A DNA stretch of 52,304 bases from NCBI GenBank assembly GCA_017962745.1, contig JAGCUR010000009.1, forward strand, positions 1 through 52,304, read 5' to 3'. The notes under the pieces are model-generated. The model saw only the letters and a program-made list of their open reading frames with translations. It was not told where the DNA came from and made no database searches. The position numbers were made by a program, and so were the translations under genes. This document shows positions 1-52,304 of this stretch, piece after piece; positions within the stretch are counted from its first letter, which is position 1, and each line of letters opens with the position of its first letter. This DNA comes from Bacilli bacterium (GTDB taxonomy: Bacteria; Bacillota_I; Bacilli_A; ML615J-28; CAG-698).

Positions 1-35
1 TCTATTTGTTTTTTAGTAAAGCAATTAACACTCAT
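1..35 (-). CDS. 5' end of an unidentified gene, cut by the window edge
   Basis: An ATG at 35-33 opens a frame reading MSVNCFTKKQI that runs off the window. It is preceded by AGAGG and by a well-formed promoter (TTGATT, 17 bp, TATAAT at 83-55). Eleven residues are too few to assign a function. The signals suggest it is expressed. Confidence 0.4.
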   Translation of the reverse strand, partial: MSVNCFTKKQI

Positions 36-54
36 AATATTACCTCTTTTTAAC

Positions 55-83
55 ATTATAAAAAAAATAGCCCTGTAAATCAA
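55..83 (-). promoter_or_regulatory. Promoter for the edge gene, -35 box inside an inverted repeat
   Basis: On the minus strand TTGATT (83-78) and TATAAT (60-55) are separated by exactly 17 bp. The -35 box overlaps the outer arm of the 71-131 inverted repeat, so that element supplies half of the promoter. Confidence 0.5.
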
Positions 84-131
84 ACAACTTACAAGACTAT
101 GTCTCTTTTTTTATGTGTCCGATTTACAGGG
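71..131. repeat. 61-bp element with 11-bp perfect terminal inverted repeats
   Basis: CCCTGTAAATC at 71-81 is perfectly inverted as GATTTACAGGG at 121-131. The 39 bp between hold a short AGAC/GTCT hairpin followed by a T run. It lies just after the stop of the 31-codon ORF at 138-233. The shape fits a miniature transposable element or the end of an insertion sequence, but a regulatory RNA hairpin is equally possible. I saw no convincing target-site duplication. Confidence 0.4.
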
Positions 132-137
132 TATATT

Positions 138-233
138 TTAAATATCACTATCTTCTTTTTTTACGCGAAATTGATACATCTTATATTTACATCTATTGTA
201 ATTATCTTGATAAGCTATTTGATTAAATGCCAT
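138..233 (-). CDS. 31-aa small ORF, possibly a truncated DNA-binding protein
   Basis: ATG (233-231) to TAA (140-138). GGAGG (246-242) is spaced ideally from the ATG. The product, starting MAFNQIAYQDNYNRCKYK, is basic. Its beginning resembles the N terminus of short plasmid or phage ribbon-helix-helix-type proteins (N-Y-x-R followed by a strand). It stops where such proteins would continue into their helices, and the stop lies 7 bp from the 71-131 inverted-repeat element, so truncation by that element is plausible. The upstream palindromic operator supports a self-regulated DNA-binding protein. Family assignment is inference. Confidence 0.4.
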   Translation of the reverse strand: MAFNQIAYQDNYNRCKYKMYQFRVKKEDSDI

Positions 234-248
234 AAGTAGTACCTCCAT

Positions 249-282
249 ATACATATGATATCATATGTATAAATAAAGTCAA
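249..282 (-). promoter_or_regulatory. Promoter with a 22-bp palindromic operator over its -10 box
   Basis: Minus-strand TTGACT (282-277), a 16-bp spacer and TATCAT (260-255). The -10 box is inside a perfect 22-bp palindrome (249-270, core ACATATGATATCATATGT). A palindrome over the -10 is the usual place for an autorepressor. It drives the 31-codon ORF starting at 233. Confidence 0.5.
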
Positions 283-295
283 TAATTTCCAAGTA

Positions 296-324
296 AAAAG
301 ATGTTTGAATATCAAACATCTTTT
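296..324 (-). terminator. Terminator of the recA operon
   Basis: A 13-bp perfect stem (296-308 with 312-324) with a 3-nt loop, followed on the minus strand by a T run, 9 bp after the recA stop. Confidence 0.85.
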
Positions 325-333
325 AAAGTACTA

Positions 334-1320
334 TTATTTATTAAAGCTTTCTCTAATCTTAGCTTCAATTTCAGCAGCAAAACTTGGATTAGTAGCGATA
401 TAGTTCTTAACATTTTCTCTACCTTGGCCAATCTTTTCGCCATCGTAAGAAAACCATGCTCCACTCTTTTGAATAATATCTTTGTCTACAGCGATATCAA
501 GTAATTCTCCTTCATGAGAAATACCTTTTCCATAGATTAAATCAATTTCACAAGTTCTAAATGGAGGAGCTACTTTATTCTTAACAACTTTAATTCTTGT
601 TAAGTTGCCAATTGCGTCTTGTCCTTCTTTAATTTGTTCTACTCTTCTAACATCTAATCTAATAGATGCATAGAATTTTAATGCTCTACCGCCTGATGTA
701 GTTTCTGGATTACCAAATAATACACCAACTTTTTCTCTAATTTGGTTAATAAAGATTGCAACTGTATTAGTCTTACTAATAACACCAGATAATTTTCTCA
801 TTGCTTGAGACATTAATCTTGCTTGTAAGCCAACATGAGCATCGCCCATATCGCCATCGATTTCAGCCTTAGGTACTAGGGCAGCAACTGAGTCGATTAC
901 GATAATATCAATTGCATTACTTCTAACAAGTTGTTCTACAATCTCCAATGCTTGTTCACCAGTATCTGGTTGCGATAAGATTAAATTATCAATATCAACA
1001 CCTAAGTTCTTTGCATAAATTGGATCAAGTGCGTGTTCCGCATCAATAAATGCCGCATAGCCTCCTTGCTTTTGTGCTTCCGCGATTGCATGAAGAGCAA
1101 ATGTTGTTTTACCACTGCTTTCAGGACCAAATATTTCAATAATTCTACCTTTAGGATAACCGCCTACACCTAAGGCATTATCTAAAGCGATTGAACCAGT
1201 TGGGATAACTTCCATTTTTTCATAGACTTTATCGCCAAGTTTCATAACTGATCCTTTACCGAATTGTTTTTCTATCTGCTTAAACGCTTCTTCTAAGTTT
1301 TTTTGTTTATCTTCAGCCAT
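334..1320 (-). CDS. recA: RecA recombinase
   Basis: ATP-dependent strand-exchange protein that coats single-stranded DNA for homologous recombination and triggers LexA cleavage. The 328 aa include Walker A GPESSGKT (about residues 65-72), Walker [11 protein letters not shown], and the DNA-binding loop followed by [16 protein letters not shown]. It is about 20 residues shorter than many RecAs because the acidic C-terminal tail is nearly absent (the protein ends KIRESFNK). Last gene of a four-gene operon, 11 bp after pgsA and followed by a strong terminator. The cinA gene often found between pgsA and recA in Bacillota is missing. Confidence 0.98.
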
Positions 1321-1331
1321 ATTTTTCTCCT

Positions 1332-1925
1332 TTACATTGATTGAATTAAGTTTCTGTTTTTAATCAAATAATCTAGTCCGCTAGCAATTGTTAATAATGT
1401 TGCTAAGATAATTAAAACAAAACCAATTATTCCAGTAGCACTAGCGAAGTTTGGTGCAAATACTAATAAATAGATAATTGTAATCATTTGCGTTACTGTT
1501 TTTGCTTTACCGAAATAACTAGCAGCGATAACCCTACCTTTAGCTACTCCTAGTTGGCGAATGCCAGTAACTAAAAATTCTCTCGCTACGATTAAAATTA
1601 TCGCCCAACCATACATTCTACCCCACTCAAGAAGTACGATTAGGGTCGCAACAACTAATATTTTATCAGCTAATGGATCCATTAGCTTTCCAAAATCAGT
1701 TACTTGATTGTTTTTCCTTGCTAAGTGACCATCAAAATAGTCAGTCACTGAAGCAATTATAAAGAATATCAGTACTAATAAATTAGCAAGGCTAAAATAA
1801 GTAATAGAAAAACTATTATCAATTGCAAACAATATTGTTTCATTCAATACTCTAAAGAAGGGAATGATAACAATAATTGGCACAATAAAGATTCTAAGTA
1901 AAGTTAACTTGTTTGGTAGATTCAT
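1332..1925 (-). CDS. pgsA: CDP-diacylglycerol-glycerol-3-phosphate 3-phosphatidyltransferase
   Basis: Integral membrane enzyme making phosphatidylglycerol phosphate from CDP-diacylglycerol, the first committed step to phosphatidylglycerol and cardiolipin. The CDP-alcohol phosphotransferase signature is intact: DYFDGHLAR followed by [10 protein letters not shown], giving the required D-G-A-R-G-D-D residues. The 197 aa carry several hydrophobic helices. Its ATG overlaps the stop of the upstream gene (TAATG), implying coupled translation, and recA follows after 11 bp. Confidence 0.93.
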
Positions 1926-2371
1926 TAAATTATCTCCTTTTTGGTTATTTTAATATCATCTTCACTAAATTCAATTACCAAATAAGTACCAAGGTATCCA
2001 TCCCTTGGACGTGACAAGCTTCCTGGATTTAGTGAATAAATAGTATTAACGATTGAACTATCATATTTATGGGTGTGCCCATAAATTAAAACGCTACAGC
2101 CGTGGCTTTTAGCCATATTAATTAAGCTAGAGTGACTCATTCCGGCTCCATGCGTTAAATATACGCGCCATCCTTCAAAATATAATATCCTACTTAGCGG
2201 GTAAAATGTAAAATCGCAATTACCTTTGACGCTAATAAAGGGTCTAATTGCTTCACTTTCTAAGCATGAATCGCCGGCATCGATAAAAGCATCCGCTTTT
2301 GCCTCGATCTGGGCTACTCTTCTAATCAAACCTAGATCGCCATGCGCATCACTTATTACCACTACTATCAT
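1925..2371 (-). CDS. YfcE/MJ0936-type metallophosphoesterase
   Basis: A 148-aa calcineurin-like phosphodiesterase. Metal-binding motifs appear in order: SDAHGD near the N terminus, DAGDS, KGNCD, LTHGAG and GHTHKY, with LNPGS before the C-terminal strand. Relatives hydrolyse small phosphodiesters in vitro, but their cellular substrate is uncertain. It is coupled to both neighbours by 1-nt TAATG overlaps. I trust the family but not a specific substrate. Confidence 0.85.
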   Translation of the reverse strand: MIVVVISDAHGDLGLIRRVAQIEAKADAFIDAGDSCLESEAIRPFISVKGNCDFTFYPLSRILYFEGWRVYLTHGAGMSHSSLINMAKSHGCSVLIYGHTHKYDSSIVNTIYSLNPGSLSRPRDGYLGTYLVIEFSEDDIKITKKEII

Positions 2372-3489
2372 TATTTTAAACCATCAGCTATATTTTTACT
2401 AGCAATAATTGCACTTGCCCAAGCAAAATGTAAATTATAGCCACCACATGTTCCGTCCACATTCAAAACTTCACCTAATATATATAAATTAGGAACAAGT
2501 TTTGATTCTAAACTATTCTTAACATCATCTGTATCGATGCCACCAACCATAATCTGGGCATTTTCATAACTAGCTAACTTTTTAACGCTAAACTTATAAT
2601 CTTTAATGATTTTAATAGCCTTATTTAAATCATTATTAGCTCTAGCTAAGATATCTTTAGCTACCATTTTAGGAAAAGTATGATTAAATGTCTTTAAATC
2701 AGGAATTAATTTAGCTAAAGCAGCTTCATCATATTCGCTCATTAAGTCTAAATGAATAATATCGCCCGATTTTACATATCTACTAGCTTCAAAAATCGCA
2801 ATTCCGGATAAACCATTATTCTTAAATAACACTTCTCCATCAAAATTATGATTATTTATGCTTACATTTGCTTTAACTTTAATACCATTTAAGCTAGCTG
2901 TGGCATCAACTGTCTCAATACTACACAGTCCAGGGTGATCAGCAACCCATTTATGGCCAAATTTAGTTAAAATCTCGCCAATTAGATTATTATTTTTAGT
3001 ATTTGCTTTACCACCGCAAGCCATAATTAGATAATCAAAGGCAAATTCATCGATATAAAACATCTTATTTTCGTATTTTATATCTTTAACTTCGTAGTTT
3101 GTAATTATCTTATTATTTAGATTTAGATTAGCTTCATATAAAGCATCTAAAACCGAATTTGCGGACAAACTATAAGGGTAAATACGCCCTTTTTTGTCAG
3201 TTTTTGTGATAATTCCGAGCTCTAAAAAGACATTTTTGACATATTTTTCATCAATTTTAGAAATTATGTCTTCCCCAAAGCGAGAGTTATACAATCCAGC
3301 GCCTAAATTGGCGTTTGAAAGGTTACATTTTCCGTTTCCAGTGGCCAAAATTTTCTTTCCAACCTTGTCATTTTTCTCAAATATGCACACCTCTACAGTT
3401 GAAGGTGCCAATTTTTTAACCAAATAGCTAAAAAGTAGGCCCGAAGCGCCGCCACCAATTACTCCAATTTTTGTTTTAATTTTATCCAT
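2371..3489 (-). CDS. HI0933/YhiN-family FAD-dependent oxidoreductase
   Basis: A 372-aa flavoprotein of the family often labelled aminoacetone oxidase or NAD(P)/FAD-dependent oxidoreductase. It begins with a dinucleotide-binding fold (GVIGGGASGLLFS, then an acidic strand end IFEKND). The family segment GKKILATGNGKCNLSN follows, with PYSLSANSVLDAL mid-protein and a C-terminal FAD contact region (ILGEVLNVDGTCGGYNLHFA). The physiological substrate is unknown. First gene of the operon ending with recA; the initiation signals are a weak AGG and an extended -10 promoter at 3508-3516. Confidence 0.87.
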   Translation of the reverse strand: MDKIKTKIGVIGGGASGLLFSYLVKKLAPSTVEVCIFEKNDKVGKKILATGNGKCNLSNANLGAGLYNSRFGEDIISKIDEKYVKNVFLELGIITKTDKKGRIYPYSLSANSVLDALYEANLNLNNKIITNYEVKDIKYENKMFYIDEFAFDYLIMACGGKANTKNNNLIGEILTKFGHKWVADHPGLCSIETVDATASLNGIKVKANVSINNHNFDGEVLFKNNGLSGIAIFEASRYVKSGDIIHLDLMSEYDEAALAKLIPDLKTFNHTFPKMVAKDILARANNDLNKAIKIIKDYKFSVKKLASYENAQIMVGGIDTDDVKNSLESKLVPNLYILGEVLNVDGTCGGYNLHFAWASAIIASKNIADGLK

Positions 3490-3507
3490 AGTTTTTTACC
3501 TAAAAAC

Positions 3508-3516
3508 ATTATAACA
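3508..3516 (-). promoter_or_regulatory. Extended -10 promoter of the oxidoreductase-recA operon
   Basis: Minus-strand TGTTATAAT (3516-3508) is a perfect extended -10 box about 20 bp upstream of the ATG at 3489. No good -35 box is visible, which the extended -10 can compensate for. Confidence 0.55.
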
Positions 3517-3540
3517 TTTTAGCGTTAAAAAATAAATCAA

Positions 3541-3960
3541 AAAACTCCCAACTTTGAAAGTTTCCATAAATTTTGGAAAAATTTTAATATTCATTATTTT
3601 AAAATACACTGCACTTGAAAAGTGCCGAAAAATCGCCCCCAATTTTGCTTAAAATTTGCGCTATAATGGTTTTTAAGGTTTTATTCAATTAAGTTTTAAT
3701 GCGAGCCGTTTTTAAAAGCCTAGCGCAAATTTCGAATTTTGGGCTCATTCAAAAAATAGCCGTTTTTTTTGCCAATTTTTACACATTTTTTTGGCCTAAT
3801 CTTACGCATTTTTTTACACGCGAAAATTTAGGCTTCTAGCTTACCAAAATTTAATCTAAAAAATATAATTTTGAGAATGTCCCAAATATGCCCTAAATTT
3901 ATTTATTTTTAAATTGTTAAACTAAAAAGGAAGTCCACTTTTAAAAACTTATAAAAATGA
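3541..3960. other. Long intergenic region of odd composition between divergent genes
   Basis: About 420 bp with no credible gene; the longest open frames are near 30 codons and lack ribosome binding sites. It is rich in A and T runs broken by small G+C islands. It holds a 12-bp perfect inverted repeat (AAATTTGCGCTA at 3652-3663, inverted at 3721-3732) and a small GCACTT/AAGTGC hairpin at 3611-3625. A TTTTACACA sequence at 3777-3785 matches the DnaA-box consensus. It could be a decayed gene, an RNA gene or spacer. Confidence 0.5.
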
Positions 3961-3961
3961 A

Positions 3962-3990
3962 TTGTAATTCTATTCATTCTTTGGTATAAT
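3962..3990 (+). promoter_or_regulatory. rpsT promoter
   Basis: TTGTAA (3962-3967), 17 bp, then TATAAT (3985-3990) preceded by TGG, giving an extended -10. GGAGG at 4008-4012 follows. Confidence 0.75.
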
Positions 3991-4022
3991 GTTTATAGTA
4001 AAATATTGGAGGTAAGTAGTAA

Positions 4023-4286
4023 ATGGCAAATATTAAACAACAAAAAAAGCGTGATATTACTAACAATAAGAGCAAATTACGTAATAATAGCTTTAAATCA
4101 AGCTTAAAAACTGCTATTAAGGCTGTAGAAGCTGCTGTAGAAGCTAAAGACTTAGCAAAAGCTGAAGCTAGTTTAGTTACTGCATATGCAAAACTTGATA
4201 AAGCATTAGCAAAAGGATTTGTTCATAAGAACAATGTTGCTAGAAATAAATCACGTTTAGCTAAATTAGTTAATAGTATTAGATAA
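4023..4286 (+). CDS. rpsT: 30S ribosomal protein S20
   Basis: An 87-aa, lysine- and alanine-rich helical protein starting MANIKQQKKRDITNN, with the usual C-terminal HKNNVARNKSRLAKL. It binds 16S rRNA early in small-subunit assembly. Monocistronic: its own promoter, GGAGG 10 nt before the ATG, and a terminator shared with the convergent holA. Its position opposite holA recurs in Bacillota genomes. Confidence 0.97.
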   Translation: MANIKQQKKRDITNNKSKLRNNSFKSSLKTAIKAVEAAVEAKDLAKAEASLVTAYAKLDKALAKGFVHKNNVARNKSRLAKLVNSIR

Positions 4287-4302
4287 TTTTTATTACTAAT
4301 CC

Positions 4303-4333
4303 AAAAAAACAAGCAATGACTGCTTGTTTTTTT
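4303..4333. terminator. Bidirectional terminator between rpsT and holA
   Basis: A 13-bp perfect stem (4303-4315 with 4321-4333) with a 5-nt loop. Seven A at one end and seven T at the other provide a U tract in both directions. It overlaps the last codons of holA. Confidence 0.9.
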
Positions 4334-5294
4334 AATTATTGATATTAAATAATAAGAATTCGAGGCCGGTAGAAACTTCTACTTGGCCGCTTTTTATTTT
4401 GTAATCTAAGTCTCCAAGTCTTAAAACGTTATCTTCTAAGATTTGCCAGCTAAAACTTTTAGCGTCTTTGATTAAATATGAGGCTCTACCTTGTGAAACT
4501 CTTAAAGATGAAGAGATTTCAGGTTGTTTATAGCCTTCACGTAACATCTTCTTAACAACTAGCACTTGTATCATGCTTCTAGCAATCAAAGAAAATAGTT
4601 CTTGAGCCGATTTACCAGCTTTAATTAAGTCTTCGTAAATCGCAATTATCTTATTGTGGTCTTGGGCAACGATTGCATTTGATAATTGGTAAACATCTGA
4701 TTCAATTTCTCTAATTACACAATCATTTACATCTTGGTTGGTAACGATTTTTCTATCCCCTATATAGCAAAGTAGCTTATCTACTTCGTTTTTCGCATTA
4801 AGTAAGTTACGACCGATGCGGTTAAAGAATAATTTTACGGTTTCATCCTTAATTTGGATGCCCATTAAAGCAAATTGCCTTTTTAACCATCCTTCAGCTT
4901 CTACTGGTTGTAACTTTTTAGTAGTAGATACTTTAGCTGTTTTTAATAAGAGCTTAACGTGTTCTTTAGATTCATCTAAAACGAGGTCGGTTGCATCGAT
5001 TATTAGACATGTAAATGGGGAAGGATCTTTTAAATAGTTAGTAAATGCTTTGATGTTATGCTTAATTTCGCATGGTGTCTTTGTTAAGAAAACAGGATTT
5101 TTTAAAATTACAACTTTCGCATCGCATAAAAATGGGGGAGTCGAAGCATCATTAAGCGCTTTTGAGACATTTACTTCTTCCATATCATAACTTTTGATAT
5201 TAAAGATATCGGCGCCAGTTGCTACGATTTCCTTTTCCATCTTGTTACGGATGATTAATTCTTCTTCTCCTAAAAATAAATATAGATTTTCCAT
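4332..5294 (-). CDS. holA: DNA polymerase III delta subunit
   Basis: Clamp-loader subunit that opens the sliding clamp for loading on primed DNA. The 320-aa protein starts MENLYLFLGEEE, matching the family's N-terminal YLFxGEE strand, and has the conserved central LLNAKNEVDKLLCYIG segment and the C-terminal collar helices. I chose the ATG at 5294 because AGGTG sits 6 nt upstream; the in-frame GTG at 5303 overlaps that site. It follows comEC by 38 bp, the common comEA-comEC-holA order. Confidence 0.93.
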   Translation of the reverse strand: MENLYLFLGEEELIIRNKMEKEIVATGADIFNIKSYDMEEVNVSKALNDASTPPFLCDAKVVILKNPVFLTKTPCEIKHNIKAFTNYLKDPSPFTCLIIDATDLVLDESKEHVKLLLKTAKVSTTKKLQPVEAEGWLKRQFALMGIQIKDETVKLFFNRIGRNLLNAKNEVDKLLCYIGDRKIVTNQDVNDCVIREIESDVYQLSNAIVAQDHNKIIAIYEDLIKAGKSAQELFSLIARSMIQVLVVKKMLREGYKQPEISSSLRVSQGRASYLIKDAKSFSWQILEDNVLRLGDLDYKIKSGQVEVSTGLEFLLFNINN

Positions 5295-5332
5295 ATCTTT
5301 CACCTAATAAGATTATACAAAAATAAAATATT

Positions 5333-7477
5333 CTATGCAAGAGAGTAAAAATTAAACTTACCCATAAAACTTCTCACCCAAATAGTCTTTGACTTCTTGG
5401 TGTAATATGTATTGATTCTTGCATCAGCTAGTCTATTTAAGACTGCACTGCTTGGAAAATTAAATTTCTTCACCCGGCCATTCATAATAACGGCGTTTTT
5501 TGGTCTTACTTTATTTATAAATGATGTTGACGAAGAAGAAGATGATCCGTGATGCCCAATTTTTAAGATATCTACATTTCCAAAATCGATTGCTTTTATT
5601 TCTGCTTCCGCGATACTTGTTGCATCGCCCATAAATAATATATCGATATTGTTAATACTTCCTTTTAATATTAAGCTATCATCATTTATATCGGCATGGC
5701 TTGCATATGGACTAATAACATCTAAGCTAAACCGGCGCAAGTCGATAATATCGCCAGCTTTAACTTTTTCTAAATCATACCCATAATTATAATTATCTAC
5801 ATCACTAATTATTAAATTATCGATTTTAAAGTTATTATATAAAGAATTAATTTCTCCGTAATGGTCAGAGTGGTTATGGGTTATAATTAAACATTCAATT
5901 CTTTTAACGCCTTTACTTTTTAAAAAGTTAGTTAAAACTTCGTTTGTCCCATCCCCCGTATCTATTACTACAACACTATTTTTAAAACTAGAAAAGATAA
6001 CAGTTGATTCACCATAATATAAATCTAGAAAATAAATTTCCCCGTATGGTTTAAATAAGTTGATATTATTTAAAATTAATAAATAAATTATTAGTATTAT
6101 GATTCTTTTAATTTGTGCTTTCTTTGATCTGGCAATACAAAGTAAGCCTATTATTAAATAATAAATAATAATTATGATTGGACTAAAGTGCGGAAGTCTT
6201 AAATTTAAGGTTATATATTTAGATATAACTTCACTCACCATCATAAATCCTTTAACTAGTGGAGTATACAAATAATCTAGTGGGCTAATAAAAGCTACTA
6301 TTATGGATAACGGTAACATGATTAAAGTAACTAAGCCAATAAATAATACATTAATAAGTGGAGTTAATAAATTAATCTTATAATTAATATTAATAATAAC
6401 CGGCAGGCTTGCGATACTTGATGCTACCGATATTAAAAATATTTGGGTGCTCTGTTTTAAGCTAGCTACCAGTGGGCTTACCATGATAATGGTAAAGCTT
6501 ACTAGATAACTTAATATAAAACCATTGCTATAAGCAATTAAGGGATTAATGATAACTAGTATTATAAAAGACAAGCTACATATATCTATACTTGATAAGT
6601 ATAATTTAGTTTTTTTAGAAAGTAAATTTAAGCTATACATTAAGCTTGCTCTTAAAATGGAAGCACTAAAGTTAGTTATGAATACATAAATTATTAAAAA
6701 GATAATTAATATTACTTCGCTTACTTTTTCTTTTACTTTAATTCTAGTTAATCCTTTAGAAAGAATTGTTGTAAAGAAAGATACATGTAAGCCTGATATG
6801 GCAAATAAATGTAGAGTACCATTATCTTTTAGGGAAGCATAAAAGTCTTCATCTAAACTATTCGAGTAACCTACTAATAGTACCTTTAAAAATGATGATG
6901 ATTCAGTTGAATAATATTTATCAAAATAATTGATTAGTATTGATCTTAAAATCCCTATACTAAATCCATTTTTAATAACCGTACAATCTTTAATAGTTAA
7001 TGCATAAAAGATACGGTTATTTTTTAAGTATTTAGTATAATCAAATGCATTAGGCGTAAATAGTGTATCCGTATCTTTAATATTACCTTTAATGCTAACT
7101 ATCATTCCTACTTTTAAATTATAATCATCATAATCATAAAGTAATACTTTATGATTATTCACTCTAATTATATATTTTGAATACTCTTCATATTTAGTAA
7201 CATCTATAATCTTGCCCCTAATACTTGTATATCTAAAATTATCATCATAACTATATATTAGATATATGATTAAAATGATTAGTATTAATACAAGGCATAA
7301 CCAAAATATCTTTTTATTTTTCTTAAATAAAAATATTAAATAAATACTAAGTATAAATAAATATATTAAGTTAGACAAAGTAAAAAGCAGTAATGTAATA
7401 CCAAAGACAATAAATATTAAGTTATTAGCATAATCTAATAACTTAATATTTTTAAGTTTATATGATAATTCTCTCAT
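5333..7477 (-). CDS. comEC: DNA-uptake channel ComEC
   Basis: Membrane channel carrying single-stranded DNA into the cytoplasm during transformation. The 714 aa contain N-terminal helices, a soluble OB-like segment, the competence core with the diagnostic HLFAISGLHVS, further helices, and a C-terminal metallo-beta-lactamase-like domain (VVVIDTGDG, THNHSDHYGE, KIGHHGSSSSS) with its metal-binding histidines present. The ATG at 7477 overlaps the comEA TGA as ATGA, indicating translational coupling; no good ribosome binding site precedes it. A longer TTG start at 7486 is possible but unsupported. Confidence 0.95.
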   Translation of the reverse strand: MRELSYKLKNIKLLDYANNLIFIVFGITLLLFTLSNLIYLFILSIYLIFLFKKNKKIFWLCLVLILIILIIYLIYSYDDNFRYTSIRGKIIDVTKYEEYSKYIIRVNNHKVLLYDYDDYNLKVGMIVSIKGNIKDTDTLFTPNAFDYTKYLKNNRIFYALTIKDCTVIKNGFSIGILRSILINYFDKYYSTESSSFLKVLLVGYSNSLDEDFYASLKDNGTLHLFAISGLHVSFFTTILSKGLTRIKVKEKVSEVILIIFLIIYVFITNFSASILRASLMYSLNLLSKKTKLYLSSIDICSLSFIILVIINPLIAYSNGFILSYLVSFTIIMVSPLVASLKQSTQIFLISVASSIASLPVIININYKINLLTPLINVLFIGLVTLIMLPLSIIVAFISPLDYLYTPLVKGFMMVSEVISKYITLNLRLPHFSPIIIIIYYLIIGLLCIARSKKAQIKRIIILIIYLLILNNINLFKPYGEIYFLDLYYGESTVIFSSFKNSVVVIDTGDGTNEVLTNFLKSKGVKRIECLIITHNHSDHYGEINSLYNNFKIDNLIISDVDNYNYGYDLEKVKAGDIIDLRRFSLDVISPYASHADINDDSLILKGSINNIDILFMGDATSIAEAEIKAIDFGNVDILKIGHHGSSSSSSTSFINKVRPKNAVIMNGRVKKFNFPSSAVLNRLADARINTYYTKKSKTIWVRSFMGKFNFYSLA

Positions 7478-8007
7478 CTTACACAAATCAAATCGATGAT
7501 TTGATTTAAAATCTTTTCGCTAATGCCATTAACTTTAGTTAATTCATTAACGCTATTAAAGTTACCATTTTTATTTCTATAATCAATTATTGCTTGGGCT
7601 TTGGCATCCCCAATGCCAGGAAGGCTCGTCAGTTCTTCTTTCGATGCTAAGTTGATATTAAGTAAACTTGATGTTAATTCACCAGTATCACTAGCTATTT
7701 TAGATATGACATAGCACCCACTATCTTCTACAACGCTTACTAAACTCACACTATTAGTATCTGCCATACTGGTAAACCCACCTGCTGCTAGGATTAAATC
7801 TTGGAGTCTAGATCCTAAATCTAAACTATATACCCCAGGGCGAGCCACTTCGCCTTTAATTTGGCATACAATTTTAGTATTTTGACTAGCTGTGCTCGTA
7901 CTAGTTTTTATAGTAGCGACTTGTGGCTTTTTGTTAACTAAGTTAACAACTATTCCAATAATTATTAAAACGCCAATTCCTACTCCTATTAGTATTTTCT
8001 TTTTCAT
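7474..8007 (-). CDS. comEA: Competence DNA receptor ComEA
   Basis: Membrane-anchored protein that binds double-stranded DNA outside the membrane and feeds ComEC. The 177 aa comprise one N-terminal transmembrane helix (about residues 5-24), an SLBB-type domain (KGEVARPGVYSL through LILAAGGF) and a C-terminal helix-hairpin-helix pair (NINLASKEELTSLPGIGDAKA, then VNELTKVNGISEKIL). It ends in TGA overlapping comEC. GAGGTGG precedes the ATG but is buried in the hairpin at 8011-8052. Confidence 0.94.
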   Translation of the reverse strand: MKKKILIGVGIGVLIIIGIVVNLVNKKPQVATIKTSTSTASQNTKIVCQIKGEVARPGVYSLDLGSRLQDLILAAGGFTSMADTNSVSLVSVVEDSGCYVISKIASDTGELTSSLLNINLASKEELTSLPGIGDAKAQAIIDYRNKNGNFNSVNELTKVNGISEKILNQIIDLICVR

Positions 8008-8010
8008 AAT

Positions 8011-8052
8011 AAAACCACCTCTAAATATATATTTATCTTTAGAAGTGGTTTT
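8011..8052 (-). promoter_or_regulatory. Hairpin hiding the comEA ribosome binding site
   Basis: In the comEA mRNA, bases 8052-8038 pair with 8025-8011 in a 15-bp stem with one G-U wobble and a 12-nt loop. The 3' arm contains the GAGGTGG ribosome binding site and ends in UUUU, 3 nt before the ATG. It could block translation of comEA and the coupled comEC, or act as an attenuator. The wobble is a mismatch in the opposite-strand RNA, so the fold favours the comEA sense. Confidence 0.6.
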
Positions 8053-8063
8053 TTCTTAATTAT

Positions 8064-8090
8064 TTAAAAAAGGAGACCATTTGGTCTCCT
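8064..8090 (-). terminator. Terminator of the large lipoprotein gene
   Basis: A 9-bp perfect stem (AGGAGACCA at 8071-8079 with 8082-8090) and a run of T on the minus strand, 6 bp after the lipoprotein stop. Confidence 0.88.
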
Positions 8091-8096
8091 AATGTT

Positions 8097-11000
8097 TTAT
8101 TGAGGTAAACCGTATTGAACCATTACGCTACCTTCATATTCTTGGATACTTAAATAATATCCATCTAAAATTGCATAATCTGCTTCTTGATCATACTCTT
8201 CTACTTGATCGATGAATGAAGCAACTACTTCTGCCGCATCTACTCCTTCAGGTAATGTTAGTTGTACAAATATAATGCCATATTCTTCATTTGAATTCCA
8301 AGTATATTCAGCGCCTTCATATCCGAAGATATAGAAGTCTTCGAAGCCTAAGAAATTAGCAATTGATGCTACTGGCCAAAGTTCAGTGTCTTCTAATTCG
8401 TCGTCACCTTCTTCGCCGCCTTCACCGCCTTGGTTAGGTCTTACGAAGAAACCAATATTATCTACATAAACATTTTCTTCAGATGGATATACTGATACTT
8501 TTTCATCATTCATGATAATGAAGTAATAATCACCATCTTCATATAAAGTATATTCTAAATCATTTCCACCGCCTGTAATTACTTTTACATGATCTTCATA
8601 TACTTCAATATATGTATTATTGCCTTCTTCTTCTGATACATATATACCTTGTAGAGCTTTACCGATACTTGCAACTATTCTTCTAGTAAATAAGCCAAAG
8701 TCACCAGCTTCGATTGAGCCGTCATCGTTTACTGTAACATATACTTTTAATCCGTCATAATTAAAGTAGATATCTTCATCCTTTGAATATAGAGTGAATA
8801 TTTGAGTTTGTTCACCGTAAATTGTGACTGCACTTTCACCAACATTAACTTTTAAGTTATTTTCATTATAATATTCACCTTGAATTGCTTTTGGAACACT
8901 AGCAATTGCATCAGCTACTTGGTCACCTTTGAATCCATAAAGTAAATTATCATAATCACGGTTGTTAGCTAACTGGTAGTTAAATACATATTGTAAAACA
9001 TAGTATTCATCAACTGTAAATGATGGATTTAGCTTAGCTTTTAATTCTGCAACAAGATCGCTTAAAATTATAACGTATAATTCGTAGTTTTGTTCTTCCC
9101 AATTATCATCATAATCTTTATAAATGATTCTTGCATAATTATCAGCATTTAGAATTGGTAATGTAATTGTATAAGTTGCACCGCAATCTTCAATACATTC
9201 CCAGGTAATGCTTCCGGCACTTTCTTTAGTAGGGAATACTACTACTGCATCATTAAAGTATTCCCTTAAGAATAGATGAGCATTAGGATCAATTGGCATT
9301 GTACCTCTTTCAGTTGCACCGCAGACTTTACAAGAGTGATGTCTTACGCCTTCATGCTTACATGTAGCAGGAGAATCGATAATCCATTCATCGTAATCAC
9401 AAGCCTCTTCACCATAGTATTGTCTACATGTTGTACAGTAATGATTGTGATGTCCTTGATAATCAGTAAACCATGCAGGATTATTACCATCCATTTGCGG
9501 AGTATGTTGACCTGTTGCAGGGACAGTACCTAAAACTTTCTTTTCGTTACAGCAAGAACATACTTGATATTTTTCACCAGCAGTTCCGCATGTAGCACCA
9601 CTTTCAATAACTTCACCCCAAGTGTGATCGTTATCAGTTAAAGTTGAACCATTCTTAGTAACTAAAATACAGTTAGAGAATCCCGCATCCGCAAATGAAG
9701 TTACATTTGTATTGAAACTCTTGATTTCAAATGCTACATTGCTTGTTTCTTGACCATTGTAATTAGCATTGCTTACTACTTTAAAGATCATATGACTAGT
9801 TGGATTAATCCATAATTCGATAACTGATGTCATTCCGTATGAAGCTAGTGAGTCATCAGTAATCTTATAATATTCACAAGCAAATCCAGCGATTGTGGCA
9901 TCTTTTGATCCATCACGGACAACGCTAGCTGGATCATTTGCCATTGCTTCTAGATATTGTTCGTAATATGAATAAGCAAGACCACTTGTTCCTCTTAAGA
10001 AGTCATCGATTTGTGGTTTATTAACTATTTGTGTAATAGCATTTGGATCATTTTGATCAAATGATTGCCATACAATAGTTTTACCATTAACTGCAAATGG
10101 ATATACTATAGCGCTACCTTTTGTCCAAGTCTTGCTTGTAGCATCATATAAGTATTCAGTAACTGATGTAGATGATCCTGAATATGCATATGAATAAATG
10201 TAACTTTCACCAATCTTTACTAGCTTGAAGCCTAAAATTTCTGCTTCAAAGTTTTCAGGAATAATGTATTGAATTGGTTCATATTCTTCATATTGAACAT
10301 GGATCATTAAAGCTTCTACGCCACCAGTTGAACCCATTGATGCATAAACTTTTAATGTATCATAATTTTCAAATGTATAAACATATTCATAGCTATCAAA
10401 AATAAAGCCAGCTTTTAAAAGTTGCGCATTATATTCTGCTGCTGTTTGATCGTTTACAGCACCAGTTACATAAATGTATAAGCTTACATTATATTCTTGA
10501 GCCATAAATGATCTATTAGTTCCATCAAGTTTAGGTAAAACTTGTTCAACTGCCGCATTAAACTTAGCAGTGATTTCGCTACTTGGCCATGGATTAGATG
10601 TCATTTCTTGTAAATAGAACTTAATTGCTAACATGCCACTTTCAAAGCTTGCTTCTACTACAGCAGCATCATATTCGCCATATCTATTAACATATAGGTC
10701 TTCATCTTGAACTGTAAAGCCAGCACGAACTAATTTTTCTAACCATAAAGTAGCATCTTTTTGGTCTACGCCACTTACAAGAACGCTTAACTGGCCTTGA
10801 ATTTCGAGTGCAGTTACACCGCTAAACTCACCTTCGAATGCAGGAACAGTTGCATGTGTACCAAATATCTTAGCAATTGCTTCAGCTGGCCATTCAGGCT
10901 CGCCTTGAGGGATTGGACCAGTATAGAATACTGTACACATTGTATATCCTGAATATGAAGATACAGAAATGCTTAGTTGAGATTGATAATCTGCTGAATG

Positions 11001-12026
11001 ATATTCTAAAGTGAATGTCACAACACCTTCATAAGTAGATGATGAAACTTCACCTTTTACTAAACCTGCAGCTTCAAAATTAGGGCCAATGATGTTAGCG
11101 ATTGCAAGTATACTTTCTTCGCTAGCATCGCTTACGCCTTCAGCTTCAAAATTAATATTAGTTGTAACTTTGTTCTTAATTTCAAAAATAGGAACAACTA
11201 CGCTAGTTACATAATCTGGGAATACAATATCAATTCCAGTTGCTTCTTTGAATTGTGCTTGGAAAGTAGCAACCGCGATTTCATCAGTTTGAACTCCGCT
11301 TGCTTCAAATGCAGCTACTTGGATTTCTCCATTTTCACCTTGAGCTAGCGACATGCCTAAGAAACTATCGCCATTATCTTTAGTGAAGCCTTCAAATGTT
11401 TCTTCATAACCATTTTCTTTAACGATCTTATCAAAGTATGCTTTATATGAAGCAAATGATTCTGTTGATCCGATTACGATAGCACCGAATCCTACTAAGC
11501 CGTCACTATTAATGCTTTCACCTCTAACAGTGCCGCCTTCAGGTAATCTGAAGTTAGCGATGCCAGAAATCCTTCTAATCTTTTCTTGAGCTTCGTTTCT
11601 AGCTTTATCATCAGTACCAGTACCACTGCCACTTCCGCCGCCGCTTCCACCATTAGGGTCTTTAGAGAATGTGCCATGGCTATTAGATACAGTACCATCA
11701 CCAAATGTACAATAATTCTTATTGCCTTCTTCTTCTACATAATATCTACCATTTTCTTCGTAGATTACAAATTCTTGTACTTTTCCGCTAGGATCAGTAA
11801 TAGACACTTTTGATTCACCTACTACTACAACTACATCGTCACCATAATATGTGCCTTGTAGATTAGCAGGAAGCTTAGCAACAGTAGCACCGCTTTGGCT
11901 TCCGCCACCGCCTTCGCCACCATTACCACCACCATTGTTTGATCCGCCCATTTGACAGGCTGCTAATGCGAATACGCATATAGCTAAAACAAAAGCGACT
12001 AACACTCTTTTAATAATTTTTGTCAT
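8097..12026 (-). CDS. Giant modular lipoprotein with repeated domains and a Cys-rich segment
   Basis: A 1309-aa surface protein of unknown function. The signal peptide ends in the lipobox LAAC (Cys24) and is followed by a Gly/Ser linker. At least three module types are visible. A beta-rich module starting near LQGxY occurs at about 51-117, 1044-1116 and 1121-1197. A module opening with W-P (or similar) and a FxxxL/V helix pattern occurs at about 148-250, 379-475, 480-580 and 1216-1309. A segment at 800-917 has two or three H-W...ATC...C-x2-C repeats like those in Bacillota cell-surface proteins. It is monocistronic with its own promoter, GGAGG and terminator. Anchoring is confident; function is not assignable. 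Confidence 0.75.
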   Translation of the reverse strand: MTKIIKRVLVAFVLAICVFALAACQMGGSNNGGGNGGEGGGGSQSGATVAKLPANLQGTYYGDDVVVVVGESKVSITDPSGKVQEFVIYEENGRYYVEEEGNKNYCTFGDGTVSNSHGTFSKDPNGGSGGGSGSGTGTDDKARNEAQEKIRRISGIANFRLPEGGTVRGESINSDGLVGFGAIVIGSTESFASYKAYFDKIVKENGYEETFEGFTKDNGDSFLGMSLAQGENGEIQVAAFEASGVQTDEIAVATFQAQFKEATGIDIVFPDYVTSVVVPIFEIKNKVTTNINFEAEGVSDASEESILAIANIIGPNFEAAGLVKGEVSSSTYEGVVTFTLEYHSADYQSQLSISVSSYSGYTMCTVFYTGPIPQGEPEWPAEAIAKIFGTHATVPAFEGEFSGVTALEIQGQLSVLVSGVDQKDATLWLEKLVRAGFTVQDEDLYVNRYGEYDAAVVEASFESGMLAIKFYLQEMTSNPWPSSEITAKFNAAVEQVLPKLDGTNRSFMAQEYNVSLYIYVTGAVNDQTAAEYNAQLLKAGFIFDSYEYVYTFENYDTLKVYASMGSTGGVEALMIHVQYEEYEPIQYIIPENFEAEILGFKLVKIGESYIYSYAYSGSSTSVTEYLYDATSKTWTKGSAIVYPFAVNGKTIVWQSFDQNDPNAITQIVNKPQIDDFLRGTSGLAYSYYEQYLEAMANDPASVVRDGSKDATIAGFACEYYKITDDSLASYGMTSVIELWINPTSHMIFKVVSNANYNGQETSNVAFEIKSFNTNVTSFADAGFSNCILVTKNGSTLTDNDHTWGEVIESGATCGTAGEKYQVCSCCNEKKVLGTVPATGQHTPQMDGNNPAWFTDYQGHHNHYCTTCRQYYGEEACDYDEWIIDSPATCKHEGVRHHSCKVCGATERGTMPIDPNAHLFLREYFNDAVVVFPTKESAGSITWECIEDCGATYTITLPILNADNYARIIYKDYDDNWEEQNYELYVIILSDLVAELKAKLNPSFTVDEYYVLQYVFNYQLANNRDYDNLLYGFKGDQVADAIASVPKAIQGEYYNENNLKVNVGESAVTIYGEQTQIFTLYSKDEDIYFNYDGLKVYVTVNDDGSIEAGDFGLFTRRIVASIGKALQGIYVSEEEGNNTYIEVYEDHVKVITGGGNDLEYTLYEDGDYYFIIMNDEKVSVYPSEENVYVDNIGFFVRPNQGGEGGEEGDDELEDTELWPVASIANFLGFEDFYIFGYEGAEYTWNSNEEYGIIFVQLTLPEGVDAAEVVASFIDQVEEYDQEADYAILDGYYLSIQEYEGSVMVQYGLPQ

Positions 12027-12062
12027 AATATCCTCCGTTTTTAAAAGACTGCTTATAGTTTA

Positions 12063-12090
12063 ATTATATTCTATTTAAATACAATTGCAA
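12063..12090 (-). promoter_or_regulatory. Promoter of the giant lipoprotein gene
   Basis: Minus-strand TTGCAA (12090-12085), 16 bp, TATAAT (12068-12063). GGAGG lies 6 nt before the ATG at 12026. The -35 box is part of an inverted TTGCAA pair with 12106-12111, which might also serve as weak termination after recD2. Confidence 0.6.
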
Positions 12091-12114
12091 GAAAAGGTTA
12101 GTTCATTGCAATTT

Positions 12115-14412
12115 TTATAAAAAATCAAAAGGCGATATCTCTTCAATATCATCTTCTTCAGTATCAATAATTGCATCACTTGTCTTAAGTTTAGCTGGTT
12201 CATTAAAGATTTCTTTAATGCGACTAGATAGCTTAGTATGACGATCATCTTCAATCTCCACAATTCCTTTTCTCATCGCTTCCACATTCCCCATCATTAT
12301 TAAATACTTCTTTGCCCTTGTAATTGCTGTATAAATCAGTTTACGTTTAAGCATAATATAGTATTTAAAACTAAATGGTACGATAACTAGAGAAAACTCA
12401 CTACCTTGTGATTTATGAATTGATATTGCGTAAGCTAACATCAAATCTTCTAATTCATCTTTAGTGTATTCTACTTCGCCGATATCAAAGCTTACTTTTA
12501 GGTTAAGTAGTTTATCATCAATTAAGTTAATACTACTGATATAACCAATATCACCATTCATGATATTCTTTTCGCTTCTATTAACCAGTTGAATTACTTT
12601 ATCGCCTTCTCTAAACCTTTTACCTAAATGCATAAATTCTTTACCACTTGGGTTAAAGTGTGATTGCAATTCATGATTAATAGCATCAATTCCAATAGCG
12701 CCTCTATACATCGGTACTAAGACTTGAATATCTTTAACTAAATTCATCCCTTTATCAAGTGCATTAGCAACTGTTTTAATAATGAATGGAATGATATGAC
12801 TATCATCACATACTAAAAAGTTACGATCATGCTTTAGGGTAGTTACATCATATGGAAGCGCCCCTTTATTTACGCTATGTGCTAACTCTACAATCGAAGA
12901 ATTAGCTGCTTGACGATGAATATGTTCTAGTTTAATCGTTGTTATTTCTTTCGTATTAATTAAATCAAGTAACACGTTCCCACAAGCAACTGATGGTAAC
13001 TGGTCGGCATCACCCACAATTACTACTTTGCAATCATCGTTAATGGCTGATAACAGCCTATAAGCAAGATCCGCATCAACCATACTAAATTCATCCACAA
13101 TTAACATTTTGATATCTAACTTATTGGCAGAATTATACATAAACCTTTCGGCTCCTTCGTAGCCAAGTAATTTGTGGATTGTAGAAGCGTTATGGAATGT
13201 TAATTCTTTTAACCTCTTGGCAGCTCTACCCGTTGGTGCTGCAAGCGCAATCGTGTCGCTAGCCGCATCAGAATTCTTAAATAAATTTGAATATATATCT
13301 ACAATCGCTTTAATGATTGTTGATTTACCAGTTCCTGGTCCACCAGTAATAATGACAATTGGTTCTAGTAATGCTTTTTTAATCGCTTCTTTTTGCTTAT
13401 CCGTATAAGTAATTTTATTAATACGCATTACTTCTTCTAAAACGTAATTAATCTTTTCTTCTTTAAATTCTGATTTAGAATTTTGTAATAACTTATAAAT
13501 GATTCTAGCAATATTATATTCATCGTTATATGTCTTAGCTACATAGATAAGATTATCTTCATCGATAACAATTTTACCTTCATTCTTTAAATCATTTAAA
13601 TAATCAAGGAAGTCATCTTTGGCTAAAATCTTTTCATCTTTATCTAAGAACTTAATGCATTCACTATAAAGGCTTGCTTCATCTACATAAGTATCACCGC
13701 TTGATGCACAGTATCTGACTAGACAGTAATTAATTAATGCTTTAAGTCTAACTGGAGCATCTTTTTTAATACCTACAAGGGTAGCTATATTATCAGCTCT
13801 AATAAAGCCAATACCTTCTACTTTATACATTAAGATATATGGATTATCTTTAATCTTATCAAGCGATGCTGTGCCAAATGTCTTGTAAATCACATTAGCC
13901 ATATGCATCGTTAACCCCAAATTAAGTAGTTCCACAATCACTTTTTTAGATGATGTATTTAAAACAATATTTTCATAGATGATTGTTTTTAGGTTTGATC
14001 TAATACCCATCCCATCTAAAACGGATTTATCATTTGCAATCATATCTAGCGCTTTAGGCCCTAGCTTTTCATATATCTTTAAAGCAGTAGCTGGCCCTAC
14101 TCCTGGAAAGTTATCACTAGAAAGATATGCAATGATTCCTTCTTTAGAGTCTTCATTTAATCTTTCAAATGTTTTAGCTTTAAACTGTGGCCCAAACTGC
14201 GTAGTTTCAAATTCACCACTAAATTTGTATTCTTCTTCTAAGATCGGTTTACGATCAAAGACTGATAAAACACTAAATGTATTAGTAAATAAAATATTAC
14301 GATATTTTGCTAAGTCTTTATCGTTAAAATCAATTTTTAATTTAACGATTCCAAATGATTTAGCTTCATCGTAATAATTTATTTTAGTAACTATGCCATG
14401 AATAGTATCCAT
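12115..14412 (-). CDS. recD2: RecD2-type DNA helicase
   Basis: A 5'-3' superfamily 1B helicase acting in DNA repair without RecBC. The 765 aa carry an N-terminal OB-like domain, a helix-hairpin-helix segment (FPGVGPATALKIYEKLG), Walker A GGPGTGKST near residue 355, Walker B VDEFSMVD, motif III GDADQLPSV, and the late motifs AYAISIHKSQGSEF and YTAITRAKKYL. The long N-terminal extension separates RecD2 from RecBCD-type RecD. Its ATG overlaps the mnmA stop (TAATG). Last gene of the walJ operon. Confidence 0.95.
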   Translation of the reverse strand: MDTIHGIVTKINYYDEAKSFGIVKLKIDFNDKDLAKYRNILFTNTFSVLSVFDRKPILEEEYKFSGEFETTQFGPQFKAKTFERLNEDSKEGIIAYLSSDNFPGVGPATALKIYEKLGPKALDMIANDKSVLDGMGIRSNLKTIIYENIVLNTSSKKVIVELLNLGLTMHMANVIYKTFGTASLDKIKDNPYILMYKVEGIGFIRADNIATLVGIKKDAPVRLKALINYCLVRYCASSGDTYVDEASLYSECIKFLDKDEKILAKDDFLDYLNDLKNEGKIVIDEDNLIYVAKTYNDEYNIARIIYKLLQNSKSEFKEEKINYVLEEVMRINKITYTDKQKEAIKKALLEPIVIITGGPGTGKSTIIKAIVDIYSNLFKNSDAASDTIALAAPTGRAAKRLKELTFHNASTIHKLLGYEGAERFMYNSANKLDIKMLIVDEFSMVDADLAYRLLSAINDDCKVVIVGDADQLPSVACGNVLLDLINTKEITTIKLEHIHRQAANSSIVELAHSVNKGALPYDVTTLKHDRNFLVCDDSHIIPFIIKTVANALDKGMNLVKDIQVLVPMYRGAIGIDAINHELQSHFNPSGKEFMHLGKRFREGDKVIQLVNRSEKNIMNGDIGYISSINLIDDKLLNLKVSFDIGEVEYTKDELEDLMLAYAISIHKSQGSEFSLVIVPFSFKYYIMLKRKLIYTAITRAKKYLIMMGNVEAMRKGIVEIEDDRHTKLSSRIKEIFNEPAKLKTSDAIIDTEEDDIEEISPFDFL

Positions 14413-15530
14413 TAGTAGTGCCTCTTCACATCATCCATGAATACTTCTTCAATCGTTGATCCACCAAGGACAACATCACCATCATAAAAGACAGCGGCTT
14501 GACCTGGTGTAACTGCTCTTGATTTATCTGGATATTTTACTTCTAAGTGATCTTTATCAATCCAGCTTAGAATTACATTTACATCTTTTTGACGGTATCT
14601 AAATTTTGCACTGCATTTTAGTTCGCCACTAAACGGAGCCCCTAACCAGTTAATATTAGATACGATACATCTATTCGAATATAAGTATTCTTGGTCATCT
14701 CCTTGACCAACATACAATACATTTTCCTTCACATCTTTGCCAATTACAAACCAAGCATCCCCAGGTCCACCAATTGATAAGCCGTGGCGCTGGCCAATTG
14801 TATAATACATGATACCTTCATGACTACCAACCACTTTGCCATCCATTGTTTTCATTAAGCCCGGTTTTGCTGGAATATAGTTCTTTAAAAACTCTCTAAA
14901 GTTTCTTTCACCGATAAAACATACGCCAGTAGAATCTTTTTTAGTAGCGATATTTAGGCCATATTCTTTTGCAATCTTTCTAACTTCTGGTTTACACATA
15001 TCACCAATTGGAAAAATAGTTTTCGCTATTTGGGCATGAGACAATTGACACAAGAAATATGATTGGTCTTTATTTTGGTCTACGCCTCTTAAAAGCATGT
15101 CCCCATCGCTTCTAGCATAATGGCCCATAGCGATATAATCAAAGCCCATATCCATTGCCTTTTCTAAGAAACATTTAAACTTAATTTCTTTGTTACATAA
15201 AATATCAGGGTTAGGAGTTCTTCCTTTAGAGTATTCATCGATAAAGTATTTGAATACATTATCCCAGTATTCCCCTACAAAATCAATTCTATGTAATTTA
15301 ATCCCTAGCTTATTCGCTACATCCACTGCATCCATATAATCTTTTTCTTGAGGGCAAGTATCATTTGGATCATTAGGATTCCCTAGAACATCATTATTGA
15401 TGGATGAATCCCAATTTCTCATGAACATCGCTTCTACGTCATATCCAGCTTTTAATAAAACTATGCAAGCTACAGCACTATCAACTCCACCTGATAAGCC
15501 TACTACTACTCTTTTTCTTGCTTCATCCAT
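14412..15530 (-). CDS. mnmA: tRNA-specific 2-thiouridylase MnmA
   Basis: Adds sulfur to the wobble uridine of Lys, Glu and Gln tRNAs using ATP and a cysteine desulfurase sulfur donor. The 372 aa begin with a PP-loop (VGLSGGVDSAVA). The two catalytic cysteines lie in PNPDILCNKEIKF and GVCFIGERNF, and MGHYAR supplies another family segment. C-terminal beta domains include QRHGLSIGGPG and VTPGQAAVFYDGD. It follows uvrB by 12 bp and overlaps recD2 by 1 nt. Confidence 0.97.
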   Translation of the reverse strand: MDEARKRVVVGLSGGVDSAVACIVLLKAGYDVEAMFMRNWDSSINNDVLGNPNDPNDTCPQEKDYMDAVDVANKLGIKLHRIDFVGEYWDNVFKYFIDEYSKGRTPNPDILCNKEIKFKCFLEKAMDMGFDYIAMGHYARSDGDMLLRGVDQNKDQSYFLCQLSHAQIAKTIFPIGDMCKPEVRKIAKEYGLNIATKKDSTGVCFIGERNFREFLKNYIPAKPGLMKTMDGKVVGSHEGIMYYTIGQRHGLSIGGPGDAWFVIGKDVKENVLYVGQGDDQEYLYSNRCIVSNINWLGAPFSGELKCSAKFRYRQKDVNVILSWIDKDHLEVKYPDKSRAVTPGQAAVFYDGDVVLGGSTIEEVFMDDVKRHY

Positions 15531-15542
15531 CGTTAATCCTTT

Positions 15543-17504
15543 CTAAAGCGTTGCTTTAATTTCAAATATAATATCACGCAAACTCATTGCTTCCTCGAAA
15601 TTAAGTTCTTTAGCAGTTTGCTTCATCTTAATTTCTAACTTAGCAATAATTGCTTTCTTTTCTAGTGTACTCATCTTATCATAATCTGATAAATCTACAC
15701 TAGCATTATTATCTCTTACTATAATTAAATCATCACTAATATCTTTAATAATAGTTTTCGGTATAATTTCATGTTCTTTGTTATATGCTTCTTGAATGTT
15801 ACGACGTCTATAAGTTTCTACCATCGCATTCTTCATTGATTCGGTGATGTTATCCGCATACATGATAACTTTACCATTAGCGTTTCTAGCAGCTCTACCT
15901 ATAATTTGAATAAGTGAAGTTTCACTTCTTAAGAACCCTTCTTTATCCGCATCTAGTATTGCAATCAAACTAACTTCGGGAATATCTAATCCTTCTCTAA
16001 GTAAGTTAATACCAACTAGCACATCGACTGTACCATTACGTAAGTTTCTAATTACTTCCATTCTTTCTAATGATTTAATTTCTGAATGTAAGTAAGCTAC
16101 TTTAATGCCGATATCTTTTAAGTAATTAGTTAGAGTTTCACTCATTTTAATAGTGAGGGTTAAAACAAGGACACGCTCATTAGCACTAATTCTTTTTTTA
16201 ATCTCAGCTACTAAGTCATCAATTTGACCATCAGTCTTCCTAACCTCTACAATCGGATCAAGTAATCCTGTTGGTCTAATAATTTGCTCTACAATCTCAG
16301 CACTCTTTGATTTTTCTTCATCTCCTGGAGTAGCTGATACATATATTACTTTATCAATTTTCTTTTCAAATTCATTATATTTAAGCGGCCTATTATCTAG
16401 CGCACTAGGTAATCTAAAACCGTATTCTACTAAACTTTCTTTTCTGGCTCTATCACCATTATACATGCCTCTTACTTGCGGTAGCGTTACATGTGATTCA
16501 TCCACAACTAACAAAAAGTCATTATTAAAGAAATCCATTAAAGTATAAGGTGTTTCGCCTTCAGCTCTTAAAGATAAGTGTCTAGAATAATTTTCAACTC
16601 CGCTACAAGTTCCAATCTCTTCTAACATTTCTAAATCATATTTAGTACGCTGGGCTATTCTTTCAGCTTCTAAGAGTTTACCATTTTCTTTAAAATAATT
16701 AATTCTTTCTTCAAGTTCTGCTTTTATTCTTCTAATACCTTCTTGAAGTTTGGCATCACTAATTGAGAATAGGGTAGCAGGATAAATCGTAATGATTTGT
16801 TTAGATGCTTTAGGGTGCATTGTGGATAAATCTAAGACTTTGATCTTTTCGATCTCATCAAACATAAATTCGATTCTGATTACTTCTTCAGCCATACCAG
16901 TTAAAATGATATCTACGATATCACCTTTAACTCTAAACGTTCCACGCTCTAATGAAAAATCATTTCGTTTATATTGTAAGTTAACTAACTTTTCAAGTAA
17001 TTCATCCCTTTTAACTACTTCCCCAACACGTAATAGTAACATGTTGTTTTTATAATCTTCCGGATCACCAATTCCATATATACAGCTTACACTACTTACA
17101 ACTATTACATTTTTATCCGTAAGTAAGCTTGATACGGCGCTATGACGCATTTGATCGATATCATCATTAATTGAACAATCTTTTTCAATATATAAATCTT
17201 TAAATGCTACATATGCTTCTGGTTGATAATAATCATAATATGAAATAAAGAATTCAACTCTATTTTCGGGAAAGAATGATTTTAACTCTCCATAAAGCTG
17301 ACCCGCTAAGGTTTTATTATGAGCTAGTACTAAAACATTTTTACCATATGCTTCGATTACATTAGCGATTGTGTACGTTTTACCAGTTCCCGTTGCACCT
17401 AGTAACGTTTGCGCTTTAACGCCATTATTTAAATTGTTAATTAATTTAGCTATAGCTGCCGGCTGATCACCAGTTGGCTTATAGTTACTATGCAACTTAA
17501 ACAT
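15543..17504 (-). CDS. uvrB: UvrABC system protein B
   Basis: Damage-verifying helicase of nucleotide excision repair. The 653 aa include Walker [11 protein letters not shown] (about residues 34-43), the beta-hairpin region beginning [11 protein letters not shown], the DEAD-like [18 protein letters not shown], motif [15 protein letters not shown], and a C-terminal UVR domain ([17 protein letters not shown]) for UvrC contact. uvrA is not in this window; in many Bacillota it is adjacent. Confidence 0.98.
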
Positions 17505-17513
17505 AATTACTCC

Positions 17514-17972
17514 TTATTTATGATATTTATGATTATTAATAATCATGAAAGAACGGTAGATTTGCTCTATCAAGATAAGTCTCATCAATTGATGAGGATA
17601 AGTATTCTTACCAAATGATAAATGATAGTTAGCTCTATTAATTACTTCACTTGACAAACCAATTGATCCACCAATTACAAATGTAATATTTGGATAACCA
17701 TATGTAAACTTATCATTGATTAAGTTAGCGAGTTCTGGACTAGTTAACATCTTACCTTCGATTTCTAGACTAATTACATATTCATCATCTTTAATGTAAG
17801 AGAGGATTTCTTTTCCTTCTTCTTTTTTATTCTTTTCCTCATCAAGAGTATTAACTTCTTTAGCTTCAATAATATTAATTTTTGTAAAAGGGGTACATCT
17901 TTTTAAATATTCTTCAATTCCCTTTACTAAATAATCTTCTTTGATTTTACCAACACATACTATTTTAATCAT
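17514..17972 (-). CDS. rlmH: 23S rRNA pseudouridine-1915 N3-methyltransferase
   Basis: SPOUT methyltransferase modifying helix 69 of 23S rRNA after 70S assembly, using S-adenosylmethionine. The 152 aa end with the hallmark region FVIGGSIGLSSEVI, a serine-rich strand, and PHQLMRLILIEQIYR to the terminal HKYHK. It overlaps walJ by 8 nt and precedes uvrB by 9 bp. The walJ-rlmH proximity recurs in Bacilli. Confidence 0.96.
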   Translation of the reverse strand: MIKIVCVGKIKEDYLVKGIEEYLKRCTPFTKINIIEAKEVNTLDEEKNKKEEGKEILSYIKDDEYVISLEIEGKMLTSPELANLINDKFTYGYPNITFVIGGSIGLSSEVINRANYHLSFGKNTYPHQLMRLILIEQIYRSFMIINNHKYHK

Positions 17973-18747
17973 CGTCGCTCACTTCCATTACTTCTAGCGC
18001 TTCATGTTGCTTAGCTACTTTAATAGTTGGTAAATACTCGCCTTCTATTTTTTCTAAAACTGTATCAATTGCAACTTCTGGCGTATTGCATTCTTCACTT
18101 AGGTGAGCTAGGGTTACACATTCTAGTTTTTTTGATGCTAATATTTTATTTAACACTTCTCCACAAGTCACATTAGACATATGGTCATATATTGAAAGTA
18201 TTCTATTCTTTAGTTCTCTAGGTCGATCTGAGTCATTTAACATTTGAATATCATGATTTGATTCAATGATTAAATGTCTAACATTTTGTAGCAGAGTAAT
18301 ATATGGTGTTTTAATAAAGCCCGTATCGGCAAGGTATGCTAGACTTGCTTTTTTATAGACAAATAAATAACCAAAACAATTAGCTACATCGTGACTTAGA
18401 ATTAGCGGCATAAATACTAAATCTTTGATTTTATATTTCTTATTAGCTTCAATAAATTTAATATCGTAGCCTTTATAGTCAAAACCGTGTCTATGTACTA
18501 TTTCTTTAAAGGTAGCTTCATTAACATATAAAGATGCTTTTGTCTTTTTTAAATACATAGCAAGGTGCCCAATATGGTCAGAATGTTCATGGGTAACTAA
18601 AATTGCATCAATTTCTTTATTCTTAAGATCAAATCTAGCGCATGCTTGCTTAAAAGAGATACCGGCATCGATTAATACTTTGGCACCTCCTGCTTCTATA
18701 TATATTAAATTACCTTTCGAACCACTTGCGATAATTTGATATTTCAT
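17965..18747 (-). CDS. walJ: MBL-fold metallohydrolase, WalJ/YycJ family
   Basis: A 260-aa metallo-beta-lactamase-fold protein. The start (KYQIIASGSKGNLIYIEAGG) and metal motif VTHEHSDHIGHL match YycJ/WalJ, a reported exonuclease linked to cell-wall and mutation phenotypes in Bacillus. The further ligand positions ILSHDV, LADTGFI and a late histidine (LAHLSEE) are visible. First gene of a five-gene operon. The walRK-yycHI genes that usually precede it are not here. Confidence 0.87.
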   Translation of the reverse strand: MKYQIIASGSKGNLIYIEAGGAKVLIDAGISFKQACARFDLKNKEIDAILVTHEHSDHIGHLAMYLKKTKASLYVNEATFKEIVHRHGFDYKGYDIKFIEANKKYKIKDLVFMPLILSHDVANCFGYLFVYKKASLAYLADTGFIKTPYITLLQNVRHLIIESNHDIQMLNDSDRPRELKNRILSIYDHMSNVTCGEVLNKILASKKLECVTLAHLSEECNTPEVAIDTVLEKIEGEYLPTIKVAKQHEALEVMEVSDDD

Positions 18748-18768
18748 AAACTTTACCTTTGTATATAG

Positions 18769-18797
18769 ATTATACCATTAATGAAATAATATTTAAA
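18769..18797 (-). promoter_or_regulatory. Promoter of the walJ-recD2 operon
   Basis: Minus-strand TTTAAA (18797-18792), 17 bp, then TATAAT (18774-18769) preceded by TGG, an extended -10. AAAGG lies 8 nt before the ATG. Confidence 0.65.
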
Positions 18798-18807
18798 CTT
18801 AAAGCGA

Positions 18808-18838
18808 TAAAAAAAGAATGGACAAGTTGTCCATTCTT
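18808..18838 (-). terminator. Terminator of the SurA/PrsA-like gene
   Basis: AAGAATGGACAA (18814-18825) is perfectly inverted at 18827-18838, with a T run beyond it on the minus strand. Confidence 0.87.
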
Positions 18839-18845
18839 AATTTGA

Positions 18846-21800
18846 TTATTCTTCGTAAGGAACATCTGCTAACTTGCAAGTGAATTCCTTAGCATAAGTT
18901 AAATCTTTTGTGATAGTCTCTAACATGTATTTTAAGATGAATTCTAAAGTTGTCTTACCATTTCTAGCTGTGTAGTTAAGAGCTGTCTTTACACCATCTT
19001 CATTTACATAGTAGATTGTATCATCAGTTAAACTGATAGTCTTGATTAAATTGAAATCAGAACCGAAGTTATAATTGCTTTCGCCCATTTGAAGGATAAA
19101 CATTGTATAAGCTAAACCATAATTATTATTAGTTCCATTGATATCATTAAGAACTGGAGTGTAGAACTTAGTGATAATAGCATTAACATAGTTAGTTAAT
19201 AAATCTTCTAAATATGTCTTTTGTGCATATTTCAATCTATCGTTGCTTCCGCAGTCGCTAGCAGCAGTTACATAATAAGATTCAGAATTCTTGTTTGCAG
19301 GATCAGTTAACTTACCAATTTGAATTGAAGTTAAGCCTCTTACAACATCTACTAAATCTTTGAATACGCCATCATATGCATAGCTATCAGTATACCAATC
19401 TTTAAATACTTTTGCGATTTCAGAATTTGCATCAAGTTTAGCGATTAGAGCATCATCGATTCTTGCATAATCAACATCTCTTGCAAGGTAGATAATAGTT
19501 TCTGGAGTTAAGTATGCTAAATCGTAATCAAGTTCGATCTTTTCACTATTAACTGTAACAGAATATTTACCATATGCAGTAACTGTAGTTGCTACATAGA
19601 TGTGGTAACCGAATCCACCTCTAACGTATTTAGCACCGCTAAATTCGCTAGTGTATGCTGTTTCATCGAATGCGATATCATCACCATAAATGGCGCTTAA
19701 TCCGCTTTGAGTTTCTTCAACGCCTTCTTCATTATTGATTAAGCGTTTGTAACTTGCTTTAACTGCGTTAACGAAATCAGTATCATATTTATCAGCTTCA
19801 GCTGGAGTAATTGTACTAATTGTTTCGCAAACTAGTGATAAACCTAAAGTCTTATAAACTGAGAATAGATATGCTTCACCATTTAATTTAGCGTTTTGGT
19901 ATTGAGTAGAAGGATCTACATTACCTTCTGCGTCATAAGTTAATACTTCATAATCTAAAACAGGAACGTTCTTCCATGAATCGATAATTGTATTGATACT
20001 TGATTGACGGTTTTCAACTTCTGATGCTTTTAATACATCAACCATCTTATCATATAATTCTTCTGCATAGTAAACTTGAGCATCAGTCCATTCATCTGGA
20101 TCAATAGTATTACCGCTTGCATCTTTAACACAAACTAGTACATGCCAGCCTGCTACACTGAACCAATCAGCTTTGTTATCAATTTTAGCCATCTTGTTAT
20201 AAGAAGTTGTAGCGCCATCAGTGAATAATACATCCCAAACGCTCTTTGAACCATTTAGGTTAAATGTAGCATCATCATTATAGATATTATTCATTGTGAA
20301 GTTACCGTCTTTATAACTACCTAATTGATGGTATGTCTTAGCATATGTTGCTTGAGCATCTTGATATACGAAGTACATCTTAAGATCATCAGTAGTCTTA
20401 ACACCATATGAACCATACATATTAGTTAAGAATTCTTCCCAAGTCATTGTGCCATAACCATATTGTAAGTAATATGCGTTATAGTAATCATATGTATTTT
20501 GAGCATTTTGAAGAGGTTCTGTGATTACTTCTTTATAAGCATCAGCTTTTTCTAACCATTTGCCTTTTGCAGAATCATATACTTCATTTAATCTACTCCA
20601 TTCACTATGAATGAAATAATCTTGTTCGTATAAGCTCATTACATTGATTAGGCCGTGGTCATTAGCCATCTTTTCAAACATGATATCAGCGCTTAATTCA
20701 TAGTCAGCAATCTTAGCAACTAAAGTCTTGCTCTTTTTCTTGCTAGCTTCGAAGCTTGAATCAACTGAAGCCATATAGTTTGTTTCGAATGTATCATCAT
20801 AAATTACTAAGCCTTTTTCTTTTCTTAACTCGTTAAATGCAGTTGTAGTCTTAGACTTAGTATAGCTATCTTTAGCGCCAGCAGCGATATATTCGATTGC
20901 TTTAGCTTTTTGTTCTTCTGCGCTTAAATCAGCCCATGCTTTACCGTATCCTTTAGCTGCGCTCCAGCCAAGCTTTAAGACAACTAAAGTAGAGTTAGCA
21001 GATGATGTTGGACCATAAACTTTATCTAAATCAAATTTATAATCTTCAGAATCTTTAGTTAGGTTATAAGCAGTTAAACCTTGTTTTAATGTAGAAGATA
21101 CTAATGTTTGGAATGTAGATGAAACATTAGCAAGTTCTGCATAAGTGAAGTGGAATTTAGATAAGAATTCATAAACATCTAAATCTTCGCTTGCGCCACC
21201 TTCATTATAATCTTCAATATTAAAGTTAGAACCATCTTTGTTTAAGCCGCTTTCAGCGTCAAATAAACCATTTGCTAGCCAATTATTAATTAATGAATTT
21301 AAAGTAGTAAGGCCAGTTGCATCAATAGCATCACTTCTAACTAATTTATGAGTACCATTTTCTAAAGTATATTTAGAATTATAGTTGTTATATAGCTTAA
21401 CCATAAATTCTAATGCTTGAGATGCGCTTAATTTAGCTTCAGTTAATGCAGTTTCTTTAGCTTCAGCTTCAGTTGTGCCTTCTACTGCCATTGCTTCATC
21501 ATATTTAGCTTTATATTGAGCAGCGTTTACCCAAACATAATCAACGATTTGAACACCAAGTTGTGCAAATGCATTGTCGCGTTCATCAGTAGTGTTGAAC
21601 TTAACATAGATTGCCCAGTATTCATCAACTAAATCTTTTTCATATGTAGATGCATAAGTTGTAGTGATGTTTGGTGCATCATCATCGTCTACCATTGCTT
21701 GAGTATTAGCAAATGTAGCACCGAATTCATTGATTTTAGCACAAACAGCATCTAAGAATTGATCATAGATTGCCATTACTTTATCAATGTCAGCTTCTAC

Positions 21801-22643
21801 ATTAATATCTTTATCGCTAATTCTTGAAGCAAATGATACATGACTTACGCTTTCAGAATCGATTGTAGAGAACTTCTTAGAATTATAAGTTCCTTTAGTT
21901 TTAGTTTCTTTATATTCTACATTAACTAATTCGAATAACTTCTTAGCATATTCATCTCTTAGGCCATATGCTGCTTTTTCAAGTTCAGCTAATTTAGCAT
22001 CGCTTAAATCTAGAGCATCTTTACCGTAACTAGTCATGAATGTTAAATACTTTTCCATATTTTGGAATACAGTATTAGCATAAGAATATACTGCATCATC
22101 CATTAAATAATCTAAAGTATATAAATATTTAGCATATTGATATGCATAAATATCTTTAATTTCTTTAACGCTTGTTACGTTATATGAAGAAATAGCTACA
22201 TCGAACCAATTAGCAATTGTTTCTTCATCTTTTTTTGTAGCTTCTTCGATTTCTTCTGCTGTAGCATCATCAGCTAGTTTATCAACTGCTCTGCCATCAG
22301 AGAAGATATTATCAGAAATAAATTTGTCAAGGCCATCAACATCAGCCTTAGCTTTTTCATAATAAGTTTCGCCTGTAGGTGAGGCGATGTTTTGAACTAG
22401 ATATGTATCAACTAGTTCAATAAGTGCACTATTACCATATGTTTTAGTTAATAGTTCGTATGCACTTTGATTGCTTACAGTTACATCTCCAACCTTTAAG
22501 AACTCTTTATCAGCATATTTATCTGATAACTTTGCACTACTTTGGCTGCGAGGTACAACTGAGCATACAACAGCCACAGCAACGATTATTAAAATAACAG
22601 CTGCTAAAGGTAGTGTACGCATTAGAATTTTCTTAGCATTCAT
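18846..22643 (-). CDS. Giant membrane-anchored protein with SurA/PrsA-like modules
   Basis: A 1265-aa protein with one N-terminal membrane helix (about residues 10-30, no lipobox), the rest predicted extracellular and mostly helical. Residues 47-88 (KVGDVTVSNQSAYELL, then a helix ending in LIELVDTYLV) look like the N-terminal chaperone module of SurA/PrsA foldases. A second copy appears near 645-680 (YELSADIMFEKMANDHG). WHVLVCV near 834 and GYHIYV near 1013 resemble the HIL strand of parvulin isomerase domains, but I cannot show an intact one. Monocistronic with its own promoter and terminator. A foldase for secreted proteins is the best guess; at this size it may be a surface scaffold. Confidence 0.55.
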   Translation of the reverse strand: MNAKKILMRTLPLAAVILIIVAVAVVCSVVPRSQSSAKLSDKYADKEFLKVGDVTVSNQSAYELLTKTYGNSALIELVDTYLVQNIASPTGETYYEKAKADVDGLDKFISDNIFSDGRAVDKLADDATAEEIEEATKKDEETIANWFDVAISSYNVTSVKEIKDIYAYQYAKYLYTLDYLMDDAVYSYANTVFQNMEKYLTFMTSYGKDALDLSDAKLAELEKAAYGLRDEYAKKLFELVNVEYKETKTKGTYNSKKFSTIDSESVSHVSFASRISDKDINVEADIDKVMAIYDQFLDAVCAKINEFGATFANTQAMVDDDDAPNITTTYASTYEKDLVDEYWAIYVKFNTTDERDNAFAQLGVQIVDYVWVNAAQYKAKYDEAMAVEGTTEAEAKETALTEAKLSASQALEFMVKLYNNYNSKYTLENGTHKLVRSDAIDATGLTTLNSLINNWLANGLFDAESGLNKDGSNFNIEDYNEGGASEDLDVYEFLSKFHFTYAELANVSSTFQTLVSSTLKQGLTAYNLTKDSEDYKFDLDKVYGPTSSANSTLVVLKLGWSAAKGYGKAWADLSAEEQKAKAIEYIAAGAKDSYTKSKTTTAFNELRKEKGLVIYDDTFETNYMASVDSSFEASKKKSKTLVAKIADYELSADIMFEKMANDHGLINVMSLYEQDYFIHSEWSRLNEVYDSAKGKWLEKADAYKEVITEPLQNAQNTYDYYNAYYLQYGYGTMTWEEFLTNMYGSYGVKTTDDLKMYFVYQDAQATYAKTYHQLGSYKDGNFTMNNIYNDDATFNLNGSKSVWDVLFTDGATTSYNKMAKIDNKADWFSVAGWHVLVCVKDASGNTIDPDEWTDAQVYYAEELYDKMVDVLKASEVENRQSSINTIIDSWKNVPVLDYEVLTYDAEGNVDPSTQYQNAKLNGEAYLFSVYKTLGLSLVCETISTITPAEADKYDTDFVNAVKASYKRLINNEEGVEETQSGLSAIYGDDIAFDETAYTSEFSGAKYVRGGFGYHIYVATTVTAYGKYSVTVNSEKIELDYDLAYLTPETIIYLARDVDYARIDDALIAKLDANSEIAKVFKDWYTDSYAYDGVFKDLVDVVRGLTSIQIGKLTDPANKNSESYYVTAASDCGSNDRLKYAQKTYLEDLLTNYVNAIITKFYTPVLNDINGTNNNYGLAYTMFILQMGESNYNFGSDFNLIKTISLTDDTIYYVNEDGVKTALNYTARNGKTTLEFILKYMLETITKDLTYAKEFTCKLADVPYEE

Positions 22644-22679
22644 ATTTTTTCACTCCCTCGTTATTAAAACACTATAACG

Positions 22680-22708
22680 ATTATATCACTTTTTAACATT
22701 CATTTCAA
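22680..22708 (-). promoter_or_regulatory. Promoter of the SurA/PrsA-like gene
   Basis: Minus-strand TTGAAA (22708-22703), 17 bp, then TATAAT (22685-22680) preceded by TGA (extended -10). The leader holds a small CGTTAT/ATAACG hairpin before AGGGAG. Among the strongest promoters in the window by consensus. Confidence 0.75.
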
Positions 22709-22783
22709 TATCAAAATATTTTTTGCACATTACATTTTTTTAATAATCATTTGATTTTAAGTTTTTTTTAATAATAAACAAAA

Positions 22784-22810
22784 AAATAAAAGGCCAGTGG
22801 CCTTTTATTT
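22784..22810 (-). terminator. Terminator of the cca-yhaM operon
   Basis: A 12-bp perfect stem (AAATAAAAGGCC at 22784-22795 with 22799-22810), a 3-nt loop, and T-rich sequence beyond on the minus strand. It overlaps the final codons of the gene. Confidence 0.85.
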
Positions 22811-23743
22811 ATTAATATTTGGGTAATAAAAACTCTTACGATCAAACTGATTCATCGCTTGGGTAAACTCACCTTTTTTGATCTTTGCAAATTCTTTATC
22901 TAGCGCTGCTAGTTTTGAGTCACTTAAATCTACTAGATGAATTACTAAAGCTTCGGGAATTAGTGGCTCTTTTGGTGAACCAAATTCCATTTCACCGTGA
23001 TGAGCTAAAACGATATGGTTAAGAAGCGTTACTTCTTCCGTATGTTCGTAGCCTAAATCACGAGCAGTAGCATAAATGATATTGCTACCAATCGAAATAT
23101 GGCCAAGCATCTTACCTTCAAATGTATATTCAGTTCCTTTTGCTCCACTTAATTCAATTACTTTACCAATGTCATGTAGAATTATTCCTGCATAAATTAG
23201 ATCACTATTTAGAAAGCTATACATTTTAATGTATGTGCTAGCTAGCATTAACATTGAATAAGTATGGTAAGCTAAACCTGAAATATAATTATGATGCATT
23301 GATACTGCTGCTGGATGATTAAAGAATGGTGTGTAATATCTAGAAATGATGTTTGAAGTCACTTCTTTTAAAACATTATTTTCAATCATATCTACATAAT
23401 CTAAAATGTTTTGTTTTAAGACTTCGGTATTAATCTTAGCTTTTTCGTAAAATGCAGATTTATCTACATCATCACCAACTAGTTCAATATCAGTAATATT
23501 AAGTTGCATCTTACCTTGATAATCTTTAAATTTACCAACGACTTTATATACTTCACCGTTAGATAATTTATTTCTGATTTCATCACTAAATGACCAAATC
23601 TTTGCTTCGATCGTATCCGTGCCATCATATGCTAACATGCTAGCATAATCAGCTCCACTAGTAGTTTTTCGGATATGGACATCAGATAATCTAACTACTA
23701 AATCATTAACATCGCTACCAAATGAATAATCTTTAATTTTCAT
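22805..23743 (-). CDS. yhaM: YhaM-type 3'-5' exoribonuclease
   Basis: A 312-aa protein with an N-terminal OB-fold (VRLSDVHIRKTTSGADY through VVGKFKDYQGKMQLNI) and a C-terminal HD domain (HHNYISGLAYHT, then ILHDIGK and HIVLAHHGEMEFGSP). This matches YhaM, which trims RNA or DNA 3' ends with Mn ions. I start it at the ATG at 23743, with AGGAAG 8 nt upstream; the GTG at 23752 lies inside that site. It overlaps the upstream CCA-like gene by 11 nt, linking two RNA 3'-end functions. Confidence 0.88.
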   Translation of the reverse strand: MKIKDYSFGSDVNDLVVRLSDVHIRKTTSGADYASMLAYDGTDTIEAKIWSFSDEIRNKLSNGEVYKVVGKFKDYQGKMQLNITDIELVGDDVDKSAFYEKAKINTEVLKQNILDYVDMIENNVLKEVTSNIISRYYTPFFNHPAAVSMHHNYISGLAYHTYSMLMLASTYIKMYSFLNSDLIYAGIILHDIGKVIELSGAKGTEYTFEGKMLGHISIGSNIIYATARDLGYEHTEEVTLLNHIVLAHHGEMEFGSPKEPLIPEALVIHLVDLSDSKLAALDKEFAKIKKGEFTQAMNQFDRKSFYYPNINK

Positions 23744-25391
23744 CGTTTTCACTTCCTGAATTATTAATGAAATCTAAATAGATTTTCTTAAGTTTACGCG
23801 ATAATTCTTGTTTTTCTTCATCGCTTACGTCCACGTAATCCATATCGCTAATTAAATCCATGTTACCTTTAACCATTTGATCAACATCTTTTTTAATCTT
23901 AGTTTGACGTGATTCTTTTAGTAACTCTTCTAGTTGCGCATCTTTTTCATGGATTTGTTGTTCTTGTTCATTAAGTCTCTTTTCTAACATATCAATTCTA
24001 TGATCTGTTAGGTCTTTTTCGATGCTACTAGGTGGGTTAACGGCTTCACTATAGGCAGCCTCGCTAACTGGTGCAGCTGCGCTTGCAGGCGTATTTACAA
24101 CTGGACCATCAAGTAATCTATTTAATTCGTTAACATCAACTAACATTTCTTCGTTGATATCTTCGTTTCTCTTACCGATGATACCGCTATGATAAATATA
24201 ATCACCTTTTGAATCATATTCAGTAAAGCCATTTTGTTCTAGTTCTGATAAGCAATATTCTTTAATAGCTTCATATTCATTAGGAATTTCACGTGTTAGT
24301 ACTTTATAAATAATATTATCAACTAATACTTGAATATACTCAGCTGATTGACCAGCACATATTTCTAAGATATCTTCACCTTTAAATTCAAGATCACATG
24401 TCTTTTTAATAATTAAGGCGTCATATGCTCTTCTAATATTCTTTTCTGATGTATGACTCTTACCAAGTAATCTATTTACTTTATTAGCTGATAAGCATGA
24501 ATCTAGGCCGTATGAGAATAAAGTCAAAGTATCAAACCTGCACTTTGGATTAGTTAAGATTAAATTGTATGTCTTTTTAAACATCTCAATATTATCTACA
24601 TAATCTAAGTAATCATCATTTAAGTTTTCATTTACCGCGAAGCATAATAACAAATATTCTTCGTAGTTAAGGCGCGAATACTTCTTAGCCAGTTTCATCG
24701 TACCTTTACGAAGTGAAGGTAGGTACTTATAAGCATTAGAGCTAACTAGTAATCTAACGGCTTTTTTCGCATTTTCACCATTAATGATTTTCTTAAGTTC
24801 TGAACATATATCTTTTAATTCTAGTCTTGATAGAAGCTTTACATATACTTTCATCGCTGGTAAAACACCTTTAACTAATTCAAAATCAAGTTCGCTAACA
24901 AATCTAATTGCTCTTAAGATTCTAATTGGGTCTTCTTTGAATCTAGTTTTTGGTTTACCGATAGGACGAATTCTTCCCGCTTTAATATCTTTAAAGCCAT
25001 CATATGCATCAGTTAGTTTAGAATTGTGATTCATGGCGATGGCATTCATTGTGAAGTCACGTCTTGATAAGTCTTCTAGTAAGCTCTTTGAATAGTGATA
25101 TCTAATCGGTGTACGGCGATCAGAATATTCTTCTTTTCTGAATGTGGATAAGATAAATGGATAGTTGGCATAAGTAAGCTTAATGCTACCTGGTTTGTAA
25201 TCAGCTACTTCGCAGTTAGCAAAGATTACTCTAGCCGCATCAGGAGTAGCACTAGTTGTAATATCGATTAATTCGCAGTCAACGCCTAAAATGGCAGAGC
25301 GTACTACCCCACCAATGAAATAAGCTTCATAACCATTGCTGATTAAGATCTTTAAAACTTCTTTACCGCGATCTAAATAGTTATTATCCAT
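23733..25391 (-). CDS. cca: CCA tRNA nucleotidyltransferase-like protein with altered active site
   Basis: A 552-aa member of the class II CCA-adding/poly(A) polymerase family. The head has IGGVVRSAILG, RRDFTMNAIAM and FKEDPIRILRAIRF, then the neck and body helices, and a C-terminal Gln/Glu/Lys coiled coil (about 445-510) not usual in short bacterial forms. Two hallmark residues differ: the first Asp of the catalytic D-x-D motif is Leu41 (LID, Asp43 retained), and the Asp of G-G-x-V-R-D is Ser32. Activity is therefore uncertain. I start at ATG 25391 (AAAGGA 5 nt upstream) rather than an in-frame TTG at 25433. Confidence 0.85.
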   Translation of the reverse strand: MDNNYLDRGKEVLKILISNGYEAYFIGGVVRSAILGVDCELIDITTSATPDAARVIFANCEVADYKPGSIKLTYANYPFILSTFRKEEYSDRRTPIRYHYSKSLLEDLSRRDFTMNAIAMNHNSKLTDAYDGFKDIKAGRIRPIGKPKTRFKEDPIRILRAIRFVSELDFELVKGVLPAMKVYVKLLSRLELKDICSELKKIINGENAKKAVRLLVSSNAYKYLPSLRKGTMKLAKKYSRLNYEEYLLLCFAVNENLNDDYLDYVDNIEMFKKTYNLILTNPKCRFDTLTLFSYGLDSCLSANKVNRLLGKSHTSEKNIRRAYDALIIKKTCDLEFKGEDILEICAGQSAEYIQVLVDNIIYKVLTREIPNEYEAIKEYCLSELEQNGFTEYDSKGDYIYHSGIIGKRNEDINEEMLVDVNELNRLLDGPVVNTPASAAAPVSEAAYSEAVNPPSSIEKDLTDHRIDMLEKRLNEQEQQIHEKDAQLEELLKESRQTKIKKDVDQMVKGNMDLISDMDYVDVSDEEKQELSRKLKKIYLDFINNSGSENDEN

Positions 25392-25438
25392 TGCTATCCT
25401 TTCTATATGTTTTTGCATTTCATATTTATCCAAATTAC

Positions 25439-25467
25439 ATTATATATTATTTTATTTTATTTATCAA
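25439..25467 (-). promoter_or_regulatory. Promoter of the cca-yhaM operon
   Basis: Minus-strand TTGATA (25467-25462), 17 bp, TATAAT (25444-25439), followed by a leader of about 40 nt. Confidence 0.75.
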
Positions 25468-25526
25468 TTGCGTTTTTACTTTTAAATAACACCTTAATGT
25501 TTTATAATTAAGTGAAGGTAAAACAT

Positions 25527-26108
25527 ATGAATAAATTAAACGCTCCAGTAGAAGCAAAAATTGAAATTAAGAAAAGTATCTTTATCGCTAATCTAATTCC
25601 AGTTACTAGTATACAAGAAGCCCAAGATGCTTTGAAATCCGTATCTAAAAAGTATTATGATGCCACTCATAACTGCTATAGTTATATTATCGGTAAAGAT
25701 GCAACAATCTATAAATACTTTGATGATGGTGAACCTAGCCAAACAGCAGGTATCGTAATTTACAACTGTTTACAAAAAAATAACTTAACTGATGTTATTT
25801 GCATTGTTACAAGATACTTTGGTGGCATTAAGCTAGGGGCAGGCGGATTAGTTCGCGCTTATGCTAATGCGGCAAGTGAAGCCGTTAATGCTGCATCAAT
25901 TTCTGAAATAATTGAGTATGCAAGCTTAGTTATTGAATTTGATTATACGTATACTACGCAAGTATTAAAGCTACTAGCCAGTGAAGAAAAAGTAGCTCAA
26001 GAGTATAAAGAAAACGTAAAACTCGAATTTAAGATACCTACTTCTAAAATTGAAGCTTATAAAGCTGATCTAATTAATCTCACAAACGGTACAGTTAAAA
26101 TACATTAA
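25527..26108 (+). CDS. yigZ: YigZ/IMPACT family protein
   Basis: A 193-aa protein of the UPF0029/IMPACT family. KKSIFIANLIPV starts the N-terminal domain; the family signature THNCYSYIIG, DDGEPSQTAG and IVTRYFGGIKLGAGGLVRAY is intact; a C-terminal YigZ domain follows. Eukaryotic relatives regulate Gcn2; the bacterial role is unsettled. ATG 25527 is preferred (AAGG upstream) over a GTG at 25512. A TATAAT lies at 25503-25508 and a terminator closes the gene. Confidence 0.9.
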   Translation: MNKLNAPVEAKIEIKKSIFIANLIPVTSIQEAQDALKSVSKKYYDATHNCYSYIIGKDATIYKYFDDGEPSQTAGIVIYNCLQKNNLTDVICIVTRYFGGIKLGAGGLVRAYANAASEAVNAASISEIIEYASLVIEFDYTYTTQVLKLLASEEKVAQEYKENVKLEFKIPTSKIEAYKADLINLTNGTVKIH

Positions 26109-26122
26109 TATGCGAAAATTTC

Positions 26123-26156
26123 CTATCATTAAATGTTGATTTAATGATAGTTTTTT
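26123..26156 (+). terminator. Terminator of yigZ
   Basis: A 12-bp perfect stem (CTATCATTAAAT at 26123-26134 with 26139-26150), GTTG loop and six T, 14 bp after the stop. Confidence 0.9.
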
Positions 26157-26164
26157 GTTAAAAT
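26136..26164 (+). promoter_or_regulatory. Promoter of the degenerate ABC module, overlapping the yigZ terminator
   Basis: TTGATT (26136-26141), 17 bp, TAAAAT (26159-26164). The -35 lies in the loop and 3' arm of the yigZ terminator hairpin. AGGAGG follows at 26178-26183. Confidence 0.55.
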
Positions 26165-26190
26165 GGAGGTAGAAAAAAGGAGGTAAATAT

Positions 26191-27075
26191 ATGTCAGTTT
26201 TAGTTTGTCAAAACTTGTCATACGAAAAGAACGGCAAGCAACTAATTAAAGACTTTTCATATAACTTCCTAGAGAAAAAAGTATATGCAATTATTGGTAA
26301 AAGCGACGCGAATAGTCGCGATTTACTAAACTTATTATGTGCAAAAAATAAACCATCAAGTGGTGATGTATACCTTGATGGTAAGCTATTTTGGAATAAC
26401 GGTGCGATCGATAATCGCGTATGCTTTATCCCTAACGACACCAAGTTTCCTCCTCATATTAAGTTACTTGATATCTTTAAATTGATGGCAACTAATTACC
26501 CAAGATGGGATAATTATTATGCATATGAGCTCTTAAACTATTTTGGTATTAATCCAAAATCAAGATTCTCAGCTCTCCATAATAATGAAAAATCACTACT
26601 CTTTGCCATTATCTCTCTAGCAAGTAAAGCTAACATTACGATCATGGATAACCCAGTTGGTGATGCAGACTTAAAAGCAAGATTTGACTTTTATAATTTC
26701 TTGTTTAAGCATCAAGCAACCTATCCGCGTACATTTATCATATCAACCGAATTAATCGAAGAGATGTCATTTTTAGTGGATAGTATCTTACTTTTAGATA
26801 GAGGTGTTTTAATTGAAGCTTTCACTTCTAAAGAGATTAAACAAAACTTCTGCTACTTAACTGGTAAAACAGATGTTTTAAGAAATCTTATTCCAGGTCT
26901 AAAAATAATCGGTTATGAAGAACATGGATCTACATTAACTGTATGTTGTTCACAACGAATCAATAAAGACTTAACCCGTAAATTCCAGAAATATTTTATC
27001 GATATTTCCGAAGTTCCAATTCAAAAAGTCTTAATTTATTTGATTAATTTAAGAGAAAGGAAAGGTATCAACTAA
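26191..27075 (+). CDS. ABC ATPase-like protein with every catalytic motif replaced
   Basis: A 294-aa protein that aligns along its length with the YtrB-type ABC ATPases paired with GntR regulators (PRWDNYYAYELLNYFGI, LASKANITIMDNP, YPRTFIISTELIEEM, ILLLDRG). The nucleotide-handling residues are gone. The Walker A position reads GKSDANSRDLL (residues 36-46) with no P-loop Lys-Ser/Thr. The signature region is ALHNNEKS. Walker B has Asn154 in place of the catalytic Glu (IMDNP). The switch His is Glu187 (ISTELIEE). The frame is open and uninterrupted, with AGGAGG and a promoter, so it looks selected as a non-hydrolysing protein. Its stop overlaps the next gene (TAATG). Confidence 0.8.
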   Translation: MSVLVCQNLSYEKNGKQLIKDFSYNFLEKKVYAIIGKSDANSRDLLNLLCAKNKPSSGDVYLDGKLFWNNGAIDNRVCFIPNDTKFPPHIKLLDIFKLMATNYPRWDNYYAYELLNYFGINPKSRFSALHNNEKSLLFAIISLASKANITIMDNPVGDADLKARFDFYNFLFKHQATYPRTFIISTELIEEMSFLVDSILLLDRGVLIEAFTSKEIKQNFCYLTGKTDVLRNLIPGLKIIGYEEHGSTLTVCCSQRINKDLTRKFQKYFIDISEVPIQKVLIYLINLRERKGIN

Positions 27076-27695
27076 TGAAACTTAAACTTTCTTTTAAAGT
27101 CCATTTCTATAGTAATTATCGTTATTACTTATATTATTTAGCAATCGTAGCTTTATCACTAATTTTAAAATATACCCTAAATATCGATTACGGAATCTAT
27201 TTAGGATATATCATGATTAGTACATTTATCTTTAGTATATTACTTGGTATTTATGAATACTCAATAGTATTACATACATATCTAAATTTCCAACCGAATC
27301 CAAGAGCATTCTGGATTCATAGTATCTTTGCTAATATTGTTAATAGTATCATTTGTATCATTATTACGATAATATTTAATTTAATAATGAAGTTTACAAC
27401 TGAGTGTACACATGTATATGCTGATGCAATAATACCTTTACTTATCCTAAATCTATTTGGATTTAGTATTGGTTCTTTAGCTTATATCTTGTTACACCGC
27501 GGAGAAAACTTACCATTTATTACTATTATTATTTTATTAGTTGCCTTAGTATTTTTTGGTCAAGTATTTAATAACTGGCTAGTAATGTTAATATCATATT
27601 ATTTAGAACAATACTTAATTTGGATAATCTTACTTTGTTTAACTATAGCCAGTGAAGCAATAATAATATTAAGACTAAAAAGATTTATAAAATAA
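27075..27695 (+). CDS. Six-helix membrane protein partner of the ABC-like protein
   Basis: A 206-aa, strongly hydrophobic protein with about six transmembrane helices, starting near residues 17, 40, 78, 118, 145 and 172. No recognisable catalytic motif. The 1-nt overlap with the ABC-like gene suggests the two form one complex, as in YtrB-type export or sensing modules. Without a working ATPase, transport by the usual mechanism is unlikely. No GntR regulator is adjacent. Confidence 0.6.
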   Translation: MKLKLSFKVHFYSNYRYYLYYLAIVALSLILKYTLNIDYGIYLGYIMISTFIFSILLGIYEYSIVLHTYLNFQPNPRAFWIHSIFANIVNSIICIIITIIFNLIMKFTTECTHVYADAIIPLLILNLFGFSIGSLAYILLHRGENLPFITIIILLVALVFFGQVFNNWLVMLISYYLEQYLIWIILLCLTIASEAIIILRLKRFIK

Positions 27696-27730
27696 AAAGG
27701 ATCACGCAAATAATTGCATGATCTTTTTTT
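27695..27730. terminator. Bidirectional terminator between the ABC module and rplQ
   Basis: A 10-bp stem (27700-27709 with 27714-27723) with A and T runs outside. In the rplQ-sense RNA the one imperfect pair is a G-U wobble, so it is strongest for the ribosomal operon. Confidence 0.85.
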
Positions 27731-27733
27731 ATA

Positions 27734-28099
27734 TTATTCAACGAACTCAATAATCGCCATTGGAGCAGAGTCACCTCTACGAGGGCCTAACTTCAATACT
27801 CTTGTATATCCGCCATTGCGGTCAGCAAATTTTGGAGCGATTTCTGAGAACAATTTTTGAATTGCATATTGTTCATTATCATCTTTTTCAAATCTAATAA
27901 GTTCAGCAGCTTGTCTACGGGCAGCTAAATCGCCTTGTTTGCCAAGTGTAACCATCTTGTCTGCTAATCTTTGTAATTCTTTAGCACGATGATAAGTAGT
28001 TTCAATATGTCCGTTTAAGATTAGATCTGTAATTAAGTCGCGGAACATTGCTTTTCTTTGACTAGAATTACGTCCTAATTTACGATATCCTAATGACAT
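27734..28099 (-). CDS. rplQ: 50S ribosomal protein L17
   Basis: A 121-aa protein beginning [18 protein letters not shown] and ending [22 protein letters not shown], both typical. L17 binds 23S rRNA near the exit-tunnel side. Last gene of the S10-spc-alpha cluster, 18 bp after rpoA. The cluster ends here; the ECF-transporter, truA, rplM and rpsI genes common downstream in Bacilli are absent. Confidence 0.98.
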
Positions 28100-28117
28100 A
28101 AAGTCTTCCTCCCTTGC

Positions 28118-29227
28118 TTATTCTTTATCGTCTTCGTCATCCATCTCTAGAATATTGATGTCTTCATCTACATCATATTCGTAATCTGATTCTTCATCTT
28201 CGATTTCTTCAAATCTAGAATAATCTGTATCATAAGATCTCTTTAATTCTAAGCCGATTTCACGAAGCTTTTGTATAACTTCTTTTAATGACTTGCGTCC
28301 TAAGTTACGAACTTTCATCATATCTTCTTCAGTCTTTTGTGCTAATTCGCCAACTGTATTAATATTAGCTCTCTTTAAGCAGTTATATGATCTAACTGAT
28401 AAATCTAATTCTTCAATCTTCTTTTCTAACTTCTTATTAGCTACTGGTTTAGTAGGTTCATACATATAGTTTTGATCAGCGATTGTTTCATTGATAGCAG
28501 CAGTTACTTCAAAATGATTGCTTAAGAATTTACTTGCTAAGCTTAATGCATCGTCTGGTTCGATACTTGAATTAGTCCATACTTCTAATGTTAACTTATC
28601 GAAGTTAACATCATTGTCAACTCTTGTCTTCTCGACATCATAGCGACATCTAGTGATAGGTGTATAAATTGCATCGATTGGAAGTAAGTTAACAACTTTG
28701 TTTCCAGTCTTATCAACACAGAATACTTTGTTTTCTTTAGCATCTACATAACCGATACCACGTCTAGCATAAAGTCTAGCTTTAAATGTAGTACCTTCTT
28801 CTAAGTTAGCGATTACTAAATCAGGATTAGCTACGCTTAAGCCATCACCGCATTCAAAATCGCCAGCAGTAACAACGCCTGGACCTTTTTTATTTACAAC
28901 GATTTCATATAAATCAGTTGGAGCAGTAGGCATAACTTTGAATAATTCTTCTTCACTAATCTTAAAGATAACGTTCTTAAGATTTAAAATAATCATTGTA
29001 ACGTCTTCTCTTACACCTTCAAGTGCCATGAATTCATTTGTAACGCCTTCGATATCCATAGCTACAATTGCCACACCTGGCATTGAGCTTAATAGAACTC
29101 GACGCAATGCGTTTCCAAGGGTGATTCCATATCCTCTCTCTAATGGAGTAATAACGAACTTTCCATAATGCTCAGATTCGTTCTTCTCAACTGTTATTTG
29201 AGGCTTGATAAATTCAAATTTTCTCAT
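28118..29227 (-). CDS. rpoA: RNA polymerase alpha subunit, with an acidic C-terminal tail
   Basis: Scaffold for polymerase assembly and target for activators. The 369 aa have the N-terminal dimerisation domain (GKFVITPLERGYGITLGNALRR) and the C-terminal helix-hairpin-helix domain (ELDLSVRSYNCLKRANINT through RNLGRKSLKEV). It is about 50 residues longer than the usual 314-330. The last 35 or so residues are almost entirely acidic, with runs such as DEESDYEYDVDEDI, and contain no known domain. It lies 63 bp downstream of rpsK. Confidence 0.98.
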   Translation of the reverse strand: MRKFEFIKPQITVEKNESEHYGKFVITPLERGYGITLGNALRRVLLSSMPGVAIVAMDIEGVTNEFMALEGVREDVTMIILNLKNVIFKISEEELFKVMPTAPTDLYEIVVNKKGPGVVTAGDFECGDGLSVANPDLVIANLEEGTTFKARLYARRGIGYVDAKENKVFCVDKTGNKVVNLLPIDAIYTPITRCRYDVEKTRVDNDVNFDKLTLEVWTNSSIEPDDALSLASKFLSNHFEVTAAINETIADQNYMYEPTKPVANKKLEKKIEELDLSVRSYNCLKRANINTVGELAQKTEEDMMKVRNLGRKSLKEVIQKLREIGLELKRSYDTDYSRFEEIEDEESDYEYDVDEDINILEMDDEDDKE

Positions 29228-29290
29228 TTGGTACCCTCCTTAATATATAATGTTAAATTTGAAATATAGTTTTTAGTTTTAATACAATTT

Positions 29291-29674
29291 TTATCCACGA
29301 GGTTTCTTTGGTGGACGGCATCCATTGTGTGGGAATGGAGTGCAATCTTTGATTGATGTAATATCAAGACCAGCAATTTGTAATGCTCTGATTGCAGCTT
29401 CTCTTCCTGGACCAGGTCCTTTAACTTCTACTTCAACTTTAACCATACCAGCGTCTAGTGCAGCTTTAGCGCAAGCATCAGATGCCATTTGGGCAGCAAA
29501 TGGAGTAGACTTTTTACTTCCTTTAAATCCTAAAGCACCAGCGCTTGACCAGCAAACTGCATTTCCTTCAGGATCTGTAATTGTAACGATTGTGTTGTTA
29601 AATGTTGAATGAATGTGAGCAACGCCATAAGGCACATTCTTCTTAACTTTACGTTTACGAACTTTAGTAGCCAT
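29291..29674 (-). CDS. rpsK: 30S ribosomal protein S11
   Basis: A 127-aa platform protein with the family stretches [16 protein letters not shown] and [14 protein letters not shown] and the C terminus [12 protein letters not shown]. It contacts 16S rRNA near the mRNA exit with S7 and S18. Situated 11 bp after rpsM, the standard alpha-operon order. Confidence 0.98.
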
Positions 29675-29685
29675 ATTCTAGCCTC

Positions 29686-30051
29686 CTATTTCTTCTTATT
29701 AGCAACTGTCCTAGCTGGACCTTTACGTGTACGTGCATTACACTTAGTATTTTGCCCTCTTACTGGTAATCCACGACGATGGCGAATACCTCTATAGCAT
29801 CCGATTTCCATCAAACGTTTAATATTCATTGCTGTTTCTCTACGTAAGTCACCTTCTACTTTGTAGTTAGCAACTTCACGACGGATATTAGATAATTCAT
29901 CTTCTGTTAAATCTTTAACGCGCTTTGTTGGATCAACGCCGGCGTCCTTTAATATTACTAATGCTGTTGGTCTACCAATACCATATACATATGTAAGTGC
30001 GATACCTACACATTTATCTCTTGGAATGTCAACACCAGATATACGTGCCAT
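29686..30051 (-). CDS. rpsM: 30S ribosomal protein S13
   Basis: A 121-aa head protein that bridges to the large subunit and contacts P-site tRNA. It begins [21 protein letters not shown], has the helix-turn-helix-like segment [12 protein letters not shown], and ends in the basic [18 protein letters not shown] region. It follows rpmJ by 18 bp. Confidence 0.98.
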
Positions 30052-30069
30052 TTACTTATGTCCTCCCTA

Positions 30070-30464
<395 letters not shown>

Positions 30465-30521
30465 GTAGTGATCCTCCTTTATTAAATTCACCACTGATTA
30501 TAAAATACATATTTTTAGTTT

Positions 30522-30569
30522 GAGGAAAGCAAGGTCTGCTTGCTTTTCCTCGAACTAACAAATAGTTAG
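30522..30569 (-). other. Tandem hairpins between adk and infA
   Basis: GAGGAAAGCAAG (30522-30533) pairs with 30539-30551 (one bulged base). Next to it CTAAC/GTTAG (30555-30569) makes a second small hairpin. No U tract follows on the minus strand, so an RNA processing or stability element is more likely than a full terminator. A TATAAT at about 30504-30499 may start new transcripts for infA. Confidence 0.5.
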
Positions 30570-30580
30570 CCATTAGGATA

Positions 30581-31234
30581 CTAATCATTCTTTTCTCCTA
30601 AGGCTTTTAAAATATTCGCAAAAATTTGCTCGACTTCTCCTTCGCCATCAACACATTTTAGAATGCCTTGCTTCTTATAATAATCAAGAAGTGGGGCTGT
30701 AGATGTGTTGTAAACTTCTAGGCGTGGAGTCACCGTTTCTAAAGTATCATCTTTTCTTTGGATTAACTCTGCTCCACAATAATCGCAGATACCTTCAACT
30801 TGTGGTTTTAAGTTTTCGATATGGAAGCTAGCTCCGCATTTAGGGCAAACACGTCTTCCTACGATTCTATCAGTTAAAACTTTTTGATCAACATCAATAT
30901 TTAAGCAAGCATCTAACTTTACACCAAGCTCGGCTAAGATTTTATCTAACTCTTCTGCTTGGAACAAGTTGCGTGGGAATCCATCTAAGATAAATCCGCC
31001 TATACAATCTGCTTCGCTTAATCTCTCTTTAACTAATCCGATTGTTACACTATCAGGAACAAGCAATCCTTTATCGATATAGCTTTTAGCCATAATGCCT
31101 AAAGGAGTTGCATTCTTAATAGCGCTTCTAAACATATCTCCCGTTGAGATATGAGGAATATTATAAGCATTCTTGATGAATACTGCTTGAGTGCCTTTGC
31201 CGGCACCAGGCGCGCCCATTAATAATAAACGCAT
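30581..31234 (-). CDS. adk: Adenylate kinase, zinc-lid type
   Basis: Interconverts ATP and AMP with two ADP. The 217 aa carry the P-loop GAPGAGKGTQ, the AMP-binding ISTGDMFR and DGFPRNLFQAEEL, and a long LID with a four-cysteine zinc site (VCPKCGASF and ICDYCGAE). It sits directly after secY (11 bp), as in Bacillus. Confidence 0.98.
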   Translation of the reverse strand: MRLLLMGAPGAGKGTQAVFIKNAYNIPHISTGDMFRSAIKNATPLGIMAKSYIDKGLLVPDSVTIGLVKERLSEADCIGGFILDGFPRNLFQAEELDKILAELGVKLDACLNIDVDQKVLTDRIVGRRVCPKCGASFHIENLKPQVEGICDYCGAELIQRKDDTLETVTPRLEVYNTSTAPLLDYYKKQGILKCVDGEGEVEQIFANILKALGEKND

Positions 31235-31245
31235 TTATTCACCTA

Positions 31246-32571
31246 TTAATTTAAGAATCCACGGTATTGTTGTTCTTGAACTGTAGTCTTCATTTGTTTA
31301 ACAGTTTCTAGAGCAACACCGATGATGATGATAATACTTGTACCACCAATGCTTACGCTAGATGGTAACGTCTTAATAGCCCAACCCATGATAATTGGTA
31401 AAGCCGCAACGATTGAAAGATATGTAGCACCAATCATAGTGATCTTGAATAAGACTCTTGAAATGTATGATGCTGTTTCTTCACCAGGACGGATACCAGG
31501 TACATAGGCGTTGTTCTTTTGTAAATTCTCAGCCATTTGCTCTGGATTCATTTGTAAGAATGAATAGAAGAATGAGAATAAGAATATCAAAATAATGTAT
31601 ACAGCAAATCCGATAGGTTGTGTGTTAGTAAATATCATATATAATACATGCGCAAAACCTTGAGTTGTATCTGCACCAACTAATTGAAGTACCGTAGTAG
31701 GTAAGCTCATTAGTGTAGCTGCAAATATAACTGGGATTACTGATGCAGAATTAAGCTTAATAGGAATGTTAGAATCATTCTTTCCTCTGAATGCTGCTTG
31801 TGATGGACGGTTAGCATATTGAACAGGAATTATTCTCTTTGCACCTTCCATAAATACAACACCTAAGATAATTACTACTAATAATACGATTACTAAGATG
31901 AATAAGAATACATTAAATGTTTCATTTTCAACTGCAGCACCTGTAGAATCAACAGTTTGTTTCTTTAGATATGTATTAATTAGATCGCCCATCATTCTTG
32001 GGAAACTTGCTAAGATACCGGCAACGATTAACATACTAGAACCATTACCAACACCATAACGAGTAATCTTTTCAGCTAGCCATAAAGCGAATGCTGTACC
32101 AGCTGTAGCAACTAAAGCTAAATATACAAATAGGAAAACATTAGAAGGCATTGCTGTAACATCAAAGTAGTAATCACCATAACTAATCTTTAAACCGATT
32201 GTTACAGTTAAACCTTGAATGAATGCTAAAGCAATAGCGATATATTTAGTTAATTGATTTAACTTTTGTTTTCCTTCTTCACCTTCTTCAGTCCATTCTT
32301 TTAATGTTGGAACGATATCCATTTGTAAAAGTTGAACTACGATAGAAGCAGTGATGTATGGGCTAATACCTAAACATAATACTGAGAAGTTTGATAACGC
32401 ACCACCAGTAAATACATCTAGGAAGCCGAATAATGCTTGAGTTCCTAATTGTGATGATTGAATTCTAACGAATGGCATTTTAATGAATGCACCTAATCTA
32501 TAAACGATTAAGCAAGCAACTGTTACTAAAATCATTAAGATTAGTTTTTTAATATTCTTTGAAACTGCCAT
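31246..32571 (-). CDS. secY: Protein translocase subunit SecY
   Basis: Central channel of the Sec translocon for secretion and membrane insertion. The 441-aa protein has ten predicted transmembrane helices. Family stretches include TGGALSNFSVLCLGISPYI, the plug and helix 2 region, YGVGNGSSMLI, the cytosolic loop SQAAFRGKNDSNIPIKLN, and the late loop GIRPGEETASYI. It begins 1 nt after the rplO stop, so translation is probably coupled. Confidence 0.98.
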   Translation of the reverse strand: MAVSKNIKKLILMILVTVACLIVYRLGAFIKMPFVRIQSSQLGTQALFGFLDVFTGGALSNFSVLCLGISPYITASIVVQLLQMDIVPTLKEWTEEGEEGKQKLNQLTKYIAIALAFIQGLTVTIGLKISYGDYYFDVTAMPSNVFLFVYLALVATAGTAFALWLAEKITRYGVGNGSSMLIVAGILASFPRMMGDLINTYLKKQTVDSTGAAVENETFNVFLFILVIVLLVVIILGVVFMEGAKRIIPVQYANRPSQAAFRGKNDSNIPIKLNSASVIPVIFAATLMSLPTTVLQLVGADTTQGFAHVLYMIFTNTQPIGFAVYIILIFLFSFFYSFLQMNPEQMAENLQKNNAYVPGIRPGEETASYISRVLFKITMIGATYLSIVAALPIIMGWAIKTLPSSVSIGGTSIIIIIGVALETVKQMKTTVQEQQYRGFLN

Positions 32572-32572
32572 C

Positions 32573-33013
32573 TTAAATTACCTCAGCTTTACCACCTGCA
32601 GCAACAATTGCATCAGCGGCAGCTTTAGAGAACTTATTAGCTTTAACAGTTAAAGCAACAGTTAATTCACCTTTTGCTAAAACTTTTAAGCCATCATATT
32701 CTTTCTTTACTAAGCCGTTCTTCTTTAATAATTCTACGTCAACTACGCTTCCTGCTTTTAATTCATTTAAGTCGCATAAGTTAACGATAGCATATTCTTT
32801 ACGATTTACATTTGTAAATCCACGTTTAGGAAGACGTTTGAATAAAGGTGTTTGTCCACCTTCAAATCCTGGACGAGTTCCTCCACCGCTACGAGCGTTT
32901 TGGCCTTTATGACCACGACCACTTGTTTTACCAGTTCCAGAACCAGTTCCACGGCCAACACGTTTCTTGTAATGAGTTGCACCATCATTTGGACGTAATT
33001 CAGATAAATTCAT
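32573..33013 (-). CDS. rplO: 50S ribosomal protein L15
   Basis: A 146-aa protein, late in large-subunit assembly. It has the typical N-terminal Gly/Arg region ([19 protein letters not shown], then [16 protein letters not shown]) and a folded C-terminal domain. It is 9 bp downstream of rpmD and 1 nt upstream of secY. Confidence 0.98.
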
Positions 33014-33022
33014 AATGGCCTC

Positions 33023-33193
33023 CTATTCTTCAACCTTAAGTAAATGTTTAACAGTGTTAATTTGACCCATTAGGGCATCATTTACTTGGTCGTATGTTTT
33101 CTTATCACCGACTTTATTTAAGCCTAATGCTTTTAAAGTCTTTGCTTGATTAGGTTTGCGTCCGTAAGGACTCTTAACTAGTGTAATTGTCAT
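33023..33193 (-). CDS. rpmD: 50S ribosomal protein L30
   Basis: A 56-aa protein starting MTITLVKSPYGRKPNQ and containing LKALGLNKVGDKKTYD, the normal L30 core. It lies 6 bp after rpsE and 9 bp before rplO. The length matches bacterial L30 closely. Confidence 0.95.
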   Translation of the reverse strand: MTITLVKSPYGRKPNQAKTLKALGLNKVGDKKTYDQVNDALMGQINTVKHLLKVEE

Positions 33194-33199
33194 AGTATA

Positions 33200-33715
33200 T
33201 TACCCCACAATTTCCTCAGGAGTCTTGCCACGGATTGCAGCAACTTCTTCAACTGTTCTTAGTGAATCTAGGCCTTTAATAGTTGCTCTAACAATATTGA
33301 TAGGTGTAGATGAACCTAAAGACTTAGATAAAATGTTAGTAATACCTGCAAGTTCAACAACGGCTCTTACAGGACCACCAGCGATGATACCAGTTCCATC
33401 AGGAGCAGGTTTTAAGAATACTCTACCAGCACCATAAACACCTGTTACTTCATGAGGAATAGTTGTATTAACGATTGATACTTCGATTAAGTTTTTCTTA
33501 GCATCTTCAACTGCTTTCTTAATTGCATCTGGAATTTCGATAGCTTTTCCAGTTCCAAGACCTACATGACCGTTTTTATCACCAACTACTACTACAGCGC
33601 TAAAGCGATATCTTCTACCACCTTTAACAACTTTAGTAACATGGTTGATACTAACTAAACGTTCTTCAAATTGGCTTTGTTCAACTTCAACATTTTTTCT
33701 TTTATCTTGACGCAT
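33200..33715 (-). CDS. rpsE: 30S ribosomal protein S5
   Basis: A 171-aa accuracy-related protein with an N-terminal dsRNA-binding-like domain ([38 protein letters not shown]) and a C-terminal domain ([17 protein letters not shown]). I start at the ATG at 33715 with AGGAGG 6 nt upstream; the upstream TTG at 33721 abuts the ribosome binding site. Confidence 0.98.
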
Positions 33716-33725
33716 AACCAACCTC

Positions 33726-34088
33726 CTAGAACTTTAATCCTGCTTCTCTAGCTCCATCAGCTAAAGCTTGTACTCTACCATGATATAAATAACCACCACG
33801 ATCAAATACAACAGTTTCAATACCTTTCTCTAAAGCTCTCTTAGCAACTAATGCACCAACTTGTTTAGCAGCTTCTGCATTACCACCATTTGTAAGCTTT
33901 AATTCTTTATCGATGCTTGATGCACTAACAAGTGTAACACCGTTAACATCATCGATGATTTGTGCAAATATGTTTTTATTTGAACGGAAAACATTAAGTC
34001 TAGGAGTAGCGCTAGTACCAGAAATGTTTTTTCTAATTCTTAAATGACGAACTTCACGAGTTTCATTACGAGATTTTTTATTAATCAT
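33726..34088 (-). CDS. rplR: 50S ribosomal protein L18
   Basis: A 120-aa 5S rRNA-binding protein. The signature is complete: [20 protein letters not shown], ending [20 protein letters not shown] and EAGLKF. It sits 14 bp after rplF. Confidence 0.98.
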
Positions 34089-34102
34089 TTTATGCTACCT
34101 CC

Positions 34103-34642
34103 TTACTTCGCTTTCTTTCCTTCTTTACGACGAACAACTTCGTCTTTGTAACGAATACCTTTACCTTTATAAGGTTCTGGTTTTCTAATAGCTCTAATTT
34201 CAGCTGCATATTCACCAACTACTTGCTTGTCAATACCATGAATAATGAAATCTGTAGGAGATTGCATCTCAACAGTTACATGTTCTGGTAGAGGCATATT
34301 AACTACATGTGAATAACCAGCACTTACTACAAGTACGTTACCTTGTAGAGCTGCTTTATATCCAACACCTTCGATATGCATTGCTTTTTGGAAGCCTTCA
34401 CTTACACCAACAACCATGTTGTGAAGTAATGCTCTAGTAGTTCCGTGAACTGTCTTCATTTCTTTTGTATCATTAGGACGAACAACTTTAACTTCTGCAC
34501 CTTCAACTTCGATCTTCATATTAGGATTAAAAGTATATTCTAATTTACCTTTAGGTCCTTCTACGACTACGTGATTATTTTCGTTAACTGTTACCTTAAC
34601 GCCATTAACTAGATTAATAACTTTATTACCAACGCGTGACAT
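34103..34642 (-). CDS. rplF: 50S ribosomal protein L6
   Basis: A 179-aa protein with two tandem RNA-binding domains, placed near the GTPase centre. It starts [19 protein letters not shown]. The C-terminal signature [21 protein letters not shown] is intact. It follows rpsH by 9 bp. Confidence 0.98.
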
Positions 34643-34651
34643 AATTCCCTC

Positions 34652-35050
34652 CTACCAAATGTAGGCGATAACTTCGCCACCTAAATGTTGTTGTCTAGCT
34701 TCACGATCAGTCATAACGCCTGCAGAAGTTGATACAACTGCAACACCTAAACCATTTAATACTTTAGGCATTTCACTTGCTTTTGCATATACACGTAGAC
34801 CAGGTTTTGAAATACGTGTAATACCCTTAATTACTCTTTCTTTCTTGTCAGTATACTTTAAAGCGACTTTAATTGTGCCTTGTTTGCCATCTTCAACAAA
34901 TTCAATAGCACCAATGTAGCCTTCTTTAGCGATAACATTAAGAATTTCTAATTTAATTTTTGATGCTGGAATTAATACACTTTCATGCTTCTTTTGGTTA
35001 GCATTACGGATACGTGTTAACATATCAGCAATTGGATCAGTCATTACCAT
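34652..35050 (-). CDS. rpsH: 30S ribosomal protein S8
   Basis: A 132-aa central-domain 16S rRNA-binding protein, and in many bacteria a translational repressor of its own operon. It has [14 protein letters not shown] and the C-terminal [25 protein letters not shown] is 8 nt before the ATG at 35050, which favours this start over an ATG two codons later. Confidence 0.98.
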
Positions 35051-35065
35051 AATATTATCTCCTTT

Positions 35066-35251
35066 CTACCAACTTGATTTAGTTACGCCAGGAATTTCGC
35101 CTTTATAAGCTAATTCTCTAAAGCATAATCTACATAATTTGAATTTACGATATACAGCATGAGGACGTCCACAGCGTTCACATCTAGTATATTCTCTAAC
35201 AGCATACTTAGGTTTACGATGATTCTTAACCTTTAATGAAGTTTTTGCCAT
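35066..35251 (-). CDS. rpsZ: 30S ribosomal protein S14, zinc-binding type
   Basis: A 61-aa short form with four zinc cysteines (CERCGRP and [10 protein letters not shown]). This version (type Z) is the zinc-dependent S14 of Bacillota rather than the longer cysteine-free form. Located 11 bp after rplE. Confidence 0.97.
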
Positions 35252-35262
35252 AAACTGCCTCC

Positions 35263-35802
35263 TTACTTTCTAAATGGGAATCCAAGAAGACTTAATAATT
35301 CTAAACCTTCTTCATCGCTTTTTGCAGTAGTTACAATAACGATGTCCATTCCACGGATTTTGAAAATCTTATCGTAATTAATTTCTGGGAAAATTAATTG
35401 TTCTTTAATTCCTAGAGTGTAGTTACCTCTACCATCGAATGAGTTACGAGGTAAACCACGGAAGTCACGTACACGTGGAAGAGAAACTGAAACTAGTTTA
35501 TCGTAGAATTCATACATTCTTTCACCACGTAAAGTAACTTTACAACCAATTGCTACGCCTTCTCTTAATTTGAAGTTAGCGATTGATTTTTTAGCTTTAG
35601 TAATGATTGGTTTTTGACCAGTGATTTGAGCTAATTCAGATACAGCTGCATCTAAAGCTTTTGAGTTTTGCATTGCATCACCAACACCCATGTTGATGAC
35701 GATCTTTTCAAGTCTTGGAACTTGCATAACTGAAGAGTATTGGAATGTCTTCATCATTGATGGTTTAACATTGTTATTATAGTTTTCTAATACACGATTC
35801 AT
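35263..35802 (-). CDS. rplE: 50S ribosomal protein L5
   Basis: A 179-aa protein that binds 5S rRNA and contacts P-site tRNA. Typical stretches are [51 protein letters not shown] and [13 protein letters not shown]. Confidence 0.98.
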
Positions 35803-35816
35803 AAACTTCCAACCTC

Positions 35817-36125
35817 CTAGTCAAGAACGCTACCGCTTTTAACAGCTACGCGTACTTTCTTACCATCTTTAATTTCATGGCGGATTCTTGTAGCAACATT
35901 AAGTTTTGGATCAACGATTGCAACATTGCTTGCGTCGATTGGTACTTCTCTTTTTACAATTCCACCATCAGGGTTAGCATTAGAAGGTTTCATATGCTTT
36001 GTACGAACGTTAACACCTTCAACTGCAACTTTATTAGTTTTAGCAGAAGCAAAAATAACTTTTCCAGTTTTGCCTTTGTCGTTTCCGCTTAATACAACAA
36101 CTGTATCGCCTTTTTTAATTTGCAT
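35817..36125 (-). CDS. rplX: 50S ribosomal protein L24
   Basis: A 102-aa assembly initiator of the 50S subunit. It opens with a KOW motif ([20 protein letters not shown]) and continues with [14 protein letters not shown] and [10 protein letters not shown], all family marks. Spaced 13 bp from rplN and 14 bp from rplE. Confidence 0.98.
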
Positions 36126-36138
36126 ATTTTCCTCCTTC

Positions 36139-36507
36139 CTAAAGTACTTCAGGTGCTAAAGAGATTATTTTCATAAAGTCTTTATCACGAAGTTCTCTTG
36201 CTACAGGACCAAAAATACGAGTGCCTCTTGGAGTTTTATCATCACGGATAATAACTGCGGCATTGTCGTCAAATTTAATATATGATCCATCGTTTCTTCT
36301 TAAAGCTTTCTTAGTACGAACGATAACGGCTTTAACAACGTCACCCTTCTTAACTTGTGCACCAGGAGTAGCTGATTTAACTGAAGCAACAATGATATCA
36401 CCGATTGATGCATATCTTCTTCTAGTTCCGCCTAAAATCTTAATTGTGCCAAGTTCTTTAGCACCTGAGTTATCAGCAACAACTAATCTTGTTTCTTGTT
36501 GAATCAT
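36139..36507 (-). CDS. rplN: 50S ribosomal protein L14
   Basis: A 122-aa protein at the subunit interface, exactly the family length. It starts [19 protein letters not shown] and contains [28 protein letters not shown] sits 7 nt before the ATG at 36507. A longer reading starting at 36528 runs into rpsQ and is not supported. Confidence 0.98.
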
Positions 36508-36517
36508 AGTTTGCCTC

Positions 36518-36778
36518 CTATAGTACAACAGCCTTTTCTACGATTTGAACTAAACGATAACGTTTAGTCTTAGATAAAGGTCTTGTTTCCATAATTTTTA
36601 CAGTATCGCCAACATGAGCAGCATTTTCTTCATCATGAGCAGTAAACTTCTTAGTATAAACAACACGTTTACCATATAATGGGTGTTTACGATAAGTAGT
36701 GATTTCAACTTTAATAGTCTTATCTTCTACATCTGAAACTACTTTACCAACATAAGTTTTACGAGTATTTCTTTCCAT
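36518..36778 (-). CDS. rpsQ: 30S ribosomal protein S17
   Basis: An 86-aa 16S rRNA-binding protein of OB fold. It starts [15 protein letters not shown] and carries [19 protein letters not shown] and [20 protein letters not shown] is 7 nt upstream of the ATG at 36778, deciding it over an upstream in-frame ATG. Confidence 0.98.
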
Positions 36779-36788
36779 TTTACTCCTC

Positions 36789-37037
36789 CTACTTAGCCTC
36801 AGCTGCATTAGCACGTTCTGTTAGAATCGTGTTCATACGAGCGATTTGTTTTTTGTTTTTCTTAATTTGAGCTGTGTTTTCTAATTTACCTACAGCAGCT
36901 TGGAAACGTAGGTTAAATAATTCTTTCTTTAACTCTGCGATTTCTTTTTCGATAGCAGCTGTATCCATATTTCTAATCTTATCAGTTTCTTTAGTCTTTA
37001 CGACTTTAGTAGCTTTTTTAGTTTCTTTTTTAGCCAT
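36789..37037 (-). CDS. rpmC: 50S ribosomal protein L29, with N-terminal extension
   Basis: A tunnel-exit protein and part of the SRP/trigger factor docking site. The core ([22 protein letters not shown]) is standard. The protein is 82 aa, about 15-20 longer than most, because of a lysine-rich N terminus ([20 protein letters not shown]). It begins 2 bp after the rplP stop, with only a weak ribosome binding site, so coupled translation is likely. A later start at Met24 would give about the usual length but has no visible site. Confidence 0.93.
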
Positions 37038-37039
37038 AC

Positions 37040-37459
37040 TTATTCACCACTATCTTCTTTCTTAATAATCTTTGTTAAAATTGGTAATTTGTGAGAAGCT
37101 AAACGGAATGATTCACGAGCGATTTCTTCACTAACTCCACCAATTTCAAACATAACTGTGCCGCGTTTAACAACAGCAACATATCCATCAGGAGAACCTT
37201 TACCTCCACCCATACGAACTGCAAGAGGCTTTTTAGTTAAGATCATGTGTGGGAATATACGAATCCAAACTTGACCTTCACGCTTCATATAACGTGTCAT
37301 AGCAACACGGGCAGCTTCGATTTGAGATTGAGTTAACCAGCATCCTTCTAATGCTTGTAATCCGAATTCACCAAAGTCAACTTTTTTAGCGCCTTTAGCT
37401 TTTCCTTCATAACTAACACGATGAGGTCTACGGAATTTAGTTCTTTTAGGCATTAACAT
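37040..37459 (-). CDS. rplP: 50S ribosomal protein L16
   Basis: A 139-aa protein at the A site and 5S rRNA. Family marks are [39 protein letters not shown] and [18 protein letters not shown] is 10 nt before the ATG at 37459; most homologues start at the second ATG (37453). It starts 2 bp after the rpsC stop. Confidence 0.97.
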
Positions 37460-37461
37460 AA

Positions 37462-38109
37462 TTATTTAGCCTCCTTCTTTGCAGGTAAGATTTCACCCTT
37501 ACAAATCCAAACTTTAACTCCTAACTTACCATATGTAGTTGTAGCTGCTGTACATGCATAATCGATATCAGCTCTTAAAGTATGAAGAGGAACAGTACCT
37601 TCACTGTAACCTTCAGCTCTAGCCATTTCTGCACCGCCTAAACGACCAGAAATAACAGTCTTAATACCTTTAGCGCCAGCTTTCATTGTTTGTTGAATAG
37701 CCTTCTTTTGAACTCTTCTAAATGAAGCACGGTTTTCTAATTCTTCAGCTATTCTTCTTGCTACTAATGTAGCATCTAAATCAGGGTTCTTAATCTCTAC
37801 AATATTCATGTAAACTTGTTTGCCAGTCATTTGTTGTAACTTAGCAACTAGTTCAGCTTTAACTGCGCCTTCTCTACCGATAACAGCGCCAGGTTTTGCA
37901 GTGTGAACAGTTAAGATAACTTTAGACTTAACTCTTTCGATTTCAACACGAGATACTTGAGCTTTTTTATAGAATTCTTCTACAGTACTACGAATCTTTA
38001 AATCTTCATGTAATAATGCAGGAACTTCTAACTTACTAGCATACCATCTTGAATCCCAATCACGAATGATACCAATACGCATTCCGATTGGACTTACTTT
38101 TTGTCCCAT
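37462..38109 (-). CDS. rpsC: 30S ribosomal protein S3
   Basis: A 215-aa head protein lining the mRNA entry channel. It has [19 protein letters not shown], a KH domain ([17 protein letters not shown]) and the C-terminal [20 protein letters not shown]. It lies 10 bp after rplV. Confidence 0.98.
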
Positions 38110-38119
38110 AAGCTACCTC

Positions 38120-38455
38120 CTATTCCCTTTCTGCTACAACTACAGTGATGTGAGTTGTTCTCTTATAAATTGGATCAGCACTACCTTTTGCACGTGGTAG
38201 ATATCTTTTCATTCTAATGCCTTCATTAGCATAGATTTCTTTAACATATAATTTATCTTTATCCATTTGATTGTTATTAACAGCGTTAGCAACTGCACTT
38301 CTTAATGTTTTTTCGATAGCAACAGATGCATCGTTAGCAGTTAATTTTAAAATTGATAAAGCTTCACCAACTGATTTTCCTCTAACAAGGTCAACAACAA
38401 GTCTAGCCTTACGAGGTGACATACGTACTGTTTTTGCAATAGCTTTAGCTTCCAT
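38120..38455 (-). CDS. rplV: 50S ribosomal protein L22
   Basis: A 111-aa protein with a loop lining the exit tunnel, where macrolide resistance mutations arise in other species. Marks: [18 protein letters not shown] and [20 protein letters not shown]. Confidence 0.98.
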
Positions 38456-38465
38456 ATTTTACCTC

Positions 38466-38738
38466 CTATTTAGCTTCCTTATCTTTTCCGTGTCCACGGA
38501 ATGTTCTTGTTGGAGCGAATTCGCCTAATTTATGACCAACCATATCTTCAGTAATGTAAACTGGAAGATGTTCTTTACCATTGTAAACAGCAATTGTATG
38601 GCCAATAAAGTCTGGATAAATTGTAGATCTTCTAGACCAAGTTTGGATGACTTTTTTATCGTTTGAAGCATTAGCTGCTTGAACTTTCTTTAAAAGATGA
38701 TCATCACAAAATGGACCTTTCTTTAATGAACGTGCCAT
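38466..38738 (-). CDS. rpsS: 30S ribosomal protein S19
   Basis: A 90-aa head protein that pairs with S13. It begins [19 protein letters not shown], contains [21 protein letters not shown], and ends [20 protein letters not shown]. Positioned 13 bp after rplB. Confidence 0.98.
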
Positions 38739-38751
38739 AAATTACCTCCTA

Positions 38752-39582
38752 TTAGTCATTGATACGACGGATAATTAAATCAGTCGATTTCTTATTATTA
38801 TTTCTTGTCTTCTTACCAAGAGCAATCTTACCCCAAGGAGTAAGTGGAGCCTTTCTACCAACTGGAGCTCTACCTTCACCACCACCATGAGGGTGATCGT
38901 TAGGGTTCATTACAGAACCTCTAACTGTAGGTCTAATACCCATATGACGAGTACGACCAGCTTTACCGATGTTAACGTTCATGTAGTCAGCATTTCCAAC
39001 TTCACCAACTGTAGCACGGCATTCGCCTAAAATCTTTCTTACTTCACCGCTTGTTAAACGGATAATAACGTATTTGCCATCACGACCTAAGATTTGTGCA
39101 CTTGCACCAGCGCTTCTAACAAGTTGAGCACCAGCACCTGGATGTAATTCGATGCAATGAATTACAGTACCCATAGGCATCTTGCTTAATTGTAAGCAGT
39201 TACCAACTTTAATATCTGCACCTTCGCCAGAGAAGATTTCAGTACCAACCTTTAAATCTTTTGGAGCGATGATATATCTCTTTTCGCCATCTTTATAAGC
39301 GATTAGAGCGATATTAGCACTTCTGTTTGGATCGTATTCGATAGTCTTAACTACACCAGCGATACCATCTTTATCACGTTTGAAATCGATGATACGATAA
39401 TGTCTCTTTTCACCGCCACCTTGATGACGAACAGTGATTCTACCTAAATTGTTACGGCCGCCTTTTTTAGAAATAGGAGCAAGTAAACTCTTTTCAGGAG
39501 TTGAGCAAGTGATTTCATCGCTTACTAAAACGCTCATATTACGACGACCATTAGTCGTAGGATTATATTTTTTAATAGGCAT
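38752..39582 (-). CDS. rplB: 50S ribosomal protein L2
   Basis: A 276-aa protein essential for subunit association and peptidyl transfer. It has [15 protein letters not shown], an SH3-like core, and the C-terminal [20 protein letters not shown] stretch with the conserved His residues. Length matches the family. Confidence 0.98.
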
Positions 39583-39596
39583 CTTACTTTACCTCC

Positions 39597-39881
39597 CTAA
39601 ATTTCATAAATATCTAGCTTGTCCTTATCGCTTAGAGTAACGATAGCTTTACGAACAGCAGCCTTCAATCCTTCATATTTACCAACTTTACGTGTTTTTT
39701 TACGAACATTGATAATATTAACGTCAACAACTTTAACTTTGAATGCTTCTTCTACAGCGTTCTTAACGTCAATCTTATTAGCATCTTGTGCTACTTCAAA
39801 AACGTATTTTCTAGTTTCAGCTAATTTTACGTTCTTTTCAGTGATGATTGGACGGATTAAAACTTCATATGAATTTTTCAT
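39597..39881 (-). CDS. rplW: 50S ribosomal protein L23
   Basis: A 94-aa protein at the tunnel exit where trigger factor binds. It contains VLIRPIITEKNVKLAETRKY, AVEEAFKVKVVDVNIINVR and a C-terminal strand. Its ATG overlaps the rplD stop by 1 nt (TAATG). Confidence 0.97.
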   Translation of the reverse strand: MKNSYEVLIRPIITEKNVKLAETRKYVFEVAQDANKIDVKNAVEEAFKVKVVDVNIINVRKKTRKVGKYEGLKAAVRKAIVTLSDKDKLDIYEI

Positions 39882-40507
39882 TATTTTAAATCCTCCTCAT
39901 AAGCTTTAATAGCTTCTTCAGTCATAATATAAGTGTTAGCATTAGTTAATTCATAAACACTTAAATGATCTTTAGTTTGTACATATAAACCAGCAATGTT
40001 TCTACCTGCTAAGAATAAGTTTTGATCTACAGTAGTAGTTACTAAAACTGCTTTCTTATCAGCGACATTTAAGTTCTTTAATACTTCAACTAAACCTTTT
40101 GTCTTGAAATCAGCTAATTCAATCTTATCTACAACAACGATATTATTGTTAGCTAATCTGTCAGATAATAAACTCTTTAATGCACATTTAACAACTTTCT
40201 TGTTAACTTTCATTGCATAGCTTCTTGGATGTGGTCCAAAAACAATTCCACCACCACGCCATTGAGGAGCACGTGTTGTACCTTGTCTTGCACGTCCAGT
40301 ACCTTTTTGACGCCATGGTTTCTTTCCACCGCCGCTAACATCGCTACGACCTTTAGTTTGGTGTGTACCTTGACGCATACCAGCACGCTCAGCGTTTACA
40401 ACGTTATATACAGCTTGCATATTTGGTTCATAAGCAAATACTTCTTTCTTTAAGTTAAGCTTGCTTACTTCTGCACCTAATTGATTATAAACAACGATAC
40501 TTGGCAT
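39881..40507 (-). CDS. rplD: 50S ribosomal protein L4
   Basis: A 208-aa protein whose basic loop (SGGGKKPWRQKGTGRARQGT) reaches into the exit tunnel. It has PHPRSYAMKVNKKV and an alpha/beta core. In some bacteria L4 also represses the S10 operon through its leader; the long structured leader here leaves that open. Confidence 0.98.
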   Translation of the reverse strand: MPSIVVYNQLGAEVSKLNLKKEVFAYEPNMQAVYNVVNAERAGMRQGTHQTKGRSDVSGGGKKPWRQKGTGRARQGTTRAPQWRGGGIVFGPHPRSYAMKVNKKVVKCALKSLLSDRLANNNIVVVDKIELADFKTKGLVEVLKNLNVADKKAVLVTTTVDQNLFLAGRNIAGLYVQTKDHLSVYELTNANTYIMTEEAIKAYEEDLK

Positions 40508-40525
40508 AACTTGTATCTCCTTTCA

Positions 40526-41179
40526 TTACATTAAGGCTTCAGGGTTAATTGATGTTTTAGGACCTTTAACAGCATTTGTGATAACAACAAATGAATTAAC
40601 TGCTCCAGGAACATTACCCTTGATTAGCACTACATTCTTTTCTAAATCTACTTTAGCAACTGTTAAGTTTTGAATAGTTACTTGAACTCCACCTAATTGT
40701 CCAGGCATCTTTTTACCTTTCTTAACTCTTGCTGCATCGATTGAACCCATTGAACCAACACCACGATGGTATCCTGATCCATGAGCCATAGGGCCTCTAT
40801 GGAAGCCATGACGTTTGATAACGCCTGCGTATCCTTTACCCTTACTAGTTCCAGTTACGTCTACAACTTCACCTTCACTAAATATATTTGCTTTAACCTC
40901 TTGACCTACATTGAAAGCTAGCATTTCCTCTCCAGCGATTTCTTTAATGAAGCGCTTAGGAGAAGTGCTTGCCTTTTCAGCATGTCCTACTTCTGGTTTG
41001 TTAGGATTTTTCTTATCCGCGAAACCTAATTGAACTGATGAATATCCATCAGTTTCCACAGTCTTCTTTTGTAACACAACGTTTGAACCAACTTCGATAA
41101 CAGTTACTGGAACTAGTTGACCATCTGTTGTGAAGATTTGTGTCATTCCGACTTTTTTGCCTAAGATTCCTTTGGCCAC
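40526..41179 (-). CDS. rplC: 50S ribosomal protein L3
   Basis: A 217-aa early assembly protein near the peptidyl transferase centre. It starts [19 protein letters not shown] and contains [20 protein letters not shown] and [14 protein letters not shown]. It sits 26 bp after rpsJ. Confidence 0.98.
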
Positions 41180-41205
41180 GAGTTTTCACCTCCTATTTAC
41201 TCTAC

Positions 41206-41511
41206 CTATTTTAGAACGATTTCAACACCAGCAGGTATTTCCAAATGAACTAATGCATCCATAGTCTTTGGAGTAGTACTCTTGATGTCGATTAATCTCT
41301 TGTGAGTTCTTCTCTCAAATTGTTCACGACTATCTTTGTATTTGTGTGGTGAACGAATAATTGTAAATACTTCCTTTTCAGTTGGAAGTGGGATTGGACC
41401 AGCTACTTCAGCACCAGCTTTTTTAGCAGCTTCCACAATCTTTTTTGCAGATTCATCAATTAATCTGTGATCATAAGAAATAAGTTTAATTCTTAATGCT
41501 TTCTTTGCCAT
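41206..41511 (-). CDS. rpsJ: 30S ribosomal protein S10
   Basis: A 101-aa head protein that also acts as NusE in antitermination. It starts [19 protein letters not shown] and contains [19 protein letters not shown] and [18 protein letters not shown] is 8 nt before the ATG at 41511; a start at 41550 lies inside the leader and is not supported. First gene of the 29-gene ribosomal cluster; tuf and fusA are not adjacent. Confidence 0.98.
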
Positions 41512-41641
41512 TTTACTTTCCTCCTTGTAGCGTCTTTGCGCATTAATCAACTGTGTGAATTACCTGATAGCACTACATATGGCAACTCATCCGTGCGTAT
41601 CAGCAACCTCCCACAATTGGGTTACTTCCTAAACCTTAAAG
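41512..41641 (-). promoter_or_regulatory. Structured leader of the ribosomal operon
   Basis: About 130 nt of untranslated RNA before rpsJ. The main stem pairs CTGATA-c-GCAC with GTGC-TATCAG (outer bases 41603 and 41564, one bulged C), with a 19-nt apical part. A CCCA/TGGG hairpin lies upstream and a GCG/CGC hairpin just before GGAGG. The fold suggests feedback control by a ribosomal protein. I do not recognise it as a named leader family. Confidence 0.5.
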
Positions 41642-41670
41642 ATTTTACTCTAAACATTAAAAAAAAGCAA
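41642..41670 (-). promoter_or_regulatory. Promoter of the ribosomal protein operon
   Basis: Minus-strand TTGCTT (41670-41665), 17 bp, TAAAAT (41647-41642). The -35 box overlaps the downstream arm of the preceding terminator. Confidence 0.6.
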
Positions 41671-41697
41671 GTACTTTTTTAAAAAACTTGCTTCTTT
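41660..41697 (-). terminator. Terminator of the aldo/keto reductase gene
   Basis: AAGCAAG (41665-41671) pairs with CTTGCTT (41687-41693) around an inner T6/A6 pair; a T run follows on the minus strand. Confidence 0.8.
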
Positions 41698-41744
41698 TAT
41701 ATATTTATAGATCTGTCTATTTTTGATTAATAATTAAATATTTC

Positions 41745-42755
41745 CTACTTGCTTTCTAGCACCTTTACGGCTTCTTTTAATTTCTTAATAATTGGTAGGT
41801 TATATGGGCAACGTGATTCGCATAATCCGCATTCAATACACTCACTAGCTTTTACTTTCATCGTGTTATATCTTTGGATTGCCCACTCTTGTAAATTATA
41901 TCTTCTATAATATCCTTCGCATAAGAACGCAAACGGAATATCAATGCCTTTAGTACATGGTTTACAGTACCCACATCTCCTACAGAAATCTCCATCAAGC
42001 GTTGCTTGATACTCTTTGATCTTTGCTAAATCAGATTCATTTAACTTAGACTGGACTGCACCTACATTATTAATAACTTCTTCTACGCTACCCATTCCTG
42101 GAATTGGTACCACTACAAAGTCTTTATTTACTATATATTTAATGGCGATAGCACCATCATCGATGGCGCCACCTGCCAAGGGTTTCATACCTATAACACC
42201 AATATCTAACTTATTTGCTTTTCTAAATAATTCTTCTCCTTGTCTTTCCACAATATTATAAGGATATTGAATTGTCTCAAACAAAGGATCGCTAATTAAT
42301 TCATTTAAATAATCCATATTATGGCTAGTTACACCGATGTGTTTAACTAGACCTTTTTGCTTAGCTTCGATTAAGGCAGCTTTTGCCCCACTATAATCTT
42401 TACCAGGCTGTAAGTTATGGAATTGGTATAGATCAATATAATCGCAATCCATTTTCTTAATTGAATCTAGGACATCATTCATCATAGCATCATATGTTAA
42501 GCTCATCGATTTAGAAGCAACTACGATACTTTCTCTAAAACCTTTAAATTCAGCTTTTAATTTCTTAAAGGCTTCACCTAAATATGCTTCACTTACAGTA
42601 TATCCTTTAGCCGTATCAAAGAAATTAATGCCATCAATGTATGCTGTTCTCACTACATTATAAGCATTATCATCATTATCGCGCTGAATTGGGATACCAC
42701 CCATACCGATTCTACTAACATATAAATTTGTCTTACCTAGTCTTACTTTTTCCAT
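41745..42755 (-). CDS. Aldo/keto reductase with C-terminal 4Fe-4S domain
   Basis: A 336-aa NAD(P)-linked oxidoreductase. The TIM-barrel part has the tetrad positions of the family: Asp and Tyr in FFDTAKGYTVSEAYLGEA, Lys in VVASKS and His in DLYQFHN, with GVIGMKPLAGG at the cofactor site. The C terminus holds two Cys clusters (CRRCGYCKPC and CIECGLCESRCPY), forming a ferredoxin-like Fe-S module seen in anaerobes. The substrate is unknown. It is monocistronic between two terminators, with a weakly defined promoter. Confidence 0.9.
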   Translation of the reverse strand: MEKVRLGKTNLYVSRIGMGGIPIQRDNDDNAYNVVRTAYIDGINFFDTAKGYTVSEAYLGEAFKKLKAEFKGFRESIVVASKSMSLTYDAMMNDVLDSIKKMDCDYIDLYQFHNLQPGKDYSGAKAALIEAKQKGLVKHIGVTSHNMDYLNELISDPLFETIQYPYNIVERQGEELFRKANKLDIGVIGMKPLAGGAIDDGAIAIKYIVNKDFVVVPIPGMGSVEEVINNVGAVQSKLNESDLAKIKEYQATLDGDFCRRCGYCKPCTKGIDIPFAFLCEGYYRRYNLQEWAIQRYNTMKVKASECIECGLCESRCPYNLPIIKKLKEAVKVLESK

Positions 42756-42818
42756 CGTGTCAACCTCTACTATTAATATTTTATAATCATTTATTATAAA
42801 TTACTAGTAATATGCAAA

Positions 42819-42840
42819 AAAGGATGCAATCGCATCCTTT
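42819..42840 (-). terminator. Terminator of the ABC permease operon
   Basis: AAAGGATGC (42819-42827) inverted at 42832-42840 with a 4-nt loop and a T run on the minus strand. It closes the operon right after the permease stop, so no ATPase gene follows. Confidence 0.85.
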
Positions 42841-43585
42841 AGTCGATATATTTATCTGTAATAGTTTTAATTAGTAATTCTAGTACCATTATCATAATTA
42901 CAATGATAATTGTCCAAGCAAAGATACCTTCTAACTGTAAGGCTGATTGATAATTAAACATCTCTTTCGCAATCGATAGTCTAGGGGTAGCAATAAATTC
43001 ACTCATTACTAATACTTTGATTCCTAAGCCAAGACTACTAATGATTGCTACCACGATATGCGGTCTAACTAGCGGAATAAAGATGTGTCTAATAATATAT
43101 GGATTGATATTCGATTGGATCTTGATTTCATCGAGAATATTAGAATTAATATTTTTCATTCCCGATAATATTCCTTCATACATCATCGGTATCATTACTA
43201 GGCTAGTAATATAGATCGATGCCCTCTGGTTTCCGATAAATACTAATAAAACAATTATAATAGCAACAACTGGAATTGTTCTAAGTAGGGTAATAAATGG
43301 TCTTATATAATAAGAAAAACGCACAAATCTAGTCGATAAGCTAGCCAGAATAATTGATATTAGTAATGATGATGCTAGACATATTAATAATCTTAAGAAT
43401 GTAGCTCCTAATATTTTATAAGAATAACCGGTACCTAAAATATTAAATAACTTCTTTAACGTAATACCAATTGAAGGAAGGATTATATCTTCTTTAATAA
43501 GTAGGCTTGCTACCATCCAAACAATTAGTATTGTTAAGATACCTAAAAAAGTAAATAAAATATTTAATTGTTTGGATTTATTCAT
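42839..43585 (-). CDS. ABC transporter permease, SsuC/TauC-like
   Basis: A 248-aa inner-membrane permease with about six helices and a BPD-type EAA loop (DEIKIQSNINPYIIRHIFIPL), where the ATPase would dock. IVWMVASLLI and TLLRTIPVVAIIIVLLVFIGN match the SsuC/TauC/ThiX class. It follows the binding protein by 11 bp. No ATP-binding gene lies beside it; one must be borrowed from elsewhere. Confidence 0.83.
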   Translation of the reverse strand: MNKSKQLNILFTFLGILTILIVWMVASLLIKEDIILPSIGITLKKLFNILGTGYSYKILGATFLRLLICLASSLLISIILASLSTRFVRFSYYIRPFITLLRTIPVVAIIIVLLVFIGNQRASIYITSLVMIPMMYEGILSGMKNINSNILDEIKIQSNINPYIIRHIFIPLVRPHIVVAIISSLGLGIKVLVMSEFIATPRLSIAKEMFNYQSALQLEGIFAWTIIIVIMIMVLELLIKTITDKYID

Positions 43586-43596
43586 GCTTCACCTAA

Positions 43597-44535
43597 TTAA
43601 TAATTGAAATAGAAATCATCGCTTGGAACTTGTGAATTAAATAAGTTCTTATTTGCTTTATCCACAATGCCAAAGAATTCTTCTAATTTTGCTTTGTTGT
43701 CACAAGCCTTTAGATAATTAATACCCGCATTTTGACATACACCTTTTAATACATCTTCACCTAAATTATTAAATAATGGATATAGGTTAGCATCTTTTTC
43801 TAATAATAATTTAGCGTAAGCTGCGCTATCTAAATTTAAACTAGCAATGTTATTTTCAATAGTCTTTAAGATTTTCTTAACTTGAGCTTTAGTTAGGCCA
43901 TTATAAACATAGATTGCTGCTTGAGGAATAAATTCAACTTTTCCATCAGATAAGCTTCTTAATACACTTGCTACATCAATTACATTAACTTCCATTTTTT
44001 GTTTAATCTTTGATAGATATGGTTCAGCTACTAGTGCATAATCAGCATTACCTGGCATGAAATAACTACTTACAACAGTTGATACGCTATCAGCGTATTC
44101 AATAGTTGCACTGACGCCACTTTTTTCTAATGCATATTTAAGCATAATATCGCTTGGCTGATTTTGGCCATATGAATATATCGTTTTGCCGTTTAAATCA
44201 CTAATTGAATTTAGTGTTACATTTTTCTTTGATACAATATACATATTATCAAATGTAATTAGGCCAGCAATTTTGTAATTGATTGATCCTTTAATTGATA
44301 ATTGTGCACCTAAAGTAACTGGAGCTACAATTACATCATAATTATCTTGAAGTAATTCACTTTGAAGAACTTGCGGACCAGGTGTAGTTGTTACTTCAAA
44401 TTCATCTACAACTCCTCCTACTGCTACAAGTGGAATTCCTTCCGGAGTAAGTAAGTATGGTTTTTCTTTTTCTTTGCAACCCATAAATAAAATACTTACC
44501 AACACTAATAATAAAATACTAATAATTTTCTTCAT
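43597..44535 (-). CDS. ABC substrate-binding lipoprotein, NMT1/SsuA-like
   Basis: A 312-aa lipoprotein. The signal peptide ends in the lipobox LFMGC (Cys20). The fold pattern IVSKKNVTLNSISDLNGKTIYS with VVSSYFMPGNADYALVAEPYLS is typical of NMT1/SsuA/TauA-type periplasmic-binding domains. The ligand cannot be read from sequence; sulfonates, thiamine precursors or other small organics are known for the class. ATG 44535 is chosen (AGAGGTG upstream). Confidence 0.85.
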   Translation of the reverse strand: MKKIISILLLVLVSILFMGCKEKEKPYLLTPEGIPLVAVGGVVDEFEVTTTPGPQVLQSELLQDNYDVIVAPVTLGAQLSIKGSINYKIAGLITFDNMYIVSKKNVTLNSISDLNGKTIYSYGQNQPSDIMLKYALEKSGVSATIEYADSVSTVVSSYFMPGNADYALVAEPYLSKIKQKMEVNVIDVASVLRSLSDGKVEFIPQAAIYVYNGLTKAQVKKILKTIENNIASLNLDSAAYAKLLLEKDANLYPLFNNLGEDVLKGVCQNAGINYLKACDNKAKLEEFFGIVDKANKNLFNSQVPSDDFYFNY

Positions 44536-44561
44536 AATATCACCTCTTCTATACATCCATT

Positions 44562-44600
44562 ATAACTTATGTTATAATGAATTATCGTAACATATGTTAC
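44562..44600. promoter_or_regulatory. Twin palindromic operators in the divergent crp/ABC promoter region
   Basis: GTAACATATGTTAC (44587-44600) is a perfect 14-bp palindrome. ATAACTTATGTTAT (44562-44575) is the same site with one changed position. Centres are 25 bp apart. TATAAT at 44573-44578 overlaps the first site, so binding would affect promoters in this region. The regulator encoded at 44622 is the obvious candidate ligand. Confidence 0.65.
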
Positions 44601-44621
44601 AATGTGCAAAAAGGAGTAAAT

Positions 44622-45215
44622 ATGCATATCTTATTTAATAATTCTAAAATAGACTATTCTAAATATATTACTACTAGAGTTTATAAGAAAGGTGATATTG
44701 TCTTTAATGAAGGCGATCTATGTACATCAATCGGTTTACTCGAAAGTGGAGCATTACAAATATCGACTATTACGATTCTAGAAAATGAATATTCAATTAG
44801 TACAATTTTACCTGATGATATATTTGCTTCTACTCTACTATTTTCTTCTAGTCCGCACTATCTTGGTTTTGGTAGATGCTTAAAAGAAACAAAGATTACC
44901 TTTATTTCTAAAACTAACCTAATTTATCTACTCCAAAATGATGAAGCAATCTTAAATAACTTCTTATCATTTCTAGCTAACAAAAGATTAATTGCCCAAG
45001 AAAGGCTAAAGATACTTTGTCAAAAGAGTATTAGAGAAAAGATCTTGTTTTTATTAAAATCGAGAATGAATGAAAAGCGCACTATTTATTTTAATTCTAA
45101 AGAAAAATTAGCTCTATATTTAAATATAGAGCGTCCATCCTTATCAAGAGAATTAATAAATATGCAAAACGAAAAACTAATTACATATAATAGGAAATCA
45201 ATTACTTTATTATAA
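44622..45215 (+). CDS. Crp/Fnr-family transcriptional regulator
   Basis: A 197-aa regulator with an N-terminal cyclic-nucleotide-binding-type beta barrel (YKKGDIVFNEGDLCTSIGLLESG), a dimer helix, and a C-terminal winged helix-turn-helix (LALYLNIERPSLSRELINMQ). The cAMP-contacting Arg/Glu set and an Fnr-type N-terminal Cys cluster are not evident, so the signal is unknown. AAGGAG precedes ATG 44622. Transcribed away from the binding-protein/permease operon across the twin palindromes. Confidence 0.88.
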   Translation: MHILFNNSKIDYSKYITTRVYKKGDIVFNEGDLCTSIGLLESGALQISTITILENEYSISTILPDDIFASTLLFSSSPHYLGFGRCLKETKITFISKTNLIYLLQNDEAILNNFLSFLANKRLIAQERLKILCQKSIREKILFLLKSRMNEKRTIYFNSKEKLALYLNIERPSLSRELINMQNEKLITYNRKSITLL

Positions 45216-45224
45216 TATAAGAAA

Positions 45225-45251
45225 AAAGGCTCAAACTAAGTTTGAGCCTTT
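45225..45251. terminator. Bidirectional terminator between crp-like and Ig-SBP genes
   Basis: A 13-bp perfect stem (45225-45237 with 45239-45251), with A and T tracts, between two converging genes. Confidence 0.85.
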
Positions 45252-45266
45252 ATACAAATATAATTA

Positions 45267-46991
45267 TTAGTTATATTTTTCTGCGAATGTTTGTTCTAGG
45301 TTAGCAATAGCTGGAGTAACAGCTGCTACATAGTCTGTTTCCTCTGTATATTTTAGAGAAGGGATAATGTAACCAGCAGAGAATTTTTCCCATTCTTCTC
45401 CATCACCATTGTTAAGACGTAATTCTTTAATAGGGTCAAATAAGCCTTTAGTCTTTAAGTTGTTTTGGATATATAACCAAGCAGTAACACTTGCATCTGT
45501 ATCCCACTTACCTTGAGCAACGATTCTATCTGAAGCATCCTTGTCATAGTTTGGATCTTCAACCATTAACTTTTGAGCTAATGCAAAGCATTCATACCAT
45601 ACTTTGAAGATATTTTCGATTGTTACATCTTCAGATGTAGCTTCTGCGTTAGCGATCTTTTCAGTGATAGCTTTAGGCATTACGAAGCAGTCTTGAGTAT
45701 AAGTAGCCCATTTAGCTGTTTCATAAGTTTGATCTTCACCATAAGGCCATGGAACGAATCCATATAATGTATCATCGCCTTCACCCCAAAGGTCAGCTTT
45801 CCATCTGTTATAGTAGTCAACGAAGTATGCAGAACCTGTATTTAATAATGCATGTTGAGCATTCCAAGTTTCAACTTTACCATCAACTTGGTTAGCAGGG
45901 TCAACGCAGCCAGCATCGAATAATTCTTTTAACATGTTAGCTAAGTCAACAACTTTTGGATCAGTGATTTGAATCTTTCTAGTGATTGGGTCAGCTAGAG
46001 GAACGTTGCTAGTTCTAGCTAAGTCTCTTAGCCAATAAGATAATCTACCAGAGATTACATAGTATTTATCTTCTTCACCAGTTGATAAACCGTTTAATAA
46101 AGTTTGAGCTTCTTTACACCATGCAACGAATTCGCTGATGTGCCATTTATCTTCCATGAATAATTTAGCAGGTTCTTTATCGCCATCCATGCCAATTCTC
46201 TTTAATAAGTTGTAGTTAACACCGATAACTGGGTCATCAGATGTGATAGATCCAGAAGTGTAGCTCCATCCATATAATGCATTCTTATAAGTTCTAGCTA
46301 AAACGTCGTTTTGGCTCATTGAACCATTACCATATGCAGCATATAAATCATCCATCTTAATTAAAGCAGAGCTTGTCTTAGAAATTTGGTTTGTTGGAAT
46401 CCAGTAAATATCGAAGTAAGTAGTATTGTTCTTACCTTGTTCTAGGATATAGTTAAATCTTTCCCAATAGTCAGTTGTAGGATATCCTTCAACAACGATC
46501 TTACAATTGTATTTTTCTTCTACTTGTTCCCATGCTTGTGCAGCAAATTTACGAGTAGGACTTACTTTGTATTCTGCAGGATAGTTAGTCATTCTAGGGT
46601 CTAATTCGTATTCTACACCAGGAGAATATGCAATTCTAATTGTGTATTCACCGAAGTCTAAATCATTATTATTGCTAACGCTAATTGTAATTTTAGCACT
46701 AACAGCAGGGTTTTCAACACTAGTAACTGTAATGACAGCTTTACCAGCTTTAACACCAGTAACTTTACCGCTTGCATCAACTGTAGCGATATCTTGTTTG
46801 TCAGATGCCCAAGTTACTTCTTGTGCAGCTTTTTCAGGTTTTACGTTGGCAGTTAATTGAATTGTTCTACCAATCTTAACGCTTCTTGCAGATGCTTTGA
46901 TTTCAATGCTTTCAGCAGTTGCTCCGCCTCCACAAGCAACAAGTACAAATGCTAATATCATAGCAAAAGTCAATGTTAATAATTTTTTCAT
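45267..46991 (-). CDS. Solute-binding lipoprotein with N-terminal Ig-like (BIG2) domain
   Basis: A 574-aa lipoprotein (lipobox LVAC, Cys20). Residues 27-107 form a bacterial Ig-like BIG2 domain (QLTANVKPEKAAQEVTWASD, then IATVDASGKVTGVKAGKAVI). The rest is a family 1 extracellular solute-binding fold (RIAYSPGVEYE, YNCKIVVEGYPTTDYWERF, YFVDYYNRWKADLWGEGDD) of the kind that binds sugars or oligosaccharides. No permease or ATPase gene lies next to it. Own promoter and terminator. The Ig domain probably acts as a spacer from the membrane. Confidence 0.85.
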   Translation of the reverse strand: MKKLLTLTFAMILAFVLVACGGGATAESIEIKASARSVKIGRTIQLTANVKPEKAAQEVTWASDKQDIATVDASGKVTGVKAGKAVITVTSVENPAVSAKITISVSNNNDLDFGEYTIRIAYSPGVEYELDPRMTNYPAEYKVSPTRKFAAQAWEQVEEKYNCKIVVEGYPTTDYWERFNYILEQGKNNTTYFDIYWIPTNQISKTSSALIKMDDLYAAYGNGSMSQNDVLARTYKNALYGWSYTSGSITSDDPVIGVNYNLLKRIGMDGDKEPAKLFMEDKWHISEFVAWCKEAQTLLNGLSTGEEDKYYVISGRLSYWLRDLARTSNVPLADPITRKIQITDPKVVDLANMLKELFDAGCVDPANQVDGKVETWNAQHALLNTGSAYFVDYYNRWKADLWGEGDDTLYGFVPWPYGEDQTYETAKWATYTQDCFVMPKAITEKIANAEATSEDVTIENIFKVWYECFALAQKLMVEDPNYDKDASDRIVAQGKWDTDASVTAWLYIQNNLKTKGLFDPIKELRLNNGDGEEWEKFSAGYIIPSLKYTEETDYVAAVTPAIANLEQTFAEKYN

Positions 46992-47036
46992 AAATTTACT
47001 TTGTGTTCCTTTCTTTTATAAATTTATTACATTTTA

Positions 47037-47064
47037 ATTATACACTATTTTTCGGATATGTGAA
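47037..47064 (-). promoter_or_regulatory. Promoter of the Ig-SBP gene
   Basis: Minus-strand TTCACA (47064-47059), 16 bp, TATAAT (47042-47037). It separates this gene from the PIG-L gene 8 bp upstream, whose tail carries no clear terminator. Confidence 0.55.
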
Positions 47065-47071
47065 ATATTTT

Positions 47072-47833
47072 TTAAATATTCTCACAAAAACAATGCTGAT
47101 GCACTGGTCCTAAAACAAAATAGCCTTCACCAAATCTAGCAAACCTCTTGATTCCAAAGATTTTTGCCTTAAAATTAATATATTTAAAAACATCTACGAT
47201 GTTAGAATCCATTTGGCTAGCATGCTTTTTTAAAGCTTCAATTTTATTTTCTAAATCTTTTTTACTAATCTTTACAATTTGGTTTACATCAGCACTAAAA
47301 TAATATGCTAATGTTATTCCATTACAAAACTCATTAATACCTTCTATATCCATTCCTTGCCTTTTAGCAACCAGTGGAAACTTAGCTATTAATAAACTCG
47401 TTCTACAAGCTTCAGCTACTCTGATGTGATCCATATGTGTTTCCGTTTTTAAAAATGGTGATGGACATACAATTAAATCTGGTTTAATTTCTAATATCAC
47501 TTTCGCAATATCAACTCTTAAATCTTCGACGCTATACACGCCCCCATCAGGATAATCTAAAAACTTAACTTCTTTTACCCCGATTACTTTACCAGCTTCA
47601 ATTGCTTCGTTCTTCCTAATAGCAGCAATATCTGCAGGGTCTGCATTACGGTCCGGTGTTCCGCACCCACCATCACAACATATTAAATAATAAACTTCTT
47701 TACCTAAGTTAGCGAGTTTACTAGCTAGCCCACCAGCCCCAATTTCTATATCATCGGGATGCGGCCCAATGAATAATGCTTTTTCGCATTTATCAATTTT
47801 AGGAAGCGGTACTAGCTTCATTATTATGCTCAT
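47072..47833 (-). CDS. PIG-L family de-N-acetylase
   Basis: A 253-aa zinc hydrolase related to the deacetylases of GlcNAc-PI, mycothiol and bacillithiol synthesis. The metal motif GPHPDDIEIGAGG is intact, followed by ICCDGG and the late His in TETHMDHIRVAEA. The substrate is unassigned. AGGGA is 7 nt before ATG 47833; it starts 1 nt after the stop of the fucose-isomerase-like gene, implying coupled expression. Confidence 0.88.
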   Translation of the reverse strand: MSIIMKLVPLPKIDKCEKALFIGPHPDDIEIGAGGLASKLANLGKEVYYLICCDGGCGTPDRNADPADIAAIRKNEAIEAGKVIGVKEVKFLDYPDGGVYSVEDLRVDIAKVILEIKPDLIVCPSPFLKTETHMDHIRVAEACRTSLLIAKFPLVAKRQGMDIEGINEFCNGITLAYYFSADVNQIVKISKKDLENKIEALKKHASQMDSNIVDVFKYINFKAKIFGIKRFARFGEGYFVLGPVHQHCFCENI

Positions 47834-47834
47834 A

Positions 47835-49010
47835 TCAATCCCTCATTCCTAGATCATTAAGCGCCTTAATAATCTTTGCTTTATGGTGTCCATAAAATAT
47901 AATGTGATGATTTCCGCACGGCTCTTTAAGTAAACTACTTATATCATCATCCATCTTTATTCTAATTTGACTTCTACACTGCCTTGGATCGTTTAAATTA
48001 GTAACAATCTTTCCTTCACCAACATAAAATCTCTTTAAATCAGAAGACAATCTAAAGACTGTTACATCTTCAGTTTTAAACTCACCTTTAATAGCAACCC
48101 CTATTCCTGATTCAAAATGGGTATCATATTTAAAACTTGTTATCATATCAAATGGACAAGTACAATGTGCTACTTCAATAATGTTATTATCTACATCAAT
48201 CTTACTAGGATTAGCTTGAAAGCTAGACTCACTAAACCACTTTTTAACTAGCCACATACTAACTAGTGCACTAATATCCCCTTCGCAAGTTCCTATGATC
48301 CCTTTAGCGTTAAGTTCTGCTAGGCTAAAACAACCCGTTGTATGGATTGCGCCAAGTAAATCAAAACATCTAACCGTTAACCCCGATAAATGGTATCTAG
48401 AGACTATCTCGCTAAATGCAAAATAAAGTTTATTAGCTTTATTTAATCCATCCAAATCAAATCCTTTTAAATCTGGATTATAATAATCACTAGTTTTATA
48501 TAAAGTTATTAATTCATTTAAATCGATATCAATTAAATTAATATTAAATAATTTTCTTACCTTTTGTCTATTTGGACTAGATGAAATTAACCAATCACTT
48601 GGCTTACCAATAATACCTAAATTAACTACTAAATCTTTATTATCTTTTTTAATTAATTCTTTAATTCTTAAAGATATGTAATCAATACTACCATGGAGAA
48701 TTTCCCCATCTAAATTATGATTATTTAGATATGTTAATATCTCTAATGATGCCGCTAGTGAATTATTCTTACCAGTTGTTAATAAATAATATGGTTCTTT
48801 TAACTTATTAATGTTTTCTAAAAAATAATTTTCAGATCCACCACTAGCAATTAATATTAATTTTAAATCACAATCATAATCATCAAGATTAGCATATTCA
48901 ATATTAGTAGATAAGTTATCCGCTATGCTATTAATAAAATCTTCATTTTCTTTTAAGAAAACGCTAGATTCATGTAAATAACTCGAAAATGTAGATATCT
49001 TTATTTTCAT
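47835..49010 (-). CDS. L-fucose/arabinose isomerase-like protein
   Basis: A 391-aa protein resembling the fucose-isomerase-like family. Recognisable are the C-terminal motifs GTCEGDISALVSMWLVKKWF, a VAHCTCP strand, SGIGVAIKGEFKTEDVTVFRL, and GNHHIIFYGHH. The Glu and His in these motifs match metal-ligand positions of the fold, but the N-terminal half is divergent, so the sugar is unclear. It is followed immediately by a PIG-L deacetylase. I am sure of the superfamily, not of the reaction. Confidence 0.68.
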   Translation of the reverse strand: MKIKISTFSSYLHESSVFLKENEDFINSIADNLSTNIEYANLDDYDCDLKLILIASGGSENYFLENINKLKEPYYLLTTGKNNSLAASLEILTYLNNHNLDGEILHGSIDYISLRIKELIKKDNKDLVVNLGIIGKPSDWLISSSPNRQKVRKLFNINLIDIDLNELITLYKTSDYYNPDLKGFDLDGLNKANKLYFAFSEIVSRYHLSGLTVRCFDLLGAIHTTGCFSLAELNAKGIIGTCEGDISALVSMWLVKKWFSESSFQANPSKIDVDNNIIEVAHCTCPFDMITSFKYDTHFESGIGVAIKGEFKTEDVTVFRLSSDLKRFYVGEGKIVTNLNDPRQCRSQIRIKMDDDISSLLKEPCGNHHIIFYGHHKAKIIKALNDLGMRD

Positions 49011-49034
49011 TTCTTGTACTCCTATTCATATTTT

Positions 49035-49063
49035 ATCTTAATAATCTAAATTTATACAAGCAA
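49035..49063 (-). promoter_or_regulatory. Promoter of the fucose-isomerase-like/PIG-L operon
   Basis: Minus-strand TTGCTT (49063-49058), 17 bp, TAAGAT (49040-49035), then AGGAG before ATG 49010. Confidence 0.5.
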
Positions 49064-49097
49064 TAAATAATTATAAAGCGATAAAGATAATTTATAA

Positions 49098-49129
49098 AAA
49101 AACTATACTAGTTTCCTAGTATAGTTTTT
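49098..49129 (-). terminator. Terminator of the CNNM/CorC operon
   Basis: AAAAACTATACTA (49098-49110) inverted at 49117-49129 around a 6-nt loop; it overlaps the stop codon of the upstream gene. Confidence 0.85.
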
Positions 49130-50393
49130 ATTCATCTTCTTCTTCAACTTCAATCTTTTCGGCTTTAACTTTTTCTACTCTAACACCGTCGACTTGAAGA
49201 ATTGTAAGTTTTAAGTTTCCATATGTGAATGAATCGCCTACTTCTGGAAACTTTTCAAGCATCTCAGTACACCAGCCAGCTACGGTATCATATTCACTTT
49301 CAAAATCTTCGGTTTCCATTTCAAACAATTCAAACATATCGTAGATATTCATATCGCCATCTACAATAATTGATCCATCGGTGTTTTCGATAACTTCTTC
49401 TTCCACTGTGTCAGTTTCATCCCAGATATCACCAACTAACTCTTCTAAGATATCTTCCATAGTAACTATACCTAATGTTCCTCCAAATTCATCAATTACA
49501 ACCGCAATATGAATATGTTCTTTCTTAAAGTCTTGGAGAACACTAGATAGTGTTTTAGTTTTATGAACTAAAATTGGTGAATACATGATTTCTTTTAAAT
49601 CAATCTTTTTCTTAGCTAAAGCTAGTTTTAATACTTCATTAGTATTAACAACACCAATGATGTTATCAATTGTTTCTTCATAGATTGGAATTCTTGAATA
49701 TGTGAAGAATTCTTTTTCCTTAATTAATTCATTAATATCATCTTCAATATCAATAGCATAAATATCAACTCTTGGTTTCATTACTTCAAATGCCATAACA
49801 TCGATGAAATCGATGGCATTACGAAGTAAGTCGTGAGTCTCCACATCAATATATCCTTCTTCTTCAATCTCATCAGCCATTACTTCTAACTCTTCATCAG
49901 TAGCAGTTGGAACTTTTTCTTTTGGCGTCCAAATTTTACTAGCAACCCCGATTAGTTTATTTACACTCCATACAATTGGGAAGAATATGATTTCTAAGAT
50001 ATATAAAGGTCTAGCCATTTTCTTAGAAGATGTGAAAGCATATTTAGAAAGAATTGTTTTAGGCATAATTTCGCCAAATACTAAAATGACACTAGTCATT
50101 ATAATTGTTGCGATCAAGGCACCATTTTCTGGATAAATATGCGTAAATAGTAATGTAGCAAGTGAAGATGCTGCGATATTAACTAAATTATTACCAACTA
50201 GGATTGTGCCAATCAATGCTGGATAATTATCATTTAGTTTGCAAGCAAGACGTGCTTTTTTGTCATTCTTGGCTGCTTTTTTAAGGCGCAATTTATTTAC
50301 TTTTGCATATACTATTTCGCTACCACTAAAGAATCCTGATAACACAACTAAAATTACAAGTGCTGCAATAATTACATATCCCCAAGCAGGCAT
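49128..50393 (-). CDS. CNNM/HlyC-CorC membrane protein, full domain set
   Basis: A 421-aa protein: DUF21 membrane domain (MPAWGYVIIAALVILVVLSG, GSEIVYAKVNKLRL, FGEIMPKTILSKYAF), a CBS pair (VMKPRVDIYAIDIED and VVIDEFGGTLGIVTMEDIL), and a C-terminal CorC/HlyC domain. Relatives are magnesium or cobalt exporters; the 'hemolysin' label is historical. ATG 50393 overlaps the stop of the upstream paralogue (TAATG). Confidence 0.9.
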   Translation of the reverse strand: MPAWGYVIIAALVILVVLSGFFSGSEIVYAKVNKLRLKKAAKNDKKARLACKLNDNYPALIGTILVGNNLVNIAASSLATLLFTHIYPENGALIATIIMTSVILVFGEIMPKTILSKYAFTSSKKMARPLYILEIIFFPIVWSVNKLIGVASKIWTPKEKVPTATDEELEVMADEIEEEGYIDVETHDLLRNAIDFIDVMAFEVMKPRVDIYAIDIEDDINELIKEKEFFTYSRIPIYEETIDNIIGVVNTNEVLKLALAKKKIDLKEIMYSPILVHKTKTLSSVLQDFKKEHIHIAVVIDEFGGTLGIVTMEDILEELVGDIWDETDTVEEEVIENTDGSIIVDGDMNIYDMFELFEMETEDFESEYDTVAGWCTEMLEKFPEVGDSFTYGNLKLTILQVDGVRVEKVKAEKIEVEEEDE

Positions 50394-51418
50394 TACTTTT
50401 CACCTCCTTGAAGTCTTTCATCATCTGATTCTTCATTGATGTCTTCTACAAGTTCTTCTAGTATATCTTTCATCGTAACCATACCGATTGTTTTACCTTT
50501 TGCATTACGCACAATCGCAATGTGAGTTTTATGTTCACTAAATCCCGCAAAGATTTCATCGATTGGCGCACCCGGTGCAACGTAGTGTGGTGCGATTAAT
50601 ATATCTTTTAAGTTAACATTTTTATTCAAAAATAAAGCTTTTAAATATGTCCTAATATGTAAAATACCAACGATGTTATCAATACTTCCTTGATATACTG
50701 GTATTCTACTATATGTGTTACTTAGTATAAATTGTTTTAGATATGCTTTTGTGCATTTATCATAATCTAGGGCGACAATTTTTTCTCTTGGTGTATATAC
50801 TTCTTTTACTTTAATATCACCAAATTCGATAGCGGCTTGAATAATGTCGCTTTCTTCTTCATCTAGTATTCCTTCTTCTTCAACCTTTTCCACAACATCA
50901 GAAAAGTCATCTTCATCAAACGTATCTTCATCTTCATCTAAATTAAGCGTCTTTTTTGTGGCTTTTAATAAAAGTCCAAAGATAATTGATATTGGAAAGA
51001 ATATTATCTTAAAGAAATATAAGATAACGCTAGCATTAATTGCCCACTTATCAGCATTTAGAGTTGCAATGTTTTTTGGCAAAATTTCCGCAAACAAGAA
51101 CACAACAATCGTAGTGACGATTGTGGCAATAACGCTTCCAGCAGCACCTATTAAATAGATTGCTAGAATGGTAGCAAGTACTGATGTAACAACATGACAT
51201 ATATTGATGGCAATAAGCGTTGTAATGATTGTGGAATCAGAATGTTCCAAAATCCTTAAAACTAATTTTGCGCGCTTGCTGCCATCATCCGCCATAACTT
51301 TAATTCTATGACGATTGCAATACGCGTAAGCTGATTCACAACCAGCAAAGAATGCGCTAAATAATAGTAATAATACTATTAACACATATATTAGAGGCCC
51401 CTCGGGGTCACCAAACAT
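50393..51418 (-). CDS. CNNM-type membrane protein lacking the CorC domain
   Basis: A 341-aa paralogue of the next gene. It has the DUF21 domain (LLLLFSAFFAGCESAYAYCN, FLFAEILPKNIATLNADK), an acidic linker (DEDEDTFDEDDF) and a CBS pair (VYTPREKIVALDYD, IAIVRNAKGKTIGMVTMKDIL), then stops where the CorC/HlyC domain would begin. The two probably work as a heteromer. Its promoter is back to back with the membrane gene at 51548. Confidence 0.88.
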   Translation of the reverse strand: MFGDPEGPLIYVLIVLLLLFSAFFAGCESAYAYCNRHRIKVMADDGSKRAKLVLRILEHSDSTIITTLIAINICHVVTSVLATILAIYLIGAAGSVIATIVTTIVVFLFAEILPKNIATLNADKWAINASVILYFFKIIFFPISIIFGLLLKATKKTLNLDEDEDTFDEDDFSDVVEKVEEEGILDEEESDIIQAAIEFGDIKVKEVYTPREKIVALDYDKCTKAYLKQFILSNTYSRIPVYQGSIDNIVGILHIRTYLKALFLNKNVNLKDILIAPHYVAPGAPIDEIFAGFSEHKTHIAIVRNAKGKTIGMVTMKDILEELVEDINEESDDERLQGGEK

Positions 51419-51455
51419 TTTAAGTCACCATCCTTTTTTAATTACAAGTGATACC

Positions 51456-51521
51456 ATTTTATAATAAGTAGTCTAATTTGTCAAATGACCTTTTGACACC
51501 TATAGTTATATATGATAAACT
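51456..51521. promoter_or_regulatory. Back-to-back promoters with inverted -35 boxes 8 bp apart
   Basis: For the minus strand: TTGACA (51484-51479), 17 bp, TAAAAT (51461-51456). For the plus strand: TTGACA (51493-51498), 17 bp, TAAACT (51516-51521) preceded by TGA. The two -35 boxes form the inverted repeat TGTCAA-N8-TTGACA (51479-51498). Two polymerases are unlikely to bind at once. Confidence 0.65.
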
Positions 51522-51547
51522 TTATTTGTCTTATAGGAGGAATATTA

Positions 51548-52141
51548 ATGGACAAATTAGTTTCTGTTTTTAGAAAAATAGCTAGACTATTAACAATTAT
51601 TTTATTGTTTGTTTTAGCAGCATTTGAACTAGTTGCACTATTCGGTTCTTTTGGCGATGGATTCATGGGCGCAATTACAGGCATCACAATGCATTTATTA
51701 TTAACATTATTATATGGTGCACCAGCAGTACTACTTTTAGTAAAGAAAGATAAAGAAGCTTTAATTACATTAAGCTTCATCATCGGTTACTTATTTATTA
51801 ACGCTGTACTTACATTTATTAATTACGGTATCTTAATCGATGCAGATCTTCCTGCACTAACAGTAATCTATGGAATCGTTGCCTTCTCGCTAGGTTTAGC
51901 TTATGCATTCGTATTAATTTGCTTCTTACTTGAAAAAGTATTCGGCTTAAAACTAATGAAGATTGGTTTTATCGTATTAATCTTTAGCTTAGTATTATTA
52001 TTCGTATTATTAATACTTCAAGTAATCATGGCAATTAAGAATGATTCATTCGATTGGTTCGTAAATAACATTACAATTGGTATTATCGTTCCACTAGTAT
52101 TAATCTTTGGCTTAATGTTACTTGATGATAACGGTAAATAA
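51548..52141 (+). CDS. Six-helix membrane protein of unknown function
   Basis: A 197-aa protein starting MDKLVSVFRKIARLL, with about six hydrophobic helices (starting near residues 12, 45, 72, 98, 132 and 170) and no recognisable domain. AGGAGG is 9 nt before ATG 51548; an in-frame ATG at 51512 lies near the transcription start and is rejected. Divergent from the CNNM operon, sharing its promoter region. Confidence 0.72.
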   Translation: MDKLVSVFRKIARLLTIILLFVLAAFELVALFGSFGDGFMGAITGITMHLLLTLLYGAPAVLLLVKKDKEALITLSFIIGYLFINAVLTFINYGILIDADLPALTVIYGIVAFSLGLAYAFVLICFLLEKVFGLKLMKIGFIVLIFSLVLLFVLLILQVIMAIKNDSFDWFVNNITIGIIVPLVLIFGLMLLDDNGK

Positions 52142-52172
52142 AAATAAAGAAATCAAGGTTATTTGAAATGAT

Positions 52173-52222
52173 AAACTATTAGTAGACACTAAAAGTACAT
52201 TAGTGTTTATTAATAGTTTTTT
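52173..52222 (+). terminator. Terminator of the six-helix membrane gene
   Basis: AAACTATTA (52173-52181) pairs with 52211-52219 and an inner ACACTAA (52186-52192) with 52200-52206, followed by a T run. Confidence 0.8.
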
Positions 52223-52233
52223 ATTTTATAACG

Positions 52234-52264
52234 TATAATAAAGATAAGAACCCCTATAGGGGTT
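52234..52264 (+). promoter_or_regulatory. -10 box and 16-bp palindrome before the edge gene
   Basis: TATAAT at 52234-52239 has no clear -35. The palindrome AACCCCTATAGGGGTT (52249-52264) would fold at the start of the transcript, just before GAGGAGG at about 52269-52275. Confidence 0.45.
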
Positions 52265-52280
52265 CGGCGAGGAGGTAAAC

Positions 52281-52304
52281 ATGGGAAGACCAAAAGGCGG
52301 AACA
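52281..52304 (+). CDS. 5' end of an unidentified gene starting MGRPKGGT
   Basis: ATG at 52281 with GGAGG 5-6 nt upstream. Eight residues are visible. The MGRPKGG start recalls helix-turn-helix proteins, including some IS3-type transposase OrfA proteins, but that is a guess from eight residues. Confidence 0.4.

Follow-up and report, generated by a model that had tools for sequence, protein, structure and literature searches.

Which function can keep an ABC-type protein in a genome when almost none of its nucleotide-handling residues are left is the question raised by a two-gene locus within the window (the whole stretch of 52,304 nucleotides that was analysed from a Bacilli bacterium). The first gene encodes an ABC pseudo-ATPase, and its stop codon TAA overlaps the ATG of a membrane partner gene by one base (TAATG; table 1). 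The intact frame, the AGGAGG and the 1-nt coupling to a membrane gene reported in the initial annotation were all found as described, with both ORFs, an AAGGAGG and the TAATG junction in place. The upstream gene, which we take to be YigZ/IMPACT-like from its sequence rather than from a family search, is separated from the module by an A+T-rich hairpin, and a second hairpin separates the convergent rplQ. The former is missing from the output of the terminator scan, which requires G-C pairs; the T-run of the latter on the + strand was read directly from the sequence.

Table 1. Features of the pseudo-ATPase locus, in positions of the window.
Feature	Coordinates	Strand	Basis or remark
Possible terminator after the YigZ-like gene, 12-pair A+T-rich hairpin and T-run	26123..26156	+	Read from sequence
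Promoter-like TTGATT-17-TAAAAT, TG before the second hexamer	26136..26164	+	Consensus scan only
Ribosome-binding site AAGGAGG	26177..26183	+	Sequence; 7 nt 5′ of the pseudo-ATPase ATG
ABC pseudo-ATPase gene, 294 aa	26191..27075	+	ORF; NBD-like core (residues 1-219) and C-terminal domain
Former Walker A GKSDANSRD, residues 36-44	26296..26322	+	Alignments
Former signature motif LHNNE, residues 129-133	26575..26589	+	Alignments
Former Walker B ITIMDN, residues 149-154, Asp kept, Glu to Asn	26635..26652	+	Alignments
Former switch His, now Glu187	26749..26751	+	Alignments; His missing in all orthologues
C-terminal domain, residues 220-290, most conserved part in the family	26848..27060	+	Entropy, dN/dS
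Six-helix membrane partner gene, 206 aa	27075..27695	+	ORF; predicted type V/ABC-2 fold
Terminator-like hairpin (27700-27723) with T-run, between the module and convergent rplQ	27700..27730	.	Scan, - strand

A promoter had also been claimed, and here the evidence is divided. The site in the window matches the consensus at 9 of 12 positions, and in the consensus scan sites of this kind are not commoner than in shuffled sequence. At the equivalent position, roughly half of the orthologous loci (L125, L131 and L133 among them) carry a promoter-like element TTGACTTTT-N10-AGTGTATA that is stronger than the site of the window and near-identical among its copies, and most of its exact matches across the 28 genomes of the family are located at the pseudo-ATPase locus. 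This element may be a strong vegetative promoter or a regulated operator. In several genomes its spacer contains an ACTTTTT/AAAAAGT inverted repeat.

The membership of the 294-aa protein in the ABC family is well supported along its length. Pfam ABC_tran (PF00005) scores 23 bits against a cut-off of 25, and the same profile is found at E ≤ 0.01 in 22 of 23 orthologues (best 2.5e-15). The best family match is PmtA, the ATPase of the phenol-soluble modulin exporter (NCBIfam NF047565, E = 1.1e-17), and it extends over the whole length (residues 6-284 against positions 5-279 of the 282 in the profile), with a score of 64.2 bits that leaves the protein outside the PmtA equivalog (curated cut-off 350). 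The predicted structure shows an ABC fold (pLDDT 81) whose PDB matches are ABC NBDs; its C-terminal domain is modelled with low confidence (pLDDT 51-67), and a sequence search of solved structures with this domain alone gave nothing convincing. The YtrB-type sequence pattern noticed at first is thus retained, as the protein aligns end to end with canonical PmtA/YtrB-type ABC ATPases with no shift of motifs.

Aligned pairwise with L058, a canonical relative of full length (22% identity, E = 2e-18), the protein shows no gap across the P-loop, which rules out Walker motifs in shifted positions, and in the P-loop alignment VYAIIGKSDANSRDLLNLL of the 294-aa protein stands opposite IFGLVGINGAGKSTLLRLI of the canonical relative. 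Seven key residues were scored (Lys42, Ser/Thr43, Ser130, Gly132, Asp153, Glu154, and His187). The Lys is replaced by S42, the Ser/Thr by R43, the Ser-x-Gly by H130 and N132, the catalytic Glu by N154 and the switch His by E187, in agreement with the replacements first listed for the P-loop Lys, the Ser-Gly, the Glu and the His. Only the Walker B Asp153 is left, and the functional motif set of ABC ATPases (Lys-Ser/Thr, Ser-x-Gly, Glu, His) is therefore absent. The reference set consists of 14 canonical ABC ATPases that fall in the same length class and come from this clade and related ones; 12 of them have all seven residues, and the range is 5-7.

The loss is near-complete in the genus of the 294-aa protein and graded across the family, with 0-4 of the seven left in the other orthologues. 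Lys42 is present in 11 of 24 orthologues and has changed at least four times on the tree, Glu154 is retained in two (G006 and G025), the GxxxxGK[ST] P-loop is intact in G012 and G006, and Ser130-x-Gly132 is found in G016 alone. The switch His is missing from every orthologue and is the only key residue gone everywhere. The claim that every nucleotide-handling residue is lost therefore holds for the genus, with the exception of Asp153, but not for the family, which has kept scraps of the site. Judging from these residues, relatives with up to four of the seven (G006 and G016) may still bind nucleotide. The ancestor of the protein was a PmtA/YtrB-type (type V exporter) ABC ATPase, and ATP hydrolysis has most likely been lost; the motif loss in all orthologues indicates that it probably is the non-hydrolysing ABC derivative initially proposed. 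A separate, by its motifs half-degenerate case is another ABC ATPase of 290 aa (L112, on contig C20 of G012), which keeps the P-loop and the signature and has Asn for the catalytic Glu and for the switch His.

Of the 28 genomes in the family, 24 have a stop-free orthologue of the pseudo-ATPase gene (46-90% identity), one of them (G022) cut by a contig end. The family consists of uncultured gut and digester bacteria and keeps the gene at one fixed chromosomal place. Among the four negative genomes, G020 has a contig end immediately behind YigZ and the completeness of G027 is 61%; a clean absence is seen only in genus g8 (G008 and G021), where a small two-helix gene comes straight after YigZ. 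No clear orthologues were found outside the family. The best profile matches of the sister family are far weaker (E of 1e-24 to 1e-27 vs. 1e-83 or better). In a pattern-based scan covering 84,980 species genomes, every match belonged to the group (metagenome-assembled genomes that were deposited under names such as Acholeplasmatales and Bacilli), except for two weak ABC matches. The corresponding place in the sister family was also inspected for a canonical ancestor, and this idea was rejected; in the genomes examined a YigZ-like gene is located there, with no ABC gene directly after it.

The dN/dS of the pseudo-ATPase is 0.058-0.120 for the pairs with usable dS, and that of its C-terminal domain 0.033-0.041, values that are approximate because dS is high (0.9 or more). 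The active-site columns are unconstrained and the data are metagenome assemblies, as might be expected of a decaying gene or of an assembly or annotation artefact. However, the frames are intact throughout the family, dN/dS is well below 1, and independent assemblies show the same locus. Because intact orthologues and purifying selection extend over the family, the pseudo-ATPase is neither decaying nor an assembly artefact, and such an origin has a negligible probability. The first reading of the gene as not decaying is borne out, with purifying selection and no frameshifts among its relatives.

The main finding is that conservation is inverted with respect to canonical ABC ATPases. In a comparison of 22 pseudo-ATPases with the 14 canonical sequences, the latter forming an older and more diverse set, the mean entropy over 11 nucleotide-contact columns is 0.21 bits in the canonical proteins (NBD mean 1.76) and 2.09 bits in the pseudo-ATPases (NBD mean 1.39). 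In the pseudo-ATPase family, 0.45% of the sets drawn at random from the NBD columns reach this variability, a value that is descriptive because the sequences share descent. The entropy of the C-terminal domain is 0.74 in the pseudo-ATPases and 2.33 in the canonical proteins, so that the most variable part of the latter is the most conserved part of the former. The drift of the contact site suggests that the site has no common role and that selection has moved to the C-terminal domain.

A ligand sensor, in which the pseudo-ATPase would still bind nucleotide or another ligand through altered contacts, would be consistent with the near invariance of Gly36, a basic residue at 37, Asp160 and Arg180-Thr181 among the orthologues, and with the survival of Lys42 in about half of them. 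However, positions 38-44, 130-132, 154 and 187 vary with no common new pattern, as expected if there is no common ligand, and such a sensor is improbable.

Another candidate arrangement is a heterodimer with a canonical ABC ATPase of the cell, in which the pseudo-ATPase would either supply the impaired half of a transporter with degenerate sites or act on its partner as a dominant-negative regulator. The genome has 47 ABC_tran matches, and degenerate sites are common in heterodimers. In known heterodimeric exporters, which resemble the pseudo-ATPase in having catalytic residues replaced under selection, one good site is kept and the bad one is conserved, undiverged among orthologues and read as having a retained role (PMC7756269). 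The pseudo-ATPase, on the other hand, stands alone, with both half-sites lost and drifting and with no canonical ATPase gene adjacent, and does not fit this class. A composite site is formed by the Walker/H-loop set of one subunit and the signature of the other (PMC7756269). As the pseudo-ATPase lacks both, no competent site would be formed in a heterodimer, which leaves this pairing very unlikely. Since both composite sites of any dimer with the pseudo-ATPase lack essential parts, powered transport by the pseudo-ATPase and its membrane partner is also unlikely.

The next gene after the pseudo-ATPase at 16 loci encodes a multi-helix membrane protein whose start lies -4 to +2 nt from the stop. 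The partner evolves fast, with 14-24% identity to the 206-aa copy outside the genus, and for the pair G000/G001 its dN/dS is 0.18. A model built from 15 sequences (pLDDT 82) has its best PDB matches in PmtCD (top), NosFY and ABCG1 chains, all of type V/ABC-2. For the best chains the TM-score, taken on the query, is 0.61-0.66; the Foldseek probability reaches 1.00, but the E-values are weak (0.13-1). No significant sequence match was obtained for the partner, the ABC2_membrane family of Pfam matches 1 of the 15 partners at E = 0.7, and the profile-profile match to the 8-9-helix permeases of canonical relatives is not significant. Despite the weak E-values, the best matches all point to one fold class, in line with the PmtA match obtained independently for the ATPase, and an ABC-2/type V permease fold as modelled would fit docking to an NBD-like protein.

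Seven genomes with the pseudo-ATPase have no partner at the locus. They form one clade of six (G016, G026, G007, G006, G019, and G025) plus G014, therefore two losses are indicated; the contig of G026 ends 186 nt downstream, and its sister G007 is clear. A whole-genome profile search of the seven was negative, with a chance-level match in G014 (E = 0.16), and a hidden copy was thereby rejected; the same profile recovered the G018 copy, left out of its building, at E = 5.9e-20. The pseudo-ATPase of partnerless genomes is still constrained (dN/dS of 0.12 for G019/G025 and 0.04 for the C-terminal domain). Over residues 81-127 the partnerless clade has an identity of 0.51, a value between those of two partner-bearing sets (0.57 and 0.40); compared by region, the identities give no sign that the docking part relaxed once the partner was lost.

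These results bear on the reading of the pair as an obligate non-hydrolysing membrane module, in which the pseudo-NBD would be a fixed structural or sensory subunit, functionless alone. The tight coupling of the genes at 16 loci and the match between a type V-like partner fold (PmtCD best) and a PmtA-like ATPase agree with it. However, the partner was lost twice while the pseudo-ATPase was kept, and outside the genus it is 14-24% identical, compared with 45-56% identity to the 294-aa protein for the pseudo-ATPase. Because the partner is fast-evolving and absent from seven genomes that keep the pseudo-ATPase, the pair does not seem to be an obligate unit, and an obligate module is rather unlikely. 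The functional module initially seen in the pair is accordingly not upheld, the partner being missing from these genomes both at the locus and by profile. Of the proposed sensor or scaffold on a membrane protein, an inference in itself, the docking part fits the predicted partner fold, but the strongest constraint lies on the C-terminal domain, which the proposal did not mention.

The surroundings of the module vary among the relatives. A spoIIID-like gene is located divergently upstream of the pseudo-ATPase in ten genomes (L035, L036, L037, L039, L043, L044, L046, L048, L050, and L051). A role in sporulation was rejected, since SpoIIID and SpoIVA are absent from the source genome and from many others that keep the pseudo-ATPase; this patchy distribution in the family indicates that spore formation seems to have been lost repeatedly. 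At L038 (G005), unrelated genes of 702 and 540 aa stand upstream in place of the YigZ-like and CCA-transferase-like genes of relatives, and the module is intact. Elsewhere in the window, positions 18846-22643 (- strand) encode a 1265-aa protein with one N-terminal membrane helix, and proteins with a similar helix are found at the same relative place in many relatives.

Several known systems resemble parts of the locus. PmtA differs from the pseudo-ATPase in its intact active site and in a C-terminal domain that is variable instead of conserved. PmtCD, NosFY and ABCG1, type V/ABC-2 exporters and the best PDB matches of the modelled partner, differ from it in that the partner is shorter (206 aa) and dispensable. 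The GntR-YtrB-type cassettes (L057, L058, and L059) have an ATPase of the same length with a homologous C-terminal domain and an adjacent membrane gene, but their motifs are canonical and their permease has 8-9 helices and 330-360 aa. A GntR-like gene of 115-120 aa is found at L057 and L059 and was not seen at L058; none was recognised beside the pseudo-ATPase among the translated neighbours at the loci inspected. FtsEX and BceAB offer an analogy only, as ABC architectures used for signalling and not transport (PMC7828314, PMC11627006), and they use ATPase activity, unlike the role proposed here. No description of dead ABC subunits as a class was found in the open-licence literature, which is weak evidence of absence. 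The protein is homologous to the ABC ATPases and is best described as a pseudo-ATPase of this fold that stands alone and is maintained throughout one bacterial family.

On balance, we lean slightly toward a pseudo-ATPase derived from a PmtA/YtrB-type ATPase that acts, through its C-terminal domain, as a non-hydrolysing adaptor or switch, with the membrane protein as an accessory. The NBD-like core would retain the shape needed for docking to its six-helix ABC-2-like partner, and the partner would anchor the pseudo-ATPase to the membrane in most species and could be lost. The conserved C-terminal domain would carry the retained function, either dimerising the protein without ATP, or binding a conserved cytosolic partner, or both. 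More tentatively, and with somewhat less than even confidence, this domain may have taken over as the functional part of a retained regulator, an ATP-independent dimeric adaptor that in most species would connect some conserved process of the cytosol with the membrane and in others would work without the membrane protein.

A motor has apparently been turned into a scaffold or switch by evolution. A stand-alone ABC subunit with both half-sites lost and drifting, and still under strong selection, is evidence that the ABC fold can be kept for a use other than that of ATP. Because the losses are graded, from four of the seven residues down to none, and the partner has disappeared twice, both the order of the changes and the roles of the parts can be tested within this family, and the C-terminal domain provides a defined bait for finding the function.
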